DNA from: Candidatus Moranbacteria bacterium RIFOXYA12_FULL_35_19
Lineage (GTDB): Bacteria; Patescibacteriota; Minisyncoccia; Moranbacterales; UBA2206
DNA: 45,952 nt
Direction: 5' to 3'
Assembly (NCBI GenBank): GCA_001784805.1
Contig: MFSE01000010.1
Coordinates: 1-45,952, forward strand
Shown here: positions 1 through 45,952 of the stretch, in pieces
Numbering within the stretch: the first letter of the stretch is position 1
How the letters are laid out: every line of letters begins with the position of its first letter
Translations under genes and position numbers: made by a program
Notes under the pieces: generated by a model
The model's database searches: none
Told to the model about the DNA's origin: nothing
Seen by the model: the letters and a program-made list of their open reading frames with translations, nothing else

Positions 1-3000
1 CAGTGTTATCATTGCCGTTGTAAGTAATAGTGTAAGAATCTATTGCCTCTGTATTCCAATAATCAGTTTGCAACGTAAGAGTTCCATTTTGATAAACTCG
101 GCAATTTATTAGATTATTTGTATCTTTGTAATTAGTTAGGTCGACTATATTTCCTTCTAAAGTAAAATCCGTATCTACACTTGATGAGTTGTCTGAATCT
201 ACCTCATCCCAAGTTGTAGTGTTATGGTTGTAAATCTGTAAATAAACAGTTGAACTCGATAAAGTAAGATTTGTTTGCCCATTCCATGTTAAACTTCTAT
301 TTGTGCTTTCTCCAACAAAATCTTTGAATTCGTGAATGGCATATTCCGAAGTGGCTGTTTGAGCAACTCTTGTTGAGTCATCAATGGCTACATCTGTATA
401 ATCTTGTTCTGAATAAACATTTTCAAGATCTGTCGTATCAAGCGGAAGCGAGACATAATCTCCTCTAGTGTAATTCTGATTCGGAATATACGGAAAATCT
501 TGTAACGCCTCAATTGGCAATGTCAGTGTCGAATTATCCCTTAAAATATTGGTTATTACTGGATGTTCACCCCACAAAATACGGATATCTGTTATAGTGG
601 CAGAAGCATGAGTTAATCGAACAGTTGTAGCATTTTGTCTTTCTCCCGTAGCTGTTATCCAACTTGTTGTATCTGAATTATAGACTCCAAAAGAATCAAT
701 TCCGCTGATAGGAGTAAAATCTGTCCCACCATCGTGTTGTATATAAATATCAGTATGTGTTGCATCGATTGGTTTCCAGCCAACAGCTCTAGGACCTCTG
801 TGCCATGCATAATCCCCTGTTCCAATCTCATACCACAATACAGATTGAGCATACCTTGCAGCTTCAGATATTTCTCCAGCTTCTGCTAAATGCACTCCGT
901 CTGCATAAAGTGGCTGGTCAACAGCTTGTCCAGCTACAATTGTTATTGTTTCATTATTGTCATCGGCTATATCTATTTGAGCTACTCGCACATCTGTATA
1001 TGATTGACTGTTTACCGCTGTTGTGGTGTTTCTGGGTTGTCCAACAACAAAAATTGGAAGATTCGCAAAATCCAAAGTCGTTCGGAATAGTGCAAAAAGG
1101 TCGGTCATTCCATCATAATAATCTTGATATGAAACATCCACATTGCAATCTGTATACCCCTGATACCAAATCAGAGCATTGGCTTTGATTCTATCTATCG
1201 GATCTGAAACAGCAATGCCATCAACTAAATCATAATACCAGTTTGTTGAAGTGTCTGTCCCTAACCAATATCCAAGCCCAGTAGCATTTGCTTGTAATAA
1301 TGCAGAACCACCCATACCATAATCCAAAACACCAATTGGGCAATCTAATTCAGATTGAAGTTTATTAGCAAATGGAATAGAACCTGTGCCCGTATTCAAC
1401 TCCCATCCCGTATAAGCTGGTGGGACCCAAGACTGGCCTGTGGTCAAATGCCTAAATTTTGAACATAAATCATTAGAGGTTAATTCTTCTGTTGGAGTAA
1501 ATGGTCCATAACCAATCCAATACCCCATATATGACTGCCCTGTATAAGCAACAATATATCCTACACCGATTTTATTAGTCGAAGTGTATGTTGTACCAGT
1601 TTCATTTGATTTTCTAACCGTAAAACCAAGCCACGCATTTGTTTTAGGTATTCCCGACAAAGATCCAGACCATGCCCCAGCTGCAATAACCTCATCAGTA
1701 ATTGTATTCCAATCATTACCGCCCACCTGGACAACCGCGTCAGTGGTTCGGTTGAATACCTGTACCTCAATATGAGTAGGTGTTGTTTCCGAATAAAGTC
1801 CTGTCAAAAGTATCGCTCCTTGCTCATTTTCATCATATGCGATTACCCTTCTATCATCCATCGAAGCGGTTGTTTCGTCGATATTTAAAATAACTGGTGG
1901 CGTGTATTCCGCAATAAATGAACCAGGGTCATTCTGGTTATTATATTCAGCCGTCAACCAGTCAACACTCTTATAATCACCCTTTAATATTTCAAGTTCG
2001 TCAAGATCAAATATTCCCTGATAGGACGATGCGTAGTACTCGCCGACTCTCACATTCCCGCTACCAGTATGAAGAGTCGCAGATGATGTTATTGTACTAC
2101 CCGTTTGAGTTCCATTTCTATATAATTTAATGGAAGTTCCGTTTCTGGAAATAGCATAATATGCCCAATCTGTATTAAAGGTTCCCATAGAAACCCCATT
2201 TGCAATATCATAAGAACTCCCATTTGAACTGGCATAAAAATCAATTCTTGTAGTAGAGTTATCACAAACTACCCACGGCTGAAAAGTTGCGGTAGCCTCT
2301 CTTTCAATAATCCCTTTGGGGAAGCCATGCGTTACCGACTTGGCCCAAAAGCTGATTGTAAAATCTCCATTGCCGAAATCAAAATCAGTATGGTCCGTAA
2401 CATCGTAATCATCGGTAGATGCCCCATCGAAATCTATGCCATTTCCTATTTTCGCAGCAACCAGATCACCTGCCACTAAACCTCCATTGTTAGTCCCATG
2501 ATGATCATTGGCTGTTGAGTCATAAAATTGCGGAGCGCCACCGCTGGGGTCTTCTTTTAAATGCTGGACTAATTTGTATCCTGTTTTCCAAACATTTTCT
2601 GAACCATAAGTATCATCCGCCACTGGTTGAGTTTCATCTGCTTTATCCCACCAAATATAAATACTTGTATCAGCTTCAAAAGATATAGAAGGAACTTTAA
2701 CCCAAATTTCTGCTGAACCATTTGCTGGGTCATTGTCTATAACAAATGACACGATTTCACAGGGCAACTGTGTTGTACCAGCTTCATCCGAAGAAAATCT
2801 AATATCCCCCCCACCATTAAGAGCTGGGTAATCTCCATCAGCATTAAACATTTCCTCTGGAAGACATACCTTTGTTATTAAGATTGGAAAATCAGAAACA
2901 TTCGCAGTTAATTTAGTGTGATCAATAGCTAATTGTTGACTTTTACCCCAATCTGTTGGAAAAGCAGCAAAACAATTAGTTACTGCAAATAAAAATAAAA

Positions 3001-3076
3001 ATAAAACGAACACCAAAAAACCAGCTACCCTGAAAGCCCAGAAATTATTTTTTCTATTTTTGTTTTTCGAATTCAT
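1..3076 (-). CDS. Large secreted surface protein: DUF2341 + LamG + sialate O-acetylesterase-like domain (3' end outside window)
   Basis: I read one frame without a stop from ATG 3076 to the window edge, giving at least 1025 residues. Residues about 14-34 are a hydrophobic signal/anchor segment. Residues about 36-165 resemble DUF2341 (SDFPILIT, IYIWWDKAD). Residues about 185-370 are LamG/concanavalin-like (IDFDGAS, DFTISFWAKS, KLYRNGTQTG). Residues about 505-735 resemble an SGNH sialate O-acetylesterase: YTGQSYMG with candidate nucleophile Ser515, WYQGYTDC, and DGVHLAEAG with Asp726 and His729. Further beta-sandwich sequence follows. The family removes acetyl groups from sugars; the true substrate is unknown. 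It is probably secreted and surface-exposed. GYTD replaces the usual GESD block, so activity is not certain. No Shine-Dalgarno site is evident. The next gene upstream is gyrB, about 100 bases away. Confidence 0.85.
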   Translation of the reverse strand, partial: MNSKNKNRKNNFWAFRVAGFLVFVLFLFLFAVTNCFAAFPTDWGKSQQLAIDHTKLTANVSDFPILITKVCLPEEMFNADGDYPALNGGGDIRFSSDEAGTTQLPCEIVSFVIDNDPANGSAEIWVKVPSISFEADTSIYIWWDKADETQPVADDTYGSENVWKTGYKLVQHLKEDPSGGAPQFYDSTANDHHGTNNGGLVAGDLVAAKIGNGIDFDGASTDDYDVTDHTDFDFGNGDFTISFWAKSVTHGFPKGIIEREATATFQPWVVCDNSTTRIDFYASSNGSSYDIANGVSMGTFNTDWAYYAISRNGTSIKLYRNGTQTGSTITSSATLHTGSGNVRVGEYYASSYQGIFDLDELEILKGDYKSVDWLTAEYNNQNDPGSFIAEYTPPVILNIDETTASMDDRRVIAYDENEQGAILLTGLYSETTPTHIEVQVFNRTTDAVVQVGGNDWNTITDEVIAAGAWSGSLSGIPKTNAWLGFTVRKSNETGTTYTSTNKIGVGYIVAYTGQSYMGYWIGYGPFTPTEELTSNDLCSKFRHLTTGQSWVPPAYTGWELNTGTGSIPFANKLQSELDCPIGVLDYGMGGSALLQANATGLGYWLGTDTSTNWYYDLVDGIAVSDPIDRIKANALIWYQGYTDCNVDVSYQDYYDGMTDLFALFRTTLDFANLPIFVVGQPRNTTTAVNSQSYTDVRVAQIDIADDNNETITIVAGQAVDQPLYADGVHLAEAGEISEAARYAQSVLWYEIGTGDYAWHRGPRAVGWKPIDATHTDIYIQHDGGTDFTPISGIDSFGVYNSDTTSWITATGERQNATTVRLTHASATITDIRILWGEHPVITNILRDNSTLTLPIEALQDFPYIPNQNYTRGDYVSLPLDTTDLENVYSEQDYTDVAIDDSTRVAQTATSEYAIHEFKDFVGESTNRSLTWNGQTNLTLSSSTVYLQIYNHNTTTWDEVDSDNSSSVDTDFTLEGNIVDLTNYKDTNNLINCRVYQNGTLTLQTDYWNTEAIDSYTITYNGNDNT

Positions 3077-3175
3077 CTTCTAATTTCACTTAGAAGTTAT
3101 TTTTATAAATTTACGCTAAAATAAATATTTTTAGCTGCTTCTATTATAAACTATTTCCGATTTTACCACAATAAA

Positions 3176-5322
<2,147 letters not shown>

Positions 5323-5325
5323 TGA

Positions 5326-5697
5326 TTATTCTTTACTTAGAAAATACAATTCAACTAGAAACACTCCCGCTACTACCAACAACGCGTCCCACCAAACCAA
5401 CATTCGATAGCTTTGCAAAATCAATATCCCTATTACCATAATCGCCAACAGTATCCCTTGACGAAAACTCAATTCAATATTCTCCACCGCCATTTCGTGA
5501 CCTAAAAATATTCTCCGAATAAAAAGAAGAATTAGATTGAACATTCCGCTTAAAACAAAAAAAACTGCCAGATAAAACAAAAATATTCCAATCATTCCGG
5601 AATTTTCCGGATCAACATAAAAAATGACCGCTCCTAAGGAAAAAAGTGAAAAAAGCGTAATAAAGCGCATTCCCCAGATGTAAGATTTGAGCGTCAT
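5326..5697 (-). CDS. Small integral membrane protein, unknown function
   Basis: 123 residues with about four hydrophobic segments: roughly 9-28, 36-60, 83-101 and 103-119. The third and fourth are split by RMLVWWD. There is a short cytoplasmic-looking loop with basic residues (IRRIFLGHE). I do not recognise a named family. It lies upstream of gyrB on the same strand, separated from it by the inverted repeat at 5233-5322. It ends with LYFLSKE inside the last bases before that repeat. No Shine-Dalgarno is obvious. A real gene is supported by the clean hydrophobic pattern and good length; function cannot be inferred. Confidence 0.75.
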   Translation of the reverse strand: MTLKSYIWGMRFITLFSLFSLGAVIFYVDPENSGMIGIFLFYLAVFFVLSGMFNLILLFIRRIFLGHEMAVENIELSFRQGILLAIMVIGILILQSYRMLVWWDALLVVAGVFLVELYFLSKE

Positions 5698-5815
5698 AAT
5701 ATCTTTTTTATTCTTGCAATTTTAAAAATAAACAGCCAAGATGATTACCCGTTGTTTACTTTCCTCTATTTAATTATAGTCTTTCTAATCTACTTTTGCA
5801 AGCGCCAAAATAACA

Positions 5816-5846
5816 AAAAACAGCTCGCGTAAATTGAGCTGTTTTA
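5816..5846 (-). terminator. Rho-independent terminator after tRNA-Asp
   Basis: On the minus strand AAAACAGCTC, a nine-base loop and GAGCTGTTTTTTG form a hairpin with a T run, directly downstream of tRNA-Asp. It would end the fMet-Met-endonuclease-Asp transcript. Confidence 0.8.
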
Positions 5847-5850
5847 TAAT

Positions 5851-5927
5851 TGGCGGGTCCGACCGGATTCGAACCGGCGATCTTCTCCGTGACAGGGAGA
5901 CGTGATAAACCGCTACACTACGGACCC
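5851..5927 (-). tRNA. tRNA-Asp (GTC)
   Basis: Cloverleaf with acceptor GGGTCCG/CGGACCC, discriminator G and an encoded CCA. The anticodon loop CTGTCAC contains GTC, and the T arm is CCGGTTCGAATCCGG. It is the only clearly intact tRNA in this window with a genomically encoded CCA. It is the last gene of a tRNA unit that also contains a LAGLIDADG endonuclease. Confidence 0.95.
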
Positions 5928-5938
5928 ATCTTGGAATG

Positions 5939-6598
5939 CTATCTGTTTTTTAAATATTTCTCAAATCTTTCCTTTTTTCTTAATAAAAATAAATCACCGC
6001 ATTGATTGTACATAAAATTATACAAACTAACACTATCGTTGGTAGAAAAATAAAGACAATAATATATATTATTTTTACAATACAATGATCCTTTTTTAAT
6101 ATTCGCTGTTTTCTTTAATTCAGAAAATATTTTTTCTAAAAAAACCTCACTCCCACAGGTAAATCCCGCCAGCAAACTTAACTTTCCTTTTCTGTCTTTT
6201 CTTTTGTGAATATACACATTTCCATCCCCATCAAAATATCCTCTAACAAAATGATTGAAATATTTTTTAGGAATTATTGGTAATTTTAGCGTATTACTTT
6301 TTCTCGATGTCATACCTAATGCAATCAAATCCTCAAACATTTTCTTACTACCTATTTGCAAACGATAAGCCATTTTCCATTTTATATTATTTTTTCTTTC
6401 TGTAATTTTATGATTAGAACCTAATAATTTCTTGATTTTCAATAAAATATCCTTATCAGTAATTTGAAATTCGATAAAATGTGCTCCCCTGTTATTCTTA
6501 ATCATACATCCATCAGCTGCAAAAAATCCGAGCACATATGCCATTTCAGGAGACCATTTTTTGAAAAAATTTTCATTTTTTGTTTTATGTATTGGCAT
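5939..6598 (-). CDS. Free-standing LAGLIDADG homing endonuclease
   Basis: 219 residues with two LAGLIDADG helices: YVLGFFAADG (residues 21-30, acidic Asp29) and FVRGYFDGDG (117-126, acidic Asp125). This is the monomeric two-motif form that makes a double-strand cut at a long target site. Both catalytic acidic residues are present, so it may be active. It is not inside an intron that I can see. It sits between tRNA-Met and tRNA-Asp, with its ATG only four bases after the tRNA-Met 3' end and its stop 11 bases before tRNA-Asp. tRNA processing would therefore release an almost leaderless mRNA. It is probably co-transcribed with the tRNAs from the promoter at 6798-6826. Confidence 0.92.
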   Translation of the reverse strand: MPIHKTKNENFFKKWSPEMAYVLGFFAADGCMIKNNRGAHFIEFQITDKDILLKIKKLLGSNHKITERKNNIKWKMAYRLQIGSKKMFEDLIALGMTSRKSNTLKLPIIPKKYFNHFVRGYFDGDGNVYIHKRKDRKGKLSLLAGFTCGSEVFLEKIFSELKKTANIKKGSLYCKNNIYYCLYFSTNDSVSLYNFMYNQCGDLFLLRKKERFEKYLKNR

Positions 6599-6602
6599 TT
6601 TG

Positions 6603-6676
6603 TAGCAGGGGTGAGGCTCGAACTCACGACCTCAGCGTTATGAGTGCTGTGCTCTAACCAACTGAGCTACCCTGCC
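6603..6676 (-). tRNA. tRNA-Met (CAT), probably elongator
   Basis: Cloverleaf with acceptor GGCAGGG/CCCTGCT (the first pair is G-U), discriminator A and no encoded CCA (ACAAA follows). The anticodon loop is CTCATAA. The D arm and anticodon arm resemble elongator tRNA-Met, but a tRNA-Ile2 with a modified CAT anticodon cannot be excluded from sequence alone. Confidence 0.9.
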
Positions 6677-6684
6677 AAAAATTG

Positions 6685-6758
6685 TTGCGGGGGTTGGATT
6701 CGAACCAACGACCTGGTGGTTATGAGCCACCCGAGCTACCAGACTGCTCTACCCCGCT
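6685..6758 (-). tRNA. Initiator tRNA-fMet (CAT)
   Basis: The acceptor AGCGGGG/CCCCGCA leaves position 1 against 72 unpaired, which is the hallmark of initiators. GAGCAGTCTGGTAGCTC is the typical initiator D arm and the loop is CTCATAA. The anticodon stem is GGTGG/CCACC, so only two of the three usual consecutive G-C pairs next to the loop are kept; the third is T-A. No CCA is encoded. Confidence 0.92.
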
Positions 6759-6797
6759 GTAATTTCAAAATATCGCCTAAACTAGACGCTACTAAGC

Positions 6798-6826
6798 ATT
6801 CTAAACATATAATAATTGACTGTCAA
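6798..6826 (-). promoter_or_regulatory. Promoter of the tRNA-fMet/Met/endonuclease/Asp unit
   Basis: On the minus strand a consensus -35 TTGACA (6821-6826), a 17-base spacer and -10 TAGAAT (6798-6803) lie about 40 bases upstream of tRNA-fMet. It is one of the best sigma-70-type promoters in the window. Confidence 0.8.
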
Positions 6827-6833
6827 ATGTATT

Positions 6834-7373
6834 CTATTTCAGCACATCAAAAAAATCAAGAAAGTTTTCAAAATATTTCAGCACTTCTCGTGCTTGCTCT
6901 TTGGTTAATTTTAAATTTTCTTCGTGAATTATCCGATTTCTAAATTCATGAGCTTTTTTAAGTTCTTCAATATTTTCAATTTGTCCAGGATTTATTCCAG
7001 CTAAGCGCTCTCCCATATTTTCGCCTTTGTATCCCATCCTAGCTATCAAATCATCAATGATATTATCCGCTGAAATTATCGCTATTTTCCAATCTTCTTC
7101 TCTGGTGCTTCTTATTTTTTCCCGCACCTTATCCCATTTTTTTCGCAATCTTCCTTTTCGCGTCAAAAGTTCCGGCGGAACATCTAAACCTAAAAGGGTT
7201 TCTCTTATATCGCCACTAGAAAATCCTCTTTGTGCCAAAAGAAGCACAATATCCGCAAAAACCACTACCGCATAAATTCCCAAAATAAATTTCACCACTG
7301 AAAAAAAAGTGGAATTATAAAATCCTATAATATCTATTCCATTACTATTTAATAGGCTTATTAGATTGTCCAT
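6834..7373 (-). CDS. Membrane-anchored HEPN-like protein, conserved-hypothetical type
   Basis: From ATG 7373 it has 179 residues. Residues about 22-46 are a membrane segment (FFSVVKFILGIYAVVVFADI). A basic linker (TRKGRLRKKWDKVREK) follows. The C-terminal helical part (about 95-179) has AIISADNIIDDLIARMGYKG and ends with AHEFRNRIIHEEN. The R145-N-x3-H150 arrangement matches the HEPN signature R-x4-6-H found in RNases and toxins, and also in non-catalytic HEPN domains. It could be an RNA-binding or RNA-cleaving membrane protein, but function is inferred only from the motif. A longer start at 7415 would overlap the upstream lipase gene; a -10 box just before 7373 supports the shorter form. Confidence 0.8.
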   Translation of the reverse strand: MDNLISLLNSNGIDIIGFYNSTFFSVVKFILGIYAVVVFADIVLLLAQRGFSSGDIRETLLGLDVPPELLTRKGRLRKKWDKVREKIRSTREEDWKIAIISADNIIDDLIARMGYKGENMGERLAGINPGQIENIEELKKAHEFRNRIIHEENLKLTKEQAREVLKYFENFLDFFDVLK

Positions 7374-7385
7374 AAATTTATTTTG

Positions 7386-7415
7386 ATTATACCCCAATTT
7401 CCCCCAAATTGCCAA
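7386..7415 (-). promoter_or_regulatory. Promoter for the HEPN-like gene, very short leader
   Basis: On the minus strand TTGGCA (7410-7415), an 18-base spacer and TATAAT (7386-7391) lie immediately before the gene. With a start site about seven bases downstream the leader would be near six bases, so the mRNA would be almost leaderless. The promoter overlaps the 3' end of the upstream lipase gene. Confidence 0.65.
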
Positions 7416-10125
7416 TCAAAATACTTTTAGCTGGCTCGAGAATATTTTTGGAAATTGATTTTTTATTTTGAATATCATCCAATAAATTTTCTATTTCTCG
7501 ATTGATATTTCTGGCTAGGTTTTTGAGCAATCTATTTTTGAAATTAGCCGGCCAAGGACTAACTTTTATGGCCTCATAAAACATTTTTTGCATTTTGATT
7601 ATTTTCAATTTAGCATCGAGATAATTTTTGGTAGCTTTTTCAGTAATAAGTTTGTCGGCATAGTAGTGATCAATATTTTCCATTATTGAATCAATGGTTG
7701 GCTGAATAGAAAAAGTTATTGCTTCTTCCGTAGAATTTCCCGCTTTGTCCATTGCTGATATTTTCAAATTATGCTCGCCTTTTGTCAAATACGCCATATC
7801 AATTTTATCTTGGGAAAATATTTCACCGTCTAAAAATATTTCTGTTTTTTCTTCGTCTATTCCAGAAGAATCATCCGTAGTGGTAAATTCTAGTGGAACA
7901 ATTTCATCACTTTGATAGCTTTTGTTTTGTGGAGAATCAATGATGATTGTTGCAGGAACAGTATCTTTCTCTTCAGTCACTATTTCTTCTTCCAAAACTT
8001 CCACCGTTTTTTCTGTCTGCACTCCATTTTCTGCAGTGCCGATTATTTCACCTGAAATTTCACTGGCAATACCATTTTCATCTTCAGAAATTTTAGCCAT
8101 CTCAATTTTGTATTCTCCGTTGCTTGTGCCTTCTGTAATAACTTTATATTCCCCATTTTCGGGATTTGGAATAGTGAGAAATTCATTCTCTGTATCATAT
8201 CCAGTATAATACGCTCCGTCGATTTGTTCATCTTCATCCAAATTATTTATATTCTTCCCAGCCCATTGTCCGCTTGGTGCGATTATTTGAATGTCGATGG
8301 GAGAGAAAAGATTAAAAATTAAAATATTTGGAATATGTATTTTATCCACTCTAGAACAATCATTTTTCCCAGTGAGTTCCGATAGAATCTCACACTGGGC
8401 AAAGGTTGGTAAATTATTATGCGTTGAATTTAATTCTATTTTCTTGTTAGCCGGTACAGACTCCGCGCTAACCAAGGGAACAGTTTCATCTCCATTACTT
8501 TTTTCTAGACCTTGGTCGGTTTCATTATTATAAAAATTCTCTGGCATTCCATGTTCCCAACGATCGCTTACGGTACTGTCAACAACTCTAATTTTTGCAA
8601 TAGTGCTTTTTTCATTTTCCAGATTTCCAATAATATTTATCCAATTAACTTTTTCCATTTTTTCAATATTCCCTTGTTCATTCAATTCTTCTAAAAAATT
8701 ATTTTGCGGATAATTATCCGGATAATTTATCATTGAATTTTCTGCTATACCAAACAGATAGTCATAATCAGGAAGCAGTTCTTTCACAGAAAGCACTTTT
8801 TCTTGTATATAGGAAAAAACATTATCGTATCCTTTGTGATAAGCTTCGTTTTCAAAATGATGCTTAGCAATTAATTCTTCAATTCCAAAAAATCCCTCTC
8901 CCGCTTCCCATCTTAAATAAGCCTTGACAGAACCTCTATGCGGAGTTCCTAAAGTTATCAACTGATCAATATTGTTTTCATAAATATCATTTTCAACATA
9001 ATATCGCGCTACCAATCCGCCCATACTGTGAGCCACTATGTCCGCTTTGGAAATTTTAGTTTCAGTTAGGATTGTTTGAATTTTTTCCCGCAAACTCTGG
9101 GCAGTGATAGAATTTTCATTTCTCCACTCATAGGGAAATTCAAATAGATTTTTTTCTTTTTCATAGCCGTTTTCTTCCAGTGAAGCAACTAGATCATCAT
9201 AGGTATGTAAAATCGGATCGAGCTTCCACTTATTGGAAACTTTTTCCGATCCGGTAATCCCCGGAATAATTATCACTGGATCAGCGATTAAATCACTTTT
9301 TCTCCAACTATCCAAAATAACACTGCCAATCACGCTAACCCCATTAGTTTCATCATTTAAAACCTCTCCCGAGGGACCATTTAAATCTCCGTACCAATTA
9401 TTTTTCAAAATAAATTTACTTGGGCATTCTTCTTCGGTTTCTTCATTATAGCAAAAAATCGACGAATTTATAGCCAGTTGACTTGCATCACCATTGAAAT
9501 TAGAATTAACGATTTCTAAATAATCCGAGTTTTCAAAGGAAAAAAATCCACCAGCACTAATATCGCCGTAAATATTATTCTTAAATTCGCAGTTTTCCAT
9601 ATGCATTTTGCCGGAAAAATATTGAAAAGCCGGCACACCGCCCTCTAGCGCTATGGCTGTATGGATAAAAGGAATTTTTCTGCTATTTTTAACCATTTGC
9701 GGAATGTAACCGCCATTAGAAATTTCGACATAACGAAAAAAGGAAGCTTCTCTTTCTGGATTGTTAGAAAAATCTATATTAAAAACACCACCGTCCTCTT
9801 CATCCGCAGTGAAGATTATTTTTTCCTCTCTAGTGCCCTCCGCAATAATTGTTCCGTCAATCACATCCAGCGAAGAAAGAAAAATATCATTTTTTCCAAA
9901 TTTCACAGTTGCGCCTTTTTCAATGGTGAGCTTGGCACCATTAACAACAACTACCTTTTTGTTGAAAAAGTGCGTATCCTCTTTTTTCCAAGTTGTATCT
10001 GAATTAATAACATTATATCCTTGATCTTCCCACCATTCTTCCGCGCTAGTTTCTCGTAAAGGCAAAATAAAAAATACTAGTAGAAAAAGAAGTACAGAAA
10101 ACTTATTTGTTTTTATTTTTTGCAT
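7387..10125 (-). CDS. Large secreted LCAT-like lipase/esterase
   Basis: 912 residues with an N-terminal signal peptide (VLLFLLVFFILPL, then a likely cleavage after TSA). Residues about 55-270 look like a parallel beta-helix (KLTIEKGATVKF, IDGTIIAEGT). Residues about 280-600 form an alpha/beta hydrolase of the lecithin:cholesterol acyltransferase type. It shows PGITGS (288-293, oxyanion region), AHSMGGLVARYY with nucleophile Ser367, TLGTPHRG, NGDETVPL with Asp546, and STHNN with His569, so the full triad is visible. The C-terminal third has an Ig-like region (VPLEFTTTDDSSGIDEEKTE) and a helical tail. Acting on phospholipid or glycerolipid esters outside the cell is family knowledge; substrate and target are unknown. 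For a lipid-scavenging CPR cell this is a plausible host-lipid hydrolase. Its start overlaps the next upstream gene by 23 bases. Confidence 0.9.
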   Translation of the reverse strand: MQKIKTNKFSVLLFLLVFFILPLRETSAEEWWEDQGYNVINSDTTWKKEDTHFFNKKVVVVNGAKLTIEKGATVKFGKNDIFLSSLDVIDGTIIAEGTREEKIIFTADEEDGGVFNIDFSNNPEREASFFRYVEISNGGYIPQMVKNSRKIPFIHTAIALEGGVPAFQYFSGKMHMENCEFKNNIYGDISAGGFFSFENSDYLEIVNSNFNGDASQLAINSSIFCYNEETEEECPSKFILKNNWYGDLNGPSGEVLNDETNGVSVIGSVILDSWRKSDLIADPVIIIPGITGSEKVSNKWKLDPILHTYDDLVASLEENGYEKEKNLFEFPYEWRNENSITAQSLREKIQTILTETKISKADIVAHSMGGLVARYYVENDIYENNIDQLITLGTPHRGSVKAYLRWEAGEGFFGIEELIAKHHFENEAYHKGYDNVFSYIQEKVLSVKELLPDYDYLFGIAENSMINYPDNYPQNNFLEELNEQGNIEKMEKVNWINIIGNLENEKSTIAKIRVVDSTVSDRWEHGMPENFYNNETDQGLEKSNGDETVPLVSAESVPANKKIELNSTHNNLPTFAQCEILSELTGKNDCSRVDKIHIPNILIFNLFSPIDIQIIAPSGQWAGKNINNLDEDEQIDGAYYTGYDTENEFLTIPNPENGEYKVITEGTSNGEYKIEMAKISEDENGIASEISGEIIGTAENGVQTEKTVEVLEEEIVTEEKDTVPATIIIDSPQNKSYQSDEIVPLEFTTTDDSSGIDEEKTEIFLDGEIFSQDKIDMAYLTKGEHNLKISAMDKAGNSTEEAITFSIQPTIDSIMENIDHYYADKLITEKATKNYLDAKLKIIKMQKMFYEAIKVSPWPANFKNRLLKNLARNINREIENLLDDIQNKKSISKNILEPAKSILIGNLGEIGV

Positions 10126-10405
10126 ATTTATTTTTGAAAAAAATAATGATTAGTGAAATAAATAAAGCTAGGTTCATATATGGCCATATTTTTCTAACAA
10201 ACTTAAATAACCACATAATATTATAATATTCTGCAAACTGATAATACATGCCATAAAATAAAATCAAGTTGCTCAACACTGACAAAATAAAAACTCCTAA
10301 CAATATTTTTTTTGTCTTGAAATACACAAAAGATGCCACTGCAACAGAAATAACCAATAGAAAAATAATAATTTTTAAATCACTACTTGGACCTGACCAA
10401 AACAT
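10103..10405 (-). CDS. Small membrane protein upstream of the lipase
   Basis: 100 residues with about four hydrophobic segments (KIIIFLLVISVAVASFVYF, ILLGVFILSVLSNLILFYG, a weaker one, and MNLALFISLIIIFF) and a Lys/Asn-rich tail. I do not recognise a family. Its end overlaps the lipase start by 23 bases, so translation is probably coupled. A Shine-Dalgarno-like GAGGGAG lies about eight bases before the ATG, and a TATAAT lies about 25 bases further upstream, so lipase and this gene may form a two-gene operon. Confidence 0.72.
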   Translation of the reverse strand: MFWSGPSSDLKIIIFLLVISVAVASFVYFKTKKILLGVFILSVLSNLILFYGMYYQFAEYYNIMWLFKFVRKIWPYMNLALFISLIIIFFKNKYAKNKNK

Positions 10406-10491
10406 ATTTTTTCTCCCTCAACCTCCCGCAAAAATTATATTTATAATTCCAGCTTGAAGTGAGTTTTTTTAATTTTTATTTTATTCTTTTA

Positions 10492-11124
10492 TTATACCAT
10501 TCCCTTGAAAACATCTTCGCAATCACAATCATTTTCACAATCGCAATTATCTTTTTCATCCTCAAGAGAATTTTCGCCGAAGTTAAAATCAAAATGCTCG
10601 AGATGGTGCGCTGGCATATTTTTATACCGTGCAGTAGTGATCATTTTTTTAGCCTCTGCCACCCAAGCCTCGTCATATTCAAGATCTTCTTCGATTTTAT
10701 GCAATTCATTTTCTTCCATCAACACAAAATCTTGCATCCAATTATATTTCCAGTCTTCTTTTTTGTTTTTATGTTTTGCTAAAACTTTTTCATGCACTTT
10801 TTTCTCCAGCATCAATTTTTCAATCCTTTCTTTGATATCACACATTTTCATTGTTCGCTCATCAATATAGCGCTCTTTTCTTCTAATTAATTCACTCAAT
10901 GTAAATTCTTCATCCTCTTTTTCGTTTTTAGGTTGATAAAAAAACATTTCACATTCATTCAGCGCTATTTGAGCATAAGTGCGTTTTTCATAATCTTTTT
11001 CTATCTTAATATATTTTTCAATTTTTTCAATCGCCTCTTTTGTGCCCGAATGCGCCAACTTTTGCAATTCGCTTTGCGAAAGTTCTTTCACTACAACCAC
11101 CTCTTTTTTTGCTTTTTTTGACAT
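10492..11124 (-). CDS. Acidic coiled-coil protein with Cys-rich tail, unknown function
   Basis: 210 residues. It starts with a Lys/Val-rich stretch (KKAKKEVVVVKEL). It continues with long charged helices likely to be coiled coil (about 15-165, for example IERIEK-like repeats around KDYEKRTYAQIALNECEMFFYQP). It ends in an acidic Asp/Cys tail (DNCDCENDCDCED) that could bind a metal ion. No signal peptide or membrane segment is seen. I do not recognise a named family. It follows the restriction-modification genes on the same strand after a gap of about 25 bases, but nothing ties it to them functionally. Confidence 0.75.
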   Translation of the reverse strand: MSKKAKKEVVVVKELSQSELQKLAHSGTKEAIEKIEKYIKIEKDYEKRTYAQIALNECEMFFYQPKNEKEDEEFTLSELIRRKERYIDERTMKMCDIKERIEKLMLEKKVHEKVLAKHKNKKEDWKYNWMQDFVLMEENELHKIEEDLEYDEAWVAEAKKMITTARYKNMPAHHLEHFDFNFGENSLEDEKDNCDCENDCDCEDVFKGMV

Positions 11125-11149
11125 AGGTTTTTTAGTTTATAAAATTATT

Positions 11150-11890
11150 TTATTTTTTAGACTTTTGTCTTTTATATGCCTTGATAATTTTTTTAAGCAA
11201 TTCATTCGGATGAGCTTCATATTTTTTGAATGTTTTAATATTATCCCTATTCAAATGAAGCTGTCCCTCTCCAATATTTCCTCTATGTTGCCCCCTTGAA
11301 TAATACTTATTTTTTTCTATATCTTTTGAAGCAAAGATCCAATATTTGATTGCGTCTCTCCAAACAGCCACCCAAACAAAAACATCGCAATGTTTCGGTT
11401 TTATTTGCTGAAAATTCATATCAAAAGGTTTTTCAGAATTCAACGCAAGTGCTTTGATAAAAAGTGGCTCGTCACTTTTTGCATCAACCGCTCGAGATGC
11501 TTTTACTTCTATTCTAACGCGATTTTTTTTATAATCACAAAAAAAATCGTACTCATTATCAAAATCAGAATTTTCCTTTTTTGTAGGTTTTTTCATTTCC
11601 GGAACAATTGCATGAATATGCGACTGCGCCCAAGTAATACCAAAAGCTGTGGGTGATCCATATTTTTCATAGATATGCAAATATTCATTTCTCACCAAAT
11701 ATTCCTCACGAATCGCAAAATAATCCACTAGTGTTATTTTTTTCAGACAAAATAGATTTGAAATTATATATTCATATTCATTGAATGGATAAACAGACAT
11801 TAGTTTTTTGAGATTATTTCTAAGTTTTTCTTTATCATTAATTGGTAATGATTCAATAAGCTTTGCTAAATTTTCTTTTAAAATTTCCAT
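11150..11890 (-). CDS. Type II restriction endonuclease, PD-(D/E)XK fold (probable)
   Basis: 246 residues. The nuclease signature is Asp115 (NEYDFF), then Glu128-Val-Lys130 (RVRIEVKASRAV), a standard PD-(D/E)XK spacing. Near the C-terminus is QHRGNIGEGQLHLNRDN, a conserved-looking block. The N-terminal 80 residues are helical. It follows the adenine methyltransferase gene by 10 bases, the usual layout of a Type II system whose methyltransferase protects the target. The recognition site cannot be read from sequence. The enzyme would cut unmethylated foreign DNA in the cytoplasm. Confidence 0.85.
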   Translation of the reverse strand: MEILKENLAKLIESLPINDKEKLRNNLKKLMSVYPFNEYEYIISNLFCLKKITLVDYFAIREEYLVRNEYLHIYEKYGSPTAFGITWAQSHIHAIVPEMKKPTKKENSDFDNEYDFFCDYKKNRVRIEVKASRAVDAKSDEPLFIKALALNSEKPFDMNFQQIKPKHCDVFVWVAVWRDAIKYWIFASKDIEKNKYYSRGQHRGNIGEGQLHLNRDNIKTFKKYEAHPNELLKKIIKAYKRQKSKK

Positions 11891-11900
11891 AATAAAAAAA

Positions 11901-13880
11901 TTATTTGTTAAATTTATTAATATAATCTTTTTCTTTTTCAGAAAAAGAAAATTTGTTCATAATATAGTTATCTAATTTTATAAAATTATTGTTACCACCA
12001 ATAATTTCGTTGACTATTTTAATAATTTCAGAAAAAGTTTTTTCATCCCAAAGAGGCAATGGCATTTGCTCGATATGATTTCGCAACACTTTTATACTTG
12101 AAAATTTTTTTTGAAATAAAAATTGATAGGGTGAAGAATTAAATAAAGCCACAATCATTTTTATCGGATAATTTGGAATTCTAGGAATCACAACATTCGC
12201 GCTGTTTAAAGTTAACTTCTGTTTATTATCATAAGCGAAAAATAGATATTTAGAAATAAATCTGTAAATAAGTTTTTCTTTCGCACGATACTTTTCTATT
12301 GGCGCTACTTGTTGAAATTTTTTCGGCACAAATCTGATATAGCTTGAGGGATTATTTAATATAAATCGTCCGATTTCTTTCCCTTTGTAGATAGGTTCAT
12401 AACCATCTTGTGGCTCGCTTATTATAAATTCTTTATTATTCCCAGTAACGATTCCCAACGCCCAATCAGCATTATTTTTTAAAGTTGTATAATTAGTTTT
12501 ATACATTTTATCAATTATTTCAGCATCAAATTCACTCGTATGGATGTCAAAGATAAAATCTTGATTATTCAACCATCTTTCTTGATTAATATTATATTGC
12601 TCATTCCCTTTACAAATCGATACTTTGTTATTATTGACTTTATTTTTTTTGAAATCCAATCTGACAACAGGAGTAAAAACATTTTTAAAAATCCGATCAA
12701 GATAGATAATTTTTTTAATTTGAGAATTTTTTAAAATAATATTTCTTATATCTTTATGCGTTTTTACATTCAAAATTGATTCTGGTAAAATAAACGAGCT
12801 CACGCCACCGTCACAAAGCAAATCTAGACTTTTTTTAAGAAAATATGAGAAAGATTCAAGAGATGATATTTCAGGATAAATTTTTTTCAACTTTTCATTA
12901 TCTTCCTTCGCAAAATGAGCTCCCCATGGCGGATTCGTTGCTACAACATCAAAATCTCTAATGTTTTCATCATTCAAACTGAATAAATCATAATTGCCAA
13001 TTTCAAAAAGTGTGTTTTTACAAACAACATTAGGAACAAAATACTTTTCTTTAAACTTGATAAGAATATTAAGTCGAGCAATTCTAACGGCAATTTCGTC
13101 AGAATCAATACCATAAATATTTGCAGGATTCTCTACAATATCAGAAAAAGCCAGAAGGAATTGTCCCGTTCCGCAACAAGGATCTAAAACTTTTGAATCT
13201 TTTTTTACATAATCTGCTGTTATTTTGTTAACTATATCTGATGGCGTATAGTATGATCCGCTTTGAGATTTTTTTCCTTCAATCAGAAGCGATTGATACA
13301 AAAAACCAAGAATGTCTCTTTGTTTTGGAAGACTGCAGTCCAGCAAAAAAGAAAAACTGTTTTTTATTTCTCCTTCTTTTATTTCTGAAATCCAAGATTC
13401 TATCTCTCCTTTAATTTGCTTATTCGAAAAAAATAATTCGTTTTTTCGAATAACATCATAGACATCTACCTTTAATAGTATCCCTTCTTTTTTAAGCAAA
13501 TTCAAACTAACCAACAAGAGTGCTGGAAAAATTGCTATGTTATTATTTTTTATAAAATTAACAATAGAATTTAATTCCTCAAAACTATTTTTATCTTGTA
13601 TATATTCATCGGGTAAAAATGTTTTTTCAGCCCCTATCTTGTTAGCGCGCTTATTTATTTTTTCCAGATCGCCATTTAAAATTTTTGACTTAATATTTTC
13701 AACATCCTTTTTGTAAAAAAAATCCTTAACATTTCCACTAAATGATTGCAAATGACCACACTTGACCCAATTCCTAACCGTTGCAGTTGAAATTCCTAAA
13801 AAAATAGCTGTGCTTTCTAAATTCAACACTGCTTCGTTATTATTATTGGTTATAAAACTTTTTTGCAATGTATTTGGCAT
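11901..13880 (-). CDS. Type II N6-adenine DNA methyltransferase with N-terminal helix-turn-helix
   Basis: 659 residues. Residues about 24-45 (TAIFLGISTATVRNWVKCG) form a MerR/excisionase-like helix-turn-helix. The methyltransferase core has motif X (GSYYTPSDIV, 208-217), SAM-binding motif I (DPCCGTGQF, 233-241) and catalytic motif IV (NPPW, 316-319), the gamma-class order. The C-terminal third is a TaqI/Eco57I-like target recognition region (YEPIYKGKEIGRF, RIPNYPIK). It methylates adenine in the recognition site to protect host DNA from the nuclease encoded downstream. The N-terminal DNA-binding domain could autoregulate the operon; that is inference. A promoter lies at 13922-13949. Confidence 0.92.
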   Translation of the reverse strand: MPNTLQKSFITNNNNEAVLNLESTAIFLGISTATVRNWVKCGHLQSFSGNVKDFFYKKDVENIKSKILNGDLEKINKRANKIGAEKTFLPDEYIQDKNSFEELNSIVNFIKNNNIAIFPALLLVSLNLLKKEGILLKVDVYDVIRKNELFFSNKQIKGEIESWISEIKEGEIKNSFSFLLDCSLPKQRDILGFLYQSLLIEGKKSQSGSYYTPSDIVNKITADYVKKDSKVLDPCCGTGQFLLAFSDIVENPANIYGIDSDEIAVRIARLNILIKFKEKYFVPNVVCKNTLFEIGNYDLFSLNDENIRDFDVVATNPPWGAHFAKEDNEKLKKIYPEISSLESFSYFLKKSLDLLCDGGVSSFILPESILNVKTHKDIRNIILKNSQIKKIIYLDRIFKNVFTPVVRLDFKKNKVNNNKVSICKGNEQYNINQERWLNNQDFIFDIHTSEFDAEIIDKMYKTNYTTLKNNADWALGIVTGNNKEFIISEPQDGYEPIYKGKEIGRFILNNPSSYIRFVPKKFQQVAPIEKYRAKEKLIYRFISKYLFFAYDNKQKLTLNSANVVIPRIPNYPIKMIVALFNSSPYQFLFQKKFSSIKVLRNHIEQMPLPLWDEKTFSEIIKIVNEIIGGNNNFIKLDNYIMNKFSFSEKEKDYINKFNK

Positions 13881-13921
13881 TTTTTATTTTTCTATTTTCT
13901 TATTTCCTAATTCCTAGTGAT

Positions 13922-13949
13922 ATTATATCATCCTCAAATTTATAGTCAA
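13922..13949 (-). promoter_or_regulatory. Promoter of the restriction-modification operon
   Basis: On the minus strand TTGACT (13944-13949), a 16-base spacer and TATAAT (13922-13927) lie about 42 bases upstream of the methyltransferase ATG. Confidence 0.72.
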
Positions 13950-13958
13950 CCCTCGGCC

Positions 13959-13967
13959 TGTGGATAA
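13959..13967 (-). other. Perfect DnaA-box-like 9-mer
   Basis: TTATCCACA on the minus strand between gatA and the restriction-modification promoter. It is isolated, so it is not an origin by itself; a regulatory DnaA site or chance are both possible. Confidence 0.35.
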
Positions 13968-13975
13968 GTTTATTT

Positions 13976-15427
13976 TTAGTTAACTTCAAAAGTATACGCC
14001 GTGTTGAGTAAAGTTTCTTCATCAAACCATTTTCCTAGCAGTTGGAAACCAATGGGTAAATTTTTACCATTATTTTTTATCTCTCCCCCCGGCACGGAAA
14101 TGGCGGGAACTCCGGCAATGTTAGCGGTAATAGTGAAAATATCTTCCAGATACATTTGAAGTGGATCTTGCGTTTTTTCTCCGAGCTTGAAAGCAGTCGA
14201 GGGAGTAGTCGGAGTTAAAATTAAATCCACTTTAGAAAAAGCTTTTTGGAAATCCTGTTTAATAAGTGTGCGAACTTTTTGCGCGCGAAGATAATAGGCA
14301 TCGTAATAGCCAGATGAAAGTGCATAAGTCCCGAGCATTATCCGGCGCTTCACTTCTGCTCCAAGTTCATAAGCTCTTGTATCTAAATAATTTTCTAATA
14401 AATTTTTCGGTAGCCCATCTGGATTATAATCAGAATTTTTTTTGTCATCCGCGCGCATCCCGTATTTTATCCCATCAAATCTGGCCAGATTAGAACTTGT
14501 TTCGCAAGGCTGGATTATATAATAAGTCGGCAAAGCATATTTGGCATTAGGAAGTTCTATTTCAACAATTTGGGCTCCTAATTTTTTATATTTTTCAATC
14601 ACACCATTTATTATTTTTTTGACATCTTCGTTCAATCCTGCCAAATATTCTTTAACAATCCCAATTTTCAAATTTTTTATTTCACCTGTTAAATAGTCTT
14701 CATATTTTTTATTCACGCTCGGAGTTGAAGTTGCATCTAATTTATCTTTTTCAGAAATTATAGAAAGAATTATCGCCGTATCTTCCACACTTTTTGCCAT
14801 TGGGCCGATTTGATCCAGACTTGAAGCCATCGCGATAAGACCGTATCGCGACACTCGCCCATAAGTTGGTTTCAGTCCAACTATTCCACAAAAAGAAGCA
14901 GGCTGACGGATTGATCCGCCCGTATCTGATCCTAAAGACCAAACCGCCATATCTGAAGCCACCACTGATGCCGATCCACCAGAAGATCCCCCTGCGACTC
15001 TTTCTGGATCACGCGGATTTTTTGTTGCGCCATAAGCACTGTTTTCCGTAGAAGATCCCATCGCAAACTCATCTAAATTAGTTTTACCAAGAATTATCGC
15101 TCCGGCTTCTTTCAATTTTTTTATAACCGTCGCGTCATAAGGAGCAGTATAGTTATCTAAAATTTTTGATCCGGCAGTTGTTCTGACATTTTCAATGCAA
15201 ATATTATCCTTAATTGCACCGGGAATACCTTCTAAAATTCCAATTTCTTCACCGCGTGAAATTTTTTCGTCCACTTTTTTGGCCTGTTCCAATGCTAATT
15301 CCTTAGTCAAAGTTAAATAGGCATTGATATCTTTATTTTTTTGAGAAATCACAGCAAAATATTGCTCGACTAATTGAGTTGAAGTAATTTCACCGGATAT
15401 TAATTTTTCATGAAGTTCTCTAATCAT
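13976..15427 (-). CDS. gatA: Glutamyl-tRNA(Gln)/Asp-tRNA(Asn) amidotransferase subunit A
   Basis: 483 residues of the amidase-signature family. It releases ammonia from glutamine for the transamidation of misacylated Glu-tRNA(Gln) (and Asp-tRNA(Asn)) in the GatCAB complex. The Ser-cisSer-Lys triad is visible: GAIKDN (Lys), GSSGGSA, and GSDTGGSIRQPAS (nucleophile Ser). The length is typical. gatC lies upstream on the same strand, but gatB is not in the window, so the complex is encoded at two loci. A B-family inverted repeat separates gatC from gatA. There is no clear Shine-Dalgarno before ATG 15427. Confidence 0.96.
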   Translation of the reverse strand: MIRELHEKLISGEITSTQLVEQYFAVISQKNKDINAYLTLTKELALEQAKKVDEKISRGEEIGILEGIPGAIKDNICIENVRTTAGSKILDNYTAPYDATVIKKLKEAGAIILGKTNLDEFAMGSSTENSAYGATKNPRDPERVAGGSSGGSASVVASDMAVWSLGSDTGGSIRQPASFCGIVGLKPTYGRVSRYGLIAMASSLDQIGPMAKSVEDTAIILSIISEKDKLDATSTPSVNKKYEDYLTGEIKNLKIGIVKEYLAGLNEDVKKIINGVIEKYKKLGAQIVEIELPNAKYALPTYYIIQPCETSSNLARFDGIKYGMRADDKKNSDYNPDGLPKNLLENYLDTRAYELGAEVKRRIMLGTYALSSGYYDAYYLRAQKVRTLIKQDFQKAFSKVDLILTPTTPSTAFKLGEKTQDPLQMYLEDIFTITANIAGVPAISVPGGEIKNNGKNLPIGFQLLGKWFDEETLLNTAYTFEVN

Positions 15428-15434
15428 ACTTGCA

Positions 15435-15524
15435 TTTACGAACTACGAAATTATCGAAATACGAAACATTCAAACAAGCTCTTTTCGTACTTTCGTATTT
15501 CGTATTTATTTCGTAGTTCGTAAA
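15435..15524. repeat. B-family inverted repeat between gatC and gatA
   Basis: The left arm TTTACGAACTACGAAATTA and the right arm TTTCGTAGTTCGTAAA, with inner TCGAAATACGAAA/TTTCGTATTTCG, form an imperfect hairpin of about 30-base arms. It is built from TACGAA/TTCGTA units, as are the repeats at 15815-15902 and 32606-32690. Confidence 0.8.
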
Positions 15525-15525
15525 A

Positions 15526-15807
15526 CTATAATACACTTTTCACTTTGTTATACCCACTTTTCTCTTCCGGAAATAATTTTTTGATTCCCTCTATATTTTC
15601 AAATTTTTCAATTTTATCTTCCCGAGATTTATTTTGAAGTCCTGTGATATGCGCTGTCGGTTCAACATCTGTTATATCCACTTCCTTAAGTTTTTCAATA
15701 AAATCCAAAATCGACGACAAATCATGAGAGAACTTTTCGATCTCTTTTTCTTTCATCCCAATGCGAGCAAGATTGGCAATATGCTGAACTTCGCCTTTAT
15801 TAATCAT
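15526..15807 (-). CDS. gatC: Glutamyl-tRNA(Gln) amidotransferase subunit C
   Basis: 93 residues, the usual length. GatC wraps around GatA and stabilises the GatAB interface. The sequence shows the family features: an N-terminal helix VQHIANLARIGMKEKEIEKF, ILDFIEKLKEVDITDVEPTAH with the conserved VEPT, and the C-terminal LFPEEKSGYNKVKSVL. It is the upstream gene of gatA, separated by the B-family inverted repeat. ATG 15807 is directly preceded by another B-family repeat, with no Shine-Dalgarno. Confidence 0.94.
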   Translation of the reverse strand: MINKGEVQHIANLARIGMKEKEIEKFSHDLSSILDFIEKLKEVDITDVEPTAHITGLQNKSREDKIEKFENIEGIKKLFPEEKSGYNKVKSVL

Positions 15808-15814
15808 GTTTTTC

Positions 15815-15902
15815 TTTACTAATTACGAATTACTTACTAATATACTAATCTAAGAAAAATTTCACATATTAGTATATTCGTACTAAATTAGTAATTCGTA
15901 AA
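15815..15902. repeat. B-family inverted repeat between ligA and gatC
   Basis: The left arm begins TTTACTAATTACGAATTAC and the right arm ends TTAGTAATTCGTAAA, with inner TACTAATATACTAAT/ATTAGTATATTCGTA. It fills the whole ligA-gatC gap. It could act as a hairpin between the two genes. Confidence 0.8.
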
Positions 15903-15905
15903 GAT

Positions 15906-18089
<2,184 letters not shown>

Positions 18090-18806
18090 CTAAGAATTTT
18101 CCTCTAATAAATACTTGCCTTCTTCTTTTTTATCTTTCAAATAAAGCGCATTGTCATTTAAAAATTCCATATAATCTTTTTTATCTTTAAATTGCTCTAA
18201 AATAGGAACGGTGTTACAAAGCTTATTTTCTTGGTCATTTTCTTTTTCATATTCTGCCAAACTAGAATATTTCCAATTAGAATTATTATAGCCATGAATA
18301 AAATTATTTTTATTCACATAAGCCGAAAGATATAGCAGATATCCATTGGAATCTATGTGGATGGATTTGAATACTCCTTGGAATAAAACTCCTGATCTTT
18401 TATATTTATTGTTAAAATATTTAGTATATCCATTTCCAATTTTTTGCATAAATTTTTCAATACCTTTTTCTTGTAGTTGTTTTAAAATAAAATGATAATG
18501 ATTAGAATTAAGACAATAACAAATAACATCGATTAGTTGCGGAGAAGAAATGGACATCAAATGTCCATTGTGGACATTTGATGTCCATTTCTTCGCTAGA
18601 GAGGTTGAGCCTCCATTTTCGCTTTTCCCTTTCTTTTCTCGCAAATATTTTTCGTATAAACTTCCAATTGGCTCTATTCTGTTGAATTCTTTCATTGATT
18701 TTAGAAATCTTTCGTAATCAAATTTATCCGAAAAAACTTCGCGTTTATCCACTCCGCGGTTGTAGATATGATAAAATTCTCCGTTAGCAAATTCGGTTTT
18801 TCGCAT
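18090..18806 (-). CDS. REP-associated tyrosine transposase (RAYT, HUH/Y1 family)
   Basis: 238 residues. Y1 transposases nick single-stranded DNA at hairpins through a Tyr and an HUH metal site. The HUH motif is His103-Tyr-His105 (SNHYHFILKQ). The catalytic Tyr is in IGNGYTKYFN (residues 127 or 130). YHIYNRGVDKREVF at the N-terminus and KRSGVLFQGVFKSIH are typical of the family. Residues about 62-90 are an insertion encoded by two repetitive elements, one a perfect palindrome of the family that also abuts the gene. RAYTs act as host-domesticated mobilisers of REP palindromes; this link is inferred here from location and shared sequence. A TATAAT six bases before the ATG suggests a leaderless mRNA. 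Confidence 0.9.
   Translation of the reverse strand: MRKTEFANGEFYHIYNRGVDKREVFSDKFDYERFLKSMKEFNRIEPIGSLYEKYLREKKGKSENGGSTSLAKKWTSNVHNGHLMSISSPQLIDVICYCLNSNHYHFILKQLQEKGIEKFMQKIGNGYTKYFNNKYKRSGVLFQGVFKSIHIDSNGYLLYLSAYVNKNNFIHGYNNSNWKYSSLAEYEKENDQENKLCNTVPILEQFKDKKDYMEFLNDNALYLKDKKEEGKYLLEENS
18544..18594. repeat. GGACAT-family palindrome inside the RAYT gene
   Basis: Perfect 24-base arms (18544-18567 and 18571-18594) around TTG, core TGGACATCAAATGTCCA. In frame it encodes [17 protein letters not shown]. It is flanked by a half-copy of the ligA-type element (18599-18613). Confidence 0.88.
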
Positions 18807-18812
18807 AGTTTT

Positions 18813-18818
18813 ATTATA
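18813..18818 (-). promoter_or_regulatory. -10 box of the RAYT gene (leaderless)
   Basis: TATAAT on the minus strand ends six bases before the ATG, so transcription would begin at or next to the start codon. No convincing -35 is seen. Confidence 0.5.
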
Positions 18819-18830
18819 GCATAAATTTAA

Positions 18831-18861
18831 AAAAAATCAGAAGTTGAGCTTCTGATTTTTT
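18831..18861 (-). terminator. Terminator of the type IV pilus operon
   Basis: A 13-base stem (AAAAATCAGAAG against CTTCTGATTTTT) with a five-base loop and a T run on the minus strand, 25 bases downstream of the last pilus gene. Because it is A/T-symmetric it could work in both directions. Confidence 0.85.
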
Positions 18862-18885
18862 GACTATGAAAATTGCCTGAAAAAG

Positions 18886-20073
18886 CTAATCGTTCGGCTG
18901 GTATTCAATTTCCCAAGGAGCAAAATTTGTAGATGTGGGAAAGCGAGCTATGCCTTTGGTGATGCGCAGTTCATCCATATCGCCAACAAATTGATAATTA
19001 GTATTTATTGATGAACTAGCTCCATCTAAAGCAGCTCCTATATAAACATCTTTTTGTGGTAATACATTTCTTATTTCTCTAGAATTAATATAAATCATCC
19101 CTGTTTGACTCTCGTCAACAAAAAAATATAAATTAGTGCCTTTTCTCTCTACTGCTATATGATGCCAACCAGTTAATAAATTCACTGGATTAGTCGAACA
19201 TGCTAAATAAGGAGTCCCGCTTGTGATATAATATCGAAAACATAATTTTTGATAAGTTGTTAGCTGACCTGTATTATTACCATAAAAAAAATTAAACTGA
19301 TTTATATTGGGTCCCTCATATTGACTAACTATTGTTGCATAACGATTTAAAGAAGTATTTTTAATATTTACCCGCGCTTCGATGGTGAAATCTTGGTCGA
19401 GAAAATTGAAATCAATGCCATCGTTATCATCATTGTCTCCAATTTTTATATAATTACCCGCAGAAGAAAAAGTCGCGTAATCCGTATCATCTAAAGCAGC
19501 AGGAGAATCATTAGAAAAAGTAACCCCCGTATTATCAATAGTATATCCATCGTAAAAATATGAGCTATCCGTAGGAGGATTTTCATTGAAATGCATCAGT
19601 AATTTCGTGCTTTTATTTAACACTAGAGCTTCGACTGCTCGTTTGGAATTGGAAGATGTACCCACTGATTTTATCTTGACGATTTCTGAAACAAGCCTAG
19701 AAGTATCATTACAATTAATTTGAGTAGAATTTCTATCTAATAATTGAACATTATAATCAGTACCTTCCAAAAGCCCTGTACTCGTATTGCAATCAAGACC
19801 GTTTGGCAAATAATCATATAAATTATTTACGCCATTACTATTATTAATATAATCATGATTCCCTCGCGTTATCGCTTGCATCACTGTTTCAATGCCTTCC
19901 TCTGAAGCTTGATAGGCTTTGTTGGATATAGCGGAACCCATTGAAGCCTTGCGTTCTTTCACCGCCACTAAAGTTGTGCTCAATACTGAAATCAAAATTA
20001 CCGTCAAAATCAAAAGAGTGACGACTAAAACTGAACCTTTATTTTTTTTATTCAACGATTTTTTTTCCCACAT
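18886..20073 (-). CDS. PilX-like minor pilin fused to a LamG-like domain
   Basis: 395 residues. The N-terminus KNKGSVLVVTLLILTVILISVLSTTLVAVKER is a PilX/PilK-type pilin hydrophobic stalk with a basic leader, without the classic G-F cleavage motif (it reads KGSVLVV). Residues about 160-390 resemble a laminin G/concanavalin jelly roll: FNFLDQDFTIEARVNIK, GWHHIAVERKGTNLYFFVDESQTG and DMDELRITKG. Such a domain would sit at the pilus tip or on the surface and bind carbohydrate or protein. It is the last gene of the pilus operon, 9 bases after the preceding pilin. Adhesin function is inferred. Confidence 0.85.
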   Translation of the reverse strand: MWEKKSLNKKNKGSVLVVTLLILTVILISVLSTTLVAVKERKASMGSAISNKAYQASEEGIETVMQAITRGNHDYINNSNGVNNLYDYLPNGLDCNTSTGLLEGTDYNVQLLDRNSTQINCNDTSRLVSEIVKIKSVGTSSNSKRAVEALVLNKSTKLLMHFNENPPTDSSYFYDGYTIDNTGVTFSNDSPAALDDTDYATFSSAGNYIKIGDNDDNDGIDFNFLDQDFTIEARVNIKNTSLNRYATIVSQYEGPNINQFNFFYGNNTGQLTTYQKLCFRYYITSGTPYLACSTNPVNLLTGWHHIAVERKGTNLYFFVDESQTGMIYINSREIRNVLPQKDVYIGAALDGASSSINTNYQFVGDMDELRITKGIARFPTSTNFAPWEIEYQPND

Positions 20074-20082
20074 ACTAAATTT

Positions 20083-20622
20083 TTATTGAATTATCTCTTT
20101 ATAATCTCGAAACGAAACGGTAGTTTGCATAGTTGTTGTGCCATCGATTGTCAAAACAATTGTCGCTTTGCCAACTCTTTTCGGTATAGCAGTGGCTAAG
20201 GTTGGAGTTATCGAAAAACTTCCCGAAACATCACTTGAAATTATAGGATTGTATGTATATGCTATTGTACTACAATTACTCGAATTCGCTGAAGGTATTT
20301 GGCTTATTTTTAATTTATTATCAGAATCAAATTTATAACTAATACAGTCTCCCTGTGAAGTGTTGAACATATAAATTTCCTGATGAGTATTGCCCACTTC
20401 ACTAAGTCCAGTGCTCATTCGCATATTCTTCGCCATCAGATCCAAGGCCGTTCGAGCATCTTCCATATTTCTTTGAATCTCTCGACTTTTTTGCCGAGTG
20501 GAAGACACGCTGGCAAAAATTGAAACGGCGGTGATAATTGTCAAAACAAAAATGAACATTGCAATCAAGAGTTCCAAAATAGAAAAGCCAGCATTGTTTT
20601 TTGTTAGATTTTTATTTGTCAT
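20083..20622 (-). CDS. Minor type IV prepilin (PilW/GspJ-like)
   Basis: From ATG 20622 it has 179 residues. The prepilin signature is NNAGFSILELLIAMFIFVLTII, with cleavage after Gly and Glu at +5. ARTALDLMAKNMRMS follows the stalk as in PilW/GspJ. It is part of the minor pilin cluster that primes pilus assembly and lies on the same strand between PilV-like and PilX-like genes. An earlier start at 20637 would overlap the upstream gene by 11 bases. Confidence 0.88.
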   Translation of the reverse strand: MTNKNLTKNNAGFSILELLIAMFIFVLTIITAVSIFASVSSTRQKSREIQRNMEDARTALDLMAKNMRMSTGLSEVGNTHQEIYMFNTSQGDCISYKFDSDNKLKISQIPSANSSNCSTIAYTYNPIISSDVSGSFSITPTLATAIPKRVGKATIVLTIDGTTTMQTTVSFRDYKEIIQ

Positions 20623-20626
20623 ATTT

Positions 20627-21202
20627 TTACATTCCACCCCAACGAGTTAGGGTTGTTGTGGTATAAGCACATTTAGCAGAAGAATTGCAATTTGATGCAC
20701 TTGGATTGGATGGAGGATCGACATTGTTCCATGTAACTGCGCTAATTATTGTAGCACTTGTTGCAGTGGTATTTCCTGCAGCGCTCGGATAATAGGTAAT
20801 TATGATTCTTCTGCGAAATTTGGTCGCCGTAGAATTAGTAGTGCTATGCTTATAAGCCTTGGTTGAGTTGTTAGATCTTAAAACATAAGTACCAAATCCA
20901 TTAGCATTAGGAGAATCAATATCAATCCTCCTAATATTGCTGGTGTTAGCTGGAAAACCAGTAAAAGTATCATCGCCTTTCGCCCAATTGTTATCGCGCA
21001 AATTTCTCACCAATTCAATGCCTTCTTGCGAGAGAAGCACTCCGATGATTTGATTGCGACTGTCCATTGATTCTTTGAGACTGCTTGACATCAAGCTTGC
21101 CACCACAAGCATTTCAAAAGACACAATAAAAACGGCCAGAATGGATTCTGCATAAGAAAAGCCAGCATATTTTTTGTTTTTAGAAAATCTTTTTTTATTC
21201 AT
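20627..21202 (-). CDS. Minor type IV prepilin (PilV-like)
   Basis: 191 residues. The stalk is KYAGFSYAESILAVFIVSFEMLVVASLM, with the Gly-Phe cleavage and Glu at +5. QEGIELVRNLRDNNW is a typical continuation in CPR PilV-like proteins. The C-terminal part is Ser/Thr-rich with CNSSAKCAY. It is in the minor pilin cluster, 4 bases before the PilW-like gene. Confidence 0.88.
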   Translation of the reverse strand: MNKKRFSKNKKYAGFSYAESILAVFIVSFEMLVVASLMSSSLKESMDSRNQIIGVLLSQEGIELVRNLRDNNWAKGDDTFTGFPANTSNIRRIDIDSPNANGFGTYVLRSNNSTKAYKHSTTNSTATKFRRRIIITYYPSAAGNTTATSATIISAVTWNNVDPPSNPSASNCNSSAKCAYTTTTLTRWGGM

Positions 21203-21218
21203 TATTTAGTTTTTAACT

Positions 21219-21758
21219 TCACTTACTTACTAAACCAGTTGAACTTATGGTTATTCCTTTTTTTTCTCCGCCAGAATCAAATGTAAATGTTTTAGGGAAA
21301 GTCCCACTAAACACTCTTGCATTGGGAATACTAAAAAATATTCTTGTACGCGATAATGTCGTAGGTGAAAATAATGTCACGCCATTTTTTAGGGTTTGAG
21401 TTTCAACAACTTGAGTCAAATTGTCAATATTAATACTCCCTGTGCAATTTTGACCACTCATTGTGTAATAATAAATTGCATAAGTACTGCTATTTGTAAA
21501 CACAAACCTGTATCCGCAAACTTTTTCTACACCAGCAACACCTCTTCCTTGCAAAGCATAACTTTGCGCCAATTTTATCGCAGAAGTCACTTCCTCTTGA
21601 GCTGTTTTCAAAGCATAATGTCTTTTGGCAGAACTCAAAGAAGCCAATCCGACTCCAGTCATAATGCCTATAATTGCAATTGAAGCCATCAGTTCCAACA
21701 GCGTGAAACCTCGCCTAGAAAAAACATTATTATTTTTTTTGTTTTGTTTATCAGACAT
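21219..21758 (-). CDS. Minor type IV prepilin (GspH/FimT-like)
   Basis: 179 residues. The prepilin signature is RRGFTLLELMASIAIIGIMTGVGLA, with basic residues before the Gly. AIKLAQSYALQGRGV follows, as in GspH/FimT. The C-terminal domain ends with FTFDSGGEKKGITISSTGLVSK, a pattern common to GspH pseudopilins. It is the first of the four minor pilins after pilD, so the order is pilD-GspH-PilV-PilW-PilX. Confidence 0.9.
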   Translation of the reverse strand: MSDKQNKKNNNVFSRRGFTLLELMASIAIIGIMTGVGLASLSSAKRHYALKTAQEEVTSAIKLAQSYALQGRGVAGVEKVCGYRFVFTNSSTYAIYYYTMSGQNCTGSINIDNLTQVVETQTLKNGVTLFSPTTLSRTRIFFSIPNARVFSGTFPKTFTFDSGGEKKGITISSTGLVSK

Positions 21759-21809
21759 TGTAATATTAAACCTAAATTATCCAAAGCTCAAATTATTTCA
21801 AATTAATTT

Positions 21810-22628
21810 TCAATAAAATAATCCCAGATACCAGCTGACAATCGGTTCATAAAAAAATATTGCCGAAAAAGTTCCTAGTACCAGAAACGGCGCAAACGGC
21901 ACTTGGCTTTTCATTTTTTTCTTTTTCAGGACTAACATTATTATACCATAAAGTGCTCCGATTGCAAAAGCCAAAAACAACGCTAGAAGAATTTCCGGCC
22001 AGCCTAAAATTAGTCCCAAAAAAATTACCAAATAGGCATCCCCCATCCCCATCCATTTCTCGCGCGAGCCAGCTGAAAGAATAAAGAAAAAAACAAAGGC
22101 TAAAAAACCCGCCAAAACACCGGAATAAATTGCTGGAAGCGAAGCTTCCACTATGGAAGCTTCGCTTCCGTAGTTTCCATAAATCGTTATCCAATCTGCG
22201 TATAAACCGTATGCGATAGCGACAAAAATTCCCGTCCACAAAACAATCATCGGAATTTCCAAATACAGAAAATCATAAACTAAAATTGTGACAAGCGCGC
22301 TAGCGATGAAAAGATAGTAAGCGGTTGATGCCCAAGAAGCAGTGTCGATCAAGACAAAAAATTTCCAACCGACAAGCGCAAAAATCACACCCGTGAAAAT
22401 TTCCACGATTGGATATTGCCAAGAAATTTTTTCTTGGCAATCGCGACAACGAAATTTTAGTAGCACAAAACTGATCACCGGGATATTGTCATACCAACGA
22501 ATTGGCTTTTGACAATGCGGGCATTTCGAACGAGAAAGAAAAAGTTCTTCGGCTGTGTGAAGCCGGTACACCAAAACATTCAAAAAACTTCCAAAAATAA
22601 GACCGAAAATGAAAAAAATAATAAGCAT
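21810..22628 (-). CDS. pilD: Prepilin peptidase / N-methyltransferase
   Basis: 272 residues, an integral membrane aspartic protease that cleaves prepilin leaders and methylates the new N-terminus. The zinc site is Cys36, Cys39, Cys61, Cys64 (CPHC and CRDC). The catalytic Asp119 (VYDFLYLEIP) and Asp197 (GMGDAYL) are in place. Residues 154-165 (GSEASIVEASLP) come from a perfect palindrome in the DNA and lie in a loop between membrane segments. It is in the pilus operon between pilins, with 2 bases to the upstream pilin. There is one peptidase for all the pilins here. Confidence 0.95.
   Translation of the reverse strand: MLIIFFIFGLIFGSFLNVLVYRLHTAEELFLSRSKCPHCQKPIRWYDNIPVISFVLLKFRCRDCQEKISWQYPIVEIFTGVIFALVGWKFFVLIDTASWASTAYYLFIASALVTILVYDFLYLEIPMIVLWTGIFVAIAYGLYADWITIYGNYGSEASIVEASLPAIYSGVLAGFLAFVFFFILSAGSREKWMGMGDAYLVIFLGLILGWPEILLALFLAFAIGALYGIIMLVLKKKKMKSQVPFAPFLVLGTFSAIFFYEPIVSWYLGLFY
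22135..22169. repeat. Perfect palindrome inside pilD
   Basis: Sixteen-base arms GGAAGCGAAGCTTCCA/TGGAAGCTTCGCTTCC with a three-base loop. It encodes GSEASIVEASLP in a loop between transmembrane segments, so the insertion is tolerated. Confidence 0.88.
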
Positions 22629-22630
22629 AA

Positions 22631-23044
22631 TTATTCATTAAATGTTATACTATCTGATCTAATCGTTGCGCTAGCATAAGTTCCGCTGTTTTTTGTGCCC
22701 GTATCGATAGTAACAATAAAATTTCCACCATTGCATCCATTAGAAACAACGACTCCTCCTCCCATAGACTCCGCTCCTGGGTATGTTTCTGGACCAGCAG
22801 AGCAAATTCTTCCGCCGGGTGCTGGCGGATTTGTTAGCGTCGTCGGAGTTATGCAACAAGAAGTAAGGGCAGTTTGAATACTATGCGCGGTAGTCTTGAA
22901 AGAATTGTCTTTCGCCCGCGTTCGAGCCACACTCAAAGTCACCAAAATAACCGTGCAAAGAATGCCAATGATCGCAACAATAACCAAAAGTTCAATTACG
23001 GTGAAACCTCGCCGGCTGTTGGATTTGGCTTTTTTATTTAGCAT
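22631..23044 (-). CDS. Type IV prepilin
   Basis: 137 residues. The leader is NSRRGFTVIELLVIVAIIGILCTVILVTLSVART, with the standard cleavage and Glu+5. The head has paired Cys (SCCITPTTL, GRICSAG), likely a disulfide. It is one of three consecutive pilins between kilA-N and pilD. Which is the major pilin cannot be decided from sequence; this one has the weakest 5' signal. Confidence 0.9.
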   Translation of the reverse strand: MLNKKAKSNSRRGFTVIELLVIVAIIGILCTVILVTLSVARTRAKDNSFKTTAHSIQTALTSCCITPTTLTNPPAPGGRICSAGPETYPGAESMGGGVVVSNGCNGGNFIVTIDTGTKNSGTYASATIRSDSITFNE

Positions 23045-23137
23045 AATTCAAGAATTTTATAATTTTTAATTTAAGAAATTATTTATAAAATTAAAAACTA
23101 ATCATTTGGATTTTAGACTTGATTTTGGTTTATCAAA

Positions 23138-23692
23138 CTAACTTGCTGACGCAACATTACCAATTATACTTTTGCATCCTTCTTCGGTGCAAACAAAATA
23201 TCGCGGAGGATTAGTTCCAGCTAGAGTTTGAGCAAAAAAACAGAAATCGGGAGTATTCCATTTCCCACCGCAAGTTTGGGAGCTATCGGTACTATAGTTA
23301 CCGCAACTCGTAGGATAATTGATTGCGTTAAAAGAACCTAAGGAAATAGTTGTATCACACCACCTAGTTCGATCCCAACCTTTTGTATTATAATAACTTG
23401 GGCTTGGCCATCCTCCCATTTCCGGACCCATTAAATTATCCCAGCATATACAGTAGTTTGGAGCGGTAGCAGAACAACCAGCAACATTATAATAACCTAA
23501 TCTTGCTACTCTTCCGCTAGCCATACAAGTAAATGCGGCTGATTGGATACTTTTCATTGTAGTCAAAACTGCAGCATCCTTGCTTTCTCTTTTGGCGCTA
23601 TTCGAACTCACCAACACAACCGACGCCAAAATACCGATAATGGCGATAATGATCAGAAGTTCAATCAGGGTAAAAGCTTTTTTATTTAACAT
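23138..23692 (-). CDS. Type IV prepilin with Cys-rich head
   Basis: From ATG 23692 it has 184 residues. The leader is short: MLNKKAFTLIELLIIIAIIGILASVVLVSSNSAKRE (A before F instead of G, also cleaved in known prepilins). The head has about ten Cys (FTCMAS, YNVAGCSA, YCICWDN, RWCDTTIS, SCGNYS, TCGGKW, DFCFF, VCTEEGCKS), an unusually high number that predicts several disulfides in an extracellular, stable head. Possibly a receptor-binding minor pilin. An upstream start at 23722 is less likely. Confidence 0.88.
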   Translation of the reverse strand: MLNKKAFTLIELLIIIAIIGILASVVLVSSNSAKRESKDAAVLTTMKSIQSAAFTCMASGRVARLGYYNVAGCSATAPNYCICWDNLMGPEMGGWPSPSYYNTKGWDRTRWCDTTISLGSFNAINYPTSCGNYSTDSSQTCGGKWNTPDFCFFAQTLAGTNPPRYFVCTEEGCKSIIGNVASAS

Positions 23693-23708
23693 AATAATCT
23701 TGATATAA

Positions 23709-23841
23709 TTTTCAACTACCAATTTTCAATTTACAGTAAATTTTCAATGATTCAATTTTCAAGCGCGTACTATGCTTGAAAATTATTTAATTGAAAATTT
23801 AACATTGATTGAAAATTGTGAATTGAAAATTGAAAATTAAT
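23709..23841. repeat. A-family inverted repeat between two pilin genes
   Basis: Built from TTTTCAATT units: the left side is CAATTTTCAATTTACAG... and the right side is ...TTGAATTGAAAATTG, around a centre AAGCGCGTACTATGCTT. No coding potential. The same family is at 25411, 39553 and 40871, and inside recG. Confidence 0.8.
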
Positions 23842-23887
23842 TAAGTCCCCGCACCAACCTTTTTATTTTTAAAAGTTAGTCCGGGAA

Positions 23888-23922
23888 CTTGCCAATTTCG
23901 CCTAGGCGGGTAAATTGGCAAG
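23888..23922. repeat. Palindrome downstream of the major pilin gene
   Basis: CTTGCCAATTT...AAATTGGCAAG with an inner CGCCTAGGCG. It is 24 bases past the pilin stop, so it may stabilise the pilin mRNA 3' end or attenuate the transcript. Confidence 0.7.
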
Positions 23923-23945
23923 AACATACTTCAATCAAAACTAGT

Positions 23946-24392
23946 CTAAGTAGCATTGCAAGTATAAAGATCGATAGGAGAGGTTCCGGTGTTATTAACA
24001 TTAGTAATAACCAATGGAGCACCAACAGTTCCACATCCAGCATTAAAGCCAGTCGTACTTGTAGGATAAACACTAATACTAAATGTTCCATCTCCCGTGC
24101 ATGTGATAGTAGATCCACCAGCAACTGTTGTCTTTGAAAAGGTTGGAAGTAAAAATGTCGTAGCAGCAGTTCCACCATCGCACGCTATAATACCAGCTGG
24201 AGCAATACTAGCCACCTCACCTTTATATGCGGCAACATTAGCTTTTGCTCTAGCACTATTCAAACTCACCAACACAATCGAAGCCAAAATACCAATAATG
24301 GCGATAACGATCAAAAGTTCGATCAGAGTAAATCCTTTCTTTTTCTTAGTTGCTTTTTTGGCAACTTTTTTTGTTGTTTTTTTCTTTGTCAT
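23946..24392 (-). CDS. pilA: Type IV prepilin, probable major pilin
   Basis: 148 residues. The very basic leader is rich in Lys and Thr (TKKKTTKKVAKKATKKKK) and leads into GFTLIELLIVIAIIGILASIVLVSLNSARAKANVAAYKGEV, the canonical major pilin stalk. The head has a Cys pair (IACDGG, CTGDG, GCGTV, TCNAT). It has the best Shine-Dalgarno of the pilus genes (GAGGTG, five bases before the ATG) and a structured leader and trailer with hairpins, consistent with high expression. Major pilin status is inferred from these signals and position. Confidence 0.9.
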   Translation of the reverse strand: MTKKKTTKKVAKKATKKKKGFTLIELLIVIAIIGILASIVLVSLNSARAKANVAAYKGEVASIAPAGIIACDGGTAATTFLLPTFSKTTVAGGSTITCTGDGTFSISVYPTSTTGFNAGCGTVGAPLVITNVNNTGTSPIDLYTCNAT

Positions 24393-24396
24393 ATTT

Positions 24397-24402
24397 TCAC
24401 CT
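24397..24402 (-). promoter_or_regulatory. Strong Shine-Dalgarno before pilA
   Basis: GAGGTG just upstream of ATG 24392, where most genes here have none. Confidence 0.6.
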
Positions 24403-24416
24403 CGCTTTCTAGCTTT

Positions 24417-24498
24417 ACCCTATGGAATATCCCGACTTGTCGGGATAATTTTGTAATCCCGCCTACCGACGAGGCAGGCAAAATTTATTCCATAGGGT
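24417..24498. repeat. Nested inverted repeat in the pilA leader
   Basis: The outer arms ACCCTATGGAAT/ATTCCATAGGGT enclose two separate hairpins, ATCCCGACTTGTCGGGAT and GCCTACCGACGAGGCAGGC. The second hairpin belongs to the family found in the broken tRNA-Arg copy. The whole could fold into a three-way junction. Confidence 0.85.
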
Positions 24499-24569
24499 GA
24501 ATATTTATTTTTTTCTATATTAAATCTGCCAAATATCTATATAATTTTTAATTTTGTAATTTTTAAATC

Positions 24570-25400
24570 TCATTTTTCAATTTTTTCCAGCTTTTTGATT
24601 CCAACATTTCCAGCTAATGATTTCATTTGAGAAATCGCACTTTCATTCAACTTAATCAGGCGTTCCTTTTGAGAAAGATTGGCGCGAATAAATTCCGCGT
24701 TGAGATTTTCCAAATTTGCCAAACATACTAACTGCGTAACATCCGCATAACCACGAACATTTCCTCCGAGTTTTGCGTTTTTATCTCTCCACTCTTTTGC
24801 CGTCAATCCAAAAAGTGCCACATTTAGAACATCCGCTTCATTAGCAAAAATAATATCCGCTTGCGTTTTTGGAATGCGATTAGGAATCAAATGAGCCTTA
24901 ATTGCATCTGTGTGAATTCGATAGTTTATCTTAGTAAGCATTCTCTTTGTATCCCAGCCAAGCGCCATTTTTTCATTTTCTTCAATTTTCAATCGCTGAA
25001 ATTCTTTGATCAAATATAGCTTAAACTCCGGAGAAAGCCAAGTTGCAAATTCAAAAGCAATATCTTTGTGTGCATATGTTCCACCATATCGGCCTGTGCT
25101 AGATCTAATGCCGATAGCATTTGTTTTATTGATCCACATAGATGAAGAGATGATAAATCCATTGGTGCCTGCCTCGTTTTTAATCCTATGGTATTCCATA
25201 AGATTAAAATTGGGATTATGCACTTGCTCCCACGCACCCATAAACTGCACTGTGTATTTAGTAGTGAGCCAATTCGAAATAACAACTCCACTATCATACG
25301 ATTTAAATTTCGCCATATCCGTGAGACAGATAAAATCATTATCCTTCTTGGATATTTTTATATTTACAACAATATTTTGAATTTTTATTGTTTTTGGCAT
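24570..25400 (-). CDS. KilA-N domain protein inserted in the pilus operon
   Basis: 276 residues. The N-terminal part (about 10-130) resembles the KilA-N DNA-binding domain: DFICLTDMAKFKSYDSGVVISNWL, and GRYGGTYAHKDIAFEFATWLSPEFKLYLIKEFQRLK. The C-terminal part (about 150-276) has a helix-rich region with ADIIFANEADVLNVALFGLTAKEWRDKN and an end NVGIKKLEKIEK. KilA-N proteins are common in phages and mobile elements and bind DNA. Nothing links it to pilus assembly, and it sits between pilC and pilA with an A-family half-repeat at its start. It is probably a mobile cargo gene; a regulatory role on the operon is possible. Confidence 0.88.
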   Translation of the reverse strand: MPKTIKIQNIVVNIKISKKDNDFICLTDMAKFKSYDSGVVISNWLTTKYTVQFMGAWEQVHNPNFNLMEYHRIKNEAGTNGFIISSSMWINKTNAIGIRSSTGRYGGTYAHKDIAFEFATWLSPEFKLYLIKEFQRLKIEENEKMALGWDTKRMLTKINYRIHTDAIKAHLIPNRIPKTQADIIFANEADVLNVALFGLTAKEWRDKNAKLGGNVRGYADVTQLVCLANLENLNAEFIRANLSQKERLIKLNESAISQMKSLAGNVGIKKLEKIEK

Positions 25401-25410
25401 ATTTCCATAT

Positions 25411-25468
25411 TTGAAAATTATTAACTTGAAAATTCATTGAAAATTGTGAATTGAAAATTGAAAATTTT
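25411..25468. repeat. A-family half-repeat between kilA-N and pilC
   Basis: TTGAAAATT units in one orientation. It fills the gap between the KilA-N start and the pilC stop. Confidence 0.7.
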
Positions 25469-26680
25469 CTATTGTATCTGTCCTGCGATATTGTAAATCG
25501 GCATCAAAATGGCAAAGGCCATAAAGCCGACGGCTACTCCGATAAAAATCATCAGGATTGGCTCCAGAAGCGTGGAGAGATTTTTGGTCATAATTTCCGT
25601 TTCTTGATCATAAAATTTGGCAATGTGGCCCAAAACTGCGTCAATTTGTCCAGATTCTTCTCCGATTTTTATCATATGCGTCACCATTGGCGGAATATCC
25701 GGACTTCTTTGAAGTACCACGCTCATATTGCCTCCCTTTCTCACTTCTTCAGCTGCTCTCAAAAAAATTTCTTCAAAAACAACATTGTTTATCACCGCAC
25801 TCACCACGGTGAGCGCTCGAATGATGGGAATTCCACCCGTAAGAAGAACTTCCAAATTTTCGGAAAATCTAGTGATATAAACAAAACGGAAAATTGGACC
25901 GACAATCGGCAATTTTATTTTTATCTGATCCCATTCTCTTTTCCCCTCTTCTGTATTGAGATAATACCAAGCAACTCCCACTAGAGTCACAATCACAATC
26001 GCCACCGCCCACCAATAGGAAGCCATAAAATCTCCCACCGTGATGACTACTTGCGTGTACCATGGCACATCAGCACTCATTTCCTTTATTATTTGTGTAA
26101 GCTTGGGGATAATGAAAGAAATAACCAAAAAACCAATTACAAAAAATACGATTAGCACTAAAATAGGATAAATGAGAGCCGAGCGAACTCTAGTTGCTAG
26201 GGTATAATTTCTTTCAATATTTTCCGCCACATAAGTGATGGATTTTTTCAAATTGCCGGAAGTTTCCCCAGCCTTTATTATGTTGATCGAAAGATTGGAA
26301 AAAACATCTTTGTGTTTTTCCATTGAAGAAGAAAAAGGCATTCCGTCTTCGATATCATTTATCATTTCTTGAATAACTTTTCTAAAATAAACATTGGAGG
26401 TTTGATCTTCAATAGCAGTAAGAGAAACAACAATCGGCACTCGCGCTTCAATCAAGATTGCCAACTGACGGAAAAAAACCACCAGTTCTTTTGCCACCAC
26501 TCTGTCATAATATTTCAGAAAAGATTTCAACAAATCGCTTTCTGCATTTTCTTCTCTGACACTTATCGGCAAAAGATTATTTTTTTGCAAAATTGCCACC
26601 GCCAATTCTTTGGAAGAAGCGTTGATAATACCTTCTTTATATTCTCCTGTTTTTGTTTTGGCTTTAAAATTAAATTTCAT
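25469..26680 (-). CDS. pilC: Type IV pilus inner-membrane platform protein
   Basis: 403 residues, GspF/PilC family. It has two homologous halves: AKELVVFFRQLAILIEARVPIV (first) and ITRFSENLEVLLTGGIPIIRAL (second), each ending with membrane segments. The hydrophobic segments are at about 170-190, 215-235 and 375-395. KAGETSGNLKKSI and KIGEESGQIDAVL are the conserved GE motifs. It anchors the PilB and PilT motors at the membrane. It is immediately downstream of pilT, separated by 54 bases. Confidence 0.95.
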   Translation of the reverse strand: MKFNFKAKTKTGEYKEGIINASSKELAVAILQKNNLLPISVREENAESDLLKSFLKYYDRVVAKELVVFFRQLAILIEARVPIVVSLTAIEDQTSNVYFRKVIQEMINDIEDGMPFSSSMEKHKDVFSNLSINIIKAGETSGNLKKSITYVAENIERNYTLATRVRSALIYPILVLIVFFVIGFLVISFIIPKLTQIIKEMSADVPWYTQVVITVGDFMASYWWAVAIVIVTLVGVAWYYLNTEEGKREWDQIKIKLPIVGPIFRFVYITRFSENLEVLLTGGIPIIRALTVVSAVINNVVFEEIFLRAAEEVRKGGNMSVVLQRSPDIPPMVTHMIKIGEESGQIDAVLGHIAKFYDQETEIMTKNLSTLLEPILMIFIGVAVGFMAFAILMPIYNIAGQIQ

Positions 26681-26734
26681 ATTTTTATATTAGCACAAAT
26701 TATAATTAATGACAAAAAATATTTTTCAAAAAAA

Positions 26735-27805
26735 TTAGTTCCGCATTAGCATATCTAAATTTTTTCCGTCCTTGGCATAAGTCTTAGCCGTTTCCAAAGA
26801 AATTACGCCTTTTTTTACCAACTCGGCCAAAGACTTATCCATTGGTACCATTCCTTGATCAAGACTAGTTTCAATCACATTGTCAATTTGATATGGTTTA
26901 TTTTCTCGAATGAGATTTTCAATAGCATGATTTTTGATCATTATCTCCACCGCAGGAATTCTTCCACTATCAATTTTCGGTAAAAGCCTTTGCGAAACCA
27001 CCGCCAAAAGAACATTAGCCAACTGTGATCTAATTTGATTTTGCTGATGGGCAGGAAAAACATCCACGATGCGGTCAATGGTTTGAGCGCTGTCATTGGT
27101 ATGCAGTGTGGCAAAAATCAGGTGCCCCGTTTCCGCTGCCGTCAAAGCTGTGCCAATAGTATCCAAATCTCTCATCTCTCCAAGCAAAATCACATTGGCA
27201 TCTTCCCGAAAAATCGCCTTTAGCGCCAAAGAAAAAGAGGCGCTGTCTTGATAAACCTCTCTTTGTTCTATTATGCACCGGTCTTGCTCATAAATATATT
27301 CCACTGGATCCTCAATGGTTATGATATGTTTTTCTTGCGTTCGATTTATCTGATTGATAATCGCCGCCAAAGTGGTTGATTTTCCATGTCCCGTCGGTCC
27401 AACAATCAGAACCAGTCCTTGAGAAACTTTAGTGAAATCATACAAAATTTCTGGCATACCCAACTCTTCCAATGTCTTGATATTGCTAGAAATTACTCTA
27501 AAAGCCACACTAATATAGCCCTGCTGAAAAAAAGCATTCACTCGAAAACGAACTTTGTCTTCAAAATTATAAGAAAAATCCGCCTGACCTTCTTTTAGCA
27601 GTATCTTTTTTTTCTCCTCACTTATAATCACATCACACATTTCTTTTGTATCTTCAGGAGTCAAGATGCTTTCTTGAGTAAAAGCTATCAATTTTCCGTC
27701 TATACGATAGGTTGGATATCTTGCCACAGAAAGATGCAAATCAGATGCTCCTTGTTGGGCAGTGAGACGCAATAAATTTTTTATCCTTTGTTCCGCATGA
27801 GTCAT
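26735..27805 (-). CDS. pilT: Type IV pilus retraction ATPase
   Basis: 356 residues, the PilT length. It has Walker A GPTGHGKST (136-144), the Asp box (TIEDPVEYIYEQDRCIIEQREVY), Walker B region (VILLGEMRDLDT) and the His box (TGHLIFATLHTNDSAQTIDR). AIRA/GMVPMDKSLAEL near the end is a PilT feature. It powers pilus retraction, giving twitching and DNA uptake. It starts 5 bases after the response regulator. Confidence 0.96.
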   Translation of the reverse strand: MTHAEQRIKNLLRLTAQQGASDLHLSVARYPTYRIDGKLIAFTQESILTPEDTKEMCDVIISEEKKKILLKEGQADFSYNFEDKVRFRVNAFFQQGYISVAFRVISSNIKTLEELGMPEILYDFTKVSQGLVLIVGPTGHGKSTTLAAIINQINRTQEKHIITIEDPVEYIYEQDRCIIEQREVYQDSASFSLALKAIFREDANVILLGEMRDLDTIGTALTAAETGHLIFATLHTNDSAQTIDRIVDVFPAHQQNQIRSQLANVLLAVVSQRLLPKIDSGRIPAVEIMIKNHAIENLIRENKPYQIDNVIETSLDQGMVPMDKSLAELVKKGVISLETAKTYAKDGKNLDMLMRN

Positions 27806-27810
27806 AATAA

Positions 27811-28191
27811 TTAGACTAAATATTTATTAATTTTTTCCATTACTTCTGAAGGAGTAAAATGAGACTTGATCAAATAATCCTTAGCGCCTAATTCAAAACC
27901 TTCTTGAATTTCTTCTTTTTGACTCAAGTTAGTAAGCAGTACTACGGGAATTTTATTTAAATTATCATCCGCTTGTATTTTTTTGAGAACTTCCAGCCCG
28001 TCCATATATGGCATAATGATATCCAAAAGAATCAAATCCGGCTTCGCCCCATTTTTTAATTTTTTTATCGCTTCCGCTCCATTGATCGCTTTGATAACAC
28101 TGATACCTTCTTTGGTTATTTTGGTTTCATAGATATCCATCACAAAAGAATCATCCTCTACTATCATTATGGTTTTTTTTGTTGCATTCAT
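27811..28191 (-). CDS. CheY-like single-domain response regulator
   Basis: 126 residues. Acidic pocket Asp13-Asp14, phospho-acceptor Asp57 (LILLDIIMPYMDG), Thr/Ser at VVLLTNLS, and Lys at DYLIKSHF. There is no output domain. Located between pilB and pilT with 5 bases to pilT, so it probably tunes pilus motor activity, as PilG/PilH do in other bacteria. No histidine kinase is in the window. Confidence 0.93.
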   Translation of the reverse strand: MNATKKTIMIVEDDSFVMDIYETKITKEGISVIKAINGAEAIKKLKNGAKPDLILLDIIMPYMDGLEVLKKIQADDNLNKIPVVLLTNLSQKEEIQEGFELGAKDYLIKSHFTPSEVMEKINKYLV

Positions 28192-28225
28192 AATTTTATT
28201 ATTGACAAAAATATTTAGTTTTAGC

Positions 28226-29968
28226 TTAACTATTCTCCTCTTCTAATATTATACTTCCTTCTGTCACCCTGTCTACCTCTTCAATCGTGGTAAGTCCCTT
28301 GATTATTTTCAATATTCCATCTTGTTTAATAGTTAGGATTCCCAAAGCTTCCCTTTCTTTGTTGATAAGGTCTTCACTTCCTTTACTTTCCGTAATTATA
28401 TTTTTGATATTTTCGTTAATTGGAACCGCTTCATAAATCGCCAGCCGACCACGCAGTCCTGTACCATTGCATTTGTCGCATCCTTTGCCATGATAAAATT
28501 TTATCTCTTTTACCAAATCAATTCCATATTTTTTCAATTCGTCTTGGGAAATATTCTTAATTTCCTGTTCTATGACTTTTTTTATCGATTCTGGAACTTT
28601 CTTTTCTTCTTTGCAGTTTTCACATATTTTTCGCACTAATCGTTGAGCCACAACAATGCGAAAAGAAGATGCAAGAAGAAACGGCTCGATTTGCATATCG
28701 ATAAGCCGAGGAATGGCCCCTATAGCTGTATTGGTATGCAAAGTTGAAAACATCAAATGACCCGTAAGAGCGGCATGCACTGCCAACTCGGCCGTTTCAG
28801 CATCGCGAATTTCCCCCACCATAATCACATTCGGATCTTGACGCAAAATCGTGCGCAAACCCGATGCAAAAGTATAACCTATTTCCGGTTTGATCTGACT
28901 TTGATTTAGTCCTTCAATATTATATTCAATCGGATCTTCTAGGGTGATGATATTTCTTTCTTCGATATTTAATATTTTCAAAAGCGCATAGAGAGAAGTG
29001 GATTTGCCCGACCCAGTCGGACCGGTAAAAAGTATCATTCCGTAAGTTTCTTTCAAGGCTTTTTTCACATTTTCCAAAGCGGTACCAAAAAGTCCCAGTG
29101 CTTCAATATTGGCCAGTCCCTGATCTTTGTCCAAAATTCTCATTACCACTTTTTCTCCGGAAATAACCGGCAAAGTAGAAACACGAAAATCTATTTCCTT
29201 GCCTTCACTGATTGTTCTAAATCTTCCATCTTGCGGTTTTCTTTTTTCATCAATTTTTAAATTAGCTAGAATTTTTATTCTGGAAATCACCGCCGGTCCA
29301 ATTTCTTTGGGCATAATGAGACTCACATGCAAAATTCCATCCACGCGAAATCTCACTCGGTAATCTTTATCCATCGGTTCGATATGAATGTCACTCGCGC
29401 TTCCTTCCACTGCATGCCCGACAATCACTTCCACCAGTTTAGTCACAGGAGCATCTTTTAAGAATTCGCCTTGTTTTTTGATTTTTTCATTACTCTCTTC
29501 TTCGCCCTTATCAAAAATAACTTCCTTTTTAAATGATTTTACCGCTTCCTTAAGCGCTTCTGCCGGACCGCTATATTGTTCAATAATTCCAAGAAAAATA
29601 TCCTCGCTCGCTTGATAGACTTCTAATTCAATGTTTTCTTTTTCTGCCACAAAACGCAAAGCGTTTAACGCTCCGATATCTTTCGGATTAACCATCGCGA
29701 TTTTTACCAAATCTCCTGTTTTTTCAAAAGCAACTATTTTATATTTTTCAGAAACTTCTTTGGGGATCAAATTGATCACATCATCTTCTATTTTTTTAGG
29801 AGTTTTTTCTAAGCAAGCAATTTCTTTTTTTTCTTTTTCAAAACCAAGATCTGATTTTTCGTCAGTTTTTTTTTCCAAAAAACCGAAAGGATTATCGATG
29901 GCTTTTTTGCTTTTTATAGACACTGGACTCGAAACGGTTTTATCGTCTAAAAGTGAACTATTTTGCAT
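28226..29968 (-). CDS. pilB: Type IV pilus extension ATPase
   Basis: 580 residues of the GspE/PilB family. N-terminal GspE-N-like region (INLIPKEVSEKYKIVAFEKTGDLVKIAMVNP). Walker A GPTGSGKST at 316-324, Asp box ITLEDPIEYNIEGLNQSQIKPE, Walker B VIMVGEIRDAETAE, His box TGHLMFSTLHTNTA. The tetra-Cys zinc knuckle is CENC and CDKCNGTG. It powers pilin polymerisation on PilC. The upstream pilO-like gene ends 31 bases before it. Confidence 0.96.
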   Translation of the reverse strand: MQNSSLLDDKTVSSPVSIKSKKAIDNPFGFLEKKTDEKSDLGFEKEKKEIACLEKTPKKIEDDVINLIPKEVSEKYKIVAFEKTGDLVKIAMVNPKDIGALNALRFVAEKENIELEVYQASEDIFLGIIEQYSGPAEALKEAVKSFKKEVIFDKGEEESNEKIKKQGEFLKDAPVTKLVEVIVGHAVEGSASDIHIEPMDKDYRVRFRVDGILHVSLIMPKEIGPAVISRIKILANLKIDEKRKPQDGRFRTISEGKEIDFRVSTLPVISGEKVVMRILDKDQGLANIEALGLFGTALENVKKALKETYGMILFTGPTGSGKSTSLYALLKILNIEERNIITLEDPIEYNIEGLNQSQIKPEIGYTFASGLRTILRQDPNVIMVGEIRDAETAELAVHAALTGHLMFSTLHTNTAIGAIPRLIDMQIEPFLLASSFRIVVAQRLVRKICENCKEEKKVPESIKKVIEQEIKNISQDELKKYGIDLVKEIKFYHGKGCDKCNGTGLRGRLAIYEAVPINENIKNIITESKGSEDLINKEREALGILTIKQDGILKIIKGLTTIEEVDRVTEGSIILEEENS

Positions 29969-29999
29969 AATTTTTAAGCTTTATTGGCTACTCGAAAAA

Positions 30000-30770
30000 T
30001 TAGAGCTGAAAAGGATTACTCTTTCCTTTTTGATCAATATTTAGCTGAAAATTGTTAGCATTTTTTTGACTTTTTATCTCATTGATAATCCCGACTTCTA
30101 ATTTATCGCCAGAAAAAACTTCATTATTAACATAGGACTTGGTCATTTTTATTTTTTTCAAAAGATTAAATTCTATTGAAGCAGAAACTAAAAGACTATC
30201 CGCATTAGCAGATTCTTCATTTTCAGAATTATTTTTGCTAATTTTTAAAACATCAATGTTATTGTTTCGATTTAATTTCCCAATGTTGGTTAAAAAATCC
30301 TTTATTTTTTCATAACTGCCGATCAGATTTACTTGTGTTTCGAAGTTATCAGCCTTAGGTAATGCGCTTGAAACTGCTAGTGGATCTTGCCCACCACTGG
30401 AATTCTCTTCTAAGTCTTCTGCGATAACAGCTTTTTGATTTGGTTGATTAATTGTTGTTTCCATAAGCAACACACCAGCAGAAGACGCCGTGTTGATCAA
30501 ACTGTTAACTATTTTTTCTTCTTCCGTTGCTTCTGGAACAAAAGCGTAGAGAATGTTTTTTTCCGGTAAAGAAGTGAGTTGTGAAAGAAGATTATTAACA
30601 GCTTGACTTTTATTTTGCAATTCAACTAATTTGTTTTGTTCATTTTTTAACATTTTGTATTTCTCCAACACTCCATCCGATCCATTTGTAAAGGCTGGAT
30701 AAACCCAGCCGATAAGAAAGGCGACCGCGATTACTATTATAAGGGGAATTAATAATACTTTTGCTTTCAT
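30000..30770 (-). CDS. pilO: PilO-like pilus alignment protein
   Basis: 256 residues. The N-terminal membrane helix is KVLLIPLIIVIAVAFLIGWVYPAF. A coiled-coil stretch follows (LEKYKMLKNEQNKLVELQNKSQAVNNLL), then a ferredoxin-like domain (GSYEKIKDFLTNIGKLNRNNNIDVLKIS) typical of PilO. It would link PilN/PilM to the inner-membrane platform. The sequence is divergent; the position between pilN and pilB supports the name. Confidence 0.85.
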   Translation of the reverse strand: MKAKVLLIPLIIVIAVAFLIGWVYPAFTNGSDGVLEKYKMLKNEQNKLVELQNKSQAVNNLLSQLTSLPEKNILYAFVPEATEEEKIVNSLINTASSAGVLLMETTINQPNQKAVIAEDLEENSSGGQDPLAVSSALPKADNFETQVNLIGSYEKIKDFLTNIGKLNRNNNIDVLKISKNNSENEESANADSLLVSASIEFNLLKKIKMTKSYVNNEVFSGDKLEVGIINEIKSQKNANNFQLNIDQKGKSNPFQL

Positions 30771-30836
30771 ATTTTTATTTTTACCCTGTGCAATAATTAT
30801 GCCTTGGGCGTAAATTGCATAGGATGAATTATTTTA

Positions 30837-31364
30837 TTATTTTATTATCAAATCTATATCAAAATTCACTTTGTTTGCATTTTTTGAATCCAACGAACTA
30901 TGTCCCAGCATAACTGCAGAAAAATAATTATCTTGTTTGAAACTCAAAACTTGCTTGGCCACTGTTTGAAAATTATCCCCCATGCAAGATATCGCCACTT
31001 TGTTTGTGCTTTTGTCATAATCCAAAGAATTTAGATACACTGTTGGCAATGTAGCACTTTCTATATGGCTCAAAATATTTGCCATAGATTTGTTCTCTAC
31101 AAGCATTTTTTTTGCCACATCGCTTCTATTTTTAAAATCAATAATTTCACTACTATTTCCAGCTAAAAAATTATTAAATTCCATTTCATAATCATTCTGA
31201 ACTGATTTAATTTTTGAGGATATTTCCTTGTTAGTTAAAATAAGTACCCCATATACTATTCCTAAAAAGACCAAGATGGCTATAGAGAGGGCTAGACCTT
31301 TCCCAACTATACTCGAACCTTTTGTTGACACTTCTTCAGTGGTTGACAAATTTATGTTTGACAT
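30837..31364 (-). CDS. pilN: PilN-like pilus assembly protein
   Basis: 175 residues. A short N-terminal tail (MSNINLSTTEEVSTKGSS) precedes a membrane helix (LALSIAILVFLGIVYGVLIL). A periplasmic-like alpha/beta part follows with a coiled coil (KIKSVQNDYEMEFNNFLAGN). The N-terminal tail is where PilN binds PilM in better-known systems. Position directly after pilM and size support the assignment; sequence similarity is weak. Confidence 0.82.
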   Translation of the reverse strand: MSNINLSTTEEVSTKGSSIVGKGLALSIAILVFLGIVYGVLILTNKEISSKIKSVQNDYEMEFNNFLAGNSSEIIDFKNRSDVAKKMLVENKSMANILSHIESATLPTVYLNSLDYDKSTNKVAISCMGDNFQTVAKQVLSFKQDNYFSAVMLGHSSLDSKNANKVNFDIDLIIK

Positions 31365-31393
31365 ATTTTTTGTTAGTTATTTTATTAATTATT

Positions 31394-32464
31394 TTATTTT
31401 TTTCGCAAATTTTCTACTCCCTTAAGCGCCAATCCCAAAGCTACGGATAATTGGCTTTTTATTTTTTCCAACTTCGGTTCCAATTTTCTATTATAATCCA
31501 CTCGACTTAATGGATTGCCAATCATAGTTTTCACTCCCAATTTTTCCTGAATAAACTTTTCCAAACCATTCATTTTCACCGTTCCGCCAGAAAGAATGAG
31601 CGCATCAACTTGTGAACCATTTTCATTTTTTGGCAAAGCATTGATAATTCTGGATATTTCTCCAATAATCAATTCCAGCGAAGGAAAATTCAAATTATAT
31701 TCCACTCCAAAAAAATTATCTCCGGAAATTTTCATCATTTCTGCTTTCTCTTCAGTGATGCCAAGACTTTTAGCAATAGTTTTGGTAATATCGCTTCCGC
31801 CGGAATCAATATTGCGATTAGCTTTTATAATACCTTTTGAAACATAAATAATATTGCAAACTCTCCAGCCAATATCCACAATCACGAAATTACCCGAATC
31901 ATTGCCAACTAAAGAATCCACCATGGCTAAGTTTTCCATTTCAATGCCTTTTAGCTTAAGTCCAGAATTTTTGATAATTTTTTCATAAGTTAAGATTTTA
32001 TTTTTTGAAGCAGCCACCAAAAGAACTTGGACATTTTCATTGGCCGTCCCTTCTTTTTTTTCATTCTTGATTATCTCCCAGCTGGTCACCACTTCATCCA
32101 GCGAAGTTGGAATATATTTATGCGCTTCAAACTTGATAGCTTGTTCCATATCTTCCGGCGTCATAGCCGGAAAATCAATGAGCGTTATCAAACCGCCAAA
32201 AGATGGGATTGATATATAAGCTTTTTTAGCTTTAAATTTACCAGTTTTGATAATTTTTTTTATATATTCTGGAATAGCCGTTTCAAAATAACTTGAACCG
32301 GTACTTTTATTTTTTTGAGAAATATCCGGAATTGTTATCCAGGCATAATTGGAAAGATAAGGTTTTCCGGAATTCAATTCTAGTTCCACTATCTTCAAAG
32401 ATGAAGCACCGATATCAATGCCTAAAACTTTTTTTCCGCCAAAATCAAAATCAAAATCAAACAT
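31394..32464 (-). CDS. pilM: Actin-like type IV pilus assembly ATPase
   Basis: 356 residues of the PilM/FtsA actin-like family. Phosphate-1 loop GIDIGASSLKIVELE at the N-terminus, EQAIKFEAHKYIPTSLDEV (a PilM hallmark), phosphate-2 VIVDIGWRVCNIIYV, and adenosine loop LILSGGTVKMNGLEKFI. It binds PilN on the cytoplasmic side. First gene of the 16-gene pilus operon, preceded by an extended -10 promoter. Confidence 0.95.
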   Translation of the reverse strand: MFDFDFDFGGKKVLGIDIGASSLKIVELELNSGKPYLSNYAWITIPDISQKNKSTGSSYFETAIPEYIKKIIKTGKFKAKKAYISIPSFGGLITLIDFPAMTPEDMEQAIKFEAHKYIPTSLDEVVTSWEIIKNEKKEGTANENVQVLLVAASKNKILTYEKIIKNSGLKLKGIEMENLAMVDSLVGNDSGNFVIVDIGWRVCNIIYVSKGIIKANRNIDSGGSDITKTIAKSLGITEEKAEMMKISGDNFFGVEYNLNFPSLELIIGEISRIINALPKNENGSQVDALILSGGTVKMNGLEKFIQEKLGVKTMIGNPLSRVDYNRKLEPKLEKIKSQLSVALGLALKGVENLRKK

Positions 32465-32550
32465 TTTTATTTTATCCGCCCTGACGCCAATTAAAATTTA
32501 ATTAGAGCCAGAACTTAGATTCAAATCCTTGTTTTTATTTTCTTGAGATA

Positions 32551-32559
32551 ATTATACCA
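32551..32559 (-). promoter_or_regulatory. Extended -10 promoter of the pilus operon
   Basis: TGGTATAAT on the minus strand about 85 bases upstream of pilM. The -35 region is poor (TTGAAA at a 14-base offset), as usual for TGn-type promoters. It would drive pilM to the terminator at 18831. Confidence 0.65.
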
Positions 32560-32589
32560 CATTTTTTAATTTTCAACTATCCCCCAAAG

Positions 32590-32598
32590 TTATCCACA
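32590..32598 (+). other. Perfect DnaA-box-like 9-mer
   Basis: TTATCCACA in the intergenic region between divergent pilM and comF. Isolated; may be a DnaA regulatory site or chance. Confidence 0.35.
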
Positions 32599-32605
32599 GG
32601 GAGTC

Positions 32606-32690
32606 CTTACAAATTACGAATTTTTACGAATGTACTAATGTTATAATTAGTTATTCGTACATTCGTACGGTTTCGTAATTCATTCGTAAG
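32606..32690. repeat. B-family inverted repeat upstream of comF
   Basis: The left side begins CTTACAAATTACGAA and the right side ends TTCGTAATTCATTCGTAAG, with inner TACGAATGTACTAA/TTAGTTATTCGTACATTCGTA. Its right end is seven bases before the comF ATG. Confidence 0.78.
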
Positions 32691-32697
32691 GGAAAAG

Positions 32698-33483
32698 ATG
32701 TCTTTCAAAAAAATCAAAAACTTTATTCTCGACACTCTCTTTCCTATCCATTGTTTATATTGTCAAAAATACGGGGCGTGGATTTGTAAAGAATGTTTGG
32801 AAAAAATAAATATTCTTCCAATTCAAGTCTGCCCGTATTGTGAAAAAAATATTTCTCCCGCTGGTCGAATTTGCCCATTATGCAAAGATAAATTCTTAAG
32901 AAAGAATGAGACTTGGCCATTAGATGCTTTGATTGTGAGCGCAAAATACGAAAAAAATGGAATTTCTCGTCTTGTCCATTGTTTTAAATATAATTTTGTT
33001 TCAGATTTAGGCGCACCTTTAGCAGAAATAGTTTCCAAAGCCATTATTTTCCATAATCTTCCGTTGCCTGATTTTATTATTCCTATCCCCCTTCATTATC
33101 GACGTCTACGCTGGCGAGGTTTCAATCAAGGGGAAATCTTAGCTAATAATCTTTCCGAGATTTTAACCCCTAGCTTTCCCTTGTCAGTTATTTCTAATTT
33201 TCTTATTCGAAAAAAATATACCCCTGCCCAGATGAAAATAAAAAATTATAGCGAACGGAAAAAAAATGTTCGGGATATTTTTGGATTGAACCCCAATGTA
33301 GAGACGCAAAATATTGCATCTCAAAATTTTGCGTCTCTACAAAACAAAAATATTTTGTTAGTTGATGACATTTGCACTACAGGAGCTACTCTTTTTGAAG
33401 CGGGGAAAATTCTAAAATCCGCCGGCGCCAAAAAAGTCTTTGGCGCAGTAATCGCCCGACAAGAAATAAAAGTAAAAAAATAA
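32698..33483 (+). CDS. comF: ComF-family phosphoribosyltransferase
   Basis: 261 residues. The N-terminal double zinc finger has eight Cys (19, 22, 30, 33, 45, 48, 59, 62: CLYC, CKEC, CPYC, CPLC). The C-terminal PRTase domain has the PRPP-binding loop ILLVDDICTTGATL. Residues about 201-215 (VETQNIASQNFASLQ) are an extra stretch from a perfect-arm palindrome inserted just before that loop. ComF is a competence protein, and its position next to the pilus operon (divergent) fits natural transformation. The exact reaction in bacteria is not settled. Confidence 0.93.
   Translation: MSFKKIKNFILDTLFPIHCLYCQKYGAWICKECLEKINILPIQVCPYCEKNISPAGRICPLCKDKFLRKNETWPLDALIVSAKYEKNGISRLVHCFKYNFVSDLGAPLAEIVSKAIIFHNLPLPDFIIPIPLHYRRLRWRGFNQGEILANNLSEILTPSFPLSVISNFLIRKKYTPAQMKIKNYSERKKNVRDIFGLNPNVETQNIASQNFASLQNKNILLVDDICTTGATLFEAGKILKSAGAKKVFGAVIARQEIKVKK
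33298..33340. repeat. In-frame palindrome inside comF
   Basis: Perfect 15-base arms GTAGAGACGCAAAAT/ATTTTGCGTCTCTAC with a 13-base loop. It lies just before the PRPP-binding loop of the protein and encodes VETQNIASQNFASLQ. Confidence 0.9.
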
Positions 33484-33554
33484 AAAATGCATCATAATTT
33501 TACGGCCGTCGTATTATGATGTATTTTATCAATAAATTTTAAGTCTCCTTAATT

Positions 33555-33736
33555 TGGTCGGAGACCTGGGAATTGAACCCAGTCTACATCCACTTCACCC
33601 CGCACCATTTTTCTGTCGGAGTGTGGAGAATCGAACTCCAACTACAAGACCCCCAGCCTTGCGTACTGCCACTATACTACACTCCGATAAATGGTGCGGG
33701 GCACGTGGACGCGTACTGCCGGTATACTAGTCTCCG
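33555..33736 (-). tRNA. tRNA-like gene interrupted in the anticodon arm by an extended stem carrying tRNA-Pro
   Basis: 5' half: acceptor CGGAGAC, D arm GTATACCGGCAGTAC and anticodon-stem strand CGTCC. 3' half: GGATG, T arm CTGGGTTCAATTCCCAG, acceptor GTCTCCG, discriminator A and an encoded CCA. The acceptor pairs perfectly (7/7) and the anticodon stem pairs with one G-U. The anticodon loop is replaced by an inverted repeat (CCCCGCACCATTT/AAATGGTGCGGGG) that encloses a full tRNA-Pro gene. No anticodon can be read. Either a pseudogene or a functional tRNA scaffold; amino-acid identity unknown. Confidence 0.65.
33616..33686 (-). tRNA. tRNA-Pro (GGG), nested
   Basis: A 71-base cloverleaf with acceptor CGGAGTG/CACTCCG, discriminator A, D arm GTATAGTGGCAGTAC, anticodon loop CTGGGGG (anticodon GGG) and T arm GGAGTTCGATTCTCC. 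No encoded CCA. It lies entirely inside the interrupted tRNA at 33555-33736. Confidence 0.88.
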
Positions 33737-33787
33737 CTACCCGCCTCTTCAGCGGGTCGCCGATGAGGCGACTACACCCCGATAAAT
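33733..33787. repeat. tRNA 5' fragment with palindrome upstream of the interrupted tRNA
   Basis: On the minus strand ATTTATCGGGGTGTAGT repeats the flank and 5' end of the nested tRNA-Pro (ATTTATCGGAGTGTAGT). It is followed by the hairpin CGCCTCATCGGCG, then CCCGCTGAAGAGGCGGG, and then the interrupted tRNA. The gap 33484-33801 has no protein gene; it holds only these tRNA parts and palindromes. Confidence 0.7.
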
Positions 33788-33801
33788 ATCAATAAAAAAA
33801 A

Positions 33802-34401
33802 TTAAAGCCTTAGCAATCGTTCCAGTGTATCTACCATTCCCGGCTTATGCTCTTCTTCTGGATTATATTGCAAAAGAATTCTCCTGATCTCGGACGGATC
33901 TTGATCAGCGATAGGAATGTGAATGTAGGGCGCCAGATAGGATTGAGTGTGCAAACTGATGACACGCAAACCGTCTTCCTCATAGAAAATCCAAAAAGAA
34001 TTTATATTATCAAAACTATAAATTTCTCGCCCAGCCACCACGCCTTCACGCGTTATCATAAAATCCAAAACACGCGGTTCTTTGTTAATATAGATATAGC
34101 CAACCACTCCAAACAGAATAAAAACCACTGCCATTATGAGACTATTAGTGAAAACTGCATACGCAACAATCGCAATTAGGATAGCAGACATATATAAATA
34201 CCATTTGCGATCCCGCTCAAATATTTCAAATTCACTCGCACGCCAATGAAGCAAAACATCTTTGGAATATTTTTCAATCAGCATATCGTGCGGAGCTTCC
34301 AATTCAGAAAAATCATCCGGGGGTAAAAATTTTTGCGGTTCTTGATTTTCCAATAATTTTTCTTCCTGCTCTATTTGTTCTTTATTTTTTTGTATATACA
34401 T
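33802..34401 (-). CDS. Membrane protein with PH-like cytoplasmic domain, unknown function
   Basis: From ATG 34401 it has 199 residues (a TTG at 34416 is an alternative). An acidic N-terminal tail (EQIEQEEKLLENQEP) is followed by WRASEFEIFERDRKWYLY and two membrane segments (about 75-92 and 93-110: MSAILIAIVAYAVF, SLIMAVVFILFGVVGYIYI). The C-terminal part (MITREGVVAGREIYSFDNINSFWIFYEEDGLRVISL) resembles small PH/DUF5673-like domains. It ends with SEIRRILLQY and VDTLERLLRL. Not a named family to me; the pattern is of a conserved CPR membrane protein. Confidence 0.8.
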   Translation of the reverse strand: MYIQKNKEQIEQEEKLLENQEPQKFLPPDDFSELEAPHDMLIEKYSKDVLLHWRASEFEIFERDRKWYLYMSAILIAIVAYAVFTNSLIMAVVFILFGVVGYIYINKEPRVLDFMITREGVVAGREIYSFDNINSFWIFYEEDGLRVISLHTQSYLAPYIHIPIADQDPSEIRRILLQYNPEEEHKPGMVDTLERLLRL

Positions 34402-34542
34402 AAATTTATTAAACAATTTTTTTATTCGTAGATTCGCATGTCATTCGTAGTTTCGCATCGCGTTTATATAATAGCACAAAAAAATTTGCTTTCATAGCCA
34501 AGATGCGCTAAATTTGAAATAAGTTTAAATATAAGATATTAT

Positions 34543-34630
34543 GGTGAGGTACCGAAGTGGTCATAACGGGACGGTCTTGAAAACCGTTAGTCTCGCAAGG
34601 GGCACGTGGGTTCGAATCCCACCCTCACCG
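34543..34630 (+). tRNA. tRNA-Ser (TGA)
   Basis: Class II cloverleaf with acceptor GGTGAGG/CCTCACC, discriminator G, anticodon loop CTTGAAA (anticodon TGA), long variable arm and T arm GTGGGTTCGAATCCCAC. No encoded CCA. Confidence 0.94.
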
Positions 34631-34666
34631 CAAAAAAGAAAAAGGTAAAGTCTAAAGCGAAAACTT

Positions 34667-34945
34667 ATGAATTGCGTTTATATATTACGAAGTACAAAAA
34701 ATCAAAAATTTTATATTGGCTCAACAAACAATTTAAAAAGAAGAATTAAAGAACACTCGAAAGGAACAGGTTGTTTATACACTAGATTAAATGGCCCATG
34801 GATATTGATTTGTTTTAAAAAATGTTTTTCAATAAAAGAAGCTAGAATTGAAGAAAAGAAAATAAAATCCTACAAAGGTGGCAATGCTTTTAAAAATATT
34901 ATTTTTGGAAAGGTGGCTGAGTGGTCTAAAGCGGCACCGTGCTAA
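34667..34945 (+). CDS. Free-standing GIY-YIG endonuclease (UPF0213-like)
   Basis: 92 residues. GIY-YIG signature VYILRS...KFYIGST, the conserved Arg in NLKRRIKEH, and the catalytic-type Glu in EARIEEKKIK. The single small domain is typical of YhbQ/UPF0213 and homing-type nucleases. It lies between tRNA-Ser(TGA) and tRNA-Ser(GCT). Its last 13 codons (VAEWSKAAPC end) overlap the tRNA gene and the stop codon is in the anticodon loop. The C-terminus therefore comes from tRNA sequence, which suggests insertion or fusion next to the tRNA. Confidence 0.88.
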   Translation: MNCVYILRSTKNQKFYIGSTNNLKRRIKEHSKGTGCLYTRLNGPWILICFKKCFSIKEARIEEKKIKSYKGGNAFKNIIFGKVAEWSKAAPC

Positions 34946-34993
34946 GGTGTTGTCTGGGCAACCGGACCGTGGGTTCAAATCCCACCCTTTCCG
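34907..34993 (+). tRNA. tRNA-Ser (GCT)
   Basis: Class II cloverleaf with acceptor GGAAAGG/CCTTTCC, discriminator G, anticodon loop TGCTAAG (anticodon GCT), long variable arm and T arm GTGGGTTCAAATCCCAC. It overlaps the 3' end of the GIY-YIG gene by 39 bases. No encoded CCA. Confidence 0.94.
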
Positions 34994-35009
34994 CAAAGTT
35001 TAAAAAATA

Positions 35010-35119
35010 TTCAAGGTGGCTGAGCTTGCCCCGCCAAAGGCGGGGTGAAGTCTAAAGCGGCACCGTGCTAAGGTGTTGTCTGGGCAACCGGACCGTGGGT
35101 TCAAATCCCACCCTTTCCG
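35010..35119 (+). pseudogene. tRNA-Ser (GCT) duplicate with palindrome inserted in the D loop
   Basis: From TGGCTGAG onward it is identical to the upstream tRNA-Ser(GCT), except that 25 bases (35025-35049, arms CTTGCCCCGCC/GGCGGGGTGAAG) replace two bases of the D loop. The acceptor 5' strand is TTCAAGG instead of GGAAAGG, so only four of seven acceptor pairs remain. The anticodon, variable and T arms are intact. Probably a non-functional copy. Confidence 0.85.
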
Positions 35120-35178
35120 CCTTCGCTCGCAGTAGCGAGCTACGGCGGACAAAGTCCGCAAGGTAGCTTGCGAAGGCG
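35118..35178. repeat. Compound GC-rich palindrome after the tRNA-Ser copy
   Basis: The outer arms CGCCTTCGC/GCGAAGGCG enclose AGTAGCGAGCTAC/GTAGCTT-type pairing and the inner hairpin GCGGACAAAGTCCGC. The left arm starts inside the acceptor end of the copied tRNA. Confidence 0.82.
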
Positions 35179-35207
35179 AGATTCGCTCGCAAACAAAAAA
35201 ATAAAAA

Positions 35208-35903
35208 ATGACAAAACAAAAAAACATTCTCAAGAAAACTCACACACTTATTATATCCGATCTGCATCTTGGTTCTTCGGTTAGCCAGCCTGAAAAAGTT
35301 CTCGGGCTTTTGAAAAGTTATTCTTTTAGAAAATTAATTCTTTTGGGGGATGTTTTTGAAAATCTTAATTTTAAAAATCTCTCTGAAGAAAGTTGGGAGC
35401 TTTTGAATTATATCGGAAAAATTTCCCGAAAAACAAAAGTCCGCTGGGTTGAGGGCAACCATGACAAAGGCCTTTCGGAAATGTTTAGCGCGCTAATCGG
35501 TGCCAGAATTTACAAAACATATACTTGGCAATATAAGCAAGAAAAATATCTGGCAATTCACGGCCATCAATTCGATCGCTTCTTGATTAATGACGCTTTT
35601 TTGAGTTATCTAGCCAATAAGCTTTATGATTTCATCCAAAGAATTGATTTTGACGACAAAAGAATCAGCCATTATATAAAAAGAAAAAGCAAAGGCTGGC
35701 TTCGACTTTCAGAAAAAGTTTTCCACTCCGCCATTTTATACGGCAAAAAACATAAGGCTGATTATATTTTTTGCGGACATACTCATAAGGCTTTGAAAAA
35801 AAATAAAAACGGCCAAAAATATTTCAACTCTGGTTGTTGGACAGATACTCCCTGCACCTACATCACAATCGACGAAAAAAATATCGTCATCAGAGAATAC
35901 TAA
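35208..35903 (+). CDS. Metallophosphoesterase, LpxH/YbbF-like
   Basis: 231 residues of the calcineurin-like superfamily. The metal-binding blocks are all visible: ISDLHLG (Asp18, His20), LGDVFE (Asp48), EGNHDKG (Asn84, His85), AIHGHQFD, and FCGHTHKA. The order matches UDP-2,3-diacylglucosamine pyrophosphatase-like enzymes, but a lipid A pathway is not expected in a CPR cell, so the substrate is more likely another phospho-diester or nucleotide-linked lipid. It is followed by a terminator. Confidence 0.88.
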   Translation: MTKQKNILKKTHTLIISDLHLGSSVSQPEKVLGLLKSYSFRKLILLGDVFENLNFKNLSEESWELLNYIGKISRKTKVRWVEGNHDKGLSEMFSALIGARIYKTYTWQYKQEKYLAIHGHQFDRFLINDAFLSYLANKLYDFIQRIDFDDKRISHYIKRKSKGWLRLSEKVFHSAILYGKKHKADYIFCGHTHKALKKNKNGQKYFNSGCWTDTPCTYITIDEKNIVIREY

Positions 35904-35935
35904 AAAAAACAGCCTCAAAAAATAGCTGTTTTTTT
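35903..35935 (+). terminator. Terminator after the metallophosphoesterase
   Basis: AAAAACAGC and GCTGTTTTTTT pair around an A-rich loop just after the stop codon, ending in a T run. Confidence 0.78.
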
Positions 35936-35978
35936 ATTTCATCCATCTTATGGTAAAATTACTTAAGTTTTGAAAACC

Positions 35979-36131
35979 ACTGAACTGAAGAACTAAATTT
36001 TTTGAGAAATTACTGTTTGAGCAACTTGATTTTCTCCAAAATTTTTCATTAGTTGCCGTTGATTGAGGAAAAATTTTGGTTAGAAAATCAGGTTGCGAGT
36101 TAAATTTCGAAAAAAATTAAGTTCTTCAGTG
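35979..36131. repeat. Long inverted repeat upstream of the sigma factor gene
   Basis: Arms of about 70 bases: the left starts CACTGAACTGAAGAACT and the right ends AAGTTCTTCAGTG, with inner AACTTGATTTTCTCCAAAATTTTTC/GAAAAATTTTGG, AGAAAATCAGGTT. No coding potential. It ends eight bases before the ATG and resembles a MITE. Confidence 0.85.
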
Positions 36132-36138
36132 ACTTATT

Positions 36139-36690
36139 ATGGATACTGAAGATAAAAAAATTATTGACGATTTTTTTTCCGGCAACAGTCAAGCTTTTGA
36201 AAAACTTCTAAAAAAATATTTGAAGCCGGTTTATAATTTCTTGCGCAATTTTGTGCAAGATCCAGAAATTTTAGACGACCTCACACAAGTTACTTTCATC
36301 AAAGCTTGGAAAAATTTAAAAAGTTTTGACCCAGAGAAAAATTTCAAAACTTGGCTTTTTACTATTGCTAAAAATACCGCTTATGATTTTCTCAAAAAGA
36401 AAAAGACTCTCCCCTTTTCCAATTTTGAAGATGACGAAGGAAATAATTTTTTAGAAAATATCGCTACCGAAGAAATTCTACCCAATGAACTTTTGGAAAA
36501 AGCCGAACAAGAAAAATTGTTTGAAAAAAAACTAAACGAGCTGTCCGCTGATTATCGCACACTTTTATTATTGTGCTACAAAGAAGGTTTTTCGCTCCAA
36601 GAAATCTCCGTAATTCTCGCCATTCCTTACAGCACCATCAAAAGCCGGCATCTGCGAGCATTGACTAATTTAAGGAAGATATTGCTTTAA
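36139..36690 (+). CDS. ECF-type RNA polymerase sigma factor
   Basis: 183 residues. Region 2 shows DDLTQVTFIKAWKNLKSFDPEKNFKTWLFTIAKNTAYDFLKKKK (core RNAP and -10 binding). Region 4 shows LLLLCYKEGFSLQEISVILAIPYSTIKSRHLRALTNLRKIL, a helix-turn-helix for -35 recognition. It would redirect RNA polymerase to stress or envelope promoters. The next gene encodes a two-helix membrane protein that is a candidate anti-sigma factor. A long inverted repeat occupies its leader. Confidence 0.93.
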   Translation: MDTEDKKIIDDFFSGNSQAFEKLLKKYLKPVYNFLRNFVQDPEILDDLTQVTFIKAWKNLKSFDPEKNFKTWLFTIAKNTAYDFLKKKKTLPFSNFEDDEGNNFLENIATEEILPNELLEKAEQEKLFEKKLNELSADYRTLLLLCYKEGFSLQEISVILAIPYSTIKSRHLRALTNLRKILL

Positions 36691-36706
36691 TAAATTGGAA
36701 GCTTCC

Positions 36707-36737
36707 TAAAATCCTAACATCGAATGTTAGGATTTTA
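36707..36737. repeat. Perfect palindrome between the sigma factor and membrane protein genes
   Basis: Fourteen-base arms TAAAATCCTAACAT/ATGTTAGGATTTTA around CGA. A T run starts ten bases later, so it is at best a weak terminator; it could limit expression of the downstream operon relative to the sigma factor. Confidence 0.75.
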
Positions 36738-36770
36738 GCATTGCGTCTTTTTTAATTTTTAAATCGTATA

Positions 36771-37187
36771 ATGATTATGAGCCAAAAACTTGTCAATTTA
36801 TTTCAAAATATATCCCAAAACAATCCGCCAGAAAAATTGGAACGGGTTATTTTATTGCGTATCGAAAAAATCCAAAAAAGACGATTGTTAGCAAAAACTA
36901 TCCTTTCTTTTTCCGGAGCCTTCTCTTCAGTTTTGGCTGGCGCATATATATTTTCAGTTTTTGGAAAAACTTTTTTGAATTCACAATTTTGGAACATTCT
37001 TTCATTAGCTTTTTCTGATGCTTCAGTGGTTGCAGTTCATTACCGCGAATTTTTCTTTTCCCTTTTGGAAACATTGCCCGCAATGACTTTTGTCATAATG
37101 CTCGTTCCAATTCTAACTCTGCTTTTATCCCTATATTTTATCTGCGAAATTTACAATAAATTTAATAAGCCTAAATATTATTTTTAA
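36771..37187 (+). CDS. Two-helix membrane protein, candidate anti-sigma factor
   Basis: 138 residues. A short cytoplasmic-looking N-terminus (LVNLFQNISQNNPPEKLERVILLRIEKIQKRRLL) is followed by membrane segments at about 42-65 and 105-128. No ZAS/HXXXCXXC zinc motif is seen. The location directly after an ECF sigma gene and the N-terminal helical tail suggest an anti-sigma role, but the sequence does not prove it. Confidence 0.72.
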   Translation: MIMSQKLVNLFQNISQNNPPEKLERVILLRIEKIQKRRLLAKTILSFSGAFSSVLAGAYIFSVFGKTFLNSQFWNILSLAFSDASVVAVHYREFFFSLLETLPAMTFVIMLVPILTLLLSLYFICEIYNKFNKPKYYF

Positions 37188-37191
37188 AAAT

Positions 37192-37695
37192 ATGGAAAAC
37201 CCAATTGAAGTTAAAAAATCTAATAAATTAAAAATTGCGCTGATTGTCATCGGAGAAATCCTGCTTCTTTTTTCAGTTTTTTCCTGCGGAATGGCTGTTG
37301 GTCTAAAAAAAGATCGCTTCTCGCATAAATTCGCAGATAATTATGAACGAAATTTTATTGGACGAGAAAAAAATGACAAGCACCTAGGGTCTATGCCAGC
37401 TCCTTTACCTAAATTTATGGATGATTTTTCCGGCCGAGATTTTCGCAATGCTCACGGCATCGCTGGCACCATATTTTCCATTTCCGACAGCACTCTAATC
37501 GTGCTTGATCGCGATAATAAGGAAAACACTGTTTTAGTAACAGAAAAAACACTTATCAAATCTCAGCGAGATGATTTAAGCCGAAGCGATTTGAAAACAG
37601 GCGATGAAATTGTGGTAATGGGTAGTCCAGATGAAAATGGTGTGGTAAGCGCTAGTCTCATTCGAGTTTTTAATCCTAATAATATTACGAAATAA
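37192..37695 (+). CDS. Membrane-anchored DUF5666-like protein
   Basis: 167 residues. Membrane segment IALIVIGEILLLFSVFSCGMAVGL near the N-terminus, then a small beta-barrel-like domain (GIAGTIFSISDSTLIVLDRDNKENTVLVTEKTLIK, LKTGDEIVVMGSPDENGVVSASLIRVF) typical of DUF5666. It starts 4 bases after the upstream gene and ends one base before the adaptor gene. Function unknown; probably part of the export locus. A second DUF5666 protein closes the operon. Confidence 0.85.
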   Translation: MENPIEVKKSNKLKIALIVIGEILLLFSVFSCGMAVGLKKDRFSHKFADNYERNFIGREKNDKHLGSMPAPLPKFMDDFSGRDFRNAHGIAGTIFSISDSTLIVLDRDNKENTVLVTEKTLIKSQRDDLSRSDLKTGDEIVVMGSPDENGVVSASLIRVFNPNNITK

Positions 37696-37696
37696 T

Positions 37697-38854
37697 ATGA
37701 AATTTATCATTGCCAAGAAAAAAATTATTGGGATTATTGGAATTATCCTAATAGCTGGGGGAAGCTATTATTGGTATAGTGCGTCAAAAAATAAAACTAC
37801 TGCGGTGCAATATAAAACTGCGATGGCTGAAAAAGGTCTGTTGTCTGTTTCTGTTTCTGGTTCTGGCAATATCATTGTCGATAACAGCGCTAACATCGAT
37901 CCAACTATTACAGGAACCGTCGCCAACCTTTCTGTAGCCGTTGGAGATAAAGTGGAAAAGGGCCAATTTCTTTTTAGTATAGAAAATGAAGATTTAAGCG
38001 TGAATGTAAAAAAAGCTTATGCCTCATATTTGCAATCACTAGCTTCTTTGGAAACTGCCAAGGCTAATCGAAAAGAAGCGGAAAATAATTTTGAAGATGC
38101 TGATTCGGATGAAAGATCAATTTATAAGCGAAAATTGGAAGCGGCGGAAATTTCTGTAAGTGTCGCCGAAGAAAATATCAAATCATCCTTGGAAAATTAT
38201 CAAATTGAAAAAAATGATTACGCCAAAAGAAATGTACTGGCTTCAATTTCCGGCACAGTCAATGCTGTAAATATTAAAAATGGTGACGACCTTAGCCGGC
38301 TTTCAGGAAATAGTAATTCCCAAGCGCCAATTGTACTAGGAGACTTGACTACGCTCAAAGCTCAAGTTGAAGTGAGTGAAGTAGATATCAGTAATGTCCA
38401 AATTGGACAAAAAGCTGTACTGACTTTCAACGCTCTTTCCGATTTTGAAACTTCTGGCAAAGTGGAAAAAATAGATTCACTGGGTACTTCTAATTCGGGA
38501 GTTGTTACTTATAATGTTATCGTCGGCTTTGATTCGCTGGATGAAAGAATCAAACCAGAGATGACCGTTTCTGCTTCCATTATTACCGAAACAAAACAAG
38601 ATGTCATCCTTGTGCCAAATAGCGCAGTCAAAATAGACAATGGAAATTATTATGTCGAAATTTTGAAAGATGGAAATTCGCAAAAAAAATCAGTTGAAGT
38701 AGGCTTAGAAAATACTACCAAAACAGAAATTATCAGTGGAATAAATGAAGGTGAAAATGTCATCACCCAAACAATCAAATCTAGCGCCACAACTTCTTCC
38801 AACTCGTCAAGCTCTAAAAATAATCAAAGCGGAATAAGAATTCCCGGAATGTAA
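37697..38854 (+). CDS. MacA/HlyD-type efflux adaptor subunit
   Basis: 385 residues. N-terminal membrane anchor (IIGIIGIILIAGGSYYWY), a biotinyl-lipoyl-like half (GTVANLSVAVGDKVEKGQFLFSIEN), a coiled-coil hairpin (SLETAKANRKEAENNFEDADSDERSIYKRKLEAAEIS), the second lipoyl half (VLASISGTVNAVNIKNGDDL) and a beta-barrel domain. It connects an ABC permease to the exterior; without an outer membrane it acts as an extracytoplasmic partner. It sits directly before the ABC ATPase and permease genes. Ser-rich C-terminus. Confidence 0.93.
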   Translation: MKFIIAKKKIIGIIGIILIAGGSYYWYSASKNKTTAVQYKTAMAEKGLLSVSVSGSGNIIVDNSANIDPTITGTVANLSVAVGDKVEKGQFLFSIENEDLSVNVKKAYASYLQSLASLETAKANRKEAENNFEDADSDERSIYKRKLEAAEISVSVAEENIKSSLENYQIEKNDYAKRNVLASISGTVNAVNIKNGDDLSRLSGNSNSQAPIVLGDLTTLKAQVEVSEVDISNVQIGQKAVLTFNALSDFETSGKVEKIDSLGTSNSGVVTYNVIVGFDSLDERIKPEMTVSASIITETKQDVILVPNSAVKIDNGNYYVEILKDGNSQKKSVEVGLENTTKTEIISGINEGENVITQTIKSSATTSSNSSSSKNNQSGIRIPGM

Positions 38855-38861
38855 AAATAAT

Positions 38862-39542
38862 ATGATCTCTTGTAAAAACCTGACAAAAATTTATAAAAAC
38901 GGCGAGGTGGAAACAATTGCCCTCAATAATGTTTCTTTCGAAATTGCTAAGGGAGAGTTTGTTTCTATCATCGGTCCCTCCGGTTCAGGCAAATCCACGC
39001 TGATGCATATTTTGGGCGCGCTGGACAATCCAACTAGCGGAGAATATTTTTTGGATAATCGCGAAGTTTCCAAACTTAATGATGATGAACTTTCAGAGCT
39101 TCGCAAAAATAAAATTGGTTTTATTTTTCAATCTTTCAATCTTTTACCCCGCACAACTGTTCTTCGCAATGTTATACTTCCCCTACTCTATACCAAAACC
39201 ACCTCTCAAGAACGCCTACTGCGCGCCAAAGAATGTTTGCGTTATGCCGGGATGGAAGAAAATAAATTTCAAAATCTTTCCAATCAATTGTCTGGCGGAC
39301 AAATGCAACGAGTAGCCATCGCTCGCGCGCTCATCAACAATCCTGCCATTATTTTAGCCGATGAACCAACTGGCAATCTTGATACTAAAACCAGCCAGAT
39401 TGTTATGGAAGCTCTGCAAGAATTAAATAAAAAAGGCCACACGATAATTCTCATTACTCATGAAATGGATGTCGCTAACTATGCCAAAAGAATAATATAT
39501 ATAAGAGATGGTTCCATAGAAAAAGATAGTATGATAATTTAA
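38862..39542 (+). CDS. ABC transporter ATPase, MacB/LolD type
   Basis: 226 residues. Walker [10 protein letters not shown] (38-46), Q-loop [18 protein letters not shown], signature [15 protein letters not shown], Walker [13 protein letters not shown] and the H-loop LITHEMDVA. This is the NBD of a type VII (mechanotransmission) ABC system that drives the permease encoded next. It is 7 bases from the adaptor gene. Confidence 0.96.
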
Positions 39543-39552
39543 TTTTTTAAAT

Positions 39553-39646
39553 AATTTTCAATAATCAATGATCAATTTACAATAAATTTTACAATGATTC
39601 AATTTTCAAACATTGGAAATTGAAAATTCATTGAAAATTGTAAATT
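39553..39646. repeat. A-family inverted repeat between the ABC ATPase and permease genes
   Basis: ATAATTTTCAATAATCAATGATCAATTTAC on one side and CATTGAAAATTGTAAATT on the other, around CATTGGAAAT. It fills the gap and extends the permease frame upstream by 13 codons from a TTG. Confidence 0.78.
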
Positions 39647-39651
39647 TGGTG

Positions 39652-40869
39652 ATGTTTTTAGATTTATTCAAGGAAACACTTTGGTCGCTCTCGGGAAATA
39701 AAGTTCGCTCCGGACTTACGATTTTGGGCATTGTCATTGGAATCGCTTCGGTAATTGCACTTGTTGCCATTGGTCAAGGAGCACAAAATTCAATTGCCAA
39801 AAATATTGAAGCTATTGGATCAAATTTAATAATGGTAAATCCGGGTGCTCAAAGAGTAGGCGGGGTAAGTCAGGGCGGAGGTAGCGCACAATCACTCACT
39901 ATTGAAGATGCTGATGCAATTAAAAACGAAATTGAAAATGTAAAATCCGTCGCTCCAGCCATAACAAAACGCAGTCAAATTACCGCTAGGAGCAATAATA
40001 CCAATACGCAAATTATAGGAACAACCGCAGATTATTTAATAGTACGCAGTGTCACAATAGATTCTGGATCATTTTTCAGTGATCAACAAATGAAAACTTC
40101 CGCTAAGGTTGCAGTTATTGGACCAACAACTCGAGATGACCTTTTTGGGCTTGATGCTGATCCTGTTGGACAAACGATTCGCATTAATAAAATGGATTTT
40201 CAAATAATTGGTATGACAGTTGCTAAGGGCGGAAGTGGGTTTAATAATCAAGATGACATTGTTTATATCCCACTAACTACGGCACGGCACTATCTGTCCG
40301 GTAATGAATATTTGAATAACATTGGAATTGCGGCAACTGATCAAGATTCTATGGCGATAGTCCAACAACAAATTTCTGATTTGCTTTTAGCGCGCCATAA
40401 AATTTCCGATCCAGCTAATGCTGATTTTAATATTATGAATCAAAATGATATCCTTGCTACTGCCACCAGCATCACGGGTACTTTCACAATTTTGCTATCT
40501 TCTATTGCCGGAATATCACTTCTGGTTGGCGGGATTGGAATTATGAATATGATGCTCACCACTGTCACAGAAAGAACCAGAGAAATTGGTTTGCGAAAAG
40601 CAGTCGGTATTCGAAAAATATACATCAATCTTCAGTTTTTAGCAGAAGCAGTTGTTCTTACTTTTCTCGGTGGATTTATTGGAATTATTTTAGGCTGGAT
40701 AACATCTTTGACAGTCACTCATTTTATAAGCACCCTCACAACCAGTATTTCTTTGTCTTCAATTCTTCTGGCTTTTGGCGTCAGTGCGGGAGTAGGAATT
40801 ATTTTTGGATTCTATCCCGCCCGTCGTGCGGCCAATTTGAGTCCCATTGAGGCGTTGAGATATGAGTAA
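39652..40869 (+). CDS. MacB-like ABC permease (FtsX superfamily)
   Basis: 405 residues from ATG 39652. The first membrane helix is preceded by LFKETLWSLSGNKVRSGLTILGIVIGIASVIALVAIGQGAQN, typical of MacB. An extracytoplasmic MacB core domain follows (about 60-270). The C-terminal FtsX region has SIAGISLLVGGIGIMNMMLTTVTERTREIGLRKAVG and PARRAANLSPIEALRYE. Together with the adaptor and ATPase it forms an export or lipoprotein-handling complex. Substrate unknown. Confidence 0.94.
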   Translation: MFLDLFKETLWSLSGNKVRSGLTILGIVIGIASVIALVAIGQGAQNSIAKNIEAIGSNLIMVNPGAQRVGGVSQGGGSAQSLTIEDADAIKNEIENVKSVAPAITKRSQITARSNNTNTQIIGTTADYLIVRSVTIDSGSFFSDQQMKTSAKVAVIGPTTRDDLFGLDADPVGQTIRINKMDFQIIGMTVAKGGSGFNNQDDIVYIPLTTARHYLSGNEYLNNIGIAATDQDSMAIVQQQISDLLLARHKISDPANADFNIMNQNDILATATSITGTFTILLSSIAGISLLVGGIGIMNMMLTTVTERTREIGLRKAVGIRKIYINLQFLAEAVVLTFLGGFIGIILGWITSLTVTHFISTLTTSISLSSILLAFGVSAGVGIIFGFYPARRAANLSPIEALRYE

Positions 40870-40870
40870 T

Positions 40871-41008
40871 TAATTTTCAATTTTCAATTCACAATTTTCA
40901 ATCAATATTCAATTTTCAAGTAAATAATTTTCAATAGACATATAAGATATTTGGAAATTAAATCATTGAAAATTCATTGTAAAATGAAAATTGGTAATTG
41001 AAAATTAT
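40871..41008. repeat. A-family inverted repeat upstream of the last DUF5666 gene
   Basis: TAATTTTCAATTTTCAATTC units on the left and TTGGTAATTGAAAATTAT on the right, around ATATAAGATATTTGG. It occupies nearly the whole gap between the permease and the next gene. Confidence 0.78.
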
Positions 41009-41015
41009 TTAAAAT

Positions 41016-41453
41016 ATGAACAAAAAAATCATCCCCGTTGCAATTATTGCAACGGTATTAGTCAGCATTGGCTCTTTTTATGGCGGAACTATTTATCAAA
41101 AAAAGAAAATGGCTCCGCAAAATTTTTCTCGCGGTGGAAATAATAGTGATTTTCAAAAAGGTCAAAAACCGGATGGCCAAAGAATGGGTCAAAATAATTC
41201 TGGCGGAGCTTTTGAAAATGGAGAGATAATTTCCAAAGATGATAAAAGCATCACAATCAAAACTCGTGACGGTGGATCAAAAATTGTTTATTTTTCCGAT
41301 TCCACCACCATCGGAAAAACGATTGACGGATCAATTTCAGATTTAAGCGTTGGCAATCAAGTAATGGTCAACGGCAAAAACGATTCCTCTGGAGTCATCA
41401 CCGCCCAAAATATCCAAATCCGACCAAACTCTCCTGTCGGACAAAATAGATAA
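41016..41453 (+). CDS. Secreted or anchored DUF5666-like protein
   Basis: 145 residues. N-terminal membrane segment (VAIIATVLVSIGSFYGGTIY), a Gly/Gln/Asn-rich linker, and a C-terminal DUF5666 domain (GEIISKDDKSITIKTRDGGSKIVYF, SDLSVGNQVMVNGKNDSSGVITAQNIQIRP). Last gene of the sigma/export operon, followed by a strong terminator. Function unknown. Confidence 0.84.
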   Translation: MNKKIIPVAIIATVLVSIGSFYGGTIYQKKKMAPQNFSRGGNNSDFQKGQKPDGQRMGQNNSGGAFENGEIISKDDKSITIKTRDGGSKIVYFSDSTTIGKTIDGSISDLSVGNQVMVNGKNDSSGVITAQNIQIRPNSPVGQNR

Positions 41454-41470
41454 AGTTTATAAAATAGAAG

Positions 41471-41510
41471 AGACCCAATTCTTTTAATAAAGAATTGGGT
41501 CTTTTAAAAA
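41471..41510 (+). terminator. Strong intrinsic terminator
   Basis: Perfect 14-base stem AGACCCAATTCTTT/AAAGAATTGGGTCT with loop TAAT and a TTTT run. It ends the export operon and, from the other side, may also end the convergent small gene at 41533-41715. Confidence 0.92.
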
Positions 41511-41532
41511 TTTTATCCAGATTTAATTAATT

Positions 41533-41715
41533 TTATTCCACATCCACATCCGAAAAATCTAAATCTGGAAATTCCATTTCAGCCCCCGGAGCAATAGCGA
41601 TTTTTACTGTTTTATTATTATCATCGTCATCTGCAAAAACAGGAACATTGCCATCTGGATCAGGAAATTTTATCTCTACACCTGGTGCAATAGCCCTTAC
41701 TATTGTTTTTCCCAT
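41533..41715 (-). CDS. Small acidic protein with an internal repeat
   Basis: 60 residues. Two copies of a similar block: IVRAIAPGVEIKFPDPDG (about 4-21) and VKIAIAPGAEMEFPDLD (about 37-53), joined by an acidic linker (FADDDDNNKT). An excellent Shine-Dalgarno AGGAGG lies eight bases before the ATG, which is rare in this window and supports a real gene. No signal peptide. I do not recognise a family. Confidence 0.75.
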   Translation of the reverse strand: MGKTIVRAIAPGVEIKFPDPDGNVPVFADDDDNNKTVKIAIAPGAEMEFPDLDFSDVDVE

Positions 41716-41723
41716 TTGCTTAT

Positions 41724-41729
41724 CCTCCT
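41724..41729 (-). promoter_or_regulatory. Perfect Shine-Dalgarno before the small acidic gene
   Basis: AGGAGG eight bases before ATG 41715. Only this gene, the orphan gene at 45181-45798 and pilA have such strong sites. Confidence 0.7.
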
Positions 41730-41790
41730 TTTTTATTGTAGTTTAAATTATTTTATTACAATAAATCGTGTGTTACCTCTCACCATTTTG

Positions 41791-41863
41791 TGTCCTCGGG
41801 AGGAATCGAACCTCCGACCTTCTGGACCGCAACCAGACGCTCTATCCACTGAGCTACGAGGAC
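41791..41863 (-). tRNA. tRNA-Arg (GCG)
   Basis: Cloverleaf with acceptor GTCCTCG/CGAGGAC, discriminator A, D arm AGCTCAGTGGATAGAGC, anticodon loop TTGCGGT (anticodon GCG) and T arm GGAGGTTCGATTCCTCC. No encoded CCA. Confidence 0.94.
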
Positions 41864-41871
41864 AATGATAT

Positions 41872-41973
41872 TTCTGGACCGCCCGCCTCGACTCGCAAGA
41901 CAGCTTGCTTGTCGATGCGAGGCGGGCAACCAGACGCTCCCCGCCTGCCGACGAGGCAGGTATCCACTGAGCC
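41872..41973 (-). pseudogene. tRNA-Arg remnant with two palindromes in its loops
   Basis: On the minus strand GGCTCAGTGGATA, then an insertion, then AGCGTCTGGTTG, then a second insertion, then GGTCCAGAA match the intact tRNA-Arg next to it. Insertion 1 (41939-41961, CCTGCCTCGTCGGCAGGCGGG) is in the D loop. Insertion 2 (41881-41927, arms CCCGCCTCG.../...CGAGGCGGGC) is in the anticodon loop. The acceptor stem and T arm are missing. It lies eight bases 5' of the intact gene. Confidence 0.85.
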
Positions 41974-42014
41974 CTATAAGCGCTTTATTCCACACTACTA
42001 TAAACAATAATTTT

Positions 42015-42845
42015 TTACAAATTTTTAGATAATTTTATTTTCTGAACTTTTATTTTTTCTCCGTAAAAATGTTTACCTAAAATTTCGAATTTTTTCACCA
42101 AGCCAGTAGAATAAAAAATTCTTTTCTTTTCTCGTCCTATTTTTTTCTCAATTTCCTGATGCCTTCTTAAATAATCCTTGAGTTTTTTTGCAACAATATC
42201 AGATTCAACAATTATTTTTATATTGTTTCCTATAATTTTTTTGATTTTATTTTTCAATATCCCATAGTGAGTGCATCCAAGAATCAGTGTGTCTATTTTT
42301 TTATCAATTAAAGGCTTTAGATAGTTTTCTAGAACTTCATTAATTTTTTCAGTTTTAATTTCTCCCGCTTCTATAATCGGAACCAAAAGAGGGCAATCTT
42401 TTTGAAAAATTTTTATATTATTGTCAATTTTTGAAAATTCTCTTAAAAAAGATTTCGATTCCACCGTTCTTAAGGTTGCAATAACTCCCACTTTTTTGTT
42501 TTTTGTTTTTTGCACTGCCAATTCCACTGCCGGAATAATAACGCCCAGTGCTTTTTTCCCAGGATAATACTTTGGAATATATTTTTTCTGAATTTTTCGA
42601 AGAGCATTACTAGAAACAGTATTACAAGCAAAAATTATAATTTCGCATTTTTTTTTAAACAAGAAATCTACTGCTTGTTTGGTAAATTTATATAAAACTT
42701 TTTCAGAACGCACTCCATACGGTACTCTAGCTGTGTCTCCTAAATATATGAAATTATAATTCGGCAATTCTTTTACAATACCTTTCATAATATCCAGTCC
42801 CCCAAAACCGGAATCAAATATACCAATAGATTTGTTTTTTGTCAT
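42015..42845 (-). CDS. murI: Glutamate racemase
   Basis: 276 residues. Interconverts L- and D-glutamate for peptidoglycan. Asp and Ser of IFDSGFGGLDI, the first catalytic Cys in IIFACNTVSSNAL and the second in LILGCTHYGIL are present, spaced as in the family. Divergent from recG, with about 80 bases between. The presence of murI supports a peptidoglycan wall. Confidence 0.95.
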   Translation of the reverse strand: MTKNKSIGIFDSGFGGLDIMKGIVKELPNYNFIYLGDTARVPYGVRSEKVLYKFTKQAVDFLFKKKCEIIIFACNTVSSNALRKIQKKYIPKYYPGKKALGVIIPAVELAVQKTKNKKVGVIATLRTVESKSFLREFSKIDNNIKIFQKDCPLLVPIIEAGEIKTEKINEVLENYLKPLIDKKIDTLILGCTHYGILKNKIKKIIGNNIKIIVESDIVAKKLKDYLRRHQEIEKKIGREKKRIFYSTGLVKKFEILGKHFYGEKIKVQKIKLSKNL

Positions 42846-42856
42846 AATACCTATTT

Positions 42857-42920
42857 TATTAACTTTATAACTACTTATTTTACAGCACTTTATACTTTAT
42901 ACATAATACTTTATACTTAA
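42857..42920. repeat. Direct CTTTATAC repeats between murI and recG
   Basis: Three to four copies of ACTTTATAC/AACTTTATA in tandem-like order in the divergent promoter region. Could bind a regulator or be a low-complexity repeat. Confidence 0.5.
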
Positions 42921-42923
42921 TGC

Positions 42924-45131
42924 ATGGTCAATTTAAACCTGCCTCTAAAATCCATTCCCCGCATTACGCCGAAATATGTTCGAGTTTTGGAAAAACTCGG
43001 GGTTTTTACGATGAAGGATTTTTTATTTTATTTTCCTTTTCGTTATGATGATTTTTCCCAAATTGTTTCAATCTCCGAAGATTATTTGAATCAAGTTATT
43101 ACCGTTGAGGGAAAAATTATAAAAACCAAACTCAACCGAATTTTCCGCCGAAAAATGAGCATAGTAGAAATCATTATCGAGACTGAAAATAACATTCCCC
43201 TGAAAGCCGTGTGGTTTAATCAACCTTTTATTTTAGAAACTCTAAAAGAAGGAGTTGAAGTGAGATTGTCCGGAAAATTAATTTTAGACGGCAAAAAATT
43301 TTCCATGAACTCCCCTGCTTGGGAAAAATCCTCTCGCGATATGACTAACACGGGACGACTCATTCCAGTTTATCCGCAAACTTCCGGCATCACTTCCAAA
43401 TGGATCCGCTGGCAAATGAAAATGCTCTTAGAACCACTTGGACATCCGATGTCCAAGTGGACATCGGATGTCTTAATTGACATTTTGCCGGCTGAAATTA
43501 GAAAAAAATATAATCTTTATGATATTTATACCACTCTTAGCCAAATTCATTTTCCAGATTCAAAAGAAAAATTGATTCGCGCCCAAAAAAGAATGGCTTT
43601 TCAGGAAATGTTTTTAGTGCAACTCAAAACCATTCAGATAAAAAAAGAATTTGCAGAAAAAAATTCTACTGGCATAAAATTTGATGAAAAACTAATCCAA
43701 AATTTTGTGAGCCACTTGCCTTTCAAATTAACTAACGCCCAAAGAAAAGCTTCTTTTGAAATTCTAAAGGATTTAGAAAAACCGCGCCCAATGAATCGAT
43801 TGCTCAATGGTGATGTTGGATCAGGCAAAACAATTGTCTCTGCTATTTCTGTGCTACAAACAATTTCCGCTGGATATCAAACGGCGATTATGGCACCCAC
43901 CGAGGTTTTGGCCAGACAACATTTTGAAAGTTTTTGTGAAATATTCAAAGATTATGGAATAAATATAGCCCTTCTAACTAATTCTTATCGCAAGATTAAT
44001 AATTTTCAATTTTCAATTTTCAATTTTCAATCAATTTTCAATGAAAAAATTTTAAAAAATAAAAAAAACGGCAGAGAATATTTATTGAAAAATATAGCAA
44101 ACGCAAAAATAAATCTTGTTATTGGAACGCATGCTCTAATTCAAAAAGATGTAAGATTTGGAAATTTAGCTTTGGTTATTATTGACGAACAGCACCGTTT
44201 TGGCGTCACTCAACGCGCCACATTGCAACAAAATATTCCGCGAGAATCCGCGTCTAGTCCACGTGAGTCCGCGCAACGAGTGCCTCACTTGTTGACTATG
44301 ACTGCTACGCCAATTCCAAGAACTTTAGCTATCGCTTTTTTTGGTAGCTTAGATCTATCAATTCTCGACGAAATGCCAAAAAACAGAAAACCCATTATAA
44401 CCAAAATTATTACACCTAGTGAAAGAAATAAGATTTATGAATTTATAAAAAGCGAAATCAAAAAAAAGCGACAAATTTTTGTCATTTTGCCACTTATTGA
44501 AGAATCCCTTTCTGAATCTATGGTTGATGTCAAAGCGGTCAAAGCCGAGCATGAAAGATTATCGCGCGAAATATTTCCTGAATTTAAGCTGGGGCTTCTC
44601 CACGGAAAGTTAAAAGCTAAAGAAAAAGAAACTGTTATGAAAGATTTCTCTGACAAAAAAATTGATATTTTAGTTTCCACTTCCGTAGTGGAAGTCGGCA
44701 TCGACATTCCCAATGCCACTGTAATGCTCATTGAAAATTCGGAGCGCTTTGGGTTAACTCAACTGCATCAATTTCGCGGACGCGTCGGCCGTGGAACAGA
44801 ACAATCCTATTGTTTTCTTTTCACTGCAGAAAATTCCGTACCCACCTCCGTACCTACACTCGTACCTACGCGTTTGAAAATATTAGAAAAAACCAATGAC
44901 GGTTTTGAAATTTCCGAAGCTGATTTAAAATTGCGTGGTCCGGGACAATTTTTTGGGACATTGCAATCAGGTTTACCCGACATTGCCATGGAACATTTGA
45001 GTAATGTCAAACTCATCAAATTCGCCCGCGCGGAAGCCCAGGAAATTCTTAAGCTCGATCCAAAATTAAAAGGGCATCCGCTATTAGCTGATGCCCTGAA
45101 AAAGTTTTCGGAGAAAATACATTTAGAATAA
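42924..45131 (+). CDS. recG: ATP-dependent DNA helicase RecG
   Basis: 735 residues. Regresses stalled replication forks and resolves recombination intermediates. N-terminal wedge/OB domain (ITVEGKIIKTKLNRIFRRKMSIVEIIIE), Walker A GDVGSGKT, DEQH box IIDEQHRFGVTQRA, MTATPIPRTLAI (motif III), motif VI HQFRGRVGRG, and TNDGFEISEADLKLRGPGQFFGTLQSG. It is longer than usual because of four insertions: GHPMSKWTSDV (about 173-183), NFQFSIFNFQSIFN (about 360-373), RESASSPRESAQR (about 440-452) and SVPTSVPTLVPT (about 638-649). All keep the frame and spare the helicase motifs. Confidence 0.96.
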   Translation: MVNLNLPLKSIPRITPKYVRVLEKLGVFTMKDFLFYFPFRYDDFSQIVSISEDYLNQVITVEGKIIKTKLNRIFRRKMSIVEIIIETENNIPLKAVWFNQPFILETLKEGVEVRLSGKLILDGKKFSMNSPAWEKSSRDMTNTGRLIPVYPQTSGITSKWIRWQMKMLLEPLGHPMSKWTSDVLIDILPAEIRKKYNLYDIYTTLSQIHFPDSKEKLIRAQKRMAFQEMFLVQLKTIQIKKEFAEKNSTGIKFDEKLIQNFVSHLPFKLTNAQRKASFEILKDLEKPRPMNRLLNGDVGSGKTIVSAISVLQTISAGYQTAIMAPTEVLARQHFESFCEIFKDYGINIALLTNSYRKINNFQFSIFNFQSIFNEKILKNKKNGREYLLKNIANAKINLVIGTHALIQKDVRFGNLALVIIDEQHRFGVTQRATLQQNIPRESASSPRESAQRVPHLLTMTATPIPRTLAIAFFGSLDLSILDEMPKNRKPIITKIITPSERNKIYEFIKSEIKKKRQIFVILPLIEESLSESMVDVKAVKAEHERLSREIFPEFKLGLLHGKLKAKEKETVMKDFSDKKIDILVSTSVVEVGIDIPNATVMLIENSERFGLTQLHQFRGRVGRGTEQSYCFLFTAENSVPTSVPTLVPTRLKILEKTNDGFEISEADLKLRGPGQFFGTLQSGLPDIAMEHLSNVKLIKFARAEAQEILKLDPKLKGHPLLADALKKFSEKIHLE
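43440..43472. repeat. GGACAT-family palindrome inside recG
   Basis: GGACATCCGATGTCC, AAGT, GGACATCGGATGTC. Each half is itself a palindrome. In frame it encodes GHPMSKWTSDV. It is the same family as the palindromes at the RAYT gene. Confidence 0.85.
44001..44042. repeat. A-family repeat inside recG
   Basis: Tandem AATTTTC units (AATTTTCAATTTTCAATTTTC...) encoding NFQFSIFNFQSIFN. The same units build the intergenic inverted repeats at 23709, 39553 and 40871. Confidence 0.8.
44243..44280. repeat. Direct GAGTCCGCG-type repeat inside recG
   Basis: GCGAGAATCCGCG and CGTGAGTCCGCG around TAGTCCA encode RESASSPRESAQR just before the MTATPIP motif. Confidence 0.65.
44836..44872. repeat. CGTACCTAC triple repeat inside recG
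   Basis: Three imperfect copies of CGTACCYAC encode SVPTSVPTLVPT between motif VI and the TNDGF motif. Confidence 0.7.
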
Positions 45132-45180
45132 AATAAGTTTTAGATAAAAATACCTAAGGCTTAATAAATTCAAAAAAGTT

Positions 45181-45798
45181 TCATTTCCGAGCAGATGTTA
45201 GACCAATACTACTGTAGCATTCAAAATCATAGCGACCGCCGACATCAACACCACCATCTTCCGAATCGCCGAAGTGGACATGGTGGCCATTCGAGTATAT
45301 AGAAGAAGTCCTGGCATAAATACTAGGAAACAGCCAATCATTGCGGACTTCCTTATAAGTAGTTTCACCCCATACTGCTTCAGCGATATTAGGAACATAT
45401 TCCATTTCGGCAAGAAATTTTTGCTGTTCTTTCCATGTTTTACCACCCACAGAATTTCGTATGACACCCTTACGAAGCATCAACCATTCTGCCATTACTT
45501 TGTCGTTCCGCGAAAAATTTTCCTTCTGTTCCTCATACCATCCGCCCGACTTTGCAAAAAAAAGCTGGGTGTTAATTTCGCGAACTTCCAGAAGCGACAT
45601 TGGGATGAACGGTCCTGCTATCAATATAAAGCCATTTTTACAAAGCCACTGAAGTATTTCCTCAGAAGGAAATGTTTCGGTAAAATGTTTAAGTAATTTA
45701 CTGCTGTAGGTAAGTTTTCTGGATTCAGAAACTTCTTCGGGCTGGATAAAATCCGCACCAAGAATTGTACGCGCAAGAGCAATTTGTGAATTTTTCAT
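45181..45798 (-). CDS. Unknown protein with strong Shine-Dalgarno and promoter
   Basis: 205 residues, no membrane segment. It is rich in aromatic residues in the middle (WLCKNGFILIAGPFIPMSLLEVREIN, KSGGWYEEQKENFSRND) and has a C-terminal block ARTSSIYSNGHHVHFGDSEDGGVDVGGRYDF with paired His and Asp residues that could bind metal. I do not recognise a family. A perfect AGGAGG lies six bases before the ATG and a consensus promoter about 70 bases upstream. Together with its isolation this is compatible with an acquired gene, but the evidence is weak. Confidence 0.75.
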   Translation of the reverse strand: MKNSQIALARTILGADFIQPEEVSESRKLTYSSKLLKHFTETFPSEEILQWLCKNGFILIAGPFIPMSLLEVREINTQLFFAKSGGWYEEQKENFSRNDKVMAEWLMLRKGVIRNSVGGKTWKEQQKFLAEMEYVPNIAEAVWGETTYKEVRNDWLFPSIYARTSSIYSNGHHVHFGDSEDGGVDVGGRYDFECYSSIGLTSARK

Positions 45799-45866
45799 TG
45801 TACACCTCCTAAATTTTCTTTTATGATTTATGATAAAATAATAAGCATTTTAAAGGACAATAAAGA

Positions 45867-45895
45867 AAAGTAGCATTTTTTGAGATACTTGTCAA
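45867..45895 (-). promoter_or_regulatory. Promoter of the orphan gene, with a duplicated -35 motif
   Basis: On the minus strand TTGACA (45890-45895), a 17-base spacer and TACTTT (45867-45872). A second TTGACA lies 21 bases further upstream (45911-45916) in TTGACAAGATTATAAAAATA context, two turns of helix away, so a regulator could bind both. Confidence 0.6.
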
Positions 45896-45952
45896 ATATT
45901 TTTATAATCTTGTCAAAATTAAATAGAAATGTCATACCTTTGCGTTTAGTTA

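Follow-up and report, generated by a model that had tools for sequence, protein, structure and literature searches.

A complete tRNA-Pro gene nested in the anticodon loop of a tRNA-Pro-like gene, and similar tRNA-bearing cassettes in Patescibacteria

The DNA analyzed here (the window) is a stretch of 45,952 nucleotides from Candidatus Moranbacteria bacterium RIFOXYA12_FULL_35_19 (contig MFSE01000010.1). On its minus strand, positions 33736–33555 harbor a tRNA-Pro-like gene whose anticodon loop is split by a cassette, in which a 13-bp inverted repeat, CCCCGCACCATTT, flanks a complete tRNA-Pro(GGG) gene (Table 1). ARAGORN assigned 33686–33615 to tRNA-Pro(GGG), and this inner gene scored 57 bits against the Rfam tRNA model (gathering score 29); neither ARAGORN nor cmscan called the outer gene, the inner one alone being called. 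The 7-bp acceptor arm and the 5-bp T arm of the outer gene are intact, as is its encoded CCA, and its 5′ half stands ahead of its 3′ half, unlike in a permuted tRNA gene. The nest has a predicted fold of −86.1 kcal/mol, compared with −58.4 ± 4.1 for shuffled sequences (z −6.7; 0/200 as good). An earlier note on this DNA had described a tRNA-Pro nested in a tRNA-like gene with perfect outer acceptor and T arms and an encoded CCA, preceded by a partial 5′ end and two hairpins, and all of these features were borne out, the predicted fold having the shape that the note described. The stem beneath the inner tRNA, which the note gave as about 20 pairs, is made up of an outer anticodon stem of 8 bp and, beyond a small internal loop, a further 15 bp or so. 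A fuller version of the upstream 5′ fragment CGGGGTGTAG stands upstream of an ordinary tRNA-Pro(GGG) in G003, a genome of the same genus. No GIY-YIG ORF was found among the ORFs within 33555–33736, and no target-site duplication was found at this copy.

Table 1. Parts of the nested tRNA-Pro locus, with positions in the window.
Feature	Positions	Strand	Basis
Outer tRNA-Pro-like gene, 5′ part CGGAGACTAGTATACCGGCAGTACGCGTCCA (acceptor strand, D arm, 5′ anticodon stem)	33706–33736	−	Match to ordinary tRNA-Pro(GGG) of relatives
Linker CGTG, in place of part of the outer anticodon loop	33702–33705	−	NNNG recurs here in other nests
Left inverted repeat CCCCGCACCATTT	33689–33701	−	Repeat recurs at other loci
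Inner complete tRNA-Pro(GGG), the sole Pro(GGG) tRNA found in the genome	33615–33686	−	ARAGORN, Rfam
Right inverted repeat AAATGGTGCGGGG	33598–33610	−	Repeat recurs at other loci
Linker TGAA	33594–33597	−	Recurs in other nests
Outer gene, 3′ part GTGGATGTAGACTGGGTTCAATTCCCAGGTCTCCGACCA (3′ anticodon stem, T arm, acceptor strand, CCA)	33555–33593	−	Sequence, predicted fold
Older tRNA-Pro 5′ fragment CGGGGTGTAG (33781–33772), then hairpins (33771–33757 and 33756–33740)	33740–33781	−	

The adjoining gene, which encodes 204 aa and has no Pfam match, served as a synteny anchor in relatives. In G003 and in G016, a member of the same family, an outer-type tRNA-Pro(GGG), ordinary and without an insert, comes after this gene. 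The outer parts are identical to the ordinary genes of relatives at up to 57/67 positions and to their own inner gene at 44/67, and the inner gene matches genes from another genus of the same family at 65–67/72 positions. Two Pro(GGG) tRNA lineages thus meet at the nest. The TGGG residues of the ordinary anticodon loop are absent from the outer halves, so the two halves, if joined, would yield no Pro anticodon, and the inner gene is the only Pro(GGG) gene found in the genome (ARAGORN was run on the stretches with 41 Rfam tRNA matches).

Nests of this design recur. We searched for the pattern CCCCGCACCA...TGGTGCGGGG across the order (131 genomes) and in the named genome contigs, and most loci were collected through this one repeat pattern. 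Among the loci collected, the 10-bp repeat core bounds 138 distinct copies, 42 with a complete tRNA and 96 without (empty copies). Named loci came mainly from Patescibacteria (Moranbacteria, Portnoybacteria, Giovannonibacteria, Uhrbacteria, and others), with some outside this group. Flanks were scored by comparison with a set of 246 tRNAs, from which the inner one was left out, and set against shuffled controls, so that isotype was assigned by similarity and not by function. Outer tRNA halves scored above every shuffled control in 30 of the 42 tRNA-bearing cassettes; they shared the strand of the inner gene in all 30, and the isotype scored equaled the inner amino acid in 26/30, against a chance level of about 14% given the make-up of the 246-tRNA set. 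In two of the four disagreements (L105 and L172) the outer loops are Met-like by eye and the inner genes are Met, and the remaining two are ambiguous. Only 6/96 empty copies had tRNA-like flanks. The outer genes are broken in the anticodon, T, or D loop, and the same-tRNA-in-tRNA design was seen for about ten amino acids in related bacteria, including a triple nest of Ala-like genes in G040. The source genome itself holds further nests, of tRNA-Thr(CGT) on contig C18 (L002, 1476–1710) and of tRNA-Glu(CTC) on contig C23 (L211, about 1380–1540). About a dozen tRNA genes in the collected loci are flanked by related yet different repeats. In a phylum-wide sample, the strict tRNA-bearing pattern occurred in 4/380 genomes, the source genome among them, which implies that nests with the exact repeat are rare outside the order. 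A phage origin was rejected, as the tRNA-bearing pattern had no match in viral contigs.

The outer genes show different degrees of decay. A tRNA-Ser(TGA) is nested at one syntenic place in three genomes of the same genus, of which G005 retains an intact outer copy; that of G001 is interrupted by a hairpin in its D loop, and that of G003 is truncated. The inner gene is complete in each. Decay of the outer copy beside a complete inner gene is as expected of a displaced gene. The outer arms of the Pro nest and of the Glu nest are intact, which fits recent insertion and would also fit constraint.

At the Pro locus, the outer gene most probably represents a host gene that has been displaced, because relatives carry it uninterrupted, the inner gene is the sole Pro(GGG) found in the genome, and outer genes decay elsewhere. 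We consider it probable that a cassette with a different tRNA of the same isotype entered the anticodon loop of the host tRNA-Pro(GGG) gene and took over its job. Ordinary recombination between two close tRNA-Pro genes, through unequal exchange or template switching at inverted repeats and with no mobile element, could draw on same-isotype neighbors such as the Pro(GGG) and Pro(CGG) genes that lie 5 bp apart in G016, and the locus does contain further hairpins and fragments. This route is nonetheless unlikely, given that one repeat core bounds copies most of which hold no tRNA, 23 of these with 4-bp direct repeats, and that the inner and outer genes of nests belong mainly to diverged lineages and are not recent duplicates. 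Among the readings offered in the earlier note were a degenerate duplication, an insertion of intron-like kind, and a functional chimera. The insertion is upheld by the ordinary syntenic tRNA of relatives and by the recurrence of the repeat. A functional chimera, in which the outer cloverleaf and long stem are kept as a scaffold that stabilizes the inner tRNA or aids its processing, would agree with the strong predicted fold, with the intact outer arms and CCA, and with stem variants elsewhere that keep their pairing by paired changes (e.g. CCCCGTACCA with TGGTACGGGG in L024). We regard it as improbable: relatives manage with an ordinary gene in place of the outer one, an arrangement that the note itself had named as refuting, the anticodon-loop residues are lost, and outer copies elsewhere decay while the inner gene stays complete. 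Removal of the cassette from the RNA as an intron, to restore a working outer tRNA, is very improbable, for although tRNA introns are common in the anticodon loop, nests elsewhere interrupt the T or D loop and no intron family appears among the Rfam matches up to E = 1 in 32500–35000. Misassembly of separate tRNA genes could be suspected in a draft genome of 32 contigs, with the locus known from the assembled contig alone, but it is unlikely at this contig and hardly credible as an explanation, since the design recurs in many independent assemblies, including those of three other genomes of the genus, and in the Thr and Glu nests of the same genome.

The empty copies differ from the tRNA-bearing ones in their flanks. 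Perfect 4-bp direct repeats occur at 23/96 empty copies and at 0/44 tRNA-bearing copies, the latter number reflecting a looser length limit than that behind the 42 above. Most tRNA-bearing copies have TTCA to the left and CAAG to the right, or else NNNG and TGAA, which is the same arrangement on the opposite strand. Because the flanks differ, a single insertion mechanism for empty and tRNA-bearing copies is unsupported, and the two kinds may differ in how they move, if they move at all. Short GC-rich hairpins bearing the nest linkers are few (2/44 in the loci collected).

Several known systems resemble the nests in part. Like miniature inverted-repeat transposable elements (MITEs), the copies are about 100 bp long and share terminal inverted repeats, and the empty ones often have 4-bp direct repeats. 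No transposase partner with the same inverted repeats was found in the loci collected. Unlike MITEs, the tRNA-bearing copies lack a target duplication and are sited in tRNA genes of the same isotype. Integrative elements with tRNA attachment sites restore the end of the same gene through the att site and an integrase. A nest is likewise an insertion into a tRNA gene after which that tRNA is not lost, but it places a whole different tRNA in the loop, and the old gene is lost. Group I, group II, and archaeal-type tRNA introns differ in that the nests have no recognizable intron structure and removal would restore no functional anticodon loop. The rRNA genes of CPR bacteria contain insertions that are not introns, some of them short (<200 bp), and GIY-YIG genes occur in insertions matching no intron (PMC11270868). 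The bacterial group, the short inserts, and the GIY-YIG genes are shared with the nests; those insertions, however, sit in rRNA genes, and tRNA cargo goes unmentioned in the passages of that paper describing them (PMC11270868). Searching the literature for MITEs in the anticodon loops of tRNAs yielded no paper. Searches for nested tRNAs, or for palindromic elements within tRNA genes, listed no title or abstract that describes the design, with subscription papers outside their scope. The nests point to an undescribed kind of small mobile DNA.

Small GIY-YIG nuclease genes offer a lead to the agent. The nearest such ORF to the nest, at 34667–34945, lies between tRNA-Ser(TGA) and tRNA-Ser(GCT), and it takes its last codons from the 5′ half of tRNA-Ser(GCT). 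In the source genome 4/9 small GIY-YIG genes lie ≤50 bp from a tRNA, and with seven more genomes 22/37 lie ≤150 bp from one (expected about 2.4%), a modest sample in which the added genomes were picked blind to GIY-YIG gene position and some were known nest carriers. Several loci comprise a tRNA 5′ fragment, a nuclease gene, and a complete tRNA of the same isotype, in some cases with a 3′ fragment as well. L262 (Pro) and L289 (Tyr) show this order clearly; in L268 (Gln) all the pieces recur, but the nuclease follows the tRNA. Within the Tyr nest of L289 there is a GIY-YIG gene, and the nest ends in TTGGTGCGGGG-TGAA. At L270, in the source genome, a GIY-YIG ORF (1484–1760) is bounded by an inverted repeat of its own, CCCTGTTAAATAA/TTATTTAACAGGG, followed by TGAA, and a similar repeat surrounds the nested tRNA-Pro in L055. 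The stop codon of the L270 ORF, as read from the sequence, is the TGA of TGAA, a hint of common origin and nothing more. The number of nests per genome showed no clear correlation with the number of GIY-YIG genes. By inference, the small GIY-YIG nuclease family is a possible candidate for the agent behind the nests. A parallel is found in phages T4 and T6, whose SegB is a free-standing GIY-YIG homing endonuclease encoded beside tRNA genes; it cuts within tRNA genes and drives the copying of tRNA-bearing segments (PMC13096335, citing Brok-Volchanskaya 2008). The small GIY-YIG genes of these bacteria likewise adjoin tRNA genes. Unlike the Pro nest, SegB acts in phage tRNA arrays through homologous recombination, the passages on SegB describe no tRNA nested in a tRNA loop (PMC13096335), and the Pro nest, unlike the SegB element, has no nuclease gene. 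The parallel is a lead only, with cutting by the bacterial GIY-YIG proteins putative.

We hypothesize that displacement of the host tRNA-Pro(GGG) gene proceeded as follows. A cassette bounded by CCCCGCACCA would have carried a complete, different tRNA of the same isotype into the outer anticodon loop, in the same direction, so that a working Pro(GGG) tRNA was kept despite destruction of the host's own gene and the outer halves were free to decay. The promoter of the outer gene would drive transcription of the inner tRNA, and ordinary tRNA end processing would free it, plausibly by a putative release through RNase P and RNase Z. In a genome that has roughly a single gene for each anticodon, insertion into a tRNA loop would be lethal unless the insert supplied the same tRNA. 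Selection would then act as a filter, sparing same-isotype inserts aligned with the existing promoter while others are lost. Such a survival filter would account for the shared isotype and strand, for the divergence of the inner sequence, and for the subsequent decay of the outer halves. The cassettes may derive from small GIY-YIG homing elements, which would cut a tRNA gene and be copied, along with an intact tRNA, into the break. Weighing against the proposal as a whole are the lack of a nuclease gene in the Pro nest, the poor agreement between nests and GIY-YIG gene number per genome, the failure to find a transposase partner in the loci collected, and the absence from tRNA-bearing copies of the 4-bp direct repeats of empty ones. 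More tentatively, the nests could represent a distinct mobile DNA of Patescibacteria, driven by GIY-YIG nucleases, that enters the loops of hairpin-forming (mainly tRNA) genes, survives by bringing a tRNA of the same isotype, and displaces host tRNA genes one at a time. If true, this would show how the essential, mostly single-copy tRNA genes of very small genomes are invaded and replaced while the cell survives, would explain why tRNA loci in these bacteria are cluttered with fragments and hairpins, and would hint at what the numerous small GIY-YIG genes of Patescibacteria do. Both the rule of shared isotype and the preference for loops lend themselves to specific, inexpensive tests.

Other repeats and inserts were observed in the window and beyond. 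A second, 5′-truncated tRNA-Ser(GCT) (35014–35120) directly follows the intact copy at 34907–34994, and its D loop holds a 25-nt insert, CTTG-CCCCGCCAAAGGCGGGG-TGAA, bearing the linkers of the tRNA nests; in G002 (L216) an insert occupies the same place, and its loop contains a further hairpin. The palindrome GTAGAGACGCAAAATATTGCATCTCAAAATTTTGCGTCTCTAC lies in frame (33299–33343) in a comF-like phosphoribosyltransferase gene (32698–33483), and related repeats are present in the orthologous stretch of G006 and G005 (L214, L217). On a Parcubacteria contig (L188, 3458–6360), the apparent translation of TGGTGCGGGG is Ser-Gly-Ala-Gly, directly ahead of the conserved start of type IV pilin-like genes; the inverted repeat stands upstream, flanked on each side by TTTA, and between the pilin-like genes there are GIY-YIG ORFs.

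Follow-up and report, generated by a model that had tools for sequence, protein, structure and literature searches.

The intact tRNA-Arg(GCG) gene on contig MFSE01000010.1 of Candidatus Moranbacteria bacterium RIFOXYA12_FULL_35_19 is accompanied by a second, tRNA-like stretch that is broken by two palindromes, which raises the question of where this second copy comes from and how the palindromes entered it. The analysed stretch of 45,952 nucleotides will be referred to as the window. The original prediction took the copy, placed at 41872-41973, for a duplicate of its neighbour, invaded by hairpins that a single-strand transposase would target to hairpin loops. The two palindromes in a tRNA-like stretch are real; its extent had to be corrected to 41872-41983, since an end at 41973 leaves out the acceptor 5' strand of the remnant. 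The locus comprises the following features:

41790-41863, minus strand: intact tRNA-Arg(GCG), the replacing or "inner" tRNA (ARAGORN and Rfam RF00005, 71.6 bits)
41872-41983, minus strand: 5' part of an older resident tRNA-Arg(GCG), with the acceptor 5' strand GCGCTTA, the D arm and the anticodon arm
41882-41926, plus strand: hp1, a 45-nt palindrome of a dispersed family, in the anticodon loop of the remnant between positions 34 and 35
41940-41960, plus strand: hp2, a 21-nt palindrome of a dispersed family, at the edge of the D loop and the 3' D stem of the remnant between positions 21 and 22

The intact gene is the sole tRNA of the genome with a GCG anticodon, and a spacer of 8 nt separates it from the upstream remnant, a gap that holds neither an integrase gene nor an ORF. 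On the minus strand the remnant reads GCGCTTATAGGGCTCAGTGGATA, hp2, GAGCGTCTGGTTG, hp1, CGGTCCAGAA, or GCGCTTATAGGGCTCAGTGGATAGAGCGTCTGGTTGCGGTCCAGAA as a continuous sequence with the palindromes removed. The acceptor 5' strands of the two tRNAs differ, being GCGCTTA in the remnant and GTCCTCG in the neighbouring intact gene. The variable, T and acceptor 3' parts of the old tRNA-Arg are gone in this genome and present in a relative of the same genus (G004), where a complete tRNA-Arg is preceded by the old 5' part and followed by CGCAGGTTCGATTCCTGCTAAGCGCAC, which represents the old 3' part. As the complete tRNA-Arg thus lies inside the old one in G004, the Arg locus represents a replaced tRNA and not a tandem duplicate, and the supposed copy of the intact gene is instead an older resident whose place was taken by the present one. 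In another genome (G005), the promoter-like stretch of the locus sits directly before a clean tRNA, as if the remnant had been deleted.

Both palindromes fold strongly, and no shuffle equals hp1 (z = -5.9). With up to three mismatches, CCTGCCTCGTCGGCAGG has 2 matches in the window vs. 0.01 expected, and the hp1 arm pattern has 1 vs. 0.00 expected; chance is excluded for hp1 and hp2 by these folding and pattern statistics. The genome-wide search that the original prediction proposed identifies both sequences as dispersed families of about 20 copies each in this 0.99-Mb genome (~20 hp1-type places and ~23 CCTGCC-N-GGCAGG places), and the empty sites it called for exist: G004 carries the same locus with hp1 and without hp2, GGATA/GAGC being unbroken, and the Arg remnants of G024, G025 and G040 are unbroken at the hp1 site (GGTTGCGGTCC or GGTTGCGGT). 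Two different palindromes have therefore entered precisely, as had been proposed, at the D-loop edge and in the anticodon loop. The target-site duplication that was also to be looked for is absent from both insertions, which are exact by comparison with the empty sites of the relatives. The comparison with relatives establishes both the nesting and the palindrome insertions at the Arg locus. Many hp1 palindromes lie within AT-rich arrays of TACGAAAT-like repeats (L014, L018, L020, L025-L027).

The claim that the palindromes are targeted to hairpin loops stands for tRNA remnants and falls for the genome at large. An automatic scan for tRNA fragments split by 12-75 nt returned 27 cases, three of them spurious; after exclusion of the latter and merging of orthologues, both by hand, 20 independent palindrome insertions in tRNA remnants are left, of which 17 are located in loops (P about 1e-5). 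The D-loop site GGNTA/GAGC is hit in 9 of 379 Patescibacteria genomes, spread across the phylum; all ten matches are tRNA-like, and most of them are remnants just upstream of an intact tRNA. The palindrome-in-T-loop pattern occurs, among the same 379 genomes, only in G040, so that the D-loop form is the widespread one. On the other hand, only 4 of 29 genome-wide copies of the hp1 and hp2 families are found in local inverted repeats (mean rank 0.51, combined P = 0.13), and general hairpin-loop targeting is thus not supported. As to the single-strand transposase, Y1 genes do exist in the genome (five matches, four of them RAYT-like), but the four RAYT-like genes have other palindromes beside or within them (CTAACATT..AATGTTAG, TGGACATC..GATGTCCA, TTGGACATC.. 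and CTTCCTAAGGTTCAACC..). Neither hp1 nor hp2 is present at these four genes, no cognate RAYT was found, and the ends of the hp1 and hp2 copies read out share no constant GTAG or CGTC tag; RAYT/Y1 transposases were rejected as the palindrome source because their genes carry no cognate palindromes. A Y1/RAYT-like gene of the window (PF01797 match at 18309-18566, minus strand) has its own palindrome, TGGACATCAAATGTCCA..TGGACATTTGATGTCCA, at 18052-18089 and 18550-18587, beside and inside the PF01797-matched stretch, and the other RAYT-like genes of the genome likewise carry palindromes of other sequence beside or inside them.

Replacement of one tRNA from within another is not confined to arginine. 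A second nest in the window concerns proline:

33615-33686, minus strand: intact tRNA-Pro(GGG), lying within an older tRNA-Pro at its anticodon loop
33703-33736, minus strand: 5' half of the older tRNA-Pro (CGGAGACTAGTATACCGGCAGTACGCGTCCACGT)
33555-33593, minus strand: 3' half of the older tRNA-Pro (GTGGATGTAGACTGGGTTCAATTCCCAGGTCTCCG..), positions 36-74, E 1e-7
33687-33702, minus strand: left inverted-repeat arm of the nested tRNA-Pro cassette, GCCCCGCACCATTTAT
33598-33608: right arm of the nested tRNA-Pro cassette, ATGGTGCGGGG
33737-33781, minus strand: beginning of an even earlier tRNA-Pro (CGGGGTGTAG), with two palindromes after it

Among 133 tRNAs of three genomes (G000, this genome, with G016 and G040), same-isotype fragments were found at tRNA flanks 30 times in sense orientation vs. 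0 in the reverse-complement control. Both old halves surround an intact tRNA at Glu in this genome, at Pro(GGG) in the window, and at Arg(TCG), Gly(CCC) and Thr(TGT) in G016; the break in the outer tRNA usually lies in a loop, some loci show a displaced 3' half only (L171), and nests of three generations occur (e.g., Arg(TCG) in G016, Arg in G021). Inner and outer tRNA share the isotype and usually the anticodon, and such nesting is found in many Patescibacteria, the inner and outer sequences being frequently far diverged. Where the outer anticodon is readable it equals the inner one in 9 of 10 cases judged by eye (chance about 1e-14), the exception being GCA vs. GCG at L080. Almost all anticodons are served by a single gene in G000, G016 and G040, and an insertion without rescue into a single-gene function would be lethal, so that selection alone would suffice to explain the anticodon match. 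The analysis covered sequence searches and the regions surrounding tRNAs and GIY-YIG matches. The genomes are mostly metagenome assemblies, and the pattern recurs in independent assemblies and on large contigs (826 kb in G040). A literature search, with subscription journals mostly outside its scope, returned no report of nested tRNA genes in bacteria.

Other tRNA-derived arrangements were observed as well. Several displaced fragments of tRNA-Gln, Leu and Arg (L101, L155, L158, L092, L076) carry, in place of the complete 17-nt anticodon arm, a perfect hairpin of similar length (CCCCGCCTTGGCGGGG or TCCCGATTTTATCGGGA, for example). Partial tRNA-Ser copies in several families (L053, L062, L070, L073) are fused to a similar hairpin pair, cggattcga..attcgaagggttgc..gcaaccc, beside an intact tRNA-Ser. 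In G040 (L130, 740-860), tRNA-Ser(GGA) is followed by two tandem units ending in the last 17 nt of the tRNA (aggaatgaaagggatgagaagtttatgccccggaggggtaaatcccgcctcttccgc), and a similar unit follows tRNA-Tyr at L132.

Several nested tRNAs lie in the T loop of the outer tRNA between the arms GGCACGCCCC..GGGGTGAAATT, and the left arm of the tRNA-Pro cassette described above is of the same type as the arms of these T-loop cassettes. Nine matches to the arm pattern were obtained from a scan of 84,980 species. Eight are tRNA-in-tRNA T-loop cassettes for Arg, Gly or Pro; the records holding seven of these bear the names Patescibacteria, Moraniibacteriota or BMS3Abin15, and the eighth comes from an unclassified MAG. 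The remaining match falls within an Oryzomonas coding region and was discarded as due to chance. Viral contigs contained no T-loop cassette pattern. One 115-bp cassette is common to different outer tRNAs in two families: L086 and L087 carry cassettes 99% identical, vs. 79-81% for the outer halves and 57% for the upstream DNA. The near-identity of a cassette housed in different outer tRNAs demonstrates that it is, to all appearances, horizontally mobile.

What could drive such replacement is suggested by a third tRNA locus of the window, at which a nuclease gene is found:

34667-34945, plus strand: GIY-YIG endonuclease ORF (92 aa; PF01541, E 1.2e-16), running into the following tRNA-Ser(GCT)
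34907-34994, plus strand: intact tRNA-Ser(GCT) (ARAGORN/Rfam)
35013-35121, plus strand: displaced tRNA-Ser(GCT) copy without the first bases of its 5' acceptor strand
35025-35049, plus strand: palindrome CTTGCCCCGCCAAAGGCGGGGTGAA in the D loop of the displaced copy, where it takes the place of two bases

The displaced copy and the intact gene share an identical stretch of 71 nt, and in G002 (L207) a larger palindrome occupies the same D-loop place. In 23 related genomes, 40 of 92 GIY-YIG ORFs lie within 200 nt of a tRNA, representing 15 isotypes, these fractions being approximate because the ORFs were drawn from the stronger matches in score order, with UvrC set aside. All 40 are on the same strand as the tRNA (P 2e-35). 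A displaced same-isotype fragment accompanies 21 of them (control 0) and is missing at the remaining 19; typically it is a 5' fragment where the ORF precedes the tRNA and a 3' fragment in the opposite order, and at L142-L144 the remnant and the intact tRNA flank the ORF. Of 20 GIY-YIG ORFs from other families of the phylum, 5 neighbor a tRNA, again without exception on its strand. Nine tRNA-linked proteins share invariant Y, G, R and E residues of the GIY-YIG fold. In a tree of the GIY-YIG proteins the tRNA-linked ORFs cluster (10 changes vs. 25 in shuffles), and the tree follows tRNA isotype weakly (21 changes vs. 23.2, P = 0.04). Only weak matches were obtained among phage proteins, under 46% identity over 70% of the length. 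Adjacency, shared strand, same-isotype displaced fragments and conserved catalytic residues are established for these putative nucleases. No GIY-YIG ORF is present at the Arg locus (41700-42010) or in the T-loop cassettes with inverted-repeat arms, so that a second mobility mechanism is possible, and the armed cassettes may move by another route.

A single-strand element (HUH/Y1 or similar) that enters hairpin loops could produce both the palindromes and the palindrome-armed cassettes, with the tRNA as a passenger and the GIY-YIG nuclease as a bystander. The preference for loops in tRNA remnants, the build of the horizontally mobile cassettes as inverted repeats with a tRNA in the loop, the Y1 transposases of the genome and the REPs known inside palindromes of other bacteria (PMC3733652) would fit such an element; we nonetheless consider it unlikely, as the genome-wide hp1 and hp2 copies are not in inverted-repeat loops, other palindromes accompany the RAYT-like genes, and GIY-YIG ORFs abutting tRNAs with same-isotype fragments would be left unaccounted for. 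REP/RAYT systems resemble the present case in their short palindromes dispersed in one genome, some of them within other palindromes (PMC3733652), and differ from it in that hp1 and hp2 lack a cognate RAYT and, within tRNA remnants, hit tRNA loops. The mobile hairpins (RHE) of sponge mitochondria are likewise GC-rich, of unrelated sequence and invasive in small genomes, but they belong to another type of genome, and the accessible portion of their description does not include tRNA replacement (PMC2800124). Decay of one copy after tandem tRNA duplication, with random palindrome insertion, would suit the 71-nt identity of the tRNA-Ser copy at 35013-35121, and is very improbable: it does not yield split outer halves around an intact tRNA with breakpoints in loops and inverted-repeat arms, both-sided nesting recurs at several loci, and inner and outer tRNAs are often far diverged.

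Inserts of another kind are equally to be weighed. Tyrosine-integrase islands and phages use tRNA genes as classic integration sites and commonly leave a restored tRNA and a displaced fragment (PMC4383910, PMC9897764), and loci with a displaced 3' half alone (L171) would agree with remnants of this type. Such an origin is nevertheless improbable, given that both outer halves flank a complete and often very different tRNA, that D loops also serve as insertion sites, that the unit measures about 115-500 bp and lacks an integrase, and that one and the same 115-bp cassette is housed by different outer tRNAs. The likeness to the islands catalogued by Islander (PMC4383910) and to tRNA fragments (PMC9897764) accordingly concerns the split tRNA, the intact tRNA that is kept and the displaced fragment that remains; the differences are the lack of an integrase, the tiny inserts, the complete tRNA cargo, the displacement of both halves and the use of several loops. 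Judged by eye, none of the four stems is missing from several outer tRNAs (Glu in G000, Pro in the window), as would be expected if these tRNAs were still functional and the inserts were spliced from the RNA as introns. We hold this to be highly implausible: Rfam at gathering thresholds finds only tRNAs and no intron in the window, a perfect hairpin stands in place of the outer anticodon arm at several loci (Gln at L101, L155 and L158), the Arg locus has lost the old 3' half, and an inner tRNA with the same anticodon would be redundant. The tRNA-Thr(GGT) of G016 (L114, G016:C4, 995-1268) has an anticodon-loop insert of ~200 nt that resembles a group I intron by eye; it gave no Rfam intron match and was set aside.

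The Arg locus is probably the scar of a tRNA replacement, for which free-standing GIY-YIG homing elements in tRNA genes are the likely driver. They are favored because their closest precedent is SegB of phages T4/T6, a free-standing GIY-YIG homing endonuclease located in a tRNA cluster (PMC2988022, PMC13096335). SegB cuts in tRNA genes at the T-loop-like motif RAWTSGAAC and co-localises with tRNAs in phages (PMC13096335); it promotes the inheritance or amplification of tRNA regions, and the co-localisation in phages extends to many isotypes (PMC2988022, PMC13096335). The likeness consists in a small GIY-YIG nuclease gene next to tRNA genes. The present case differs in that the ORF abuts or overlaps a single same-strand tRNA on bacterial chromosomes, that it has next to it the broken resident tRNA, which shares the isotype, and that nests reach three deep. 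Insertions in rRNA genes of CPR bacteria (PMC11270868) are comparable in other respects: they occur in the same bacterial group, include GIY-YIG ORFs in non-intron insertions and have sites at the top or base of stem-loops; they differ in affecting rRNA genes and in their many group I introns and LAGLIDADG nucleases, tRNA going unmentioned in the main text.

Under the GIY-YIG homing explanation, the nuclease would break a tRNA gene, whose repair would bring in a copy of the nuclease gene along with a tRNA, or half of one, of the same isotype; as an intact tRNA would be present throughout, the insertion would be tolerated. At the Arg locus, the resident tRNA-Arg(GCG) would have been interrupted by DNA with a second complete tRNA-Arg(GCG), and the newcomer would have taken over the old function and presumably the old promoter. 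The old tRNA would then have decayed to its 5' remnant, in which the two dispersed palindromes would have inserted as secondary events; cuts made in remnant loops may be the reason why palindromes cluster at these places. Later loss of the ORF, presumed for the Arg locus, would leave only nested tRNAs and remnants, and repeated rounds would give rise to two- and three-deep nests. Counted against GIY-YIG homing are the missing ORF at the Arg locus and in the armed cassettes, the 19 tRNA-linked ORFs that lack a displaced fragment, the weak fit of the tree to isotype, and the fact that the intact tRNA may have the very sequence of the displaced one, so that the nuclease would somehow have to spare the tRNA of its own host.

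More tentatively, and with chances that we would put somewhat short of even, Patescibacteria might harbor selfish "home-and-rescue" elements, in which a GIY-YIG nuclease destroys an essential single-copy tRNA and supplies a replacement with the same anticodon, resulting in serial nested turnover and movement between lineages. If true, these elements would be natural counterparts of rescue gene drives. Genes for tRNAs are usually seen as vertically inherited and stable; here, essential single-copy ones appear to be repeatedly broken and replaced from within by mobile tRNAs with the same anticodon, often with a nuclease gene alongside. Such turnover would account for odd tRNA fragments in reduced genomes, and would provide a natural rescue-type gene drive together with testable pairs of nuclease and target, the latter being the adjoining tRNA.
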